This document shows, one piece after another, positions 1 to 64,000 of a stretch of DNA of 64,000 nucleotides. Position 1 is the first letter of the stretch; every line of letters starts with the position of its first letter. The notes beneath the pieces are model-generated. The model was given only the letters and a program-made list of their open reading frames with translations. It made no database searches and had not been told where the DNA came from. The translations under genes were made by a program, and so were the position numbers. The DNA is from Diplonema papillatum (lineage: Eukaryota > Euglenozoa > Diplonemea > Diplonemida > Diplonemidae), in contig JAPJBO010000156.1 in NCBI GenBank assembly GCA_030068145.1, positions 124,001-188,000 on the forward strand. Reading direction: 5' to 3'.

Positions 1-2082
1 GGTGAAGCCGGATTCTAGGCAGGGTGCACTTGCATACCACACATTCTAAGCGTGTGCCTGCCCACTGCTGGCGCTGCACACATGGGGCTAACTGTGACCC
101 CCGAGAGCATTCTTCGGCTTCAAGAGGACCCGCTGGTGGCTATCTACGGCTGAACACAGCCGATCTTGTCGTTTTGACGTCTGGGTTTCCCGCTGGAGGC
201 CAGAAGGTGTTTGACTAGTTTGAGTAGTGGCGAGCTCGCGCTGAGTGCCCCACCTGGGCCCACCTGGGCCCACTCGTGGGCCTTCGGAGACCCCTTTACC
301 TCGACTCAGCCCGTCAAAAACCGTTTGGGACTCGTTTTGGGCCACACAGATGGGGGTTCGGGGCCAGTATGGGGTGATGTTAAAAAGGTTTTTATTAGTG
401 CAAAGGGGGGGGGGGGTTTGGCATCGTCTCATATGTTTAACCTCGGCGAATATGCAGTTGGGAAGATTTAGTGGCTCGCGATTACCATGACATTGAAATG
501 GTAAACTGCCCACTTTCACGCATATTGCGCCGGTCGTCCACCGTAGAACTCGCCCATGCCCGGCCAACTGCCTGCTGCAAACGGCGAGAAGGAGAAGGAG
601 AAGGAGAAGGGTGGGATAGAGGTAGGAAAGGGAGGGTAAAAAAGATGGGTGTGCCACTCCTGGATGTAGTGCAGCTCCAGGGCAACACGTGTTGCGGACT
701 CTGAGCAGTGTGGGGGCCAGCTACGGTAGCTCACGGACACCCACGCCCGCCTTCGACGCCACCAACTCGTGGGTCGCCTGCCCGATGACCGGTACTTGAA
801 CTTGAGAGCTTGGAAGTGTATCCGAATTATCAAATATCAATCCTTGAGGACGCAGCACAGCCCGATCCTGATTTACTGGAAAGGGATTTGAGGTTAAGTA
901 CACTTGTTGGGACCCGAAAGATGGTGAACTATGCCTGGATAGGACGAAGCCGGGGGAAACCCTGGTGGAGGTCCGTTGCGGTGTTGACGTGCAAATCGCT
1001 CGTCAAAGCTGGGTATAGGGGCGAAAGACCCATCGAACCATCTAGTAGCTGGTTCACTCCGAAGTTTCCCTCAGGATAGCTAGAACCAAAACAGGAGTCA
1101 CGCCAGGTAAAGCGAATGATTGGAGGCATTGGGGAAATCGCTTCCTCGACCTATTCTCAAACTTTAAATGGGCGTGAGCTCGGGGTTACTTCATTGAACC
1201 CTGACGTAGAATCCTGGTTCTAAGTGGGCCACTTCTGGTAAGCAGGACTGGCGACGCGGGATGAACCGAGAGCTGACTTAAGGTGTCCGAGTGATCGCTC
1301 ATCAGATCCCACAAAGGGTGTCGGTTCTTAGGCTTATGCTTTATATATTCGTATCTTCGCGACGCCAAGTGTAAACCGCATTCGGCTTGCCAGGCTATGA
1401 CCGTGGCCGTTTCTTAGCAAAACCACGCGCGACCAACACCAGCCATTTCCACGTTTCAGTTTGCTGCGGGAATTCTGCAGCAGAATTCATCCAAGAACCA
1501 TGTGCCGATCGACAGGGGGGAAAAAAAGAGAGGCACATCCTCGCGACATACCGTAAAAGAGTGAACGAGTACACCGGCAATACCGCCGCTTGACTGTAAC
1601 AGGGTGGGGCAACGCTGCATCAATTCTGCTGTCGAGCACCATTCTTGTCGCATCCGTTCGCGCCAAAAGTTCCACCTTTTTTCATTTGTCTTCTGACAGG
1701 TACCAGATTCCTTCTCACTGCGTTTGTGACTGACGGACGGCAAAACAGGGCTCGAATTAAAGCAGACTCTGCTAAAGCAAGAGGAAGACTCGCCAAAAGT
1801 ACTGTTCACGGTTCTGCCGACACTAAATGCAGCCGAGGACGCTGGTAGTCCGCTTGGCAGTGAATTCAAGTCAACTGAGACGACCCTGGCGTGTGTTCTT
1901 GGTAAGGGTGGGTGTTCCAGGTGTTTGTGCTTCTCGCGGTACAGTCCCCGCAAGCAGTGGACCTTCTTGTTGTGAAAGAACCGTGTTGAGGCTCTTTCGC
2001 GAACCTGGTGAAGTATTTCTAGTCTCAAGAAAACCACAGTTCAAAGGACACAGGCAAAATAACCCGAGCATTGATCAGCAAA
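1..2082. other. Intergenic DNA with scattered low-complexity tracts
   Basis: I see no convincing gene here. The segment holds a doubled GGGCCCACCT-type stretch (about 250-285), a G run (about 406-415), a GAGAAG microsatellite (about 588-612), and one arm of an inverted repeat pair (837-902) whose partner is at 2395-2461. The longer open frames on both strands look like chance frames: they have no domains, overlap one another and follow low-complexity tracts. Confidence 0.6.
837..902 (+). repeat. Inverted repeat pair, arm 1 (partner 2395-2461)
   Basis: About 66 bp here match the reverse complement of 2395-2461 with only a few differences. When read on the same strand of the repeat, both copies keep an open frame giving YLT-NPFPV-QDRAVLRPQGL, so this may be a fragment of a dispersed coding repeat. 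Confidence 0.7.
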
Positions 2083-2814
2083 ATGCAACGGAAGGTTGTC
2101 GACACGGCCCTTGCGGATCTTTACGGACGAGTGCTCCGCATCGATACACGCCGGAGACAGTGCTGCAGAAGAAGCTGTTTGGCGGTCAACCTGGTGTCGT
2201 TCGTGGTAGTGACGACGTACTGCGTCTCTCGGTGGGGGACCAACAACGCGTTGGTAACCACCTGTTACCCAACTGTTTCAGGAATCTTCTTCTTGCTCGG
2301 CTTCATCACCGCACGGCAAACGGGCTTTATGATCGCTTGTATCATTTTGGCCTATGGAGTGTGCATATTGGTAGCGGACCTCCAGTCGTCTGCGAGTACT
2401 TAACCACAAATCCCTTTCCAGTAAAGCAGGATCGAGCTGTGCTGCGTCCTCAAGGATTGGCACATCTCCCTTTCAGTGCGGCTTGTGGATTTGACACCCT
2501 CGCACACGTGTTCGTGTCCTCCTTGGTCCGTGTTTCAAGAAAGGTAATAGAATATCGCTGTGTCTGACATGAGCCTGCGAGCGTTTAGCCACGTCAGGCC
2601 AGCGGGAGCAACGACGAGTTGGGGTGCCGTGTTGTTGCTGGAATCTGGCATCGAAGCCTTCTTCATGGGTAGCGACTGTCATCTTCTCAACTATTCTTAT
2701 CGGGTCGTCGCCGTGAACACGGAGCTCGTGTATCGATACGGGTTGTTCGATGAGCTTGATTTGATTGACGAGAACAAAGTCTGCGACTGCGACAATCCGC
2801 CTTGCCCTTGCTGA
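2083..2814 (+). CDS. Possible small multi-pass membrane protein, one or two exons
   Basis: An ATG at 2083 opens about 106 codons with three hydrophobic stretches (around CLAVNLVSFVVVTTYCV, TVSGIFFLLGFITA and FMIACIILAYGVCILVA). This suggests a small integral membrane protein of unknown function. A second open stretch at about 2598-2814 reads like coding sequence and ends in an acidic, Cys-rich tail (ENKVCDCDNPPCPC then stop). A GTGCAT donor at 2361 and a CAG acceptor at 2597 would join them in phase, but the joint is only inferred. The DNA between them contains an inverted-repeat arm (2395-2461). No family is recognised, and exon 1 alone could equally be a chance frame. Confidence 0.3.
2395..2461 (-). 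repeat. Inverted repeat pair, arm 2 (partner 837-902)
   Basis: Reverse-complement partner of the segment at 837-902. It lies in the proposed intron of the candidate membrane protein gene. Confidence 0.7.
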
Positions 2815-2875
2815 ATGAACCAACGCAATTACAATATCTTACACCAGGCCAAAAACAAAAACCAAAGAAAACATC

Positions 2876-4519
2876 ATGGGCGGGTCACACGCGAAAGAGT
2901 CCATGGAGAAGTACAAGGTGCGTTTCAAGTGTGCCATAATATTAAAAAACGAGGCGTTTCGCTAGCATGCGGCGGCTTGTAGCTTGATAAGTGACTACGG
3001 AAGGGAGGAGTTTTCAGCGGCTTTTTTGGCAAGAGCATCGCGGCGTATCAGCGGTTCAGCACCCCGCTCTAAGAGGAGTTCAACTGTTCATCACATCATC
3101 AGCTTGGGTTGCTCGGAGCTATGATCTAGCAGGAGAGAATGGACCGGCTTGCGTTCTACGAAAGTCGCCCGGAGACTTTTATAATCCAGGATTCTCAAGC
3201 GAACTTTCACTCTGAAAAGAAGCAGGACCGTCTCAAATTCGGGCGAATCCTGCGCCTCCCTCTCTCACCCGGCCAAGAATGCCAAAGATCTACGAACAAA
3301 CAGCAATGACTTGACCCGCACCTATATGTTGCACTACCCCGACTTTTGAGCGAAATATGCACATCTCTTTAAAACTTAAGACTGTTTCTGTACAAAACAG
3401 CCCATTTTAAACCGACCCGCCCCCTATCCTTGAAGGATTGCTCGGAGCTATGATCTATCAGGAACGGGAATGGACCGGCTTGCGTTCGACGAAGGTCGCC
3501 CGGAGAGAGAGAATACGTTTTACTAGTGCACTAGTAAAATTTACAAGTGAATTCAGGTGTTTTTCAGTCCAAAACAGTGATTTATAAGGGGTTTTGCGTG
3601 AAAATTTGCGAGATCGAAAACTGGTGAGGTTTGGTCGATGTGCACTACCCCTCGGACTGAGTTGGGCAGGGTTGTTGGGAGCCTTGATGGGAATCATCTC
3701 CCCTGATATACAACCGCGCCGTTGAAAAAGGATGAGAGGATCCAGGGTTCTCAAGCGAACTTTCACATCAAAAGATTAGTATGGCGCTTGTTTGTGCGCA
3801 CTAGCGGAACTCACCTGCTTTGGTAAGTTTCATGTAGTACGCTGCCAACTACTAATTCTTAGTACCAACAATGCATTGTTAACACAAAAAAACAGAGCGT
3901 CCACGAATTTGAGGCGGTCGACATCGACGGCAACAACGTAAAGTTGTCGCGGTACGCGGGGAAGCCGCTGATCGTGATGAACGTCGCGTCCAAGTGAGGA
4001 TTGACCGACGCCACGTACAAAGCGTCCGTGGCGTTGCACAACCGGCACGCGCCGAAGTTCGAGATTCTCGCGTTCCCTTGCAATCAGTTCGGCGGGCAAG
4101 AGCCGGGCTCCAACGCGGAGGTCAAAATGTTCGCGCGCGAGAAGTACGGCTTCCAGGGCCCCCTCTTCTCGAAGATCGACGTCAACGGCAGCAACGCGCA
4201 CCCCCTGTGGATGTGGATGCAGAACAAGATCCCGGGGATTTTGGGAACGACGTCGATCAAATGGAACTTCACGAAGTTCCTCGTGGGGCCCAACGGCGAG
4301 CTCCTTAAGAGATACGGCCCGAAGGACGGCATGGCCATGATCGTACCCGACCTGCTGCCGCTGATCGGCGAAGAATCCGACGAGAAGGCCACGTTGGAAG
4401 CGCTCGGACAAGCGGCAAAAAAGGCAGCGGCCTGCGCATCCTCCGCGCCGAAGGAGACCGACAAAACCGAGACGACCCCCGCAGAGACCAAGGAGGCGGA
4501 CGCCACCAAAGCAGCGTAA
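2876..4519 (+). CDS. Selenocysteine-containing glutathione peroxidase (GPX4/PHGPx-like), two exons
   Basis: Reduces lipid and other hydroperoxides with glutathione or a related thiol. Proposed join is 2876-2917 and 3896-4519, with a phase-0 intron that starts GTGCGT and ends AACAG. The join gives MGGSHAKESMEKYK then SVHEFEAVDIDG, the usual family start. The frame runs through a TGA at 3995-3997 inside NVASK-U-GLTDATYK, exactly where GPX enzymes carry Sec or Cys, so it is read as Sec48. FPCNQFGGQEPGSN supplies the catalytic Gln (Q82), and IKWNFTKFLV supplies the Trp and Asn. There is no resolving Cys of the plant thioredoxin-dependent type, which fits a GPX4-like enzyme. The product is about 221 residues with a charged Ala/Lys/Thr tail. 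I could not see a convincing SECIS element in the 3' region. A dinucleotide run and a MITE follow closely. Confidence 0.88.
2918..3895 (+). other. Intron of the glutathione peroxidase gene, with repeat insertions
   Basis: This 978-bp GT-AG intron holds two related segments (about 3095-3215 and 3432-3520). Each begins with GATTGCTCGGAGCTATGATC, runs through the ATGGACCGGCTT end of the family C MITE, and enters the ACGAAGGTCGCCCGGAG repeat. In the second, about 215 bp separate the two halves of that repeat, which resumes at 3733-3766. Confidence 0.7.
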
Positions 4520-4622
4520 GCTCTCAGCGGGGTGCGGACCCGAAAAACGAAGGGCGGGCGAGGCTTTGACAACGAAAAAAAGAAGAAGGGGAAAGCGAGC
4601 ACGCGTTACCTTCAGTTTTCCC

Positions 4623-4623
<1 letters not shown>

Positions 4624-4661
<38 letters not shown>
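4624..4661 (+). repeat. CT dinucleotide microsatellite
   Basis: Nearly pure CT run in the region downstream of the glutathione peroxidase stop codon. Confidence 0.95.
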
Positions 4662-4669
<8 letters not shown>

Positions 4670-4690
4670 ACTTTCTCCGATTTCTGTTTT

Positions 4691-4977
4691 ACGTAAGCGC
4701 CAGCTTGGAAGGAAATGCTCGACAAAGCTGCCAGACAGGAACCGAAGGGATCCCAAGTGCTGTAACTACTGAACGTGTTGGACGGACGTGAGATCATGCG
4801 GGTCTACCCCTATACGACAAGACACACAAACACAACAGGTCAAAGTCCTCAGTGAGAAAACAGCACACGGCGGTGTAAGCGAAGAACAACTTCATTTTGT
4901 ATTGTATTTGCCCCTCTACCTCCACATTTCCTCCGTTCCGCTCGGAGTCAAAGCAGCCACGTCGAGTATTTTTTAAA
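4691..4977 (+). mobile_element. Family B MITE-like element, copy 1
   Basis: About 285 bp. It starts near AAGCGCCAGCTTGGAAGGAAATGCTCGAC and ends GTCAAAGCAGCCACGTCGAGTATTTTT; these two ends are imperfect inverted repeats. Near-identical copies are at 19447-19727 (same orientation) and 12186-12432 (opposite). There is no coding capacity, so it is a non-autonomous element. It lies directly downstream of the glutathione peroxidase gene and directly abuts a family A copy. Confidence 0.75.
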
Positions 4978-4980
4978 CTG

Positions 4981-5171
4981 CACCTGCTTTGAAGGAAAGG
5001 CCGCCAGATGCAAAATCACAAAACGGAGGAAATGCGCTGCAGTGCCCACGCGAAGCGCAGGTAAATCTGGGTCAGTGCCCAGACGTCGCGGGAAAAAGGG
5101 CTCCTACAGTTGTATCAATTCTTCTTCCTCCAGCCTCCGCCGAAATAGCACCGGACGGCCGCTCCGAGTAT
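4981..5171 (+). mobile_element. Family A inverted-repeat element, copy 1
   Basis: Left end CACCTGCTTTGAAGGAAAGGCCGCC; right end CCGCCGAAATAGCACC followed by CGAGTATA. It carries the family's interior intron-like signature: a CGCAG/GTAAATCTGGG site and a pyrimidine-rich stretch ending CCTCCAG just before the right arm. Confidence 0.7.
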
Positions 5172-5195
5172 AACTTTGTATGTTCGTGTCCAGTC

Positions 5196-5487
5196 GCGCT
5201 GGACACGAACGATGCCGCTCGGCAGCAGCACCCGATGATCATGCCTGCTACGCGGTTATCAACGAGTCTGAATTCTTACGGGACTGCGTTTAGATCTTTC
5301 ATCGAGTTGGTAAGCTGACACTACCACAACTTGCGCTGGACACGAACGATGCCGCTCGGCAGCAGCACCCGATGATCATGCCTGCTACGCGGTTATCAAC
5401 GAGTCTGAATTCTTACGGGACTGCGTTTAGATCTTTCATCGAGTTGGGGCAGCCACTAAGCTGACACTACCACAACTTGCGCTGGAC
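5196..5487 (+). repeat. Recent tandem duplication, two units of about 137 and 146 bp
   Basis: The segment starting GCGCTGGACACGAACGATGC at 5196 restarts at 5333 almost without change. The boundary motif appears a third time at 5479. Unit 2 carries an extra GGCAGCCAC-type insertion before its end. The near identity implies a young duplication. Confidence 0.92.
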
Positions 5488-8027
5488 AAGGACGCGCCTC
5501 GTATGGAGCTCGTAACCATGTGGAAGCACCACCGTCGGTCTTTTAACGTGCAAACTTCCTGTCGAACGTTGCATGGAGCGTAAGGCACCGGGTTGCCGAG
5601 ACTGACTAGAAGTAACGCTACGTAGACGCGGGGTGGCTAACAGCAGTGTGGTAGTAGTCCAGTGTCTGCCCAAGGGCTCGTCTTAGTCCGCATGATCGCT
5701 TTCGCACACAGGGCTGATCTTGACCGCAGGGACAGTGGATGCAAAATACTAGTGTGGACATTGCTCAAGCAACCACAATTTGGCCGCGCATCGGACATCA
5801 CGAAAGCCACGGCGTATGTGCAACGTTTTGAGAGCTCTTGTGCGCAGCGTGCCACGAAGGCAGGCATGCACAGCTCCCCGCTAGTGTCACTTGATAACGT
5901 CTAACGAGCTAGACTCACGGGGCAGAATGCCTCCATCCCCCCTTCCCCTTACCTCTATCGCTCTTGCCCAGAAAGCGGCGGTACAGATTGCTGATCTTGT
6001 GCGTTGTCCGTCGCTTCCCCTGCCGCTGCTGAGTTTTTCTTTTTTTGCCGACTGATTCCTTACTTCAGCACGGCTTTACGTGAACTGACATCCAGCGTGC
6101 ATGCCGCGGCCTTTTCGCGGAGACCTGTGCTGCAGCTTGTCGGTGGTGGCAGCTTCGTGACGCACTTTGCCGTCCATCCGAGCCGGATGTCGATAATGTG
6201 AAAAGGCAAAGCTAGCATGAGGCACTTCCCCGGATTGAGAAGGAAAAGTGCCGATCCCAGGTTCCGGAAGGACACGTTGTTCCGCACCTCATAAGCGGAA
6301 GAGAAAGTGAGCGTTGCTGCCTGAAACGACGACAAAAGGATGTTGTGCGGCAAAAAGCAAGAATGGAAAGAAGGAAGAAAAGGAAAAACATTTTCGGAGG
6401 CAAGGTTCTGCACAAATAAGATATGCGTACCAAGACACGGTACCAATTTCCCTTTCGACGGTGGTCACCCGGAGGCTCTAAACACCCGGATCCTCAGGCG
6501 AACATTCATTCTTGAGAACAAGAAAGCGGACGGTCAGCATCACTCATCAAGGTGATAAAAGTCCAATTCTTGTCTTCCTAGCGTGCACGCCTGTTTTCCG
6601 GGATTAGCACTTGTTGTTTGGATGGTTCATCTTCCTCATGTGCAGCCGTTGTTCCGGAAATGTTCCGTTCAGTACAACAGTACTACTACAAAGATTCAAA
6701 GGGGAGAGCAAAACAAGGGTAACGAACGGAGGCGATTGGCAGGACCCTGCAATGTGACGCCAACCCGAGAAAGGGGGGAGGTTTGTGCATGCGAGGAGCT
6801 GGTGGGGCTTTCTTTGGTTTGGGTGATTCAGCGAGTTGGACCAGAATCGAGTATCAACCGGCACGCGCAAACTAAACAAATAGCAATGTGCGAGACACCA
6901 AACCGCCCGAGTAAGACGTGATCAGTTGCCACCTGAATCTACGTCCAGGACTCGGGTCCCGAGTAGCATGGTCTAACTCCCGAAGCCAGGGGCTCGGCGT
7001 ATGTTCCTTGCGTGCCAGATTCGAATGCCGCTGGTCCAATGATGGCTGTGCACTCAATTTCTCTTTTCTGTATGTGGGCTTCCGGGGAAGCAGGGATCCC
7101 TCGAGCTGCAATGCGGGTCTTGCCATGCCCTCTCTTGCAGCCGGGATCACGCTTTCCCGCGTTGCCCGTTTCAAGTTAGCCCCGCCAGCGCCGCTGTATT
7201 GCATCACCTCCCCTGGGCAACAGCACTTAAACCGCCACCGCGCGAACGCACGGGAGAGGAAAAAACCACGGAAGACGCAAAATAGCACCCTTTTGAGCTG
7301 GTAGTATTATTATCCTCGTGTCGGAAAACGTGCAGACTAGTGCGGAACGCTGAAGGTCGGAATGAGTCTTCGGAAAATTATCAAGGCTTCAACATCAAAC
7401 CGCTTCTGGAGGCGTGTTCGCCCCCTGGACGACGGGTAAAAGATTTTCATGTAGTTCTACCAGCTCAACGACCATTTGCGCTTCTTTTCGTTCGTTCCTC
7501 TCCTGCGAGCACCGAGGCTTCGCCCTCAGCTCGTGAGCCCCCCGACCGGCTGAAATGATGCAGAGCTTCTGACGGCATGCTCCGCTCGCCCGCCCCAATT
7601 ATTCTCCCCTAGTTTGTCTCAAGCCTAACCTGCTGTCTCCGCTCTTCGCGCAAGACGCAGAAGAAGCAAGAAAAACATGAAAAAAAAACTACCAGGCAAA
7701 CACAAACCCTGCCGCAGCTTCTAGCCTTTCCGCTTCCTGAAGCCGCGCGGTGAGTGAGGTGGTACCAGAAGATACGAAGAAAGAGAAGCTCACAAGTCAA
7801 ACGGAGACTTCAAAAACCGACCGCTTACTACAAGAAACAGTCTAGAAGCCAGTGGGAAGAGACGAAACGTCAGAGGTTTGGACGCTCACCTCCCGACTTG
7901 TGGTCGGGCTTGTTTCGTGGCTGTTTACTTTGGAGATGGGGCACGTCACCGAGCGACTGTTGCGCACACTGCCGGCATGCCCATTACAAGCACGTTCTAG
8001 CAAACTCCCCGTCACTTACAACGACTC
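5488..8027. other. Intergenic DNA with dispersed repeat fragments
   Basis: I find no gene. It contains a copy of the CCCGGAGGCTCTAAACACCCGGATCCTC-type repeat (about 6455-6520), a palindromic TTGTTCCGGAAATGTTCC motif also seen near 24285, 29795, 56980 and 60130, and a segment at about 6848-6880 related to the repeat beside the 5' end of the LINE. A GATCAGTTGCCACCTGAA motif (6919) recurs near 21385 and 25900. Confidence 0.55.
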
Positions 8028-8198
8028 GAAGCCGGTCCATCCTCTCCTGATAGACTGTGATAGACAGAAGAAAGCGGCTTCAGGCAATTCTATGCAGCTC
8101 TAGTGGATAGGGATGGATCTGATAGACTGTGGTGGACCTCGATTCGCTACAATGAACAGCGGCAGGCAATTCGATGCAGTTCCAGATGGACCGGCTTA
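8028..8198 (+). mobile_element. Family C MITE, copy 1, with 5-bp target duplication
   Basis: Ends are GAAGCCGGTCCATCC and its near inverse GATGGACCGGCTTA. It is flanked by GACTC on both sides (8023-8027 and 8199-8203). The interior consists of two tandem, related units of about 75 bp, each starting GATAGACTGT and ending in a GCAATTC-ATGCAG motif. Related copies lie at 52729-53062, 61796-62155 and 63552-63731. Confidence 0.8.
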
Positions 8199-8660
8199 GA
8201 CTCCCCGCCACTTCTATTTTTGCATCCCTTTTCTAGATAGCATCTTTCTCGAAGAAGACTTGATGGAGGGGAGTGTGTGGGGGGGGACCACTGCACCAAC
8301 TGAAAGGAAACGCACGGGCACAAGACCTGGAGCAAAAAGCGGGTGTTGCACCTTCGGACGGTTGAAGCCACATTTCGCTGTCGGCCAAAGGCTTTTGGCC
8401 TAGGACCTATAGTCCCCGGGTGCTCAGCTCGTAACACAAAAGCTGCCGCACCAAGATGAGGGAGGCATCGAAAAAGAAAAGCCTCAAAGCCCCCTCAGAA
8501 AGTCGCCAAAAGCAAGGCTTCCCCAACCGATAGACAACGGCACGCAATTCAATGCAGTTCGAGGAAATCGAGGTGGACTGGTTCAGAGACTCAAAAGAAA
8601 TAAAGCCCGGCCTCTGAAAACTCGATAACAGTCTTAAGGTATCACACAAGTAAGCGAATC

Positions 8661-9011
8661 ATGATGCGCGCCAGCGTGCGCCGGCAGGCGGCCCTGCTGC
8701 TCCGGAAAGCACATCAGCGCCGGTGGAAGTCGAAGGAGGACGAAGCGAAAGAGAAGCTGCAGGCGGAGAAGGACGCGAAGCTGGCCGAAGCGGCCCTGAA
8801 GTGGCGGGCGGAGCAGCGAAACGAAGAGACTTGGAAGATGCTGGCTCCCGAGAGGCAGTGGACGCTCACGCACCCCGTGACCTGGGTGCTGCTTGCGATG
8901 ATCATCTACATGCAAGTCTCGTTGTACATACGCCACGGCCCCACGCTCCCTGACAACCCAGAAGAAGCGCTCGAGAAAGAACTCCAGCGAAAGGCTAAAG
9001 GCTGGGACTGA
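8661..9011 (+). CDS. Small single-pass membrane protein, possibly mitochondrial
   Basis: A 116-residue uninterrupted frame starting with two adjacent ATGs. The N-terminus (MMRASVRRQAALLLRKAHQRRW) is Arg-rich without acidic residues, as in mitochondrial presequences. A strongly charged Lys/Glu/Ala segment that should form a coiled coil follows (about residues 23-60). One hydrophobic helix comes next (about 71-90, HPVTWVLLAMIIYMQVSLYI), then a short charged tail ending KGWD. This layout is common among small accessory subunits of the mitochondrial inner membrane, but I recognise no family. No intron signals interrupt the frame. Confidence 0.6.
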   Translation: MMRASVRRQAALLLRKAHQRRWKSKEDEAKEKLQAEKDAKLAEAALKWRAEQRNEETWKMLAPERQWTLTHPVTWVLLAMIIYMQVSLYIRHGPTLPDNPEEALEKELQRKAKGWD

Positions 9012-9056
9012 GTAGTCGTGTCAAAAGAGCGAGAGCCCTCGGCTGCTGCGGCGGAC

Positions 9057-9513
9057 AACTCGCCATCTCGAAGCCATCCCCAGCGCCAGCCCTTGCATGT
9101 TGCTCGCTGCTAGCTGCCGATAGAGAGAGAGAGGGGAGATTTGAACGAGCGAGCCAAGAGGCTCAGTGCGAAGCACAACGACCACTGCTTGCAGCAACCC
9201 GTCAATCAACAACGGAGTTTTTCGACGTCAGCGAACAGCCTTGCTTCAGTTTCCTGAGGAACATTGCTTGCACGGGCAATGCACCATCTCGAAGCCATCC
9301 GCAGGGCCAGCCCTTGCATTTGTTGCTCCGCCAGCTGCCGAAAGAGAGAGAGGGGAGCTTACACCAAGGGTGGACCTGGCGCGGGGGTAAATCTGCCGGC
9401 TCAGTGCGAAGCACAACGACCACAGGGTGCTTACAGCAACTCGTTAATCAACAGGGAGTTTTCCGACGTCGGCGAACAACCTTGCTTCAATTTCCTGAGG
9501 GACATCGCTTGCA
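9057..9513 (+). repeat. Diverged tandem duplication, two units of about 225 bp
   Basis: The segment from CCATCTCGAAGCCATCC (about 9062) to the TTCCTGAGGAACATTGCTTGCA stretch is repeated from about 9287 to 9513 with scattered differences and one insertion. Both units contain a short GAGA run and the AGTGCGAAGCACAACGACCAC motif. No coding potential is evident. It begins directly after the small membrane protein gene. Confidence 0.85.
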
Positions 9514-9692
9514 TGAAGGCGCTGAACTTGTTGCCAAGGGACGAGCGTCCTCTCCCGACCTCTATCCCACCAGCCACGGTTGTACAAATAGTGGCGTGAC
9601 GTAACCACTGCTAGCTGGCTTTTCGGCAAGACTGCTAGACTGGTAGACCTTCGTCGCCATCTGTGTGCTTGTCTTTTTTTCTTTGCGGCTAG

Positions 9693-9977
9693 GTACCAGG
9701 GAAAGCCTGCTACACGGGAGCCAAGCTTCACGTTCGGCGGTACTGCAGAGCCACGGGCCTACGGGTCAAGTGGCTAACGATTTCCCAACCTAAGCATCAA
9801 GGCGTGGCGCACCTTGGGGCTTGGCGCTCGCGCTGAACACAAGCTCGTCGAGACGGTCAGCCACAGGGCAGAGCGGACGGGGTTGTGGCACTGTGCTGCC
9901 TCCGACTCAAGCTTTGCAAGCTGTGGTTGACCGTCACGTTCCTGGACCAGGAGCGGCCTTTTTCTTTTTTTTCTTCT
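9693..9977 (-). repeat. Family D repeat, copy 1
   Basis: About 285 bp that recur in reverse complement at 54590-54870. More diverged partial copies lie at 26282-26420 and 51775-51990. This copy lies between two 13-bp direct repeats, TCTTTGCGGCTAG, at 9680-9692 and 9978-9990, which look like a target duplication. There is no ORF and the ends carry no clear inverted repeat, so the class is unknown. Confidence 0.7.
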
Positions 9978-10446
9978 TCTTTGCGGCTAGACAAGTAGTT
10001 TCAAGCTGACTTTGGCAGTGTCAACCCCAAAGGTTTAGTAAGGGCTTGCATTAGTACTATCGTCCCTCGGGACTACTGACAGGCCTTCAACTACCCTGAG
10101 CAGCGCACTGTGCACGTGTTACCATTAGCCGTGCTTGCACACGTGGACGGAGACCACGGCGAGGAGGTTGGCGACTCCGATTTAGATCCCCAGCGGTTGT
10201 CCCGCTTGGGCGCAGGCCTGGCTGGCTGCCTAAAGTTCTACCTTGCCAGCAGGACACGTTGTGCTCTTTTTTGCGACAACCAATTTCTGCTTCCATGGAG
10301 ACAGTATTTGTATTCGCACAACCAAAAGTAAGTAATTCTAGCAGTTGGATGAAACCGTCCACATATCCACCCACCACCCACACACAGACAACACAGACTG
10401 GGTAACCTCTGTGTGTCGGTAAGCCAGCTGCTACTAACACTGCATG

Positions 10447-10568
10447 CGCACCTGCTTTGTAGGAAATACTCGAGGTGGCCGCCAGTAGTTGCATAGTTGT
10501 ATTGTTTCTCCCCCCAATCCCTCTAGCTTCCGTCGAAACAAGCACCGGGCGGCGCCCCCGAGTATTTT
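10447..10568 (+). mobile_element. Family A inverted-repeat element, copy 2 (internally deleted)
   Basis: Both arms are present (GGAAATACTCGAGG on the left; the GTCGAAACAAGCACC to CCGAGTATTTT arm on the right), but most of the interior is missing. The pyrimidine stretch ending CCTCTAG before the right arm is kept. Confidence 0.75.
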
Positions 10569-11762
10569 TCGAGACATTGCCACAATAATGTTCAATGTGT
10601 ATGGCTGCACATCGCGAACAAATGCTATGCTGACGATTGTTGTATGTTTCAAATCTCATGTCTGTTCTCCGCACGGAAAGGCCTAGCACGAGAACCAAAC
10701 AGCCGACAGGATTACTAATACGTGAAGAGGGGGGCCCAATCTTTAGCCCATCAAGATAAGACTACAAAAAGAGAAGGGTTGCCACGACGTCTCGGAACAG
10801 TGTCCAACCCTGCCGAGAAGCCGCAACCGTGCTTCACCTCCTCCTCTTCTCCTTTCAGCAGCGGAAGACTGGGAGAGCGTTAGTCGTACGAGCTACGAAG
10901 AACAATGGAAACCTTGTAGTTGCAGGGGATTTGTGCGTGCTTCGGCGCCTCGTCTCATTTAAATAAGACTGTGTGTGAAGTGTCATGCCAGCCGCCAGGT
11001 CGTTAGGCGCTGTAGTCGTTGGGTCGTTGTTACGAGGGGTTCTCTCGATACTCAAGCGGGCTCGTTACTTCACTGCTGCAGTTTCCCCTGCCCTCTTCGA
11101 GTCGCCTTTGTTCATAGAAATGCCAGCGACATCTCCGAAGAGAAGAAGACCAGCATAGCAATGCCAAAGTAGCATCCACGGAAGGAGAGTTTTACTCCAA
11201 GGAAAGGTGTCCGCGAGAGACCCATCTTTCCCAAGCACTTTGCAGCTTGCATTCCAGCTTCTCTGTTGAGCAACGTCATTATCTTCTCATCGTCAATTCT
11301 GCGCGAGTTACGAACCGGTCTACACGTAAAGGCAAAACCAATGCAGGTACACGCAAAACAAAAGCAAGCAACACAAAGCCCCGCGAACACGACCAAAGAA
11401 CCAGAGAAAAAAAAAGGAGAAGAAAAAACAACAGCTAAAAAAAGAAGAAAAACGGTCTGAAAAAAAAAAGAGGAGGAAGCAGAAAGCGTCCACCACCACC
11501 ACTACCACCACCAGAAGAAAAGGAGAAAGAAGGCATCCCAAGACCGAGCCGCACACCCCCACGCCCGCCCGCCCCCGTAAGGGTTTCCGACAGCCCTCGC
11601 GATTTTGCACCTCCGCCGCCGCCCCCTGGGCCGGCTCTAACGGGAAACAGCGGCAAGTTGGGAAGAGGGCCGAAGGGCAGGACACACCGCCATTGCTGCC
11701 CGCCGCGCCGCTTGCGCTTCGCCCTCCGCAGCGCCGGTGCTGTCGTGTCGACTCTCTTTGCC

Positions 11763-14700
11763 ATGCCTGTGAGCTTTCGCCAGCCTGACTTCGATGCGTG
11801 TCCGAGTGAAATTCACCAGCAGGTAACGAGCATAGCAGAGCGCTACAGGCTCGAAGATGAGTATGTGACCGAGCTTTTCTTTACCAAACTGAAATGTTGA
11901 AGGAAATGAGAAGCTCGTCGCCGCAAACCGTGGCGTTGCAGCAACACCTCTCCGGGGTTCTGCGAGTGAAAGTGTGCCAAGGACGCTGTGGCAAGGAGTA
12001 CCAAGGAAAAAGAAAGGCGCACACACACGAAGCCTCTTTTTGCCAAAATAAATTGAACTCAAAAAAGATCGGTGTTATTTGGGTGTCACGTTATAATCCT
12101 TGAAGTAGGCGACAGTCATCAGCTTGCACTGACTCGCACTGACATCCTGCCATTTGTACATACCGGCCTTTCATGTTCCGTCCGTAAACACAAAATACTC
12201 GACGTAGCTGCTTTGACTCGAATGGAAGGGAGGAAATATAGAGGTAGAGGGGCAAATACAATACAAACACAATCTGTTTCGTTCTTCGCTTGCACCACCG
12301 TGTGTTGTTTTCCCACTCAGGACTTTTGACCTGTTGTGTTTGTGTGATTTGTTCGTGTAGGGGTAGACCCGCATGACCTCACGTCCGCTTAACACGTGGT
12401 TCGGTAGTCACAGCACTTGAGATCCCTTCGGTTCTACGAGGGTCGAAAACATATCAACTGCCCTACCCCCGTTTCTTTTTTTAAACAACTTTTCTTCTTT
12501 CTTACATACTTTGATCATAGTGGCAGCCGCTGCTTAACAACATGAAGTTAGGGCGGACTTGAGGGCGAAGACGTGGTCCCGACTGGTGGCGAGGCGGCCG
12601 GGATTTGAGGGCATACAGAGAGCCGACCTGGAGCGGACGAACTCCTTCTGGAGGATGCGTGAAAGTCCCGCGCACACCGCGAGGCTTATACGTGTAGCGT
12701 TGGCGGGGGGACGTCGCGGATGAGGCAGGCCGGAGCCCAGCTGCAAGCACTGTGGAAGCGGCGACACCGAGGACGAGAAACACGTATTCTGGGACTGCGG
12801 AGCGTACTCGCACATACGGCGACGAGAGGCACATGCCGAGCTGATGGCAGCCAACCGGGCCGACTGGCCCAGATGCACGCTGTAACACGGAGTGGTAGTA
12901 CCCGAGAATGCCCAATTCTCGAGGCGGCTCCAGGAGATGATGGCTGAAATCCTTGCGGAACGGGCTGGGCTCGAAGCACGTGGCTGGGTGGCCAGGAACC
13001 CCACGACCCCCTGGTCGAGAGCGAATGCGATGCCTGCCGAGAAATTTGACCACCCCTTCGCGCGGATTGCCCCGGCATGGACGTGGGAGCGGAACAAGAC
13101 CTGGGGACTACCGACGTTTTATGCGTTGGTAGCGTGGCTGTCGGACATGCAATGGACCGAGAACGGGCAGGTGTCAATGCTGGAGCTTGCGATCGACTTT
13201 GAACTCTTCTCGGGCCTCAGCATGCCGCTGCACGGGAATGCGCTGAAGGGGGTGAGAGAACGGGGAAACGTCCTGCGCTGCATGATGAGCGCGTTGGACA
13301 AGCTGGCGGCACAGCAAGGGCTGGGAAGCTGCATGAGAGGGGAGAGGGTGTGCCCGACGACGTCGCTGTCGTTCATGGGCATCTCGGGGATATCGGGTGT
13401 GCGGCCCTGGCCACGCTTTCGCGAGGCACACACGGGGACGATACTTGAGGAACAAGTGAAAGGAAGCGATGTAGGGACGCAGTGCCCGACGTACCCTGAC
13501 TGGACGATCGGGAGAGCGGCGAGGTGGGCCCTGCCTGCCCCACCACAACTGCACCCAGACCCCGAGCACATGCCCGGTGTCGGTATAGAGAAGGCAATCG
13601 TCACGCGCGACCCATCACAAAGGATAGTGTGAGGCGTGCAGAACACTCGTCCGAAGGGACGCTCCCACGGTAAGAGATCTGCTGCCGGCACCATCGATGG
13701 GCAGCCGATCGCGGTGTGCACAGAGCACAGCACTCCCTACGCTGACGCAGAGGCGACCGGCGGCATGTTGCAGCCGCGGCCACCACCAGTCCAACAAGCC
13801 GAACGTCCAGTCAACTCCCGGACGCAACAAGAAGAAGAGGCCCTCCTCACCCACCCAGGTGGGCGTACAACGGGAAACGCCAGTAGGAAAGCGAGCAGCG
13901 CGAGCGCCGCTCGCAGCAACGAAAAAAGGAGACGGCGACGACCGGACGGGCGACCAAGAGGCCGCCACCAACGCCAGGAACCAGCGAACGACCAGCGCTG
14001 AAGAAGAGGGTGCTCGGCACCCCGAAGGAAGGCCCGATCGCCGGCCGCAAGCGGAAGAAGACGAAGGCGACCACACCCGACTCAGGGGTGCATCGAAGGA
14101 AGAAGAAGGTTCCGAGGGCAAGCAGCTCTCAGAAACGACCGGGGACCACGGGCACGCCAATGCCCTCGAAAGTCAAAAACGGGCACACGTGCCCGCCCTC
14201 GTACTCGCCGACTCAGTCTCTGGAATCGCAAGAAAGCCAAATCCCGCTAGCGCCACAAATGCTCGACCTTGACGACGCAATGGCAGGTGACGACGTCATC
14301 CGATAACCTGACTTATAAGGCAGTGCATGTTAATCCGTGTGGTTCATGTACTTAAAAGAACTCAATGCTTAACAAAATTTGACGTGGGCGGCTTTAGATT
14401 TACATCTGAATGACACCTCAACACAAAACAAGTTGTCGACAACTAACAAGTAAAAGAATAAAACAAAACTACGCAGTTCTTTGTCTGGCAGCATCTCGTC
14501 GAGCATTTCGTTCCAAGCTGGTGCTTATGTAACAATCAACACAGAATCGGTGACGGCGCCTACTCGCGGGTCGTGGCAGCGAAGCACCTTGAGTCCGGTG
14601 AGACACGGGCAATCAAAATTGTGCCGAAGGCTGGTCCCGCGTCGTCGCGTGTGGGACAGTGCCTCGTGGACGGCGCCGAGAGCCAGATTCTGGCGGCGGT

Positions 14701-15412
14701 GGTCCACCCGTCGATCGTGAAGCTGTACGAGATCCTCGAAACGCCCAACGAAGTGTACTACGTCTTCGAAAAGCTCCCGAAGGACCTCTTCACCGTCCTC
14801 TACCGCCGCCGCCGCCTGGAGGAGTCCGAGATGAAGGAAATGGCCAAGAGCCTCGTCGAAAGCATCGACTACCTTCACTCTGTCGACGTCGTTCACCGCG
14901 ACATCAAACTTGAAAACGTCCTCGTCACCGACAAAGGCGCAGTCAAGCTCGCCGACTTCGGGTACGCAAAAATGGTGGCGGCAGAGAACCGTCCCGTGGG
15001 CACGACCTTCTACCAGTCGCCAGAGACCCTCGAAGCTCAGGAATCGCGGTCGATGCTCAACGCTGAGCAGGCGAAGGCTTCGGACATGTATTCCCTGGGT
15101 GTCCTGCTCTTCTTCCTCTTCTGCGGCCAACCACCCTACACCGGCAAAGTGTGGCCGCCGCTCGAGCGTAAAAAGCTGCTGCAGCGCATTACGCAGACCC
15201 CCGTGACCGCTGAGGACCCGCGTTGGCCTGTCACTGTGTCATCGGACGCTGTCCAGTTTATCATCTCCCTCCTCGACCCCAGTTGGAAGACGCGCACCAC
15301 CTCATCCGACGCTCTCGCCCACCCGTGGCTCCTGCACACACCTACAACACAACAGCGGTGCACTGACTCGATGACCAGCCTCTCCACTCCTCTCGTGCAG
15401 TGCCCGGCGTAG
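11763..15412 (+). CDS. Serine/threonine protein kinase, two exons
   Basis: Proposed join is 11763-11860 and 14545-15412, 321 residues. Exon 1 ends GAAGATGA before a consensus GTATGT donor; exon 2 follows CAACACAG. The split codon gives Glu33, so the joined text reads YRLEDEIGDGAYSRVVAAKH, a normal kinase N-lobe start. All key residues are present: glycine loop (35-42), Lys57 in RAIKIV, Glu78 as helix-C candidate, HRDIKLEN (His150-Asn157), DFG (170-172), and GTTFYQSPE in the activation segment. The C-lobe ends near HPWLLHTP. Without exon 1 there is no ATG, which supports the join. The family is not clear from the sequence; it resembles CAMK/AGC-type catalytic domains without extra domains. The intron holds a LINE relic and MITE pieces. 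Confidence 0.85.
12186..12432 (-). mobile_element. Family B MITE-like element, copy 2, one end missing
   Basis: Reverse-oriented copy of the elements at 4691 and 19447. It starts at the CAAAATACTCGACGTAGCTGC end and matches through the CGGGTCTACCCCTA and TGATCCCTTCGG-type region, but lacks the AAGCGCCAGCTTGG end. Confidence 0.75.
12531..12540 (+). repeat. Target-site duplication, 5' side of truncated LINE
   Basis: TGCTTAACAA, repeated at 14366-14375 at the other end of the element. It shows that the truncated copy arrived by its own retrotransposition event. Confidence 0.88.
12541..14365 (+). mobile_element. 5'-truncated, decayed LINE copy related to the full-length element at 36842-44890
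   Basis: Corresponds to the 3' portion of the full-length LINE, from about ORF2 residue 1341 (HEVRADLR) to the same 3' end (TTAAAAGAACTCAA). The reading frame is broken in several places: good blocks are 12541-12719, 12892-13632 and 13697-14272, in different frames. Most of the three-unit Cys/His region is lost by deletion, while the basic C-terminal tail and 3' untranslated sequence remain close to the intact copy. It is flanked by a perfect 10-bp duplication and has no poly(A) tail. It sits in the kinase intron on the gene's sense strand. Confidence 0.92.
14366..14375 (+). repeat. Target-site duplication, 3' side of truncated LINE
   Basis: TGCTTAACAA, identical to 12531-12540. Confidence 0.88.
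14485..14530 (-). mobile_element. Family B end fragment beside the kinase 3' splice site
   Basis: Reads GCAGCATCTCGTCGAGCATTTCGTTCCAAGCTGGTGCTTATG. This is the inverse of the family B left end, so only the terminal part of a copy is present. Confidence 0.65.
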
Positions 15413-16689
15413 CACCCCGCCTACTAGACTCGAATTGTTGGCGCCCTGCGCCAGCCAGGCTGAAAACGAGAAGGCAGAACTTCCCATCCCCTCCCCGTCC
15501 CCCCTCCCCCCCCCGAAAAAACACGAAGCCGAGTTTTTTTGCAGCGGGGGTGGGAAGGACTGGTGGGCCCATGTGCACGCCTCCGGGGGACTCGGGACGC
15601 GTTCGCCTACCACGGCGCACGGCGACTACTCGCGTGGGAATGCCCTGCGTACCGGGGATGCAAGCCCCTGCGTGTGCTCCGAGATCGTAGTCTCGGTGCC
15701 ATGACTCTATTGGGCCACGTTTCTACAACCTGATCTTCTTGTGCGGTGCCAACGAAGCAGCTAAGCAGCGTCGTTGGAAAAGAGTTTGTTTGCACGTGCC
15801 GGCTGATCGTTTTTCCCGCTTGTATTTACCCTGTGGATATTCAGGTAAGGAATTCTGATCAAGCACCAAAACACGCTGCCTACGTCTTTTCAGCCTGCAC
15901 AATACATTGGAGGGCAACCCGAAGATTGTTAGTACTAAAAAGATGGGCGTCGCACTGGATGAGCGGCCATCCAAACCCTTTCGTTCACTCCGCGTGTGAA
16001 TCCCTTGAGCGGAAAAATATATGCGGGATCCATGGCCGTGGTTTTCGCTGCCACGCCGCGGCACGTCGGCTGGTCGCATTCCACGGAAAGAATCGTTCGC
16101 GATTCAAGAACAGGGATGCCGATTAGCATGAGTATGAATGACATACCACATGCTCGAAAGACATGGAGGCAACGCAAAATGAATCGGTTATGTGCCAATG
16201 AAAGTGTTTTTTGCGATAACCAATTTCTGCTTCCCTGGAGACAGTATTTGTTACAGCTAAAAGAACGTTGGCAGCGTTTTAACCAGAAGACATGTAGGTT
16301 AAATCGCACAAACAAAACCTGCTGCTTCCTGTACTCTTCCCCTTGGGAAAGGGAGAAGGGACGGGCAAACGCGCCCCCACGTCTCCAGTTCCTGAAGGCT
16401 CTCCTTCCCTGCACACAGTGGACCGTTCACGGGCCAGCCGTCGTTGCCCGCACCGCTGGTACACCAACCCGCAGCCGTTGCGGCTCGTTGAAAATACCTA
16501 GGTGGCAAGAACTTTCGCAGACAGGGTCGACTGACTTTTTTGCGACCGTGGCCGGTCCTCTGTGCATTGCATGATGGATGGACGCTTCCTGAGAGCGGTC
16601 GGAGCAAGAGGGGTGGGAAGGGGGGTGTTGATTACGCTCTCTTACGCTCGTCTTTCTTTTCCGCGTTAGTTTCTGTTGCTTTTTTGGAA
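15413..16689. other. Intergenic DNA with repeat segments
   Basis: No gene recognised. Positions 15793-15945 match the reverse complement of the DNA immediately beyond the 5' end of the full-length LINE (about 44891-45010). A 50-bp segment at 16208-16258 (CAATTTCTGCTTCCCTGGAGACAG) repeats one at 10268-10320. Confidence 0.6.
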
Positions 16690-16930
16690 TGAGCACCTTA
16701 CTCTGCAGGAAATACTCGAGGAAGCCGCCAGTTGCAATAATCCTAAAGATGAGTGTCTACGACGCAAGCGTTTCAACTAAAAAGGACCTACTTTTGGAAT
16801 CATATTGTTTGGCCCTGAGATTACCCTCCTCAGGTGACATCACTGTTGTATCTAACCCTACTTCGACCTTCTTCCACCGTTCTTGCAGCCTCCGTCGAAA
16901 TGAGCACAGGGCAACTCTTCCGAGTATTAT
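16690..16930 (+). mobile_element. Family A inverted-repeat element, copy 3
   Basis: Left arm GGAAATACTCGAGGAAGCCGCC; right arm CCTCCGTCGAAATGAGCAC to CCGAGTATTAT. The interior differs from the other copies, but a pyrimidine stretch ending TCTTGCAG again precedes the right arm. Confidence 0.72.
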
Positions 16931-18768
16931 CCGGCGCGATTCGAGGCGCGGGAATAGCTAAGTTGCAGCTCTCGGACACTTAGAGAAAAAGAAAAGATGT
17001 TTCGATCCTTCCCTTGTCTTGACATGGGGAAGTGAAGGTGGGGGGGTACCGGTGCTGCTTCAGGGCATGTCTTTCTGTGAACAGCGTTAGCGCAAGAGGT
17101 CTCGTCGGGTACTCTCCTCCCGGTATGTTTACCGGTAGATATCATCGTTTGTGCAGACCGATCGCCACCTGACTAGCTGTGGAATTGGCCTCACAAAACT
17201 GCGCCGTGCACACGTTCACGCCAGCTAGCCCTGGTACAGCCAAGACATAAAAGCAGCTACATCCCGGGGGGAAACCTTGATACGCGGAGAGAAAAACGTT
17301 CGCTCTGAGAAAAAGAATGGACAAGGGAGCAACTCCAATCAACGCAGCCACTATTGATTTTCTTTGCAAAGGGCAGGTTGAACCTTGGCTTTTGACTGAT
17401 ACAACTGCCAGCCTTCGCTCTCAAAAGGTGAGCAGAAGTGCGCAGAAAAAAAGAACTTTCACTTTTTAAAAAAGGGCTTTAAAAAAACACGGATTGGCGG
17501 CAAACAAGGTTACTCAGACTCGCCTAATAGCACTGCCCCTTATACCGAATAAAGACACAAGAAACGGTCGACGATGCACACCCGTTTTTTGCACTACAAA
17601 GGACCCCAGTCGACGAAGGTCGCCCGGAAGAAATCCCGGATCCTCAAGCGAACCTCAGCCCTCCAATGAGGACTCTCTCAAACAAGGCGGATGTTGCGAG
17701 TAAGAAGCAACGTCGAACAGGTCAGGCTAGCACAACACCTGCTCGGCTCGTCAACCAGCAACACGTGAAGTAATCAAAGTCAAAGTACCGAAAAAGGCGG
17801 GGGTGAGAAGACGACGAAGAACAGTGATTCGATTCACTCGGGCAGGAGCGCGACGGCAAACTGCAGCATGTACAAGGAATGAGTGAGAAGCTGCGCATCT
17901 CTACGGGATAGTGAACAGCACCCACGCCTTGACGCATCCAGTTTTGGCCACCTGCCCTGTAGGCAGTACACGCCGAACACGTGAAGCTGAGGGTGAATTT
18001 GGAAAAATGTGCTGGAGACCAAGCGAATGCCCTGGCGAAGTTCCAGTCTGAAAAAAAGAAACCCCGCCCTCGGGTTGTTGTGTTGCCCGCCTCGTTCTGC
18101 TTCGAGTGCGTGTTCGATAGTTAACCCAGAGCTTGGTGGTCCCAGGATCCCGTTTCGCGAATGCCGCGCTAGTGTGATGTCTTTCGTTTGAGTAACGTCG
18201 TCTGCTTCGACACCCGGCCGTTACAGGCCAGGGAGAAGCCACGCTTTTGTGCTATACGTGCAGTGCACACGCGTACGGTGTACATTCCCCAACGTCTCGA
18301 CGCCCTGCGTAACCACGCGGCCTCGCAGCATTCTACGGGTCTTCCACCTGACCTCACTCGATGCGCGCATGCCCCACAAAACAGGGTATCGGGACTACCC
18401 GCTCGGGTTTCGAAAGGAAAAAAAGATACACGAAGCACACAGGACGTACGGACGGACGCAAATAATACAAAATACTGGTAGTCAAAAAAAAAGAAGAAAA
18501 AAAATCGGAAGAAATGAAAAAACAAAAGGCCTTTCGCGTTTCTCTCTGCCTGCCTGCCCGCATTGCCATAACCAAAGACTTTTACCCGCCCCCTCCCCTA
18601 CACGGCCGAAAGGTTGTGAGACGTGTCTGGTGTCGCGTGTGCTCAACACCGCGTAACAAGAGAGTTCCTGAACGCGTTCCAACAAAAGACCTACCTTGTA
18701 GATGTACTGTTTCTCTTAGCTTAAGCCACCAGGCAGCCACTCGAGTCTTTTACCTCCAGCTTGGACCA
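16931..18768. other. Intergenic DNA, no gene recognised
   Basis: It contains one copy of the GACGAAGGTCGCCCGGA/CCTCAAGCGAAC repeat at about 17612-17680. Open frames here are short, overlapping and without domains. Confidence 0.5.
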
Positions 18769-18789
18769 TGGAGTATTTCACAATGTGAT

Positions 18790-18940
18790 GTTGCAAGAAC
18801 ACTCTTGAAACCGCCCCTTCATGCATATTTCAACAATGGAAGTTTTCAAGAGTGTTCTCTTGCAACTTTCATGCATATTTCACAATGGGCGTTTTCAGGT
18901 GTGTTCTCTTGCAACATTCATGCATTCAGGTCCGCCGGGA
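18790..18940 (+). repeat. Short direct and inverted repeats
   Basis: GAGTGTTCTCTTGCAAC and CATGCATATTTCA-CAATGG recur in direct orientation at a spacing of about 57 bp. AGAACACTCTTGAAA near 18803 pairs with TTTCAAGAGTGTTCT near 18844, so the first part can fold back. Confidence 0.65.
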
Positions 18941-18980
18941 GGGGGCGGGAGCAAGTTCGTATGCATGATTTTCTTTCGTA

Positions 18981-19150
18981 TAAGCACCTGCTTTAGGAAA
19001 TGCTTGAGAAGGTTCTGTTCGTGTGGGCTACAGCACTTCCTTCGAGATTTCGCAACTTGCAACCTTCTCAAGCATTTCCTAGAGTGCTGTAGCCCACACG
19101 AACAGGTAAATCTGGGTTTAGGGGCGGGCGTAAGCGTTCAACAGGTTTTG
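18981..19150 (+). mobile_element. Family A element, copy 4, with an internal inverted rearrangement
   Basis: Left end as in other copies (TATAAGCACCTGCTTTAGGAAATGCTTGAG), and the interior AACAGGTAAATCTGGG is also normal. The part between is present in reverse complement: 18995-19014 pairs with 19061-19080, and 19015-19037 pairs with 19083-19105, both perfectly. The right arm is missing. Confidence 0.75.
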
Positions 19151-19446
19151 ATACCAGTTGTGGATGGATAATCCCTGTCTGAGGCAATCCAGTAAAACAC
19201 GCACACAACTTGAACATATCAACTTGTTTTACTTCGCTGGACTGGCGGGAGGTTGGTTATGCGCGCGCAGTAAAAGGAAGGGGAGGGGGGGGGGAAAAAA
19301 AAAGAAGCCCAATAAAGCAGTGCGCAAGTGGCTTCTTCTCTCTTTCTGTCTCTCTCTTTATGTTCCATTTCGTCTTTTCACTTTCGGTTCGGAAGCTTTT
19401 TCGCGTTTTTTCTCTTTTTCTCTCTCTAAGGATTCTTTATTTTTCA

Positions 19447-19727
19447 CATAAGCGCCAGCTTGGAAGGAAATGCTCGACGAAGCTGCCAGACGAAGAACCG
19501 AAGGGATCCCAAGTGCTGTAACTACCGATCAGATGTTGAACGGACGTGAGGTCATGCGGGTCTACGCCTACTTCTACACACAAACACAACAGGGGAAAAG
19601 TCCTGAGTGAAAAAGCAACACATGGTACACACATCAGATTGTGCTTGTATAGTATTTGCCCCTTACTCCTGTATTTCCTCCCTCCCATTCGGAGTCAAAG
19701 CAGCTACGTCGAGTATTTTTTGTTTTT
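19447..19727 (+). mobile_element. Family B MITE-like element, copy 3
   Basis: Same length, orientation and ends as the copy at 4691-4977: AAGCGCCAGCTTGGAAGG on the left, AGCTACGTCGAGTATTTTTT on the right. Differences are scattered, with a small deletion in the middle. Confidence 0.75.
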
Positions 19728-19729
19728 CT

Positions 19730-20199
19730 TTCTTGCGTTCGTTTCTCCTCCCCCCCCTGAGGGCCCCCTCCCTCCACCGATTTCCAGTGCACGCGCCGGA
19801 TGCGCAAAAAAGCACTGTTGAGCATGCAACACAAAATGGGGGAAAAAGGCAGATCCGTTCTTTTCATTGATTGATTCGTTCCTACTCCAAAAAAAAAGAA
19901 AAAAAGTCCCCAGAATCAAAAAGAAAATCAAACGCAGCAAGCAACTTCCGCCGGTTGAGAAACCCTGCCAACTGGAATCAACCACCTCGGGGTTGGCTCG
20001 CCTGGCCCGCTTGCTGTCGTTGGGAGGAAGAAATCGGAAGAAAGGTTCCGAAGCAAAGACACCTCTGAGTCTCTCGCAGTGTTCGGGGGCTAGCGGGATT
20101 TGCAGCCGGGACACAGCGTGGTGGCCAAGAGCAAATGAAAATGCAGGGTTCCCTAGCAGCCCGGTAAACCGGCCGGCCAAAACAGAAACCACAACGAGA
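19730..20199. other. Intergenic DNA, low-complexity tracts
   Basis: C-rich and A-rich runs; nothing recognised. Confidence 0.4.
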
Positions 20200-20398
20200 A
20201 ACTGGTGTGCGTGTGGGGGGCAAGACTAAATTCATGGCGAATTTCTCCTTGCTGTCGGTCGCATCGGTTACAAACTTGGCCAGCCGTAGTAAAATCATGC
20301 AATTGTGTGTGCATCCCTTTCACTACCCGACTCCTAGCCTCGATGGACAACCAGAGACCCTAAAACACCGAACCTCTGTACCACATTAAGCGATAGAA
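20200..20398 (+). repeat. Family E repeat, copy 1
   Basis: About 200 bp, from GTGTGCGTGTGGGGG through ACAAACTTGGCCAGCC and CATCCCTTTCACTACCCGACTCC to ACACCGAACCTCTGTACCACATTAA. A copy in the same orientation is at 62880-63080, and the last 60 bp recur at 61633-61695. No coding or terminal repeats are visible. Confidence 0.75.
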
Positions 20399-20875
20399 AC
20401 CTTGGTAAACCCGACACTTTGACCGCACAGTTAGCTCCCGCTTTGGATTGGTCTGCGTTCAAGAGCGAAACCTGAGATGAAGAACGCTGCTTGGGGACCC
20501 TGAAAAAAGCAACAAGGTAAAAAAACAGGGTTTGGCGTGCCAAAGAGGTGCCGCAAACGCAACAAGAGCCCGGCCCCTCGCAACGCCACCCCTCGGCTGC
20601 GACACGCGTTGATGGGCCGCTTGGCAACGAGCAAGCGTGGCCCAGCCGTATCATGGAATATAAGACGAGAGGAGCCGGCCTCACCGCTATCCCGGGAGCG
20701 ACCTTGTCGCGTAGCGGAAAAAGGCTGACGAGTTACAGTACCTGCTCTTTGGGGTACGCCGTTGACTCCCCAAACTCAATGTAACAACAACGACCGAACG
20801 ACGGGAAGCGCTGGTTCACAGAGCGCCCCCCCCTTAAAGCTGTGGCGACGGCGTACGCCTACGCACCAGTTTGCA

Positions 20876-21238
20876 TAAGCACCCTGCCGTGGTAAATAAT
20901 CGAGGCGGCCGCCAGGTGCGAGGATCTTGAAGGAGGCAGGGTTCGTTGTCGCCCACGCGCAGCACACAGTAATAAAACAAAGTGTGTGACTCACACTGTG
21001 TCGGGGCGTAAGCCTTACATAGGATAATACAGGGGGTCTTTTGCGCACCAGGCGCAAAAAAATATTTTTATATAAATTCGTGTCCGGATTCTTGTGTCAA
21101 GGTGTACTCCAGTACACACATGAACTATGGGTGGGGCTCCGGGTGTTTTTTTCCTGAACGCTTACGCCGTAAGCGTTCAAGAAAAAAGACTCACTTTGTA
21201 ATCGTCGAAACAACACCGGCGGCCCCTCGAGTATTTCG
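20876..21238 (+). mobile_element. Family A element, copy 5, diverged and enlarged
   Basis: Left end GCATAAGCACCCTGCCGTGGTAAATAATCGAGGCGGCCGCC and right end ACACCGGCGGCCCCTCGAGTATTT are recognisable. The interior (about 20925-21170) is unrelated to other copies, suggesting a nested insertion or replacement. Confidence 0.6.
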
Positions 21239-22514
21239 GAAATCGGCGTACGCGTACGGCACCCAGAGCCGACCATGGGGGCCGGAGGTTGGCCTGCTGT
21301 GTTCAATCGTGACTCCTGCTAGTTAGTTCGGCCCATGCAATGCGTGAGGCAACTGGACCGCCCAAGAAGGGCCCTCGGATCATGATCATTGCCACCTGAA
21401 GCCATGAGTTCAGGGTGGGAAACTAAACGAAACACTTCGGTTTTTCCTTCTTTCTCCTCTGCTATCGCGGTGTCCGGGAGGGTTCTTTTTGTCTGATGCG
21501 ATTGTTTCATTCATTTTCTTTTTGCAAAACCTGCAGCCTTCCTTTGAAGAATCATCCTGGTGCAGTTGCCCGGAAACGTTCGGGCCCCGATATGCCCATG
21601 ACAGAAGAATAGAACGACACATACTATATGAGTCTTTTTATTACCTGATACTTCAGGCTTTTTTTGAAAATAACACCAGCCAGTCTCCGCCCGCTGGATC
21701 AACTAGCCAGAACCCCCCCACAACCATGTTTTAGAGGACTGTCGTGGATGCGAACCCACAAAACAGAGTTTCTGGCGTGCCGGTCTGCCTCCAGTGTGGA
21801 CCAGCGGGCCATATTCTGAAAAAAGCCTAAAGTATCAGGTAATAAAGACCTTCTAATCCACAAATAACGCTAAAAAAGACGCTCACGTATACTATGTTTT
21901 CGGTTGTGCAGTCTAGATAGATCTTCACAAATTGTTGCTGGTCAAGTTCAAACTACTGCTACTTCTACCGGAAAAAGTCAGCGCGGTAGCGATGACCATG
22001 ATAGCACATGCAGGTGGGTGGGGCCCTGGGACTGTTGAGGCGTGACTACCCCCACCCCTGTCCCTCCCAGGGCGCCGCCCAAATCTAGCCTGGCCACCTG
22101 ACGGGAGAGTCCCCCACCTTTTGACTTGTTTTGAAGAGCTGACCTGTTGTTTTGATGGGTTCTCTCGGAAGAGGTCGGCGCGGTAGCGATGAGTTTGAAT
22201 AGAGCATCTATTTGGTATCGGAAAGTAGGTGCGAGATCAGGCAAACCTTGTGCGCTAGCTTCGTTTAACCGTGAAGCTAATAATCAGGGCTTACCCCACA
22301 TTCTCGCTTTCATTTCACCAACCCTGTGACAATCATCATCTTCACCGTTTCTGCCAACGCAACCTTTTCCGAGTACGAGAACACATGCAGGTGGGTGGAG
22401 AGACACTCGGACTGCTACCCGCCTCGGAGATTGCTACGGACTTCCGAGGAAATCTTCTAGGCTTGACGAACTTGCCATACCGGAGTGTCTGCTCTTCGGT
22501 GGAAGTATCTTTGT
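21239..22514. other. Intergenic DNA with repeat fragments
   Basis: No gene seen. A CATGCAATGCGTGAG/ATCATGATCATTGCCACCTGAA segment (21335-21410) recurs at 25870-25920, and AACACATGCAGGTGGGTGG-type sequence occurs at about 22000 and 22379. An AAAAGCCTAAAGTATCAGGTAATAAA stretch (about 21820) is the inverse of TTACCTGATACTTCAGGCTTTTTT at about 21640, making a 180-bp foldback pair. Confidence 0.5.
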
Positions 22515-22725
22515 ATAAGCACCCGCTTTGTAGGAAATGCTTGAGGAGACTGCCAGTTGCGAAAGGTCAAAGGAGGTAAATGTGCGGTAGCCCACACGAA
22601 ACACAGGTAAATCTGGGTTTAGCGGGCGTAAGCGTTCAACAAAAAAGACCCACTTTGTAGTTGTTTTGTTTTCTCCCCCTCTAGCCTCCTTCGAAATGAG
22701 CACAAGGCAGTCCCTCGAGTATTTT
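22515..22725 (+). mobile_element. Family A inverted-repeat element, copy 6 (best-preserved copy)
   Basis: Left arm 22533-22574 (GGAAATGCTTGAGGAGACTGCC then CAAAGGAGG) pairs imperfectly with right arm 22685-22725 (CCTCCTTCGAAATGAGCAC to CTCGAGTATTTTG). Between them ACACAG/GTAAATCTGGG (donor-like, 22606/22607) and a long T/C tract ending CTCTAG at 22684 mimic a complete 78-bp intron lying exactly against the right arm. No ORF. Confidence 0.82.
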
Positions 22726-25221
22726 GATTCCATTTCCCCTCATATTTAGTGGGTCCTAGCCCCCCGCTTTAGAAGTGCTGAACAGAGCCGTTTTCTATCG
22801 CCATCACGTGCGTGCAAGGGAACCGGGCGAGATGAGAGGCTCCGCCCCATTTCGATGCACAACACACGAAGGCAGTTGTTTGACGCAGTAGTGCCGCGTT
22901 CGGCCCCGGCGTCAGAAGATGGAACTTTTACACCTGAAGGGAAAGGATTGATTACCCTACCTCGTATGTTGTTCAGTTGATGCATATGGCCGCTGTTCCG
23001 TCAGTTCAGTGACTGAAACAGGAGTCTGCAAAAATGTTCTTGTGCACTGCGTCTTCAGCCAGGCACGAAGATTCTTTCAAACAACAGAACGTTGGAACTC
23101 GGGGAGGTTTAAAGTCTGTGCTGTCTGCTAGCCGAACAGTGCCCAGTTCCGATACAATAGACCGCCTCCTGTTAGACCGTGACGTACCGTAAAGGTTTGC
23201 GGTTGAAATGCAAAGTATCTGGGGCGACCGTCTGCATTGGACACTCAGGTGACTACCCCTTCGTACGCACCGGATCGTGTTTCCGGTCCTCGCACGTTGG
23301 CCAAATGATGAAGCCCGCCCTGGATGTTTTTGTCCACGAATAACAAGTAGTGGGTGGCGAAGAACAATGGGGGATAGTCGAGTCTGATTAGTTGAGAGTG
23401 AAAAGGTGCTTTGTTCGGTCTTTACGGCGCATTTCTTGCATAGCCCAGGCATTCGCACCATCGTCTTCGAGCGGTGTTTCTGCGTCCTTCCTCTTTGTGT
23501 GAATTCGGCTGTCGCGGTCTTCGTCCTCGCTGGTGATGCGGTCAGCTAGTTCCTTTTCAAATTTTCTCGTGGGATTCGAGAAGAACCGCGTGGCTGGCCT
23601 CTGCACCGAAGCAAAACTGAAAGACGAGAAATGCAGTTCGATGCACTTCCACCGGCTTGTAGAACACAGAACGGAAGCAAAGTGGCTCTCTCCCTCGCCC
23701 CGGAGAGCCGCATACCAGCAGCGGTACCCAACATGAGCTTTCTGTGGGCACGCTGCGAAAGGACGGGTTTTTAGCTCGGAAGAATCACAACCCCCTCCCT
23801 CCCCGCCCCTGTCTCATTTAATTCGAAGATGACTTGATGAACTGTGATGATGGATCCCCGGGATAATCAGCCTGGCTAAGAAGCCATGAGCCGCGTTGCA
23901 CAAACCGTCGGAAGCGTCGGGAAGCCACGTAAACAAGTTCCGGAACGCACAAGCAAACGCTTTTCTACTACTCTATGAACCCGAAACAATGCATGGCTGG
24001 ACCGAATCCAGCGATCTCCTCCTCGCTCCCTTCACATGCATGAAAGGCAGTGCTTAAATATGGAACAAAGACTACCCCCAAACAAACATCCGGCTGCGGC
24101 TACGAAGCTCGCCCAGGTCGCCCCGTCGGTTCACTCATTTGGTTCAACCACATTTTCCTCCGTTTCTCCTTTTTTTTGTTGTTTTGAGAAACTCGAGTAG
24201 TTTTCGCTCTGCCATAGCTCTTTCGGTTCTTTTTTTTCTTTTTTTTGTGTTCGTCTTTTGCAGTGCATCTGCGCTGAAGGGAACCTTTCCGGAACGACGG
24301 TGCGCATCACAAGTGAAGCCAAGCCGTCGAGAACCCTCCAGGAGAGGTTAGACGGCGTACACGTGACAGAGAAAACACACTCCACGAAGGAATGTAGTTG
24401 GGGTGTCGGTCACACACAGTCCCGGACATGGTTAGCTATAACCCATAACGAAAGCGTGCACCAAATATGCAACCCGTAGCCATATAGCCCTTTCTTGCTC
24501 TAAGAGAACCCATTCATGAACGGTCACACGGAGACCCTAAACCCCCTGAATTTCAAGCGAACTTTAACTCTAAAAATCGTCCGTTGCTTCGTTTCAGTGG
24601 CAAGTACCCACTCCGGAAACGTATTTCTTGAAGAAGTACGCAAATCCTGCAGGGAATAGTCGATGTAGACCTCTTGCGCTGTTGCTGCTCACGAGTGCGG
24701 GAGTCGATAAACCGTAAAGCCGGACGGCCCCCCCTTTTCGTGAGAACAGGCGAAGCAGAGAAATACCCTCCTTTCCTTTGCTCTGCCAAGAGCTGCGACT
24801 CAACTATTCCCGCCAGTCCTCTTCCCCCCCCCATGTTTTATGTGTTGATTCCCCTATAGGTATGACGGCTCCGGCGGAAACGCGCGCAGCCAAAAGAAGT
24901 TTACTGTGCCCCACTTCTTTCTAAACAACCCACAAGGGCCTCGTGCGGGCGAATACCCCGAGACGGAGCAATCTTGGACTGGGCAAAACAAACCGCTGAA
25001 GCAAGAAATACTTGTCCAAAGACGCCAGCCACCTCTGGTGCGAGCTCGTCTCGTGGGCTCTCAGCACTTGCTGTCACAGTGGTCTTCCCGCGTTGAGACA
25101 GGAAGGCAGGCATGTTTGCTTTTGCTTTTGCGTGCTGCTGTCGACTTCCCTCTGCTTTTCTTTTTCCCGTTTCCTTACTCGGGTTGCTAGCGACGAGCTC
25201 TGGTCACACCACAATACCACG
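22726..25221. other. Intergenic DNA with repeat fragments
   Basis: No gene identified. Positions 23285-23420 are the reverse complement of 60262-60400. A copy of the GGTCACACGGAGACCCTA/TTTCAAGCGAACTTTA repeat is at 24520-24580, close to the copy at 33020-33090. A pyrimidine-rich block runs from 24160 to 24260. Confidence 0.5.
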
Positions 25222-25338
25222 ATGCCTGCGTTAGCACCTTCTCGATCCACCGAGCCCAGTTCAAAGCAGATAAACGGGATCGCAGTAGTCCAGCGCGCCT
25301 ATTCCCACGGCTCCAGGGCCAAAGTTGTTCCATCAATG
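25222..25338 (+). CDS. Possible first coding exon of an unrecognised gene
   Basis: ATG at 25222 (context CCACGATGCC) opens 39 codons, rich in Ser/Ala and basic residues, and stops at a perfect GTAAGT donor in phase 0. The composition would suit a targeting peptide. I could not find a matching downstream exon, so this may be chance. Confidence 0.25.
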
Positions 25339-26593
25339 GTAAGTCCCCGAGCTCGATCTCATCGCGAGGTGCAGAAGGCTGATCTTGACCCCGAAAGCTG
25401 AGAAGAGGAAGCTGCGAGTGCGCGCCTCGCAGTTTCGGCAAGGAAAAGGGCCATTTTTTCTTTGCAGTTCTCTTCCTTTTTCGAGTTCAGCGGCAGCTCA
25501 TCCGCGAGTGTCCTATTATTTTTCTGCTTCTTTCTGAATAGTACATTTGTACTGACACTTCCCCGGGACAACCATGAAACGAAGCCTGCTACAACAACAA
25601 CAAGTGTTACAAACCAGAAAAGGTCGCGTTTGGCAGAAAGGGTGACGATACTAGTTGTCCCAGGGCTGATAAAAATGAAAGCGAGAATTTGGAGAAAGAC
25701 CTGATTATTAGATGCAAGGTTAAAGGAAGCAAGCGCACAAGGTTGGCCTGATCTCACGCCAACTTTCTAAAACCAAATAGACGCTCTATTCTTACTCGGA
25801 AAAGGGCTCGTTGGCGGAGATGGTTGTCACAGGGCTGATGAAATGAAAGCGATAATTAATATTTCTCGCCACATGCATTGCGATGTGTGAGAAGCTGATC
25901 ATGATCAATTGCCACCTGAAACCACCGAACCGCGGGCTTCGGGATGTGGGGTCAGGTAGTGCGGTCAACGAAAACAGTTCTGAAGACGGGGCAATCATCG
26001 AATGCCGCCAACGACAAAAATGCTATTAACCAGAGAGGTTTATGTGCGCGAAGGACAAGAACACATTTTGCCTTATCATTATCACCGATCAGTTGCTGCT
26101 GACCGTCTGTTACTTCGTTCATCAGGACAAGCCCCAACTCTGGAAACGTTCTTTTTTTTAAGCAAGAAATACTCGAGGGGCCGCCGGTCGCAATTCGAAA
26201 AGCAGGAATTGTGCTGTAGCTTAGTGCCAGACGGATCCTGCAGGTGAGCCGACGCCTTCGTTCTTGCGAGCACAAGTGCACCGGAGAAAGCCTGCTACCA
26301 GAAGGAGTCGAGCTGCACGTGTTCGGAGGTGCTGCAGAGTCGCGTTGCTGCCGACTTTCCTAACCAAAGCACCAAGGCGTCGCGTACCTTGAGTATGTGC
26401 TGAACACGCCGCAGCAGTGTGTGGCGGCTGGAACCGGTGCCCGGCCCCGCGGGCCTACCCGCAACGACGGGCGGCCACAGGTGTACGGGTGGTTGCGGCG
26501 CTGTGGCGTGGGCGAGCTCCGACTACGAGGACCTTTGCCGGGATTGACCGTTGCGCTCCTGCTCCCGGAGCGAGCTTTCTGCTTTTTCTTTGG
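25339..26593. other. Intergenic DNA with family A and family D remnants
   Basis: Contains a partial family A left end at about 26160-26215 (GAAATACTCGAGGGGCCGCC) and a diverged family D copy at about 26282-26420. A GATCTCACGCCAACTTTCTAAAACCAAATAG segment (25752) is the inverse of one near 22190-22245. No gene seen. Confidence 0.5.
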
Positions 26594-26594
26594 T

Positions 26595-26783
26595 ATAAGC
26601 ACCTGCTTTGTAGGAAGATTCTTGAGGAGGCTATTGCCAGCTGCAAAAGATCAAAGGAGGTAAATGTGCTGCCCACACGAAACACAGGTGATTCTGGGTT
26701 TAGTGATGGGCGTAGTTGTATTGTTTCCGTTTTCACATCTAGCCTCCTTCGAAGTAAGCACAAGGCAGCCCCTCGAGTATTTT
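26595..26783 (+). mobile_element. Family A inverted-repeat element, copy 8
   Basis: Left arm TAGGAAGATTCTTGAGGAGGC; right arm CCTCCTTCGAAGTAAGCAC to CCTCGAGTATTTTC. The donor-like ACACAG/GTGATTCTGGG and a T/C tract ending CATCTAG are kept, as in the copy at 22515. Confidence 0.8.
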
Positions 26784-28099
26784 CTTCTTTTCTTCTTCTG
26801 TTCCGACGGAACCCGCTACCCTCTCTGTCACCAACCCACCGAATTTTCAAGTTTTCTTAGTTGTCCCGGGGACTGGGTTACAATCTTGCGGGTTGTCCTA
26901 CGCGTATTGTAGTTGCGACAACCAAAGGCTAACAGCGCGGGTCGTCGTGCTGCCGGGGGTAGGTGATGCGGTTGACCGGGCGGTAAAGGCGCTTCGTGTG
27001 TGCAACATGACTCCACCCCCGCGGCAGCCGGCCACCGAGGAAATATGCCTGAGGCACTTTTGAGCTTCAACTGCCCGCTCCTGGAATGCTTTGCCTGCCG
27101 TGCGCTTCAAACCACTCCGTAACGCTGTGTGTGATGCTCGGCGCATAGCGTGAGATCGCCGTGCACAGCGAAGTCTACTGCTAGGCGACCGCGCCCAATG
27201 CCTGTGGCGATATGTTTCGACCGGCGGGCGGTGCACATTCGGAGTAAGAGGACGACGCCCTCCTGCACTTCAAAGCCAGGCCATGCTCCGGCTGTTTCTA
27301 GCAATTGACGACCCCTCACTAGATCTTCGCGCCAGGGCCTTGAGCTCCGCGCGGAAGGGGGACAAAGCGGCACTCATGCGGAAGAGTCAGGCATCAGTTC
27401 CCATAGAAGTCTTGAACGAACTAAAGAGGATAGAATGTGCATTCTGGCCGTTCACGTTGTGTACGGCGTTGGTCCCCCCTCCAACCACCTATCGAACACC
27501 AAATAACCCGGAATTCCTCTCTGCCTCTTCAATACAGCCCAGCGAAAACTCATCGTTGAAGCATCCCTGCCTTCCCTGTGATCATTTTCGTACGGAAAGA
27601 GAGCACCTGTGTCGGTTGTGTTGGTCAGGGCGGCAGTCGTCGTACGTGTTCCCACTCAGGGGTATTGAACAGAACCTAGTCTGTTAACCCCCTCGGTTCT
27701 CGCTCAGTGGGTGTGAAACACTTTCTAGAACAGTCTAGAACAGTCAGGATAACTATAAATATTTGTCCCTGTCTGTGTGTCACAAAAGGAGTTTCCCAGT
27801 TTAAAATTCACCATTGGGTAGACGGGTGTGATTGGCTCAGGTGTTATCGTGCACGGCTAATGGGGACTTGCCTTGTTACTGTTCTGTTTTGCTCGGACAT
27901 GATATGACATTGCCGCACAAGTTAAACTCCGCATTTGGATCTTCTGTGCACCTGAACATTAGTGCTTACACAGGGTTTCACTTTCCGATCGCAACTTTCC
28001 TCGGGGAGGCGGGAGTCGAGAGACACGAAAGAAAGAACAGAAACTCAAAAATACTCTGGATAATAAGCCTGTTTTTTTTTTGTTCATTTAAACTTCTTT
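26784..28099. other. Intergenic DNA with unresolved open stretches
   Basis: On the minus strand, 26898-27373 carries overlapping open frames with protein-like composition (for example GRGRLAVDFAVHGDLTL), but they change frame and match no family I know. This could be a decayed coding sequence. Nothing else was recognised. Confidence 0.35.
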
Positions 28100-28720
28100 A
28101 TGCCGACGAAAGAAGAAAAGAAAAGTGAGATGCGAGCTGCGGATGGGTCGCTTTTGCCACCTGTCATCACGACGGTGCCCCCAAAGGTATCAGGAGCCCT
28201 CGACTTGCCGAGACTTGCCGAAAAGGCCGGTCACGACTCGGATCAGCGTATGCTGGCTAATATAGTTAGGGGACGCACCAGAATTCGTGGCGCGGACAAT
28301 GTCCGCCTGACATTGGGGGGGGGTCAGGCAATAGAGGGAAGTGGGGGGGGGGGGGGGTCTGCGCCGTAGCTACTAGTATGGTTGATATTATTGCTGATTT
28401 TACTACCAACAGACCGGCGCCGAAATTTTCCCCCTAGTTTCCACCTGGGACGGTCTGGAACGATCTGGTAGTTCTCCGGTGGCTGTTCACTCCCGCATAA
28501 GCAGATGCTCCAACTACAAGGTTCACCGAAGAATCGAAATGTGTGCTAAATGGGGGGTTTGGGGGGGGGGGGGGGGGGGGGGTATTTCTGGGGGATCGGC
28601 CGGACATTGTCCGCGCCACGAATTCTGGTGCGTCCCCTTAGTGTGTATCCCATCAGCGACGAAAGTGCAACCACAAAGCGTCCCTGTTCAGCAAATGTAG
28701 AAGTGGGGGGAGAAGAATAA
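28100..28720 (+). pseudogene. Small unrecognised ORF split by a Harbinger-like MITE
   Basis: ATG at 28100 opens a frame rich in Lys/Glu/Pro (MPTKEEKKSEMRAADGSLLP) that runs to the MITE at 28269. On the far side, after the second TTA, the same frame resumes at SVYPISDESATTKRPC and ends at TAA 28718-28720. The uninterrupted product would be about 82 residues with no known domain. Continuity of frame across the insertion suggests the ORF was coding before the element landed, but the short length leaves room for chance. A GTATCAGG after codon 29 could also be a splice donor. Confidence 0.35.
28269..28637 (+). mobile_element. PIF/Harbinger-like MITE, 369 bp, TTA target duplication
   Basis: Bounded by a perfect 37-bp inverted repeat (28269-28305 and 28601-28637) starting GGGGACGCACCAGAATT, with TTA on each side (28266-28268 and 28638-28640). 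G-rich termini plus a 3-bp TTA/TAA duplication are the hallmark of PIF/Harbinger elements. There is no transposase, so it is non-autonomous. The interior holds long G runs (about 28313-28322, 28341-28357, 28560-28582). The perfect ends imply a recent insertion. Confidence 0.88.
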
Positions 28721-29364
28721 AAAAAGGAAACGAGAAAAGCACGCCGCCGCTGCCGTCCTCTACGTTCTCTATGGCCGCGTCCCCCCTTGCCGCTGGTGAA
28801 CCAATACAAAATGCAGTAGAAGAAGAGAAAACGCCACCCCCCCCCCCCAACGAGAGGCAAGTAGCGCCTGAACACGAAACTAAGATTCCCCCCTCCCCCC
28901 TTCCACTCCCCCCCCTCAACAATGCTCTGCAAGAAGAACCGGTCGGCGGGTCAGGAAATGTCATCAGCGGTGCACACGGCCTCTGGTTTTCTGTCTCGCC
29001 CACGCCTTGTGCGCTGGGGACGTGGGTCCGCACCCCGTAGCAAGGCAGGAAAGAAGGATAAAGATAACGACGAAGGTCACCCGGAGACTTTAAAACCCCG
29101 GAGTTTCAAGCGAACCTTCACTCTAAAGAAAAGGACGCCGTATTGATAGCAGCACCACCATACGAAGGGAGGAGAACAAGATAGGTCGAAAAGGCGCTAG
29201 ATTGCTCATCAACCTCGGTTGATTGCCGGCAACACAAATAAATTGACAATCGGAAACTTAAAGAATACCGAGTTCTTACCACGTGAAGCCTGGATTGGCT
29301 CAAAGACCCAGTCTAAAAACAGAGAGAAAGAGCCGCTCACGGATGACGGACCGTCGCAATCAGC
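28721..29364. other. Intergenic DNA with proline-codon-rich ORF and a dispersed repeat
   Basis: A plus-strand frame at 28771-29040 (MAASPLAAGEPIQN..., with Pro runs from C tracts) has no domain and is probably chance. The GACGAAGGTCACCCGGAGAC/GAGTTTCAAGCGAACCTTCAC repeat is at 29068-29130. Confidence 0.45.
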
Positions 29365-29522
29365 AAGAGACCTGGCAAACCGTCGCAAGAGGCGGGCGAG
29401 CAAGACGCAAGACCAGGCGACCAAGAGAAGGAGGGGGACGCGACGCAGAGCCGGGCTAAGTAGCCCGGAACTAGTGTGATGGACCTTTCTTCGGAGGGGC
29501 TCAAAGTTCGACTTATACGCAA
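29365..29522 (+). repeat. Family H repeat, copy 1
   Basis: GAGACCTGGCAAACC to GGGCTCAAAGTTCGACTTAT. A related segment in the same orientation is at 30830-30990 (GGAGACCAGGCAACCAAGAG to GGGTCAAAGTTCGACTCAT). Both contain a CCGGGCTAAGTAG core. Function unknown. Confidence 0.65.
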
Positions 29523-29628
29523 GAAGCGGGCGAAACTCGGGGCGTCTGTCCAGTTCTTCGGCAGGTTTTGGGTCAGGAAGAAACGGAGCTTTCAAAAAAC
29601 CAATCCGCAACCCTTTTTTCTTTTGTAC

Positions 29629-29935
29629 AAGCACCTGCTTTGTAGGAAATACTTGAGGAGACTGCCAGTTGCGAAATCTCAGAGGTATATGCGCTGCAGC
29701 CCACACGAAAACACAGGAAAATCTGGGTTCAATGGCGGGCGTAAGCCGTTCAACGAAAAAACAGTCTAAAAAAGGCCTTAATAGTACATCTGTACTGACG
29801 GGAACATTTCCGGAACAACGGGCACATGAAAAAGAAAACGAAGCCACGGAAAGTGCTAATACAAGAAACCCCCCAGAGAGGTTTATACCCTACGACAACA
29901 AGTTCCTAGCTCCGTCGAAATGAGCACATTGGCAT
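29629..29935 (+). mobile_element. Family A element, copy 9, with enlarged interior
   Basis: Left arm TAGGAAATACTTGAGGAGACTGCC; right side CTAGCTCCGTCGAAATGAGCAC, after which the terminal CTCGAGTATTT is lost. The donor-like site has decayed to ACAGGAAAATC. The interior contains a GGGAACATTTCCGGAACAACGG motif shared with several other intergenic sites. Confidence 0.65.
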
Positions 29936-32400
29936 GACGGTGCACGCCGTCTCGTCTTCGTCCAGAACTGTTATACAGGTTGCCGTCCTCCTCGATCAAG
30001 CCCTGCAGCCGTTCTAGGCGAGAAGAGCGCGATGGCTCTGTTCCTCGAAGCACTGTTTGCTACCACCCCGGGCGGCGAAAGCGCGACGAAACCCCGGGCG
30101 GCGAAAGCGCGACGAAAGAGTGATATGACCATTCAGGTGTCGCAGCAAATGGTGATATTTGTGCTCTCATAGACGACTCCCCGCCACGGGGATGCATTGA
30201 TATGCCTGGATAATGCTGCTGTGTGGTCGTTCTGCGAGCATACAAGGGGTGCATTTCCCCCAAGGCAGTGATAAACACAGAATACTAGCATGCAAGTCAC
30301 TTACTTGTTTACCCCCCCCTCGCGTTTTCCTTTTTTTCTTTTTTAATTTGTTGTGATTCGCGCGATACGGGCCTCTTGCAAACCAAATGAAGACATGAAA
30401 AGAAGAGCGATGCCTGCCTTTTCTTTCTCCAAAGCCTGCGGTACATTTCGCGGTGCAAATGTGAGCAAAGTGAAAGCCCTGCTGTGAACGTGAGCGGGAA
30501 TGTTATGCGCTGATTTGCCGGCGGCTTTGTGGATGACGCCGCGTGCGGCTCATTGCAAGAATGCAGGAAGATAACTCAAATCGAAACGAAATTTCCTATC
30601 ACTTACATAGCATACAAGGCGAGAAATGCCCGTCAGCTTGTGCCTGGACAAGGCACAACGAAGGAGGGCGGGGGTTCGTCCGTCCACGACACCCCACTCC
30701 AACCACCTCTGGCTCGGCGACTGTGCTGCAGTATTCCTGCGGCGAAGGGAACGGGTGCAGAGCAGTTCACACGAAGATGAGCAGGAAACCGGTCCGCGGC
30801 ACACGCGCCACAGACGAAGCCCGCACAGCGGGGAGTGGAGACGAGCTGCTGCGCAAAGCAACCAGCCCGAGCGAGATAGGAGACCAGGCAACCAAGAGGA
30901 TGGGGACGTGACCCAAAGACCCGGGCTAAGTAGTCTGAACCCGGTGTGATGGCCTTTGTTGTTAGGAGGGTCAAAGTTCGACTCATGTGCAGTATTCCTG
31001 CAGTTAAGTGTACATACTTACATGTTGTCCCCAAATCTCTCGGTGATGAAACTGGCGCATGCGCACTGGAATATGTTGTGTGACGACCTTCAACGTCGCC
31101 CATGGTTACCGTGAGCCCTGACTCCCGACAAGAGATACGAGCATCTGCCGTTTGCCAGGCAATGATGCAATTCTTTCAGCCTCCGCTGATGTTTGTCACC
31201 TGATCGTTGCCTCCACTGGTAGCAAACACGCATTTTTGAAGAGACGGTTGGCAGCGTGTCGTGGTGTAGCTATCAAACAAGGACTACACACGTGCGAACA
31301 AAACAAAGGGCGAAGGGATGCCCCCACCAGCCGACAAGTGGTGATCCAGGATCGCCACCATCTTCCGTTGAAGACAAGCGGATCACATCAGCTTTTCTTA
31401 TCCGGAGTGCGTTTTCTTCATCCTCCCCCCTTTGGATGGGTCTGCGTTCAAGAGCGAAACCTGAGACGAAGAACGAGGTGCACACAACACCGCGGTGGAA
31501 AACCACAGGGGGCTAGTCCCTCAAGGTTTCATACCCCACTTTGGGAGCCGTACACTCCCCTTTTTACCCCTTTTTACGTCTTTCTATTTTGCATCCCTTT
31601 CCTAGACAACATCTTCCTCGAAGAAGACTTGATGCTAGCATCAGCCATGCATGAGAGGCAGTGTTCTGCCTGAACATTAAACTAAGTTTTTCTCCCCTCC
31701 CGCACCTGCGCACCCCCCCGCGTATTGTTTCGCGTCTTTTTGTAGTATGTGTTGCCTTATTCTGCATGGCCAGAGCCGTTCAGCCGTCTGCCTGCTGAGT
31801 CGTTCTCCTTGTACCATCAGAGAACTCCAAGCTATGAAGTGAGTGAGAAGGACGACGCAAACGAGAGAGTGTGTTCGTGACCATTCTATGGCCAGTCGTT
31901 GGATTTATGAACAGGTATTCCGACGACAAGCGTCGCTTTTTACTCGTCTGTCACACACACTGCTCTCCCCTTTTTCGTGTGCGTGTTGCGTCTGTTCGTG
32001 TTGTGGGGATGGATGGGAATGCAGACAATCTGTGGTGATGACCTGCATCTTGATTTTCCCGTTTTGTGTGTTCACCTTCCTCCTCCCGCAAGCACAATTC
32101 CCTCAGCTGAGATGCGACGGAGTGAGGAGAGAGCGAACTCCCGGATAGTCGCTTCACCCCACACTCCCCACCCGAAAAAGAAAACAAACCCACGCGTACG
32201 ACACCGCCAGCAAGAAAAGGAAAAAGAAGACAGAAGACACAGTTCTCGAGAAGAAACAACGGTCTAAAGATGGGCAGCGGCCGAAATCGCGTGTATACTT
32301 TACACGGGTGGCGAAAAGCGCAGCGGATGACCTCTGGAAGGTTCTTCCTTGTCAGGGAGAGCTTTTCGAACCCCAACCCGCCTTTCGTGTCGACCGGAGA
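29936..32400. other. Intergenic DNA with repeat segments
   Basis: A second family H copy lies at 30830-30990. A TGGGTCTGCGTTCAAGAGCGAAACCTGAGA segment at 31436-31475 repeats 20447-20480. A GAAGAAGACTTGATGCTAGCATCAGCCATGCATGAGAGGCAG segment (31575-31695) recurs at 54320-54410 and in part at 8215-8270. No gene was recognised. Confidence 0.5.
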
Positions 32401-33765
32401 CATCCCGTAAATGGGTTTATTAGTTTCAGCTTAGTGTGAGTTTGATCAAAGTAACATCAAGGCAGCCCTTACAAAGACCAGCCACAGTCAACGCCGCGTG
32501 GCTGCGGGCTTTTGATATTAATCATCATGTTTAAAACCCCCGATTGTAACCTGGAAGCACCCAGAGGGTGTCGGTGGTACAAAGGTGCAGTTGCAATCAG
32601 CTCGCATCGGGGAGGCGACGCTACCCACCTGCACAAGGTGTCCTGCTGCCCCAGGTTTATTAGTGAAGGGCTTCATTAGTGGAGGGGTTCGGTCAAATTA
32701 GTGAAGTTTACAGCTCAGAATTAGTGGACATTTGACCTCAGGGTACATTAAGTAAAACGGGCCTTCTGGGGGGGCAAGCCCTGGAATCCTTCACAACCAC
32801 TTGGTGTGCAGTAATGAAAGAAGTCGACAAGAAACTGGCAACGGAGTGGCGGGGAACGCTACCCCGACAAGCACGAAGGCGCTGAGGACCTCATTCTTAT
32901 TACTGAATGGCCTATTTACGGTAAGACCACGATCCTTAAAACGCAAAACAGTCTAGAAAAACGCGCTTGGGAAGCCCGAGACCGCATGCCTACCGAATGT
33001 GGACTTGAGACAGAAGAGAACCCATTCATGAACGGTCACACGGAGACCCTAGACCCCCGGAATTTCAAGCGAACTTTACCTCTAAAAGATAGCGCTAGAT
33101 AATGAGACCTTTTTGCAGGGCGAGATTGCAAGCCAACGGTCCGGCGCGCCCACCTGGCAACATTTTCTTCTCAGATTGTTGCTCTTCTTGTAGGAGTGTA
33201 ACGAAGGGGATACTGTGCTGGCGAGAGACTTCAAAAAAAAGAAAAAAGATAATAGTAATGAAAGAAAGAATCAACAAAGCTAGGGGAAAGAAATCGAAAG
33301 AAAAAGAAAAGAAAGAAGAAATGTGCGCGAAAGATCGCTGGAACCGCAACAAACGACCCCACCAACCCGCCTCAGCCGCCGACCGGAGACTTAAAAGCAC
33401 CGGCTTTTTGAATCAAGGAAACAGAACAGGCTAGCACAAGAATCGGTACGAGCCACGTAGCGTTGAGGCAGGCGCAACGCGAAGACGCCTTCCCCTGATT
33501 TTCTTGATGCGTGAGTAGTGTGGTATGGGATCCTTGGATCTTAGAAGGTACACAATGCTCAACCATAGTGGTCAACCAACGACCAGAATCACCGGACCTT
33601 CAAAACCGTAAAAACCCCTTACCTCGTGTAACCACCACTCTAACTACAGCACAAAGGATATCTTCCCATATTGACGAAGGTCACCCCGGGGGCTTTAAAA
33701 CCCCGGAGTTTCAAGCGAACTTTCACTCTAAAAAACGCTACAACTTTCCGACACACACACACACG
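32401..33765. other. Intergenic DNA, mostly unrecognised
   Basis: Positions 32401-32990 are unlike the rest of the window, with several TTTATTAGTG/AATTAGTG motifs and no long open frame; I cannot classify them. Copies of the TTTCAAGCGAACTTT repeat are at 33020-33090 and 33670-33735. Confidence 0.4.
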
Positions 33766-35175
33766 CACTCAAAATGAGCACTGACCTCTGAGTATTCAAT
33801 TATGATTTTTGCCGCTTTCAGGGAAAAAAACGAGACTCGAAAAAAAAAAAAGAGGCGACAATAGAGTTGAGGAAGGAAGACCGAAGGGGGGTGGGGGCTG
33901 GCAGCAGAGAAACGGCCATTCCCCGCTGACAGTTTCAAGTCCGTTCCCTTGACTGCTGTTTCGCCAGACAGTAGGCAGGGACAGAAGGAATCTCATTGGA
34001 CCATTCATGCGCGACTTTAATTAGAAGACGAGGCGTTTGGCTACCTTAAGAGAGTCTAGAGAGAAGATAGTTACTCCCGTCGTTTACCCGCGCTTGAGTG
34101 TACCCATCGCCTCGTCTCTCGCATCCCCCCTGAACAACCTCTACTCACTACTATCCCCCCCCCTTCCCCACGTCCCCACCTCGTCCTCTCATCCAATACT
34201 GTTCTCCCTTGGCGGGGCCGTCAGGGTACCGACATTTGTTGATTTCGTACTCGATTTCATCAGAGAATGCGCGGTTTACGTTCTTGGATCGGAGCAGGCT
34301 TGAACTGGTTGGTGCGGACAGTAAAAAACTGCTGACCCCCGCACCCTCTCGTTAGGCTCAGCTCAGAACAAAATTCTCTGATTCGGAGGTCCAGTGCCCT
34401 GACCTACAGCTGGCCAGCTTGACCTACACCTGACTTTAAAAGTCAGGTGTAAGTCACACGGCCCCCGTTCTACTCGTAGTTCCCACCCTGCCCTCTCTCC
34501 CCGTTATGTTCCCTTGAAAATTGGTTGGGTAATTTACTCTTGGAAAACCCCTTCTCGTATATGCAGTTTCGTTCTTCTTTTTTCTCTTCTCTCCTTTTTT
34601 TCTCGGTTGATATTTTCTTTGAATTCCTGCGCCTTGCCTTCCCTGCTTATTGCATGCCTCAACTGCCAGCGCCGAATAGCTGTCGCGCGTGGATTGCGCC
34701 CTCTCGACGACTTAGCTCGATTTTTGACGCTGCCGGTTCTCGGCGTGCCGCTCGACGGAAACGAGGAGGCGAAGATCCTGTCTCTATCAGGTCCGTTCCG
34801 ATCCCAGGTTACGACAGCGAGCAGCAACGATTGCCACCCGTCTTGCGCAACAAAAGCACTTCAAAAGGGACCCTACCGGAATCGCGTATGGTCTGATACT
34901 CATGAGCATGCCGAGGACTCTTCACCAGCGCCAGAACGGGGCCGGGACGATGGGAAGACGCCAACTCGAAGAAGGAGTCTTGGTAAAGACGGAGAAACGC
35001 CGACACGGGCGCACTAGCCAATCAGGGAACCTCCCAAGGCAGAGGGAACCTACGGCTGTGAAGCAACAAAGCTCGCTTTGTTGCCTCACCGCTGTGGGTC
35101 TTCGGTGAAGTCATCGGCTCACGTAAACCTACCACGCAACAAGCTCCCACGAAGCTGCGGCCGGTCTGAGAAGTA
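33766..35175. other. Intergenic DNA with one exon-like stretch
   Basis: A family A right-end fragment (AAATGAGCACTGACCTCTGAGTATTC) is at 33770-33800. A direct CTTGACCTACA-type foldback lies near 34415-34455 (ACACCTGACTTTAAAAGTCAGGTGTAAG). From about 34672 to 34793 an open, coding-like stretch lies between a CAG and a GTCCGT (RRIAVARGLRPLDDLARFL), possibly an exon; no partner was found. Confidence 0.35.
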
Positions 35176-35604
35176 ATGACTACTGCTAGAAGGGACGTGG
35201 CACAGTCCGTTTTCGGCTCAGTTTCAGCGCAAGGGAACTTGAAGAAAGGTAGCAGATTCGAAGGACGGCTTAAAGACGGTCACGAGAGGAATCGAAGTTT
35301 TGTGCATCGGGGAAAATTCGCATTCCTTCGATTCAATTCAGGATCCTATGCTTCGATGCAATTCATGCCACTTCAATTCAAGATAGCGTGTCATCAATTG
35401 CACATCGGTACGCGGTCTTCATCGAACCCTGTACAGTGTGGATGGAATGAAGTAGAATACAATAACGGTCCAATCTGGGTCTACTTGGGCCACGTCTGGT
35501 CCCAAAAAGAGGCAGAAGGTGGCGTCAACACAGACAACAAGCCTTCCATACCTCAGAATATGGTGAAACCCCAACTTGAGACCCCCACCACGTCTCAACG
35601 TTGA
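35176..35604 (+). CDS. Unrecognised 142-codon ORF
   Basis: ATG-started open frame (MTTARRDVAQSVFGSVSAQG...) with mixed composition, no domain, membrane segment or signal peptide. A GTAGCAG near codon 24 could be a splice donor. It precedes the membrane protein gene at 35977 but does not join it in phase. Low confidence that it is translated. Confidence 0.2.
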   Translation: MTTARRDVAQSVFGSVSAQGNLKKGSRFEGRLKDGHERNRSFVHRGKFAFLRFNSGSYASMQFMPLQFKIACHQLHIGTRSSSNPVQCGWNEVEYNNGPIWVYLGHVWSQKEAEGGVNTDNKPSIPQNMVKPQLETPTTSQR

Positions 35605-35976
35605 GGATAGGACCATGTGGCTGAGGAAGGACGCAATGTCGTCGATTGTGAGAGTATTAAGCAACAGATCAGCGATAGAGCCGACTACCCAGGCACAGCC
35701 AGCTTTGTCTCACCTGAACGGCTTAGTTGTGCAGAAGGTCGGATGGGTTTGCAGGGAATGTTGAGAGCCATTGGGGCCTTTAGTTGAATCAAGGGTCTTT
35801 CAGGCAAAATTGAGAACCAAGTCAGGTAAAGTCGTTGAGCGAGAATGCTTACTGTAAGAACCGAACAAAGGACCCACTTGCCCAGGAGTCGCATCACCCC
35901 CCGAGGCAGAATCTAAACAAGTTCTTCCCCCCGGGCGTACATCGGATCCGACTCGCACTCTTGGTCTCGCGTTGAG

Positions 35977-36484
35977 ATGAGTCTTAATGAGAATCAATAC
36001 CAGGAAGCGGAAGAACGTGAAAAGAAGGCGAAATTGCACGCCGAAGCTCGTCTGCATAACTCCCACGAAAGAAAGCAGGCAGAAAATGAGGCGACAAAAA
36101 GCTGAAAAGTGGGAGGGTTTTGGCTACTTTGCCTTCTGGGGCTTCCTGCACAACTTGGTGCTGGTCGTGGTTACCTTCGGTCTGCTGTTCCTCGTGAGCC
36201 TGTTCAAGGTTGTGATAACCGTCCCGGTATCCAGCTTCTTCGCGATTGTGCTCGGATTGTCCTTCTGGGCCAACATGCGAGAGCACCGAATGCCCAAGTT
36301 ATCCTCCGATCTCATTGGCATGCTTTGGCCGCTGTCCCTCACGTGGCAGGCCATCTTAGGTCTCGCGACCGGTGTTCTGGGCGCCTTTGCGCAGCAGAGG
36401 ATGCGCCTGCACATTCACCACGACCTGGAGGAAGAGCCTTTGAGGTGTGCGATTTTCCTCTTCAACATGCCTACTCGATCTTGA
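35977..36484 (+). CDS. Small membrane protein gene with a one-base frame discontinuity
   Basis: ATG at 35977 opens an acidic/basic amphipathic stretch (MSLNENQYQEAEEREKKAKL...) that hits a stop just after an AAAAA run at 36096-36100. One base fewer there would continue into the next frame, AEKWEGFGYFAFWGFLHN, followed by four hydrophobic helices (about LVLVVVTFGLLFLVSLF, VPVSSFFAIVLGLSFWA, LIGMLWPLSLTWQAIL and LATGVLGAF). The downstream frame also has its own ATG at 35987, giving 165 codons with a very basic start. A GTGCGA donor at 36445 probably ends the exon, placing the LINE in the following intron; no downstream exon was found. Function unknown. The shift may be a sequencing slip, recoding or real decay. 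Confidence 0.5.
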
Positions 36485-36494
36485 ACTCATTCTT

Positions 36495-36620
36495 GCGTCA
36501 GAATCGCAAGAAACCTTGACGGCGCAAATGGCAGGCTACGTCATAAACGAGCAGCCTGACCGAAGAAACTGCATACAGCGTAATACAAAATGATCCATGT
36601 GCCTCATGTAAGTAGTATGC
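36495..36620 (+). mobile_element. Diverged 3' tail of a second LINE lineage
   Basis: AATCGCAAGAAA, CCTTGACGGCGCAAATGGCAGG, ACGTCAT, CCTGAC and ATCCATGTGCCTCATGTA follow the same order as the 3' end of the intact LINE, with many substitutions and a 30-bp gap. It is oriented opposite to the intact element next to it, so it is an independent, older insertion or a related subfamily. Confidence 0.6.
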
Positions 36621-36831
36621 TTGCCTTCATGGCATCAGCGTGACCCTTCCGGCGCCAATCATCCGTCCGAGTTCCCCAGATTGATACAATGCAATCGGCC
36701 TCACAAAACGACGTGACGAAGTTGTCCCTAGATGAGTGCCCGGCGTAAGACTTATGCAAGCTACCATGTGTTTTCATGGCGCTTGCATTTCTAGCTCTCG
36801 GAAACTCGGCGAAGACTGAACCCCGCACGGC

Positions 36832-36841
36832 TTTCTTAGTA
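36832..36841 (-). repeat. Target-site duplication, 3' side of full-length LINE
   Basis: TTTCTTAGTA on the plus strand, identical to 44891-44900. Confidence 0.92.
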
Positions 36842-36934
36842 TTGAGTTCTTTTAAGTACATGAACCACGTGGATTAACATGCACTGCCTTGAAAGTCAGG
36901 TTATCGGATGACGTCGTCACCTGTTATTGCGTCG

Positions 36935-39900
36935 TCAAGGTCGAGCATTTGTGGCGCTAGCGGGATTTGGCTTTCTTGCGATTCCAGAGACTGAGTCGGC
37001 GAGTACGAGGGCGGGCACGTGTGCCCGTTTTTCACTTTCGAGGGCATTGGTGTGCCCGTGGTCCCCGGTCGTTTCTGAGAGCTGCTTGCCTTCGGTACCT
37101 TTCTTCCTTCGATGCACCCCTGAGTCGGGTGTGGTCGCCTTCGTCTTCTTCCGCTTGCGGCCGGCGATCGGGCCTTCCTTCGGGGTGCCGAGCACCCTCT
37201 TCTTCAGCGCTGGTCGTTCGCTGGTTCCTGGCGTTGGTGGCGGCCTCTTGGTCGCCCGTCCGGTCGTCGCCGTCTCCTTTTTCGTTGCCGCGAGCGGCGC
37301 TCGCGCCGCTCGCTTTCCTACTGGCGTTTCCCGTTGTACGTCCACCTGGGTGGGTGAGGAGGGCCTCTTCTTCTTGTTGCGTCCGGGGGTTGACTGGACG
37401 TTCGGCTTGTTGGACTGGTGGTGGCCGCGGCTGCAACATGCCGCCGGTCGCCTCTGCGTCAGCGTAGGGAGCCTTTTGCACTCTTGGCAGGTTCCTCTGC
37501 CATGCGTGCGGCAGGCATGATGCCCGCTGCGGCAACACGCCGCCGCCGTCTTGCACTCGCCGCACTTCGTCGTGCTGTGCTCTGTGCACACCGCGATCGG
37601 CTGCCCATCGTTCGCGTGGTGATGGTGCCGGCAGCACATCTCTACCGTGGGAACGTCCCTTCGGACGAGTGCTCTGCACGCCTCACACTTCCCTTTGTGA
37701 TGGGTCGCGCACGTGACGAGTGCCTTCTCTATACCGACACCCGGCATATGCACGGGGTCTGGGTGCAGTTGTGGTGGGGCAGGCAGGGCCCACCTCGCCG
37801 CTCTCCCGATCGTCCAGTCAGGGTACGTCGGGCACTGCGTCCCTACATCGCTTCCTTTCACTTGTTCCTCAAGTATCGTCCCCGTGTGTGCCTCGCGAAA
37901 GCGTGGCCTGGGCCGTACACCCGATATCCCCGAGATGCCCATGAACGACAGCGACGTCGTCGGGCACACCCTCTCCCCTCTCATGCAGCTTCCCAGCCCT
38001 TGCTGTGCCGCCAGCTTGTCCAACGCGCTCATCATGCAGCGCAGGACGTTTCCCCGTTCTCTCACCCCCTTCGGCGCATTCCCGTGCAGCGGCATGCTGA
38101 GGCCCGAGAAGAGTTCAAAGTCGATCGCAAGCTCTAGCATTGACGCCTGCCCGCTCTCGGTCCACTGCATGTCAGACAGCCACGCTACCAACGCATAAAA
38201 CGTCGGTAGTCCCCAGGTCTTGTTTCGCTCCCACGTCCATGCCGGGGCAATCCGCGCAAAGGGGTGGTCAAATTTCTCGGCAGGCATCGCATCCGCTCTC
38301 GACCAGGGGGTCGTGGGGTTCCTGGCTACCCAGCCACGTGCTTCGAGCCCTGCCCGTTCCGCAAGGATTTCAGCCATCATCTCCTGGAGCCGCCTCGATA
38401 AGTGGGCGTTCTCCGGTACAACCACACCATGTTCCAGCGTGCATCGGGGCCACTCGGTTCGGTTGGCCGCCATCAGCCCGGCGTATGCTTCCCGCCGGCG
38501 AATGTGTGAGTATGCGTCGCAGTCCCAGTAGATATGCTGTTCGTTCTCCGTCACGCCGCTCCCACAGTGCTTGCAGCTGGGCGCCTGCGGCTCAGCTCCG
38601 GCCTGCCTCATCCGCGACGTGAACTCCGCCGTGTTCACACCCCCCGCAATCGCGACTCGAATTAGCTTCGCCGTGTGCGCGGAACATTCCCTCGTCTTCC
38701 AGAACGCATTCGTGCGCTCCAAGTCGGCTCTTTCCAGCCCCTGATATCCTGGCCTTCTCGCCATCAGTCGGGCCCACGTCCTCGTTCTCAGGTCCGCCCT
38801 CACTTCGTGCCCCCTCTTCGAGGGCGACGAGGCCAGCGGGTCGAACACTGCACCATTCCGTCGTAGCGTGCGAGATAGGGGCCCAGGCTCCCATATGTGT
38901 CCACACTCCTCCATGCTCCTCATCGCCAGCCCGACTGGGCCGAGGGGTTGGTCCCCCTCGGCGTACCGCCCCCGGATACTCTCCATCAGAGGTAGCAGTC
39001 GCGGCAGCCTCTCGCACGCCGCGTAGAACGCCGTCGTCACCCGGTACGCTAAACACGTACCGGGGTCCGTCAGGTGGCCCTTCTCCTGGAAGTTCAGGAC
39101 CATTTCTCTCGCGCGCTTCGGGTTTGCTCCACCCCAGATCAGACCCATCACCGACGTCGTCAACCGCTTCATCGCCACCTTCGACACCGGCGCGAAGGAG
39201 CAGCCTGATAGCGCTGCCGGCAACACATTCGACTGCACAATACGGACCCGCTTTTCGTACCGGAATGGCGCGTGGCGGAGGCCTTCCGCTAGGGCCGCCG
39301 CCCTCTCTACCCTCTTAGAGTCGGACCTCTCCTTTCTGTTCTTCGCCGTTGAGACTAGGGCCCCCAGACACGTGACGGACTTGCTAAATCGCAGCAGCGC
39401 ATTTCCGCTTCGGAGTCTGAGCGTCGACTGGTGCCTCTGCCTCGTCGAGAATGCGATGGTCTTCTCGAGGTTTAGCTGCATTCCGGTGAGTGTGCAGAAC
39501 TCGTCAACAATGTCGACTCCCTTTTGCAATGCGGCCTCCGACAGCCTGGACAGTAGTGTGGCATCATCCGCGTACGACTTAGGACTCACACCCTCAGCTT
39601 CTTTCTTGACCGCTTTCATCACTACCGACAGCAGGGCATTGATGAGTATGACGGACACAGGGCACCCTTGAAGGATACCGTTGGTCACACTAAACTCCCT
39701 GCCCACCCCTAGCGGCAACTTGAAGCGTCTCGCGAGCAGACTGTAAATCGCCCTCAGCGGCTTGAGAACCCGACCGTGCAGTCCTAAGTCCTCAGCCAAG
39801 CGTAGCACTACCTCTCGCGGGACCATGTCGAAACACTTCCGGAAGTCCAGCGCCACTCCGTAGAGCGGCTCTCCGTCCAGCAAGGCGTCCTCCACCTCGA

Positions 39901-42829
39901 GCCCTATCTCCATCAAGACGTCCTCGATCCGGTGGCCCGGCCGAAAGCCTTTCTGTCCTTCTTCGATCCACCCCTCCTGCCACAGGACAATGTCCGCAAG
40001 CCTGCGGCAGGCCCACAAGCGGTACACGGCGGATGTGACGGTTATCGGCCTCGTGTGCAGCGGGTCTTGGCTCTCATCTTTCGGCACCATCGACACCAGC
40101 GCAGTTGTCATGCTTGCCGGCCAGTCCCCAGTCGCTTCGACCAGGTTCATGACGTCTGCAAGTGCATTCAGCAGGGGGAGCGGCAACTCCCGCAGTTCAG
40201 CCATGCGCCAGCCATCCACCCCTGACGCGCTTTTCTTCGGCTTCTTCCTCAGCAGAATTCGCAGCTCCTCCCCCGTGATTGTTCCGGCTTCCATCAAGTG
40301 TGGGCCGATGTGATCCTGGAACCGATCCCGAAACGGCTCGTACTCCGGCTCTGGCCCGTCCTTGTACTTACGCAGGATAGGGTCCCACGCAGTGTTCAGC
40401 GCCTCGTCCATCTCGTCAACATTTGCAGTCACACCCGCCCCCGTTCGCAACACCCCCGACGGCTCAGCGCGTCCGGCGCAGATGGTTGTCAGACATCGTC
40501 TGCTCGCATCGGCCCTCTCGTTCAGCTTGTCTCGGTACTTCGTAAACCTGGCCGCCGATCCTTCCCTTCCGAGCCTACTCGTCTCTTCCCGCAATGCCGT
40601 GAGAAGCTGCTTCGCCTCCTCATGATCCGGGAATCCTTCTGTCCCTTGGCCACCTTTCATGCACGCCTGTGCCAGCCGTCTGCTGTTCTGCCAGCAACGG
40701 GATACTTCATGCGGAACTGCCTCCGGCCCGCGTCGCTGCGCAAGGTAGCTGCAGATGCGTTCCATCCTGTGGATGGCCTTCCGGAGCCGTAGCTGTCTGC
40801 TGTTCGCCGCCCCCGACCCGTCGCTCGCAGTGCTTGCCGTGATACAGACTCTCTTAGGCGACGTCTTTATCCCCCGGCCGGTACTCCTTCCCCTTTCTTC
40901 CGCAGGGATTCCGAAGGCATCCTGCAAGTACTGCTCACTGACTCGTGACCACTCGAGCCAGGCCTCTTCCACTCGCTGTGCTGCCAGCCGTTCTGCGAAA
41001 TCGGAGTTGGTCAGTCTCTGTACGGCTTCCCTGTTAGCTTCTGTGTCCGAGAGGCCCCACTTGGGTCCCCCCTCGGTAGGGATTTCCCGCGGTACTTTAA
41101 ATCGCCACACGATTTGGCGCAGCGCCGCAATGTCCAGGGTCATTGTCACGAGCCGGTGTCCCGGTACGTTCACCGCGGTGGTGACGCATTGACGGAAAGC
41201 TCCCGTCGTTATTCGGTTGAGGAGTATGCGGTCGATCCTCGTGCCTGTCGTCCGGGCGCTGGTAAAGGTCGGTGGTGGCGGTGTGTCACCGGTACGCGCA
41301 TGGTGCAGTTCCGCTGCGTCGGACCATCCGTTCCTTAGTGCCTTCCGCAGCACAGGGGACCGGTCTTCTTCCGTGTTCAGGTCACCCATCACCATTATGG
41401 GGACGTCACCGAGGCTATCTGCCGCTGCGAAGAGGATCTTCTCCAGCATGTCCTCACGCTCCTCGCTCTCCGCCCTCCCGTTTCCGGAAGGGCAGTAGAC
41501 ATTGAACACGTGCACGAACGTGTTGCCGGCCCCTGTTGCTACTACCGTATGGCTCACTCGGTCCGGGGACCGTATTGCTGCGTGCGAGAGCGCCGTCATC
41601 GTATCGTACGCAGGTATCGGTCTCAGTACTAGAGTGGAGAGCCCCCCGTTCGCGGCGTTCACCGTCGAGCGACTACCGGAGTTTCTACAGAGTCTTCCGG
41701 GAGGCGGCAGGCCCCAGTGGCAGCACCATTTCCGCAGGTATTCCTCCGCCTGCGCCCGTTTGCACGGAAGGAGTGTCACCTCCTGGCAGCAGAGAAGATC
41801 CGCTTCCACCGCGTCGGCCGCTGGGAGATATTGAAGTAAGCTAGTTACGTTCAACGTCGCGAACTTCATCTCCGTGCGGCCGGGGCCCGGGTTCTGTTCG
41901 ATGTCTCCAGCGCTTAACAGCTGCTGTCTAGTAGTTTCCTTAATAGATATAAGAGTTCTTTGGCGATTACACAAGTCAGTACGTGGCGCGGGGCTGAACT
42001 GTTGCTGGGGGGGTGGGGAGGACGCCTGAGGGCGGGGCGGGGGGGGCATGGGGGGAGTTTCTTGCGGGGTGTCCCGGCCTTGCAAACGTTGGGAGGCGGC
42101 CTCGCGCACGGCCCTGTAGGTGAGCGAGACCCGGTCGCGTGCGACATCATCGGGACGAATCCCGTGTGTCCACAGGCTCCTGGCCTCGCCTTCCATGTGG
42201 CACAGTGTGCCGACCGGCAGGGGGGTTCTCACTCTCCGGCTCCCCCTCTCCCACTCCATGACCGTGTCGCTCAAGAGCGATACGGTCGCTACCCTCGGAC
42301 CCAGTTCTCTCTGGTCTTTGTGGGGGTTGATCCCCACTCCCCTCCGGTACCAGTTGGCCAGCAACTGGTCCGGTTCCCACCCGAGACGGTCACGTATGAG
42401 ATCCGCCGCTTCTTTCAGGGGCCCCTCGGGGATACCCCGTTCCAGTCTGACCGGGGGTCCGCCCTGTCGGTAGGCGTGTCCCCACTGCTGGGTCTCTCTG
42501 CTTTGTTCTCCCCCCAGCCTCCTCCAAGTGGCTTTCGGCCCAAGCTCGGGTACTCGGCTCAGTCTGTCCAGAAGATCCCGAGGGATCGTCTGGAAGCTTA
42601 GTCCGGGGATTGCTCCCTCCACCCTGACAGGGCCCCCCCCGCAGGCACGCTGGCCTTTGTGGGGGGATTGTTTGTGCGCTGCGGGTAAATTTCCCGGGCT
42701 AATGAGGCCTGGCGCATTGTGGGAGAGAGGGGGGCAAAAAGAAGAAGAAGAAGAAGAGGGATCGCCACCACCTTCGCCTGCTCCATCGTCGAACTGCGTG
42801 CTGGGACTCACGCGCTGGGCGGCCTGCAC
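36935..42829 (-). CDS. LINE ORF2 polyprotein: AlkB-like oxygenase, 2A, APE endonuclease, reverse transcriptase, Cys/His repeats
   Basis: A 1964-codon frame (numbered from GTG at 42829; no ATG until residue 191). Residues about 85-245 are AlkB-like: NWYRRGVG-INPHKD (His170, Asp172), WTHGI (His222), then RVSLTYR (Arg233, Arg239). Residues 301-316 are a 2A peptide, LLSAGDIEQNPGP. From 321 comes an APE-type endonuclease: ATLNVTSL, CQE (Glu350), MGDLN (482-485), RIDRIL (531-536), PGHR. Reverse transcriptase spans about 865-1130: DFRKCFD, GILQGCPVS, SYADD (Asp1088-1089). A CX2CX9HX4C knuckle (1419-1437) follows, then a conserved-looking LELAIDFE segment near 1565, three tandem Cys/His units (1707-1804) and a basic tail. 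The missing ATG suggests entry by read-through from ORF1. Confidence 0.93.
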   Translation of the reverse strand: MQAAQRVSPSTQFDDGAGEGGGDPSSSSSSFCPPLSHNAPGLISPGNLPAAHKQSPHKGQRACGGGPVRVEGAIPGLSFQTIPRDLLDRLSRVPELGPKATWRRLGGEQSRETQQWGHAYRQGGPPVRLERGIPEGPLKEAADLIRDRLGWEPDQLLANWYRRGVGINPHKDQRELGPRVATVSLLSDTVMEWERGSRRVRTPLPVGTLCHMEGEARSLWTHGIRPDDVARDRVSLTYRAVREAASQRLQGRDTPQETPPMPPPPRPQASSPPPQQQFSPAPRTDLCNRQRTLISIKETTRQQLLSAGDIEQNPGPGRTEMKFATLNVTSLLQYLPAADAVEADLLCCQEVTLLPCKRAQAEEYLRKWCCHWGLPPPGRLCRNSGSRSTVNAANGGLSTLVLRPIPAYDTMTALSHAAIRSPDRVSHTVVATGAGNTFVHVFNVYCPSGNGRAESEEREDMLEKILFAAADSLGDVPIMVMGDLNTEEDRSPVLRKALRNGWSDAAELHHARTGDTPPPPTFTSARTTGTRIDRILLNRITTGAFRQCVTTAVNVPGHRLVTMTLDIAALRQIVWRFKVPREIPTEGGPKWGLSDTEANREAVQRLTNSDFAERLAAQRVEEAWLEWSRVSEQYLQDAFGIPAEERGRSTGRGIKTSPKRVCITASTASDGSGAANSRQLRLRKAIHRMERICSYLAQRRGPEAVPHEVSRCWQNSRRLAQACMKGGQGTEGFPDHEEAKQLLTALREETSRLGREGSAARFTKYRDKLNERADASRRCLTTICAGRAEPSGVLRTGAGVTANVDEMDEALNTAWDPILRKYKDGPEPEYEPFRDRFQDHIGPHLMEAGTITGEELRILLRKKPKKSASGVDGWRMAELRELPLPLLNALADVMNLVEATGDWPASMTTALVSMVPKDESQDPLHTRPITVTSAVYRLWACRRLADIVLWQEGWIEEGQKGFRPGHRIEDVLMEIGLEVEDALLDGEPLYGVALDFRKCFDMVPREVVLRLAEDLGLHGRVLKPLRAIYSLLARRFKLPLGVGREFSVTNGILQGCPVSVILINALLSVVMKAVKKEAEGVSPKSYADDATLLSRLSEAALQKGVDIVDEFCTLTGMQLNLEKTIAFSTRQRHQSTLRLRSGNALLRFSKSVTCLGALVSTAKNRKERSDSKRVERAAALAEGLRHAPFRYEKRVRIVQSNVLPAALSGCSFAPVSKVAMKRLTTSVMGLIWGGANPKRAREMVLNFQEKGHLTDPGTCLAYRVTTAFYAACERLPRLLPLMESIRGRYAEGDQPLGPVGLAMRSMEECGHIWEPGPLSRTLRRNGAVFDPLASSPSKRGHEVRADLRTRTWARLMARRPGYQGLERADLERTNAFWKTRECSAHTAKLIRVAIAGGVNTAEFTSRMRQAGAEPQAPSCKHCGSGVTENEQHIYWDCDAYSHIRRREAYAGLMAANRTEWPRCTLEHGVVVPENAHLSRRLQEMMAEILAERAGLEARGWVARNPTTPWSRADAMPAEKFDHPFARIAPAWTWERNKTWGLPTFYALVAWLSDMQWTESGQASMLELAIDFELFSGLSMPLHGNAPKGVRERGNVLRCMMSALDKLAAQQGLGSCMRGERVCPTTSLSFMGISGISGVRPRPRFREAHTGTILEEQVKGSDVGTQCPTYPDWTIGRAARWALPAPPQLHPDPVHMPGVGIEKALVTCATHHKGKCEACRALVRRDVPTVEMCCRHHHHANDGQPIAVCTEHSTTKCGECKTAAACCRSGHHACRTHGRGTCQECKRLPTLTQRRPAACCSRGHHQSNKPNVQSTPGRNKKKRPSSPTQVDVQRETPVGKRAARAPLAATKKETATTGRATKRPPPTPGTSERPALKKRVLGTPKEGPIAGRKRKKTKATTPDSGVHRRKKGTEGKQLSETTGDHGHTNALESEKRAHVPALVLADSVSGIARKPNPASATNARP
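41882..41929 (-). promoter_or_regulatory. 2A ribosome-skipping peptide inside LINE ORF2
   Basis: Encodes RQQLLSAGDIEQNPGP. D-I-E-x-N-P-G-P is the complete 2A consensus, and the preceding LLxxAG matches well-known 2A peptides. At such sites the ribosome fails to link Gly to the final Pro and continues, releasing the upstream protein. Here the break would fall between the AlkB-like part and the endonuclease, which begins five residues later. Confidence 0.9.
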
Positions 42830-42880
42830 CGGCCTGGCGGGGCCACAACTGGCGCCGGGGACGGGTCGCGGTGGCAGTCA
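42830..42880 (-). promoter_or_regulatory. Candidate TGA read-through site joining ORF1 and ORF2
   Basis: ORF1 ends at TGA (42878-42880). The next 16 codons (CTG CCA CCG ...) are in the same frame as ORF2 and open. TGA followed by CT is a known leaky context. ORF2 has no ATG ahead of its oxygenase core, so read-through is the simplest route to its expression. Confidence 0.6.
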
Positions 42881-44737
42881 ACCCGCACACGCCTTGCACG
42901 CGCCGACGTTGCAGCCCTCGCATGTCGTGCGGATCTGGCCCTTCGCCTTCTTCTTCCCGCATAGGGCGCAGGAGAAACCGGCGGTGGCCTTCGCCGGGCT
43001 CCCGAAGGCGTGGACGTGCCCGCCCGCCTCTGCACCGTCCATTGGGACATCGTCCCCAGCGGGTTCCGGCCCGTCCGCTGCCGGCTCCGGCGTCTTCCTC
43101 TTCTTCTGTCCGGCCGCGTCCGCTGGCGGGGCCGCCGGCTGCGGTAGCTCGTCCACCTCCGCCGCCGGCAGCCGCATCCGCCGCTTCCCGCTGGGGGCGG
43201 CAGCGAGCCGCCTGCGCCGCTCCCTCGGCAGCTCACCTCCGTCGTACGGGTTTACCCGGAGGTCGGGTGCCCCCTCCCGCTGCAGCACCCTGAAGGGAGG
43301 GTCGGCCGCCGACGTCACCACGCAAACCCGGGCCCCACTTCGCAGGAACGACGTGGCGACGTCGACCTGCCAGCCGGCCTCCCGCAGGACGTACTCGACG
43401 TCCGCCTCGTGCTCCCGCGGCGTCGCACCCACCACGAGGAAGCGCGGCTTCGACTCGAGGGGGGCAGCAGCGTGTTCGGCGGCCGCCGCACGCACCTCCT
43501 CCAGCACAGCGCCGCTGCGTGCGCGCACGAGGAGGCGGCTGCCCGTGAGCACGAGACCGGCTGCCGCCGCGCCTGCCCGCTCAGCTACCGCCAGCGCGAC
43601 CGCCCTCGTGACCCCCTTTTGCAGGGCGACCACCGGCATGGCGTCCCGGCAGGCCTTCTCCGTCGACCGCCAGAATCCGCCGTCCCGGCCGGAGCTGGCC
43701 AGGATCGCTTCGGCCTGCGCGCGGGGCACCCGCACGACCAGCTCGCGCCTCCCCTGCTGCGACGACACGCCCCACATGGCGTCGTCGGGGACGCGGACCT
43801 CCGTCTTCAGGGCCGTCTTGACAGCCCTCCGGCACAGGCGAGTCAGGGCCGTGCGCGGGTCCCTCTCGACGCACTCCCAGGTCTCCGGCGAGGCGTGCTT
43901 CCTGGCCACGACGAAGGCCAGTACCGTCGTCGCGGCGTTCGGCTTCACCGCGCTGACGGGCATCTTCTGGACCTTCACCTGGCCCCGCTGGCATACCGGC
44001 CCGCCGCCCGCCCACAGGTACATATCCTGTACCCGCCCGCCTTCCAGCAGCACTGGGCCCCGGCGTGCGTCGTCGAAGGCCTCCCGGCACAGCACGCCGA
44101 GGCGCACCCGCTTCCCGTCGCGCTCTGCGACGTCCACCGCATCTGCTGCGGGACCCTTCGCTTCTTCGGCTGCGGCGGCGCTCGGGGCGACCCAGAGGCC
44201 AGCTTCGACAGCTTCGAAGTCGGGGGAGGGGAGTACCGGCGCGTCCCAGTCGGCGGCGTCGATTTTACCGGGTGGCGGGGGCCGCCTGGTCACTTCTGCC
44301 CAGGTGGGCGCGTACCCCTGCCGGGGCCGCTGTTGTGGTTGTTGCTGCTCCTGCGGGCGGCGCTGCTGCGTTTGCTGTTGCTGTTGCTGTTGCGGTTGCG
44401 GTTGTTGCTGCCCCTGCGGGCGGCGCTGCTGCGTTTGCCGTTGCTGTTGCTGCTGCTGTTGCGGTTGCGGTTGCTGCTGCGGTTGCTGCTGCTTCGGTTG
44501 CTGCCGCTGCTGCCTCGGCTGCTGCTGCTGCCTCGGTTGCTGCTGCTGCTGCTTCGGTTGCTGCTGTTGCTGCAGTGGCGGCCGTTGTTGCGCCGGCTCC
44601 CCGCTGTTCGCCTCGATCTGACGCCGGAGCAGCGTCGTGGCGACGTCGAGGATGCCGAAAACGGCATCCAGCTGGTCGCGGTTGGCGCGTTCCGCCATCC
44701 CGCGCGCTTTCTGGATCAGGGCGTTAATCCTGTCCAT
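42878..44737 (-). CDS. LINE ORF1, Gln-rich nucleic-acid-binding protein
   Basis: A 619-residue protein starting MDRINALIQKARGMAERA. It has a short helical N-terminus, a strongly Gln/Pro-rich segment encoded by imperfect CAG/CAA repeats (about residues 48-145), and a central region with Arg/Ala-rich sequence. The end is Cys-rich (CALCGKKKAKGQ, then TTCEGCNVGACKACAG), spaced like a zinc-binding module. ORF1 proteins of LINEs bind element RNA and form particles; that role is inferred here, since no RRM or CCHC set is visible. The stop is TGA at 42878-42880 followed by CTG, and the frame stays open straight into ORF2. Confidence 0.85.
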   Translation of the reverse strand: MDRINALIQKARGMAERANRDQLDAVFGILDVATTLLRRQIEANSGEPAQQRPPLQQQQQPKQQQQQPRQQQQPRQQRQQPKQQQPQQQPQPQQQQQQQRQTQQRRPQGQQQPQPQQQQQQQTQQRRPQEQQQPQQRPRQGYAPTWAEVTRRPPPPGKIDAADWDAPVLPSPDFEAVEAGLWVAPSAAAAEEAKGPAADAVDVAERDGKRVRLGVLCREAFDDARRGPVLLEGGRVQDMYLWAGGGPVCQRGQVKVQKMPVSAVKPNAATTVLAFVVARKHASPETWECVERDPRTALTRLCRRAVKTALKTEVRVPDDAMWGVSSQQGRRELVVRVPRAQAEAILASSGRDGGFWRSTEKACRDAMPVVALQKGVTRAVALAVAERAGAAAAGLVLTGSRLLVRARSGAVLEEVRAAAAEHAAAPLESKPRFLVVGATPREHEADVEYVLREAGWQVDVATSFLRSGARVCVVTSAADPPFRVLQREGAPDLRVNPYDGGELPRERRRRLAAAPSGKRRMRLPAAEVDELPQPAAPPADAAGQKKRKTPEPAADGPEPAGDDVPMDGAEAGGHVHAFGSPAKATAGFSCALCGKKKAKGQIRTTCEGCNVGACKACAG

Positions 44738-44890
44738 TTTGACGGAGCTACGGGTAGCCCGCGTTCTTTTCGCGGATGGGTACCGCTGTTGTGTTATGGA
44801 GGGTGTTTGTCCTGGATGAATTCCGGGCGCACTTTACCGGCCGCGTGAGCAGCCAATAAAGTACAGAAACTGTAGCTTTTAAATCGTTGG

Positions 44891-44900
44891 TTTCTTAGTA
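44891..44900 (-). repeat. Target-site duplication, 5' side of full-length LINE
   Basis: TTTCTTAGTA on the plus strand, identical to 36832-36841. Confidence 0.92.
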
Positions 44901-45099
44901 CTAAGTCTAACCATCTTGCGGGCCCATGTATTGTTCAGGCTAAAAAGACGTAGGCAGCGTGTTTTGGTGCTTACCTGAAGATACACAGGGTGGGAAAAAC
45001 GATCAACCGGCACGCACAAACAAAACGAAGCGCGAAATGTCTTTTTCTGAGTGTAGGCCGCTGGCATCAAGAGCAACCACACACACGCAGGTACATGGT
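44901..45099 (-). repeat. Repeat flanking the LINE, related to 15793-15945
   Basis: About 110 bp (44901-45010) match the reverse complement of 15793-15945, including ACCAAAACACGCTGCCTACG. The LINE target sequence corresponds to TACTAAAAAG in the empty relative. A shorter relative of the ATCAACCGGCACGC part occurs at about 6853. Confidence 0.7.
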
Positions 45100-45331
45100 C
45101 TGGGTATTCTCCCTGTTTGCGACCGCGATCTTGCAAAGCGGGATGATTGGCATCGCCTGCAATATAGGACCGAACACCCTGAAAGAGCACTCAGAATGAA
45201 CGTCGCAATCATGCGCACGGTCTGGGTATTCTCGCCATTTACGACGGCCATTCTGAGGGATGATTGGCACCGCCTGCAACACCGGACCCAACACCCTGAA
45301 AGAGCAACTCGGAATGAACGTCGCACATGCC
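45100..45331 (+). repeat. Diverged tandem repeat, two units of about 119 bp
   Basis: TCTGGGTATTCTC to GAATGAACGTCGCA occurs at about 45108-45220 and again at 45220-45328. The frame stays open through both copies, giving DDWHRLQ-RT-HPERA twice, but no protein family is recognised. Confidence 0.8.
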
Positions 45332-45453
45332 GAGAAGCAGTCGATGATCAGCAGGGTGTCAGTCGAACGCTGCGCAAGGCATGAGCGGTGCAAGACGGCC
45401 CTGAATGCTGAAGCGTAGGAAAACAAAACAGGTTCCTTCGACCTTTGTTTTGA

Positions 45454-45660
45454 TTAAGCACCCGCTCTGTAGGAAATACTCGACGAGGCCGCCAATCGCA
45501 AAAATCTGGAAAGCGGAAGTGCTGTAGCCCACCACGCGAAACACAGGTCATTCTGGGTTCAGCGGCGGGCGTGAGCGCGCAACAAGAAATACCCGTTTAA
45601 CATTCCTTCCCTTCTGGCCTCCGTCGGAATAAGCACCGGGCGTCCCCTCCGGCGACTTCT
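45454..45660 (+). mobile_element. Family A inverted-repeat element, copy 10
   Basis: Left arm TAGGAAATACTCGACGAGGCCGCC, interior ACACAG/GTCATTCTGGG, right arm CCTCCGTCGGAATAAGCACC ending in a diverged CCTCCGGCGACTT. The T/C tract now ends TTCTGG, so the acceptor-like AG is lost. Confidence 0.72.
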
Positions 45661-45671
45661 TCTGGGTCTCT

Positions 45672-46264
45672 TCAACAGGGGTCTTTCCCAGGATCACCAG
45701 TTCTTGGAGTCCACGGGTGCACGCTTTCCCCCTTCAGTTTTTTTGCCGACTTGGACCTTGTCAGTAGAGTCCCCTTTTCCCCGAGGAGGGCTCCAGGGGG
45801 TGCATCCACTACCTGAAAACAGTGGTTTGTGAGCCCCACGGGGCACACCCTACAGGGCTGTACCTGAGCCCGAGAGGGAGCAGTCTGAACGGAGTTTTTG
45901 GCCGAATTCCTATAACTTTGTGACAAAAACGCATTCGGCTCAAATACTTCTGAGTGTGTGTGTGTGTGTGTGTGCTTCGGTGGGGGACACAGCATAGTCT
46001 CCCAGAGTTCCTCGCTTACGGGGGCATGGCAAAAGCATGTGGGACGCAGAGGGCTGGCAACTGTATGGCACTGTTGCTCGTCGCGGGCGTGCCGCGTTGA
46101 GTACCTGCTTTGTCCCACCCGGTGGAAAGGGGGAGAACCCCAACCAACTCTTGTAGTTTTACATGACCTTGTATGGTATCCACGAGCAGCTCTACTGCTT
46201 CATTGAGCTTCTCTGGGGGCGCAGGCTCTTCTTCGAAAAACGTGTTCAATCTCAACCAGGTTTC
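45672..46264 (-). CDS. Candidate minus-strand gene, two 3' exons
   Basis: Exon A, 46264 down to 46105, follows a strong acceptor (GCTTTTCTTTCAG) and reads ETWLRLNTFFEEEPAPPEKL... to GWDKA before a GTACTC donor. Exon B runs from 45952 to 45672 after CACACTCAG and reads VFEPNAFLSQSYRNSAKNS... with CRVCPVGLTNHC, ending KDPC and TGA. The splice phases agree (phase 1), giving about 146 residues. I know no such family. Any 5' exon would have to overlap the sulfatase gene. Alternatively translation could start at an ATG (46297) that overlaps the sulfatase ATG on the other strand, with MQVCLVLLFF as a leader. It may also be a gene fragment. Confidence 0.4.
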
Positions 46265-46295
46265 CTGAAAGAAAAGCAAAACGAGACAAACTTGC

Positions 46296-47846
46296 ATGAG
46301 TTGGGCAACAGCAATGCTCGCTCTTGTCGTCGCCGTGTGCACGGGTTTACTGAGCTTTTTTGCGGGAAGGGACAAAGACGTCGGCTACAAGAGAGACGTC
46401 GCAGAAAACGGCAAGAAACACATCGTGTACGTAGTTTGCGATGACTGTGGCTGGGCAGATGTCGGGTACCACGGTAGTGACTTCCCGTCGCCGAATTTGG
46501 ACAAACTAGCGAGAAATGGCATCCGCCTGGACCGGTTCTATACACAAGAGACCTGCTCACCCACCCGTTCAACACTGATGACGGGAAGGTATCCGTTCCA
46601 TACGGGCAGCCAGAAAGCTTGCTATCCTGGGACGGATGACCACCTGCCACTAAAGTTCCGGACGATGGGGCAGCTTCTTTCTGAAGAAGGCTACAGCACG
46701 CACTACATCGGAAAGTGGCATCTCGGGTACGCGTCGTACAAGTACTTCCCTACGAACCGCGGATTCGACAGTTTCGTGGGGTTCATGCAGCCGCACAACA
46801 CCGTCTACAGCCACAGATTTGGGGACCCTGCAAAGGTGGACGGCTTCGACTTCTGGAACAACACGGAGCTTTTCCGAGAGGTCGACGGCGTGCACAGCAA
46901 CAACGTCTTCCTCAAAGAACTCGACCGCGTGGTCGGGAAGGCTGCTGAGTCGGACAAGGCGTCGTTCGTGATCTTCGCGCCGGCTAGCATTCACATGCCG
47001 TTGGAGCACCCACCCGCAAACTACTCGGCCTGTGAGAACGTGGCGTCCGGTAGCCGCCGGACGCTGTGCAACATGATGGGAAACTTCGACGAAACTGTTG
47101 GAGGAGTCGTGGAGACGTACAAAAAGGGCGGGATTTGGGACGATACACTGATGGTGTTCCTGTCGGACAACGGTGGGTCTGTGCCCGGCGTGGTGGGGGA
47201 ATCGTTTCATGCGGCGGATTCTTCAAACTTCCCGCTGCGGGCGGGGAAAGGAACGTTGTTCGAAGGCGGCGTGCGATCTCTTGGGTTCGTTCAGGGTGGT
47301 AAGACGGTGATCCCTGAGCATGCCAGAGGCAGCATCAAGACGGATCTCATACACGTTGCCGACCTGCTGCCGACTGCGTTCGCCGCCGCCAATTCGCGAG
47401 AACTCCCGGCCGACGTTGACGGCGTCAACCAATGGCCATCACTCACCGGCTCGAGCGGCGGGCCCAGAACCGAACTCCCCATCAACATCCAGCCAGAGGC
47501 GTCATCCATCATTGTCGGCCAATGGAAGCTTATTGTCGGAACGCCACTTTACGACGGCCTCTGGACCGTCTCTCCGTACGTGCGCATTGAGCCACCTACA
47601 CATGGGGCTGCAGACGGCGATGATTTCCTCTTCAACATTTTCGACGACCCGACCGAGCAGTTCAACGTGGCCCGCGACTATCCGTCCGTCGTGGCAGACC
47701 TGAAAGACCGCATTGCTTCGTACGTCAATTCGCCGAGTTACATGGATCCTTCGGACAACGGGAAAAATGACGTCCCCCGGGAAGCCCTGCCCATCTTCAA
47801 CGGCGACGCCTGGCTTCCTTTCTTGGATGACGTGGTTGTGTCCTAG
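46296..47846 (+). CDS. Secreted sulfatase (arylsulfatase B-like)
   Basis: A 516-residue single-exon protein. The N-terminus MSWATAMLALVVAVCTGLLSFF is a signal peptide or anchor, so it acts in the secretory pathway or outside the cell. Residues 43-59 carry the metal-binding start (VYVVCDDCGWADVGYHG; Asp49, Asp50). The CSPTR motif (Cys87-Arg91) is the site where Cys becomes formylglycine. GKWHLG (Lys140, His142), SIHMPLE (His233) and LSDNGG (Asp291, Asn292) complete the active site. The family hydrolyses sulfate esters, often of sulfated polysaccharides; the actual substrate cannot be told. The C-terminal part (SIIVGQWKLIVGT, DPTEQFNVARD) is typical. ATG at 46296 is chosen because it opens the signal peptide; Met7 is an alternative. 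Confidence 0.93.
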   Translation: MSWATAMLALVVAVCTGLLSFFAGRDKDVGYKRDVAENGKKHIVYVVCDDCGWADVGYHGSDFPSPNLDKLARNGIRLDRFYTQETCSPTRSTLMTGRYPFHTGSQKACYPGTDDHLPLKFRTMGQLLSEEGYSTHYIGKWHLGYASYKYFPTNRGFDSFVGFMQPHNTVYSHRFGDPAKVDGFDFWNNTELFREVDGVHSNNVFLKELDRVVGKAAESDKASFVIFAPASIHMPLEHPPANYSACENVASGSRRTLCNMMGNFDETVGGVVETYKKGGIWDDTLMVFLSDNGGSVPGVVGESFHAADSSNFPLRAGKGTLFEGGVRSLGFVQGGKTVIPEHARGSIKTDLIHVADLLPTAFAAANSRELPADVDGVNQWPSLTGSSGGPRTELPINIQPEASSIIVGQWKLIVGTPLYDGLWTVSPYVRIEPPTHGAADGDDFLFNIFDDPTEQFNVARDYPSVVADLKDRIASYVNSPSYMDPSDNGKNDVPREALPIFNGDAWLPFLDDVVVS

Positions 47847-48019
47847 TCGGGTGCGTTTTTTGTGGCTGCGGTTCGGGGTTTTGATGTTTTCCTGCAAGGG
47901 GAATTGACGCTGGGAATTGCCTTGTGGAGGTGATTTCGCCTCGCATTCTGCAGCCATTCTTTGAGCCTAAACGAGCGTCCGACCACTTGTCCTGCATTTC
48001 CGGAGCATTTTTTGGGCAC

Positions 48020-48382
48020 CAGAATCCGTTCCTCGGGTGAACGGGAGTGCATCCAGCCTTTCGACAAGACAACACTCCCAAAGATAGTGCGACCGCCTTT
48101 AGTGACGAGGACAGCCAACCACCTGACGAACCAGACGCACCCACTGCGTGTCCTGTCAGCAGACACTCTGGTTTCATGCTGAAGAAGAAGGTCCGCGATT
48201 TAAGGCAGCAGAGCAGATGTGATGATGAGTATGACGACGTGGTAGTGAAACGCGCGTTCCGCCCGCTCGCCCTTCCACTCATCGCAAAATACGCGCGTGA
48301 CGCGGGTGTCAGAATCTGTTCCTGGGGTGAAAGGGAGTGAATCCAGCCTTTCGACGAGACAACAGTCCCAAAGATCATGCGC
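48020..48382 (+). repeat. Pair of direct repeats of about 80 bp
   Basis: CAGAATCCGTTCCTCGGGTGAACGGGAGTGCATCCAGCC (about 48021-48100) recurs as CAGAATCTGTTCCTGGGGTGAAAGGGAGTGAATCC (48310-48382), both followed by TTTCGAC-AGACAACA-TCCCAAAGAT. No coding role is seen. Confidence 0.75.
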
Positions 48383-48855
48383 TTCGTTGATTCTCGTAAG
48401 CTCTTCCCAGTCCTGGCCTCCTGTGACCAACCAACAGCCCCCATTCCCCTCTTCCCCCCTTCAGATCGCGCTCCCCGCTTCTTCTCTTGTGGTGCATACC
48501 ATGAACTACTGTTGACCACGTGGTAGTTCTATTTTGGGTCCGATTGATTATTTGCTAGTGATTGCGTTGCGCTTTGGCCAGATCAACCCGTCGGCCAGAA
48601 AAGCATCGACTTTCGCTGCTACTCGATCGGATTCTCTTCCAGCAACCCATCTCCCAGTCGCAGAAGGTGTGCAAACCGCGCCCCATCGTCCAGTCATTTC
48701 GCAACTGTTCGTTGGCTCCCGACACTCCCTCTCCACGCACTACCCACGGTGCCTATACTTAACACGTGCTCGCTTGCTTTCATGGCGCGCTTGCACTTAC
48801 AGAATTCAGTACTTAACAAAAAATGAGAAAACGAAGAGTCCCGCCTGCCGAGCCC
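48383..48855. other. Intergenic DNA, nothing recognised
   Basis: A 248-codon open frame crosses 48534-49280 on the plus strand, but its composition is irregular and it matches nothing, so it is treated as chance. Confidence 0.4.
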
Positions 48856-49043
48856 TCACGCCGCACAGCCTTCTGTTGCTCTGCCGCTGGGGGTTGACTT
48901 CGGACGGTCTGGTGGTAGATGCTCCAGCTCAGCCCACGTTGGTTTTCTTAGCAGGTCCCCGTTTTCCAGTTCGCCGAAGCCGAGCTCGTTGTCGTTTGCT
49001 TTTTGCGTATCTGCCACCACTATTGTCAGCAGGGCAGACATCC
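48856..49043 (-). CDS. Possible terminal exon or small ORF, unrecognised
   Basis: Minus-strand frame from an ATG at about 49041, reading MSALLTIVVADTQKANDNEL... with balanced, acidic composition (ELENGDLLRKPTWAELEHLP) and ending GCAA-stop. It looks more protein-like than the surrounding frames, but no family is recognised and the open frame continues upstream without another exon signal. Confidence 0.2.
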
Positions 49044-49951
49044 CAGCCTCAGAAGCGGAATAGCCAGTACGCCCCAGGAATCCGATTGACCACCGTTGCT
49101 CACATAAACACGTTGTCGACGTCTTTATGTGAGCAACCCGCAAAATCGCGAGAAAAAAGGCTGGATGGGGAAGAAAGCCACATTGCAACAGAGAACGCAG
49201 AAGGCACGTGCGACGAGGCGACAGCACAGTGCGCAAGTAATAGTTGTAGTTTGAACTTGATATGCAGCAACAATCCGTGACGATAGACTGCACATAGTTG
49301 GCTGTGTCGATCGGCTGGTTGAAATTCGAGATATCGTCGGTGTTCAGTCCAAATAGAGTTTATTATTATAGTTTTTTTTTTTTTTTTAGAAATGCCCGTT
49401 GCAGAACCCTTCCGAAAAGGGTTTCACTAGGACGAGGAAGACGGACAAGAAGCAGAAACGGGAGGAAGTGCTGATCGTCGTGCTTGGGGCAAGGCAAGCA
49501 ACTTTGTTTGATAGCCCCATCATCAGCCAAGCGAAAGCAGGTACGACAATCAAAGTTGGCAAACAAAGACAACTATGCTTAAATTTGCTTTCGAAATGCA
49601 CCCTCCGAAAATCTCACCAAAAAGTGCGGCCGTAGAAGCAGTTTTGGAAAGATTGCTGGCCAAGAAAGCAGCTGAAACTTTGCTGTCCATAAAAGCAGTA
49701 CCTGAAACTTTGCTGTCCATATAGTACAACTTGGCAAGCTATGTTGTTCCATTGTATGATGAAAGCTGTCGAAGGAAGAGACACGGAACCACCGTAGCGC
49801 GCGATCTTCGGCTTCCACTGATGAGGCCCTGTCTGAAGAACGGCCCAGTGACATCCCATCCCGCCTTAATCGCAAAAGAAAACAAGCAGACAGTCCCATA
49901 AGGCAGCATCAGAAGAAGCGACGTGCGTCGTCGACCGCCCAAAAAGCTACA

Positions 49952-51215
49952 ATGGAAACACTCTTGACCGCAACTCGTCCGCTGGACGCCATGATCGTAG
50001 AAGGCTGGGGCTACGTGGTGGAGAACACGACGCCCCGGGTTCGGGCAGGGCTGATGCCGATAGCGGCCTCGATAGGCTGGTTTTGGGTGCTCAACGTGCC
50101 GCTGATGCTCTTCAACTTCTACCCGAAGTCCAGCCCGCTGGAGCGGTTCAAAATCCAGAAGGGCGTCCACGTGCCGTGGGCAACAGTTGCCGATATGCTG
50201 GCGCTGGTGCTGTTCAATCACGCGACGAGCCTTTGCATGCAACTCTTCGCTTCGGACCTCGCGCGGGAGGCTGGTTTGGCAGACGACGACATGAACAACG
50301 TGCCCACATTCTTAGAGCTGGTGGCGTGCATGTTTGCCTGTGCGGTGCTCTACGACACGTTTTTTTACTTCGCACACTGCCTCATGCATACGAAGTGGAT
50401 GTACTACAAGTTCCATGCTGTGCACCATAAGGCGAAGACGTCGATCGGTATCGTGTCGTCGTACTTCCACCCCGTGGACTACTGGGCAACTACGCTGTGC
50501 GTCATCGTCCCACCGGCCCTCGTCCACAGGCACGTCCTCGTGTCCATCGTGTGGATGACCATCATCATGACCGAGACCATCATCGCCCACAGCGGCTACC
50601 GCGTGCCGTACGTGGCGGACGGTACTGACCACGACTTCCACCACCTCTATTCGAACCATGCGAACAAGAACTTCAGATTCGCGAACATGGGATCGTTCTT
50701 TCTGGTGCGCTTTTATTTCATTCCGCTGGTACGCACAAACAGAAGAAAGCGCCAAATGCAGTGAACCCGCGTACCAGCCCGATACTCCAGACGTGACCAA
50801 TTCCTTTAGGCAATCATCGATCGATTCATACAGAGCTCGCATCTGCGCTCGGAACAGGTGTCATTGCACGCAGAAAATCAGGGTTACAGATGTCTGCAGC
50901 CCAGGCCTTCTTCCCCGATTACCACGCAGTGCACGCCAGGCTACAACAACTCAGACCCGAGACACAAAACACGCGATCGTATCATACGATTATAATGTAC
51001 GGCACAAAACCAATTCGCAGATCTGGGATCGCATATTTGGCACGCTGAAGACGGAAGCCGATGTTACCGAAGTTATCACGCGCCAGCAGCGCAAAAAAGA
51101 CGCGTGGGCCCCTCGGGGGTGTCGACATGCTGACGGGGAGGGCAGCGGTCCCGACACCAATCACGCACTTCACCAAACAACACGGGTCTCGAGAAAAGGA
51201 ACGGAGAACCGCTGA
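49952..51215 (+). CDS. Fatty acid hydroxylase/sterol desaturase superfamily enzyme, two exons
   Basis: Join of 49952-50704 and 51021-51215, about 315 residues. The three histidine boxes that bind the di-iron centre are present: HCLMH (142-146), HAVHH (155-159) and HDFHH (227-231). Hydrophobic helices lie around 37-57, 79-100, 120-140 and 180-210, placing it in the ER membrane. A GTGCGC donor after FFL and the CGCAG acceptor restore the family's closing motif, IWDRIFGTLKTEADVTEV, which the first exon alone lacks. Members hydroxylate or desaturate sterols, alkanes or fatty acids (C4-methylsterol oxidase, C5 desaturase and others); the substrate here is not determined. Exon 2 ends QQRKKDAW... 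with a short unconserved tail. Confidence 0.9.
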
Positions 51216-52204
51216 AACCTGGCTTGTCCGGGCCCCATTCAGGCCACATTGTTCGTCTATCAAGAGCTTAATACCCATATGAAGCAGTGTTCTGTCTAAA
51301 GATTAAGCCAAGATCTTCCCCCTTCGAGGCAGTATTCTGTCTAATGATCGAACGGGACCTCCTGAAAGGTCCTCCTGTCCCCTCCCTCGTACTCTTTTCG
51401 ATTTGGTACTTCAGTCATTGCTGCACACGGCAACCTCCTGTTGACTGTGCCTTGCGGAGTTTACTTTGCAGATTGCCGCCGCAAAAAGAAGACAAGTAAG
51501 TCAGTGCGTTCTAGCGTGTTGCAGTCACAAGTAAGGCGGGCGTGAGTCTTTTAACTGATTCCTCAGACACGATTGTGGGGGCCTTCTGCCCGAGACGGAT
51601 TGCTTGTGCTCTCGCTGTCCTGTCTGCAGACAATCAGGTCCCGCGCTGATGCTGGTCCATCTAATGTGTCCGCGGCTTGCAGTGTCAGAAAGCTCAATGA
51701 CAAGCTGGAGACCCTCTCCGCCCATCCCCCCAGGATTCTGCTCAATCGCTAAACTAACACTCCCCTTCCCTGTGTGAGCGCAGCTTGCCCCAACCCCGTC
51801 CGCTCCTCTGCCCCCTGCGGTTGACCGTCTTTATGGGATCGTGTTCAGCGCAAGCGCCAAGCCCCAAGGTACGCGACGCCTGGACATTTTGATGTGGGAG
51901 ATCGGTGGCCACTTGCCCCGTGAGCGCGGCTCTGCAGTGCCGCTCAACACAATAGCTTGGCTCCCGCGTAGCAGGCTATGCTCGGCACACATAAAAAAAG
52001 GGACGTGTCGCCGCTCACCTGCCAGATCCGTCCCGACCGGCGATCCAGCTACTGTCCCCGCTGCGCCGATGAGAAAATGCAGCGCGGCGGCAAATCCGCT
52101 CCTTCCATAAGCTGCCCCCGTACACACACGCCCCGGCCTGTTCCACGAAAAAGGCAGGAGCATTCCCTTGTTGGTGTGGTTTATTATATGTCGTACATTG
52201 TAAA
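51216..52204. other. Intergenic DNA with a family D copy
   Basis: Positions 51775-51990 are a diverged family D repeat (GTGTTCAGCGCAAGCGCCAAGCCCCAAGG). A doubled CAGT-TTCTGTCTAA-GATTAA/GATCTTCCCCCTTCGAGG motif lies at 51283-51350. No gene seen. Confidence 0.5.
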
Positions 52205-52700
52205 GGCAAATGCTGCCGTCGGTGCCGCTGTTTGCCCTCGGATCCGCGTGGAAAGAAATGATCCCGACAGAATCATTTCGTTGGTGCACCCCCTCTTCCC
52301 CCTGAGTGGTAAGATTCTGTCCAAGCACGAAACTACGGTTTCTTCCCCTGTAGAGCAAATGCTGCGTCGGGGCCTTGGATCCGCGCGGAAAGAATGATGC
52401 CACACCCCCTGGCCGCTGGCTGGCGGGGAGGGGGTGTACTGTCCCGACAGATTCATTTCGTTGGTGCAACCCCCCTTCCTCTGTCCAAGCACGAAAATAC
52501 GATTTCTTCCCCTGCAGGGCAAATGCTGCCGTCGGGGCCTTGGATCCGCGCGGAAAGAATGATGCCACAACCCCTGGCCGCTGGCTGGCGGGGAGGGGGT
52601 GTACTGTCCCGACAGAATCATTTCGTTGGTGCAACCCCCTTCCCCCTGAGGGGTAAGATTCTGTCCAAGCACGAAATCACGTTTTCTTCCCCCTCTGCCA
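52205..52700 (+). repeat. Minisatellite, three units of about 150-165 bp
   Basis: GCAAATGCTGC starts at 52206, 52355 and 52519. Each unit contains GGGGCCTTGGATCCGCGCGG, ACTGTCCCGACAG-ATCATTTCGTTGGTGCA and GATTCTGTCCAAGCACGAAA. Units 2 and 3 are nearly identical. Fragments of the same unit occur at about 53148-53175 and 62225-62260. Confidence 0.9.
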
Positions 52701-52728
52701 AGTTCACGGCGCTCACGCTTGACACGAA

Positions 52729-53062
52729 GCCGGTCCATCCCCGCCTGATAGATCGCGATAGGCCGTAAAATGCAGTTTCAGGCAATCCTATGCAGTCCAG
52801 AGAATAGGTATAGACCTGATAGACGGTAGTGCACGGTGATAAAATGTGACATGCAAGACGATCTACCCCGTTGACAGACCCAGCTGCTATCGTGTTGTAC
52901 CTTGCGGAAAACACGGAGCTCAACCCTGGGCAGCAGGCATACACCGATCGTACGTCCGTCGTGTTCGAGGCACTGGGCCTCCACGACACAGCACTGCATA
53001 CCTGTCGAGTCAGCCGCCTTCGTCATTGTTGCAGTTACCAGGAATAGGGATGGACCGGTTTG
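52729..53062 (+). mobile_element. Family C MITE, copy 2, with an insertion
   Basis: Left end GAAGCCGGTCCATCC, right end GGGATGGACCGGTTTG, and the first internal unit GATAGATCGCGATAGGCCG... to CTATGCAGTCCAG is intact. About 180 extra bp (52850-53035) replace most of the second unit. GACAC on the left and GGCAC on the right may be a decayed 5-bp target duplication. Confidence 0.65.
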
Positions 53063-53483
53063 GGCACGGGGAAAGAGGAAGTGTCCGTACCAATTCTTTT
53101 GGCGCACCTGGGTTCTCGGCTTTGGGACTACGAGAGAGACAGTGCCCGACAGAATCATTTCGTCGGTGCGCCTGCCCCCCTCTATGTTGTGTTCCGCCTC
53201 TCAGTGCTTGAATCGGGGACGGAGGAGCGTCCAGAATTTTTGTCGACGTCCTGCAGTCTCGGTCAGGTTATCGGCCTACACAGAGGAAGTGCCTGGCAGC
53301 ATGTTTGCGTCGGTGCCCCCCTCCACTGGCCGGCCCATGGTCTTCGGTCATTTTTCTACACCTTTTCGGCAGGCTCGTCTCTCTCACCAGCAACTCCCCT
53401 GCCGCGCCAGAATGCAAATGAATTACCTTTTACCCGTTGCCCCCCCCCCCCCCCCGAGGAAGATAAAATACACTGACTCAGCC
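53063..53483. other. Intergenic DNA, C-rich, nothing recognised
   Basis: Includes a minisatellite fragment near 53150 and a C run at 53440-53455. Confidence 0.4.
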
Positions 53484-53542
53484 TGAATAAAATAAAATAA
53501 AATAAAATACAATAAAATACAATAAAATACAATAAAATACAA
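53484..53542 (+). repeat. AATAAAATAC microsatellite
   Basis: Array of TAAAA and AATAAAATAC units. The same unit types recur at 54240-54303, suggesting that a segment between them (including a GAAGAAGACTTGATGC repeat) has been rearranged. Confidence 0.9.
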
Positions 53543-54239
53543 GCACCATGTAACAGTAGCAGTTCTTCAGCTTTGCAGCCTGGCGGCCAAAAGTCTCGCT
53601 ACATTTCGTTACCGTTTTGTAGATTTCCTTTGCTGCTGTTGGTTTTAGGATGCCACAGCATTCTACTCGTACCAAATCATTGAAAATGCTCAGGAAAGTT
53701 AGGCGTCGTTTCTCTGTGTCGTTTCTCTAACCACTCCGTGCTAATTTGAGCTTCAGCCGGCTCCCTCTGCACGCATTCAGCATTTCTGATGTACCTGGGC
53801 CCAGCAAGTTTTCCTTGGCATCTTGTTATGACTTTTTGCGCTTTGCTTTACCTACAGGACAGTGCTCATAAGTGCAAAAAGGAATCGTCTTCCCTGCGCT
53901 TTCAGCCACGTAGAAATAAGAAGAAGGCAAATGAGAAACAAGCTCAGGATATTAGACAAACGTTGTGGAAGAAACAAGAAAGCCTTGTGGAGAACAAGGT
54001 CACATGCCGCGTGTAATGCAACATGATTCCTATGTGCTCTGCTGCATGTTCTGCTGGAATGTAAAGACTGGCTAATACCGGTTTGTTTTGGTTTTACCCC
54101 TAAAAATGTGTGAACTTGCACTCTAAAAAAGAGTTTCCCCCGTTGAAGTTGCTTAAACTGTGGGGAGACAGTGCCGAACAGCCCATCAAAATTGAACCAT
54201 ACCACGTGTATTTTATTTTTCAAATTTTCGGGCCTGAAA
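53543..54239. other. Intergenic DNA between two AATAAAATAC arrays
   Basis: A 75-codon plus-strand frame (53789-54016) is rich in Lys but has no recognisable feature. Confidence 0.4.
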
Positions 54240-54303
54240 AATACATGAAATACAATAAAATACAGTAAAATAAAATACAGTAACATACAATATAATAAAA
54301 TAC
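54240..54303 (+). repeat. AATAAAATAC-type microsatellite, second array
   Basis: Degenerate array of AATAAAATACAGTAAAATA units, related to 53484-53542. Confidence 0.88.
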
Positions 54304-54319
54304 TCTTCCTTGCCCCCCC

Positions 54320-54412
54320 CCCTCGAAGAAGACTTGATGCTAGCATCAACCATGCATGAGAGGCAGTGCTCTGCCTAAACATTAAACTAAGACTTTCCCC
54401 CCAAAGCTTCGG
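54320..54412 (+). repeat. Repeat shared with 31600-31695
   Basis: GAAGAAGACTTGATGCTAGCATCAACC, ATGCATGAGAGGCAGTGCTCTGCCT and AACATTAAACTAAG follow the same order at both sites, with the TGCTAGCATCA core forming a short palindrome. Confidence 0.85.
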
Positions 54413-54574
54413 CTTTTTCTTCTTTTCGCAAACCAACAAGGTTCATAGTAGTATGCCGCTTCTGGCCTTTTCAGCGGCGGACTGCGCCTTGTTTTTGCTC
54501 TTCGCGTGAAGCTCGAACGGCGAGACGGGCAGGGCCAGCTTGCCGCCGAAAAAGTGGAGCAACGGCGTGAACAA

Positions 54575-54870
54575 AAGAAGAAAGAAAAAGGCCGCTCCTG
54601 GTCCAGGAACGTGACGGTCAACCACAGCTTGCAAAGCTTGAGTCGGAGGCAGCACAGTGCCACAACCCCGTCCGCTCTGCCCTGCGGCTGACTGTCTCGA
54701 CGAGCTTGTGTTCAGCGCGAGCGCCAAGCCCCAAGGTGCGCCAAGCCTTGATGCTTTAGTTTAGGAAATCGGTAGCCACTTGACGGCCCGTCGCTCTGCA
54801 GTACCGCCGAACACGTGAAGCTTGGCTCCCGTGTTACAGGCTTTCCCTGGTATCTGGCAACGGCATGAAA
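54575..54870 (+). repeat. Family D repeat, copy 4
   Basis: Reverse complement of 9693-9977 with high similarity, from GCTCCTGGTCCAGGAACGTG to GGCTTTCCCTGGTATC. The A/G-rich leader (AAGAAGAAAGAAAAAGG) is shared too, so it belongs to the repeat. Confidence 0.82.
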
Positions 54871-56479
54871 AAATGAAACAACGAAAACGGGCACTCCCCC
54901 CACGCACGAAGTCGTCTGCAAACGACCGACTGCAGCGACGTCGAGCTCGTCAGGCAGTAGCCATGCTGAGGCACTACAACCCCAGTTTGAAGCAAGCTTC
55001 GGTCCAAGAACAAAGAGGGAAACCGCAGTGATTGCCGGCCATTCGCCGATACCCGGATCACGAGTAGACGTGTCCACGCGTGCGCGTCATGGGCTACGCC
55101 TCTGCATCAACCCGTTTCTCTTCAACAGGAGGACCGCTCTGCAGTAGTTTGTGTCCAAGCAGCGGCAGCGCAGTGCAATACAAAGTCGAAAACAATACAC
55201 ATCTTTCTGACGGCGAGACTCTAGCCGCTCCAGGGTTGTGTGCTGATGCACTCGAACACAGGCAGCTTCTCAGCGAGGGGGTCTTCCACCGCAGCATAAT
55301 TCTACTTCAGTACAGTACATCCAACGAAAGAATGTCAAACATACCCCTACAACTGTTGATGTAGTCCCTGCGTGAGCGCTTCGGCAAGCCTGTCGCCGTT
55401 TGCCAGCCTTGAGACGCAGCGCGTCTCAATGCTGGCAAACGCGTGCGGGTGTTGCTCGACCGTTTCATTTGTACTTTGAACGAAGAATCTCCACATCTCT
55501 TTTGTGTAAAAACCTTAGCGTGTGGTATGAAATGGGGTGCTTGCACAACGTACACTGGGTTTCTCTGTTCGTGTTCTTTGTCTTCTACCCGTTCGGACAG
55601 CACCCTTCCTGGCGTGCTCTGCAACCGTGTTGTTGTCGCCTCCCCGTTCAAAAAGTCTTGCGTCGGAAGCATGGTTATCCACCGAAGTCATCACACCGTC
55701 GTAGTAAAACATACAAAGCATACACCTTTTGCAGTGCTCCGTCTTTACGACCTCCTCCCACCATACACATAAATACACTTTTTGCATTCCTCCATCTTCT
55801 ACGACCTCATCGCATCTTAAAGATGGGTGCGCGGTGCATTCGCCTCCCGTCCCATACATTTTGGTGCGTAAGAGAAAAAAGAAGAAAAAAAACGTAAAAG
55901 TCCCCGTCCGAACGGCATGCTGATTCTATTCGCGCCGCCGTCTCTGCTGCGGGAACTCCGCCTCTTTTCCCGTTGTATCTCCCGGCACATTCCATCTGCA
56001 AAGAAAGCATGCAAATCCTGCAGGGAAAAGTTGACAAGACACCTTGAGTTATGCGCTGCTCACGATTGCGGGGTCGGAGAACCTAGTGTACCCTGGCTCT
56101 TAAGTCTAGGTTAACGTGCAACATCCTGGTTATGACCGCGCCTTGACCTGTCAATCCTGTTTTCAGCCGAGTTTGAGTCCGACTTTCCACTAGCTTCAGA
56201 GCGAATCGGCAAACGCGACTTTTCCGGGGTCGCGCAACAAAATGCTGTAGCCACCTTTATGCGCGCGTGACGAGGCTGGGCTTTAGTCCGGCAGCAGGAT
56301 GCAGAATGCACTAGGCCTAGTCTGCGGATAGTGCAGTCGGCGATTAACCAGTATGCTGAGTAACATAAACACTGGGCGAGCGTTCGACGAAAGAGACCAA
56401 CTGTTGTCGTTGCATTGTTTCACACCATTTGTGCAAATAACCATGGTTAAGAAGACGAATGAAAGCATAGCCACAAAGA
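54871..56479. other. Intergenic DNA, no gene recognised
   Basis: A GCCAGCCTTGAGACGCAGCGCGTCTCAATGCTGGC hairpin lies at 55402-55437. The overlapping open frames on both strands between 55300 and 55900 have no recognisable domains. Confidence 0.4.
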
Positions 56480-56592
56480 TAGCTCAAGGCATCTGCAGAA
56501 TAACACGAAAAGCCTCCAGGCAAAAACCCGTTTTCACATTTCTCCCCCTCTGGCGTCCGCCGAAATAAGCGCCGCGGTCCCTCTGAGTATGT
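56480..56592 (+). mobile_element. Family A right-end fragment, copy 11
   Basis: ATCTGCAGAATAACACGAAAAGCC, a CCCGTTTTCACATTTCTCCCCCTCTGG tract and CGTCCGCCGAAATAAGCGCC to CTCTGAGTATG. The first part recurs at 60910-60965, preceded at both sites by CCATGGTTA-GAAGA. Confidence 0.6.
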
Positions 56593-57950
56593 CCGGGGCT
56601 CCGCGGTTTTTGGACTGTCACCCCCGGTCAGGCGGTGGTCGCTTCGCTTCCCTGAAGTCTGGAATCTAGTGTCGCCGCTGTCGATGATATCTCGGCTGGG
56701 CGGTGGCCTATGTTTCTCCGGCCCCAAACGTGTGCAACGCCACCAAGCCTGCGTCATTGCCATTCCTACACACCGTCTGACATAGAGCATGGGGTGAACT
56801 CCAGGAAGAAAACCCGAGGAGAGACATTGGAACTTTGTTCCAATGTCTTTCTCTTGTCATTCTTTTACTCTGATGGTAAGACAGGCACCAGTAGAAAGTA
56901 GAAATTGGCTTAGTGGAACGCAGTCTTCTGTTTGAGTTATGTCGATGTAAATTTCGAATTAGCGGCCGAAACACTTCCGGAACAGCGTTTGCACGTGAAA
57001 AGCTCGACGAAAAAAGCCAAAAGAAAAGTACCAGCCCCTCTCTCGTAAGAATTAGTGCTTGAGTCCAGGTTCTGAATACGGAGAATCACACACACTGAGC
57101 TCCGGTCGGTCCCCACAGCCGGACCTCCATTAGTTTCCTCCCTTGCCGTCAAAGCGTCGGTTCCTCCAGTCCCGCACCTGTTACGGAACGGAAGAAGTTC
57201 CCGGCGCATCGCCACCCATTGCCTTTTTTTTTTGTCGCTTTCATTTTTCCTTTTTGACAGTAGGCAAAAACGGCAGGGAGTAGTTGTCGACTGGACCTCA
57301 TGTTGAGCTCTCCTTCCGTTCTATCCATTCCGCCTCTCGCGTTTATTCAAGCAGCGTCTTCTCTTCTTTTTTATGGCAACAAGCTTGCTTGTCTGTATCA
57401 AAAAGTGTCGGATGGCAGCGTGCTGTGCTAAATCACTCAAAACAGGGTTTACGCACAAACAAAGAATTCCTTGCCCGAGATGATTCCCGCGCCGCGGTGT
57501 GCCCCAAACTGGACCCTAGGGCCAGAAAGTCGAAAGACCCCATTCCCACCCCATCAGTTTCTCCAACGAGCCATCCACCTCCCGGTTTGCAGATTTAGAC
57601 CGTCGGCATAAATTTGCCACGCAAACTAATCCCGTGTCGCGGGGGTGTTTTTTTCTATTTATTGAGACCGTTCCTTGTACTAAACGGTCGGGTATTTGAA
57701 GCCTCCGTTTGACTTATGAGGCGGGTGTGGTATTTACAACAGTGCGCCGACGGCCGGAGGCACTGGAAGGCAGAGTCGCCCTGCGCTTACTTCGGACAAA
57801 GTGGTGGTGGTATGTCGGCTCCCCGAGCCACTGAAACGACAGCGTTAACGACCAAAGGCACCTCCGATAAACGGTCAAGAACTGCAAGCCCCAGGAACCT
57901 TTGAACTACCCTGTCCCGCAATCAAACAACCAAAGAAAATAGTCTGAAAC
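56593..57950. other. Intergenic DNA upstream of the ATP-grasp gene
   Basis: No coding sequence or promoter element could be identified with confidence. It contains a CATTGGAAC-TTTGTTCCAATG hairpin at about 56826-56849. Confidence 0.4.
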
Positions 57951-59294
57951 ATGGCCACCGCCGTCCTTTCGCCGCAGCAGCTGATGCACAGAGGGGAGCC
58001 CAGCATGAGCAGCATGAGCTCGTGGGAGGTCACACCCGAATCGTCGCCGAGGGAGTCGCCGAATCCGGAGCAGAGGGGCTCAGCGTGGCGCCCGGCGGCC
58101 GACACGGTATCGGGAATGACGGCCGGGAAGATGTACGACCTCAGCACGCACACGCCCGAGTGCAACTGGTTCGGCTTCGCGGACTGTGCTTGGCGGTACA
58201 CCCTGACGTGCTTCGTGCACTACTGGGCGCTGTGCACAGAACCGTTCGCGTACACATACTACACCTTCAAACACAACATGCTGTGGTACGGAAGCGTCGG
58301 CGGGTTCCTCTTGTCGCTCCTGCTGCCGGTGATGCCTCTCGGTATCGTGTTGCTGGTCATCTTCAAAAGGATCGAAGGACTCTTTGTTGAGGACTGGTCC
58401 ATGGCAGGTCCCGGAAGGGTGTTCTTCGTCAAGCCGAAGAACCTCGTCGGCGCGTTCTTGTGGGACTGCTACCTGAAGCAAAGCATGTACGTCGGACAGT
58501 TTTACCTCGTCGGCACCAACAACGTTGCTATTGACCACACCTGGAAGGACTACGTCCTCACGAAAGACTACTGGAGAGACGCGTTGAACAGAGTCGACGG
58601 CAGGCTCCCAAGACAGCTGGGACGCTGGTCGGGGTCTGCTCTCGAGATGGCACACAGCCTCGGTAAGTGCGACGTGGTTGTGAAGCTCCCAGACTCATTC
58701 TTGGGCATTGGCGACTCTTTCTGGTCCTACGGCAAAGAATACTCGTCGATGCAGGACCTTGAGACCGCGTTGAAGGCGAACTACGACGGGAAGGAAGCCC
58801 TGGTGCTCGAGATGGTGCGCCCGAAGAAGTCGCTGGGAGTCCACTCTATTGATATCGTCACCGTCCGCACGCCGAACGACGACGTAAAAATCCTTTCTTG
58901 CCTGCTTTGGACCGACTGCACCACCAGCAGCTCGCACAGCTGCCGCGCAGGATACACCATAGACGTCGAGACGGAGACCATCACCGCCGCTGCTGCTTGG
59001 TACAGTCCATTCTTCGCCACCATGGACACGCCGTTGATCGGGACGCAGATGCACGGTGTGCGGCAAGCCTGCATCACCGCAGTTGCCGCCCACCGAGCAC
59101 TCGGTGAGAAGTGGCTCACGGCTGTCGGTTGGGACGCGATGATTATGGAAGACGAGCTCGTCTTTTTCGAAGGCAACTTCGCCGGTGCCCGAACCCCGCG
59201 CCGCATCTTCCTTTCGCTCGAGTGCGTGCTCGAGTTCATCGGCACCTTCGCGTGGCCCTTCGGCAAAGGACGCTCCATGCGCCCTGGTGTCCAG
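57951..59294 (+). CDS. ATP-grasp enzyme of the sugar-transfer/glutamate-ligase-like type, first exon
   Basis: ATG at 57951 (context AAACATGGCC). After a Ser/Pro-rich start comes a hydrophobic segment (about 112-138, WYGSVGGFLLSLLLPVMPLGIVLLVIF), implying membrane association. Residues about 230-425 look like an ATP-grasp fold: Lys245 and the loop LPDSFLGIGDSFW, LVLEMVRP (Glu287) at the hinge, SIDIVTVRT, and GWDAMI...FFEGNFA (Asp395, Glu407, Asn409) as metal ligands, followed by ARTPRRIFLS. Such enzymes join a carboxylate to an amine or thiol using ATP; the substrate is unknown. The coding exon ends at a phase-0 GTACCT donor after residue 448 (RPGVQ). The open frame beyond it (to 59543) looks like intron. 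A possible last exon begins at 60238 after TTTTGTTTGCAG (LTSLPVLFSPG, stop). Confidence 0.7.
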
Positions 59295-60261
59295 GTACCT
59301 ACCTTACGCTTTTGTACACACTTCGCCAACAGTGTGCCAAACAGAATCATGCGACGGCGCAATCACGCTAGACAATGCCTACCGAAGCTTTGTGACTGCA
59401 TCGCTTTGCCTGCCACTGTCTATTGGCATTCATGCAGCAGGTCCAGGAACCTTGGATTCGGTCCGGAGTCAAACCTTGACGATGAGCTGCCTCAATCAAC
59501 TCGGTTGTTTGTGAAGATGGCTCCGTTTTGTTTTACAACTTGAACGACAGAGCACTCTTGCCCCTACATTTTGGCACGTCTTAATGACGAGTCCAGCCGC
59601 TTTTTCGGGTGTGACGAGAGCGGAAAAGCGATTCTCCACACCCTGTGGACGGGCGCCCTTGCACACCTTGCATGCTTTTGCATTCTCTCTACGTCTTTCG
59701 AAGGTTGAGTACAAACGACGCAATCACGTGTAGTCGGCATCCGTGTTCCTGGACGAAGAGTTCTTTCTGCGGAATGCTAAAAGGGAAGGCCGCCCCGCAG
59801 TTTGGAACACAATCCGCGGTGACCAAACCCATTCTACACACAGGCGTTCGCTGCAAAGAGGGACTGATTGGCAGCTCGGGTTGGAAGCAGTGACCACGTC
59901 GGTGCAAGCGTCCTTCAACATCCCGCACTCCGCTCAAAAAAAAAAAAGTCGGGGCCGCGTGCTGGGTGGGAACCCACAACACACCGCCAATGAAAAACGA
60001 AACGCGAGAACGAATCCGAAGGGCACCGCGGCAGTTCTTCTTTCGTGTTTTCTTTTTTTTTTTTTTGGGTCACTCTTCCATCCACCCCTGTTCTTACTTT
60101 CTACTTCTGTCGGCCCTTATGCTCTTAACATTTCCGGAACAACGAAAAGGCCCTGCGAAACCGAGAGGGGAAGAAGACAGTGCCAGGCGGGCTATCGCCG
60201 TTATTGACGACTGATCAGCTTTTGTTTTGTTTGCAGCTAACTTCTCTCCCGGTACTGTTCT
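59295..60261. other. Probable intron or 3' region of the ATP-grasp gene
   Basis: Begins at the GTACCT donor. It contains a TTAACATTTCCGGAACAACG motif at about 60126 and a good acceptor at 60237. A 154-codon open frame (59743-60207) has no known domain. Confidence 0.4.
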
Positions 60262-60400
60262 CTCCAGGATGAACAAAGCACCTTTTCACTCTAACTATCC
60301 AGACGCAACTATCCCCGTTGTTCTTTGCCAACCGCTACTTGTTATTCGTGGACAAGGACACCCCGGGGTGGGCTTCATCATTTGGCCAACGTGGAACAGC
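60262..60400 (+). repeat. Repeat, inverse of 23285-23420
   Basis: AACAAAGCACCTTTTCACTCT to ATTTGGCCAACGTG matches the reverse complement of 23285-23420, including CGCTACTTGTTATTCGTGG. It begins just after the candidate last exon of the ATP-grasp gene. Confidence 0.82.
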
Positions 60401-61795
60401 ACAATATCGCACGCACGCCCTTGAAGGTTGCACGCAACATCGTAGAGCCCTCGCGTGGGAGTGTCCCCCCAGAAGTGTGTGCACGGTTTGTTGGAAGCGT
60501 GCTGTCGTACCGTGCTCGCCTGCCTTCATGGCACTTGCACTTTACAGAACGCAATGCCGTCGTGCTGCCTTGTGGGGGCAGAATTGTTGGCAGACTCGCT
60601 GATGATCGTGCAACCGCGAAAACCATTTTTACTTCGACCAAAGACGCAGACGCCCACCCTCTACCCCCCTTTGTACCCTCGGGCATCCAGGCCATAGAAC
60701 AGGCTGGGTGGAGCCAGACCGCTTGCTTCCGAGTGGTTTGACGTCTCACAACCAGTCGCGGCGCCCGTCTGGGGACCAAAGGGGAATTTAGGGTTTCAAG
60801 TGTCCGGCCACGGCAAAGAGCAGGACGCGACACATACAGGCCTTCCTTTTTTTTTCTGCACTTAACCATGGTTAGGAAGAACGTCCAAAAACCTGGGCAC
60901 AAATATAGGTTGCAACACCTGCAGAATAACACGAAGAGCCTCTAGGTAAATCCCCGTTTTCACATATCTTCTACTTGATGTTTTTTTGTCGCCGCCTCTT
61001 CCTGACTGGCCTCGCTGGATACTTCAATGCATTCAGACGGTCCGCCTTCAGGAAAAAAGTACTAAAGAAAGTCGACACGTCAATGAAAAAGAAAATGTAC
61101 CGATCTCTCAAGAAAGAACACAAAAAAGCCATCTCTTGAAGAAATAAAAGATAGCATCCCTCCTCCCGTAATCCAAAAAAGAAAAACACCGGCCCTTCTA
61201 AAAAGTTCTCAGTTATAAGCAAAGAGGTCCCCGAACGTCGACTTTTTCTCCTCATCTTCATCTCGTCACGATACTCACGTCTTCCCTTCTCCACCCGATC
61301 TTACTTTTTCTGAGACATGGAAATGTGTCTATGAAATGCTGTTGACCCCCAGAAAATAAATGTCTCTCCGCAAAGGATTGTGAAAGTTTTTTCTCTCCCT
61401 TTGTCTCCCCTCCACCCACCCCCGACCGCATTTCTCTTGCGTGGAGGGGTTTGGCTCTTCCATTTTCTTTCGCTTGCGCCGCCTGCGCGTGGCCACGTGT
61501 TTTGGTTTTTGATTCAAGGCCAGAATATTTTTTTTGAAACTCGAAAAAAATTGCCAGCCCCCAAAACCCCCTAGATCCCCCCTACTCCGGGCGGACGAGA
61601 AAACTTTCGCTTTAGAAAAATCACTCACAGCCTCAATGGTCAACCGGAGACCCTAAAACACCGAACCTCTAAACCACAATAAACGCTAAAAAACGGCCAC
61701 GAGTCGGCGAGTCGCGAGCTCTTTTCCTTTTTCGTGAAGCAGAATTGCGCGCGTGTTTGTTCTCGTTCTTCTGGTTGTTTTTGGAAGAGCATGCT
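60401..61795. other. Intergenic DNA, nothing recognised apart from repeat fragments
   Basis: A TTCATGGCACTTGCACTTTACAGAA motif (60525) resembles one near 48780. A family A-like stretch (60910-60965) and a family E tail (61633-61695) are also present. Confidence 0.45.
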
Positions 61796-62155
61796 AGCCG
61801 GTCCATCCCTCTTGAAAAAGTGAACGATTGTAGTATACTGTTAGAATGCACTCTGCAGCATTGACCTGCATTAGCCACCTCTTCGATCTTACTGTATCGT
61901 GCCTCAGGCGCTTGCACTCATTCGAATCATCGTACAGGAAACAGCATCTGGACCTGATATACCGTGGTGCAGCGAGGTGCACCGCAATATTTTGAGGTCA
62001 GAATGCAGAATAAATGTAGCGATGGATTCGTCACCAGCTGACTACCACTTCGATAGTACCATGTCGTGCTTCAGGCGCTTGCACTCATTTCGTCTTCGCG
62101 CGGTCACCGTGATAGATTGATGCAGTTCCAGGGACTAGGGATGGACCGGCTTGGG
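61796..62155 (+). mobile_element. Family C MITE, copy 3, enlarged
   Basis: Ends TAGCCGGTCCATCCCT and AGGGATGGACCGGCTTG are inverted repeats. The 330-bp interior keeps GATAGATTGATGCAGTTCCAGGGAC near the right end but otherwise differs, with its own doubled CAGGCGCTTGCACTCATT motif. No clear target duplication. Confidence 0.6.
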
Positions 62156-62879
62156 GCCTGAGGGAAAGGCTCGGTTCGCACCCCGCGGGAGGCCTCGCCT
62201 GAACAAAAAACGGACCCCCCCCGTGCGAGGCAAGATTCTGCCCAACCACTTACCAAGATTTCCCCCCTCCCTCCCCGAGAAGTTGTTCCCCTCTTTCGTC
62301 ACCGCTGTCCCGTCCGCAGGCACTCAGGTTCCGCGCGGGTGATGATGGTCCGACTCACGTGTCCGTAGGACCTGTGCGGTGTTGAGCACATGACTATGCC
62401 AAGCAAGTTCCTTGCAATCTCCCCCTTCGTTACCAGCAGGTTCATAAAATGATGGCTTTCAGCCGGTGTTTCCTACAGGTCTTAGTCGTATGAGAGAGGC
62501 ATTTTCAAAGGCTTAACTCCAGTGGGCTTGTTGGACGATGTTTCTGCCTGCCGATTCTGAAAGCTGGTCCCCTTGCTGCCTAGCCGCTTGCCAACCCGGT
62601 GAGGACCTCTAACACCCGGCACACAGTCCAGGCCGGGAGGCTCTGTAGGAAACCCTGAGTTCATGCTGGAGGAGAAAAAGAAAGAAAACAGGAAGACACG
62701 GATGAAAAAGGGTGATGCTGTTCATTTCCTTTCCTTTCTCGTTTCCTTACGTGTTCTTCCTCGGGCGGACTTCGAAACTTTGCTCCGGCGACAGCTTCCA
62801 CCTGCGGGAAAGGAGAAAAGAAGCGCGAAAGCGACCACCTCCGCATGCGAAAGAGGAAAGTGTGAAATTAACAACGGCA
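62156..62879. other. Intergenic DNA, nothing recognised
   Basis: Includes a fragment of the 52205-52700 minisatellite unit near 62225. Confidence 0.4.
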
Positions 62880-63080
62880 CTGTATGTGTGGGCGCGTGGG
62901 GGCCCGAGACCGAAATTCATAGCAAATTCGTTCTTGGTGTCGGTCTCCTTAGTCACAAACTTGGCTGGCCATAGTTAGAGTGGGCAAACATGTCAACATC
63001 CCTTTCACTACCCGACTCCCAGCCTCAGTGGTCAACCGAAGACTCTACAACACCGCACCTTTAAGCCACAATAAACGCTA
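62880..63080 (+). repeat. Family E repeat, copy 2
   Basis: Same order and orientation as 20200-20398: GTATGTGTGGGCGCGTGGGGG, ACAAACTTGGCTGGCC, CATCCCTTTCACTACCCGACTCC and ACACCGCACCTTTAAGCCACAATAAACGC. Confidence 0.75.
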
Positions 63081-63551
63081 GAAATTGCCCGAACAACCAC
63101 CGCTCCTTTTCCTGAGAGCTACGCCCGGAAACGCTGAAGTTGAAGTTGGAGGAAGAAAACGAGATAAACAAGGATGTCGTCCTTTCGTTTTTGCGCGCTC
63201 ACATCGGGGCATCGAAAAACTTTACTCTCTGTCGAAAAGGCTTCCACCTGCGGGAGAGAAAGAAGAAAGAACCCTGAAGAACAAACGACTGCCCCCGGGC
63301 GATGAAGTGAGTCCAAACATTACCTTACACCCCTGGGTGCTTTCCAGAATGCCGCGACCGGGGGAGGGTTTTTAGCTGATATCATTCAGGTTTGAAACCC
63401 GCACCTAAGCGCGATTGCTGGCAGTGCTTTGTTGAGCCTGATAGAAAGCAGCAGATGACGTAGAAACTGGAGTTGGTACACCACGCACTGAAATCTACCT
63501 GAAACCAAAAAACAGGAATTCGTACTGGACCTGGAAGATTGTTTACTTCAC

Positions 63552-63731
63552 TGAGCCGGTCCGTCCCTATCTCTTGAAACTGCATCGAAGTGCCTGCCGC
63601 TGTTTATCACAGTGAATCACGGTCCACCACGGTCTATCAGATCCATCCCTAGTCCCTGGAGCTGCATGGAATTGCCCGGTGCTGTATTCTTCGGTCTATG
63701 ACGGTCTATCAAGAGGGGACGGACCGGCTCA
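63552..63731 (-). mobile_element. Family C MITE, copy 4, intact ends and 5-bp duplication
   Basis: 180 bp bounded by perfect 16-bp inverted repeats TGAGCCGGTCCGTCCC and GGGACGGACCGGCTCA, with TTCAC on both sides (63547-63551, 63732-63736). On the minus strand the interior is two tandem related units starting GATAGACCGT. This is the reference copy for the family. Confidence 0.9.
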
Positions 63732-64000
63732 TTCACCCCCCTTTATTTATTATTGGTAACAACACTAAATGTGAGTCTGCCTGTACACTGGATTCAGTGT
63801 GTTGGAGTCCATCCTTCAGTGTGCTTGAGATTCGTAGCAACACTCGAGTTCTGTAATTCGAAGATGCGCTGACCCAGCATTTGGAGGTTTTGTTGGCCTT
63901 CGGGCCGTGTGGAAGAAGAATGGGGTCGCAATTCTTTGGGAAATCAAGTGTTCCGCGGAGGCTCCTGCCTGAGTGTGAAATAGTACTGGAAGAAAGTGCA
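63732..64000. other. Window edge, possible coding frame running off the end
   Basis: From about 63857 a plus-strand frame stays open to the last base (ATG at 63920, MGSQFFGKSSVPRRLLPE...). A neighbouring frame is open too, so coding cannot be decided from this fragment. Confidence 0.25.

Follow-up and report, generated by a model that had tools for sequence, protein, structure and literature searches.

A LINE of Diplonema papillatum with an AlkB-type oxygenase domain and a 2A peptide ahead of its endonuclease and reverse transcriptase, and a candidate stop-codon readthrough site behind ORF1

Organization of the element

The window, i.e. the whole stretch of 64,000 nucleotides of the Diplonema papillatum genome that was analysed, contained a full-length LINE copy on the minus strand (Table 1). 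The initial annotation had placed the element at 36842..42829. Its 3' boundary was exact, as the copy ended there with TTAAAAGAACTCAA, a 3' end common to other copies, whereas position 42829 was a GTG and not an AUG codon, and the element extended to 44891. There it began with the host spliced leader, which is the start of full-length copies of this LINE. The last 30 nt of the leader followed by GTA occurred 221 times in the genome, and many of those listed were arranged in tandem, the pattern expected of SL RNA genes. The end of the leader was joined to GCTGCTCACGCGGCCGG at 65 genome sites.

Table 1. Features of the LINE copy and its flanks in window coordinates.
Feature	Position	Strand	Details and basis
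Full-length LINE copy, 8,050 bp	36842..44891	-	5' spliced leader, common 3' end, flanking duplication
5' target-site duplication, TACTAAGAA	44892..44900	-	9 bp
3' target-site duplication, TACTAAGAA	36833..36841	-	9 bp
Spliced leader, 38 nt	44854..44891	-	5' end of the LINE
ORF1, 619 aa	42878..44737	-	Gln-rich N-terminus, conserved middle
Proposed readthrough site, UGA in frame with CUG behind it	42878..42880	-	UGA-CUN in families A-H
Linker	42611..42877	-	Open in the ORF2 frame, without in-frame AUG
AlkB-type 2-oxoglutarate/Fe(II) oxygenase domain	42092..42610	-	PF13532, dN/dS, invariant residues
HKD metal ligands, residues 186-188	42314..42322	-	
2A peptide KETTRQQLLSAGDIEQNPGP, residues 313-332	41882..41941	-	Fits the published motif D(V/I)ExNPGP
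APE-type endonuclease (Exo_endo_phos, PF03372), residues 342-555	41213..41854	-	Above Pfam cut-off
Reverse transcriptase (RVT_1, PF00078), residues 940-1144	39446..40060	-	Above Pfam cut-off
Whole readthrough frame, 1,980 codons and stop	36935..42877	-	

The element had the features of an APE-type LINE: an AP-endonuclease-like domain (EN) upstream of the reverse transcriptase (RT) within one frame, a duplication on both flanks, and 5'-truncated copies elsewhere. A 10-kb self-comparison of the region, which is not a dedicated LTR search, detected no repeat linking the two ends. ORF1 carried a zinc-finger-like motif (CxxC...C.C..C) at its C-terminus and gave no Pfam match above cut-off. Nothing above cut-off was found with NCBIfam, and three LINE copies gave 0 matches to Rfam.

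The domain order AlkB-2A-EN-RT, as initially annotated, was confirmed for this LINE. Its 2A core, DIEQNPGP, is canonical by the published motif (PMC4981915), and 2A sequences in LINEs are the subject of work referenced in PMC12846837. The exact core pattern was found at 54 genome sites (30 forward, 24 reverse), and the reversed control pattern at 0. A 2A or 2A-like motif also preceded the endonuclease in LINE relatives without AlkB; among them, families G and H carried DVHPNPGP, which deviates from the published motif. When the AlkB-2A segment was used as query, 775 candidates were obtained in the genome, 135 of which were scored, and the match was stop-free in 134 of these; the count covers the AlkB-2A segment only and some matches were partial. 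The AlkB-2A segment thus recurs in related copies.

The AlkB domain and its relatives

The AlkB signature first noticed in the ORF2 sequence was borne out by a profile search, in which residues 159-255 of the stop-to-stop ORF2 matched PF13532 with an E-value of 6.6e-12 and 46.5 bits (curated cut-off 31.2 bits). The catalytic residues were also located correctly: as the earlier numbering begins 16 codons into ORF2, the HxD given as 170-172 corresponds to residues 186-188, His222 to 238, and Arg233/Arg239 to 249/255. The HxD...H metal triad and the RxxxxxR of this family were thus present, and HxD, H and R..R were invariant in all six mobile-element AlkB sequences aligned. A chance match was rejected in view of the 2A core counts, with 54 sites against 0 for the reversed control, and of the recurrence in the 135 scored copies. 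The best match by sequence in the PDB was human ALKBH8, with an E-value of 1.3e-6 for the single sequence and 1.1e-15 for a 6-row profile. An AlphaFold model built from 3 alignment rows had a mean pLDDT of 39.6, too poor for fold assessment, and the assignment of the AlkB fold therefore rests on the profiles.

Between families A, C and D the dN/dS of the AlkB domain was 0.17-0.24 in pairwise comparison, while the reverse transcriptase (residues 901-1250) gave 0.04-0.07 and the linker, under weak constraint, 0.60-0.80. For families B and C the AlkB ratio was 1.01, calculated from 8 changes only. By these ratios purifying selection acts on the AlkB domain between families A, C and D.

The same AlkB subfamily was found in the D. 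papillatum genome at the head of Helitron-type transposases and at the head of an element with the order AlkB-OTU-RT. In a midpoint-rooted tree of 16 rows the mobile-element AlkBs separated from the sampled host AlkBs with a support of 0.96; the host rows were single genomic stretches and not whole genes, and one of them (HOST_L041), read in the wrong frame, was disregarded. When only the AlkB domain was used as query in a protein search, 315 candidates were obtained, none at an E-value of 1e-5, and degenerate-pattern scans gave 28 matches in bacterial and archaeal genomes and 10 in viral contigs, none of which was confirmed.

The junction between ORF1 and the AlkB frame

ORF1 and the frame termed ORF2 were in phase and separated by one UGA. 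To compare this junction we counted eight LINE families, four with AlkB (A-D) and four in which it was not present in the stretches read (E-H), and UGA was followed by CUN in all eight: CUG in A and D, CUC in B and CUA in C, and likewise CUC in E, CUA in F and CUG in G and H. B and E are not independent, because the 5' linker is common to both, and among A-D clear nucleotide similarity of the ORF1 ends was seen for A-C only. Four further rows were left out of the count, two because the junction UGA was missing (L047, decayed, with TTG in its place, and L048, apparently 5'-truncated) and two because the copy lacked the junction (L038, L032). Within family A, UGA-CUG was kept in 14 of 14 copies retaining the junction, the other 7 of the 21 being truncated or interrupted there. 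With a 226-aa junction query, 60 of 60 full-length family-G matches among the matches listed had exactly one stop, a TGA, which may lie off the junction, as in L047, the junction DNA of family G being read in one copy (L045). One family-G copy (C669) had no stop within the match.

Downstream of the UGA the frame was kept in some comparisons. All five gap runs in the linker between A and C were multiples of 3, with the frame kept from 28 nt past the UGA, and both runs between C and D kept the frame. When all six family pairs were taken together, 17 of 26 runs were multiples of 3, and the frame-breaking runs (A-D, A-B, D-B, C-B) sat where the 5' linkers were not clearly homologous. UGA CUA is described as a high-readthrough consensus in human, and a C after UGA as promoting readthrough (PMC4359377, PMC12233894); CUA, whose third base works best in human, was found in only 2 of the 8 families. 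No 3' stem-loop common to the families was found: none was seen near the stop in A or C, while B had a candidate 3' structure with a z of about -3 and D one with -2.8 at +15. A leaky-stop context kept together with the frame behind it (A-C, C-D) points to readthrough of the UGA. Decoding of the UGA as selenocysteine was rejected on sequence grounds, as the adjoining residues were not conserved.

In the initial annotation the oxygenase was proposed to be free, as the product of a self-standing ORF2. This would need ORF2 to be translated separately, by reinitiation after ORF1, from a near-cognate codon or from an AUG at +48, and such an AUG was indeed present in frame 48 nt past the UGA in 4 of 13 family-A copies, at the place where the window copy has GTG, with another at +93 in family D. 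However, neither the window copy nor families B and C contained an in-frame AUG before the HxD, and no AUG ahead of AlkB was conserved among the families compared. The frame kept from 28 nt past the UGA between A and C would be unneeded if initiation lay further down, and UGA-CUN in eight families is what was conserved instead. We regard separate translation as quite unlikely and no longer take a free AlkB to be what the element makes by default. Alternatively, ORF2 could be read from a second, trans-spliced mRNA with its acceptor at the polypyrimidine tract of the linker; the host performs trans-splicing (PMC10161547), and A, B, C and D all had a pyrimidine-rich tract in the linker. Families A, B and C, however, lacked an in-frame AUG between the tract and the HxD, the first one in A being residue 207, within the AlkB core. 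This route was therefore rejected as the entry to ORF2, and we hold it to be very improbable. From the lack of a conserved AUG before AlkB and the conserved in-frame UGA-CUN, an ORF1p-AlkB fusion is expected upstream of the 2A peptide.

The proposed role of the enzyme was weighed in the same way. Since Helitron-type elements have no RNA genome, the occurrence of the same AlkB subfamily on their transposases argues against RNA-genome repair as the common purpose and favours a demethylase or anti-silencing role. For this reason we consider it unlikely that the domain serves to mend alkylated template RNA of the LINE, a role comparable to that proposed for plant RNA viruses. The AlkB domains of those viruses demethylate RNA in vitro, and a function in genome integrity was suggested (PMC9289625). 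An ALKBH8-like hydroxylase of tRNA wobble uridines, tuning host decoding and perhaps aiding the readthrough of the element's own UGA, would agree with ALKBH8 as the nearest solved structure by profile and with the title of one paper that ties the expression of selenocysteine proteins to Alkbh8 (PMC4492958). Against it, families E-H have UGA-CUN without AlkB in the stretches read, and in the Helitron-type frames Met codons lie in phase directly ahead of the AlkB domain, so that these frames need no readthrough; we judge this role highly unlikely. Least probable of all in our estimate is a passenger domain, a captured fragment without function. The absence of AlkB from E-H, which makes a gain in one LINE subgroup probable, and the ratio between B and C would be compatible with a passenger, but the low dN/dS between A, C and D, the invariant catalytic residues and the stop-free matches speak against it.

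Proposed expression and function

From the junction and the 2A motif we infer stop-codon readthrough followed by 2A skipping, giving ORF1p alone, ORF1p-AlkB and a separate EN-RT. The UGA would stop most ribosomes and release ORF1p, a minority would pass it and make ORF1p-linker-AlkB, and skipping at the 2A peptide would yield EN-RT starting with proline. With the two events in this order AlkB would be tethered to ORF1p and not free. As an extension borne by only part of the ORF1p, it would be sub-stoichiometric in the LINE ribonucleoprotein and present in the same molar amount as EN-RT. We think it somewhat probable that this APE-type LINE is autonomous, expresses its proteins from a single frame by two successive recoding steps and delivers AlkB to its ribonucleoprotein. 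More weakly, AlkB may be an active oxygenase that takes methyl or alkyl groups off the nucleic acid of the element by oxidation; its target might be the element mRNA, the cDNA or the target DNA, and it might thereby help the element to escape marking or silencing by the host. Related AlkB modules would serve the Helitron-type and AlkB-OTU-RT elements of the same genome. The wider reading, to which we give somewhat less than even weight, joins two parts: in a LINE clade, the relative amounts of ORF1p, ORF1p-AlkB and EN-RT would be governed by UGA-CUN readthrough and 2A skipping in series, and a single AlkB module would have been traded within one genome among LINEs, Helitron-type elements and an AlkB-OTU-RT element as a shared counter-defence enzyme stripping a host methyl mark from mobile-element nucleic acid.

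The closest precedent are the AlkB-bearing Ty3/Gypsy elements of Phalaenopsis orchids, likewise retroelements with a captured AlkB domain, for which m6A demethylase activity in vitro was described (PMC9289625). In contrast to the LINE, they are LTR elements of another host kingdom with AlkB in an additional ORF, and the passages of PMC9289625 on them mention neither 2A nor readthrough. The AlkB domains of plant RNA viruses were also captured by a selfish RNA-based element, but they belong to RNA virus proteins and not to a proposed extension of a LINE ORF1 (PMC9289625). ALKBH8 and other AlkB homologues share the PF13532 match and the HxD...H...R catalytic set, whereas the AlkB of the window is embedded in a mobile-element polyprotein and lies apart from the sampled host AlkBs. 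Within Euglenozoa, the trypanosomatid L1Tc/ingi elements are LINEs with APE endonuclease and RT as well, and 2A-like sequences were reported in T. cruzi (PMC12278014, PMC4981915; Heras 2006 referenced there). They are described with Pr77, RNase H and a poly(A) tail (PMC12278014, PMC4981915); the LINE in the window differs in its 5' spliced leader, in the ORF1-UGA-AlkB layout and in giving no RNase H match to Pfam profiles in ORF2. The human readthrough genes LDHB and AQP4 also have UGA followed by CU, but they are cellular genes, and the extension of LDHB is 18 nt compared to 1,980 codons here (PMC4359377).

In the literature, judged largely from listings, we found no report of AlkB in a non-LTR retrotransposon or LINE, of AlkB with a Helitron, of 2OGFeDO with a transposon, of stop-codon readthrough into ORF2 of a non-LTR retrotransposon, or of the UGA-plus-2A layout in a LINE or this element in Diplonema papillatum. 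The layout would thus be a LINE translation strategy not found in print, and it predicts an ORF1p-AlkB fusion and not a free enzyme. That AlkB was captured by a LINE, by Helitron-type elements and by a third element of the same host suggests nucleic-acid methylation as a defence that these elements must overcome. As families with and without AlkB occur side by side in the genome, its influence on silencing is directly testable.

Gene models misread this LINE: P0018 omits 12 codons, the UGA among them, and P0004 begins at the endonuclease, so that AlkB and the 2A peptide are dropped from the model.

Domain order of ORF2, its selection and its relatives

In the open ORF2 frame of the window copy, Pfam profiles were matched over their cut-offs in the order 2OG-FeII_Oxy_2, Exo_endo_phos and RVT_1, and the 2A sequence KETTRQQLLSAGDIEQNPGP sits between the first two. 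The residue numbers of the initial annotation were found to be correct, allowing for its start at a GTG at 42829. When the AlkB segment was compared with PDB sequences, ALKBH8 was the top match. A profile of six mobile-element AlkBs also matched ALKBH8 first (1.1e-15), followed in order by S. pombe P8A3.02c, DNA N6-methyladenine demethylase chains, ALKBH3, ALKBH6, ALKBH2 and ALKBH5.

Features in the window
Feature	Coordinates	Strand	Remark
LINE copy	44891-36842	minus	TACTAAGAA on either side
ORF2 frame	42877-36935	minus	1,980 codons open
Spliced leader	44854-44891		heads the LINE copy
Related LINE, second 5'-truncated piece	12541-14376		88.6 and 96.9% identity; preceded by GGCAGCCGCTGCTTAAC

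AlkB is carried by family A (the window copy) and by families B, C and D, for which L031, L030 and L029 were read as representatives. Pairwise dN/dS between A, C and D (NG86) was 0.17-0.24 for AlkB, 0.16-0.17 for the endonuclease (EN), 0.04-0.07 for the reverse transcriptase (RT; residues 901-1250), 0.60-0.80 for the linker from the UGA to AlkB and 0.14-0.34 for 2A, the last across 20 codons only. The ORF2 sequences of B and C are nearly identical, and their AlkB dN/dS of 1.01 comes from 8 changes, a number too small to carry weight.

ORF2 residues 330-1250, used as the query of a protein search, returned 41 proteins, the best several being from Diplonema papillatum with 91-100% identity across 46-99% of the query; the AlkB-2A query returned three, all from D. 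papillatum (98, 71 and 64% identity). In the genome searched (271 Mb, 2,910 contigs; the published assembly is ~280 Mb, PMC10161547), AlkB-2A gave 775 candidates. The 135 that were scored had identities of about 100, 85 and 76%, and many lay within frames near 2,000 codons. The genome paper covers LINE-1 ORFs and spliced leaders as well as homologues of 5mC methyltransferases and a dozen genes of AlkB type, and in the portions of it available to us no AlkB-LINE connection was seen (PMC10161547). The annotated host protein P0001 has a LINE-like AlkB domain at its end (98% identity over half of the query) and is explained either by a chimeric gene model or by the capture of an exon; part of the published dozen may resemble it in kind.

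The UGA junction and a proposed expression model

In family A a zinc-finger-like motif at the ORF1 end is followed by UGA and then, in unchanged phase, by the AlkB frame, and families B, C and D have the same arrangement. The UGA and the in-phase frame are also present in families E, F, G and H, with no AlkB between UGA and 2A. The UGA-to-2A distance is 154 codons in E and 101 in F, whose 2A breaks off after DIEEN, where the stretch ends; G has two 2A-like GDVHPNPGP motifs, the first 22 codons from the UGA. CU directly follows the UGA in 8/8 families, of which B and E are not independent, because they have a 5' linker in common. Two other loci read lack the UGA at the junction: L047, which is decayed and has TTG there, and L048, which appears to be 5'-truncated. 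In family G, where junction DNA was read for one copy (L045), one TGA was present in 60/60 rows spanning the whole junction query, among the matches listed. The gene model P0018 omits 12 codons, this UGA among them. In one further copy, C669, no stop interrupts the sequence across the junction.

Linker gap runs were multiples of 3 in the A-C (5/5) and C-D (2/2) alignments and in 17/26 over all six family pairs. Between A and C the ORF1 proteins are 84% alike across 390 residues, between B and D 34%, and B and D are each about 25% alike to A. Set against these ORF1 differences, the ORF2 of B and C is nearly identical, which indicates that ORF1 has been exchanged while the junction stayed.

We propose that readthrough at UGA-CUN would give ORF1p-AlkB and that 2A skipping after readthrough would release EN-RT. 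The frame, the stop context, the domain order and the selection on AlkB (A, C and D) are the steps of this model that can be read in the sequence; readthrough, skipping, catalysis and substrate are those that we infer. As families E-H have the same layout without AlkB, AlkB probably joined a readthrough-2A linker already in place. 2A is already known in LINEs (PMC4981915), UGA CUA is among the contexts known to be leaky (PMC4359377, PMC12233894) and orchid Gypsy elements have an AlkB ORF that demethylates m6A in vitro (PMC9289625). As far as the literature was searched, no report of the union of these features in a LINE was found.

AlkB in other mobile elements

Searching the genome with PF13532 gave 250 candidates, of which 150 were scored, and other long frames with AlkB were found. 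In the Helitron-type transposases L034 and L035, AlkB lies on the N-terminal side of Helitron_like_N, which scores 130 and 132 bits against a cut-off of 28.9. In L036 it is N-terminal to an OTU-like match (20.7 bits, below the 23.3 cut-off) and to an RT match cut by the locus end (28.1, below 29.6). Identity with the window AlkB was 80% for L036 and 43-45% for the Helitron-type. In an unrooted tree, in which one host row in the wrong frame (HOST_L041) is to be ignored, the AlkBs of LINE, Helitron-type and AlkB-OTU-RT elements separate from sampled host AlkBs with support 0.96. Because related AlkBs are found on all three kinds of element, a role shared by DNA and RNA elements is favoured over RNA-genome repair. 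The AlkB-OTU-RT element was seen in L036 and in the proteins P0002 and P0003; in P0003 a long N-terminal part lacking any Pfam match is joined to a closely related AlkB.

Spliced leader and insertion sites

Identity among family-A copies is mostly ~98-99%, across stretches of up to 8 kb. Of the 21 studied, 11 reach the 5' end and all 11 open with the 38-nt spliced leader (first bases missing in one), joined in 10 to GCTGCTCACG. In L014 the leader is joined to GACAAACACC, immediately after the ATCCAG found in other copies, which is the outcome expected of splicing at a second acceptor. At none of the 11 ends was a second partial leader found. The genome has 221 sites at which GTA follows the leader end, and many of those listed are arrayed in tandem, the arrangement expected for SL RNA genes; the leader followed by GCTGCTCACGCGGCCGG occurs 65 times. 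Retrocopying of a trans-spliced mRNA is expected to yield a copy that has lost the acceptor AG upstream, and despite this expected loss the host leader still heads full-length copies such as the window copy and L014.

The 3' flank was readable in 21 copies, and the next sequence was TGCTTAAC in 12 and TGCTAAAC in 5 (17/21 together). The motif before the truncated piece in the window is known from other insertion sites. In the flanks of six copies (L011, L012, L013, L014, L019 and L025) insertions recur in related repeat sequences, which contain TGCTWAAC and, shortly after it, ACGTGGGC.
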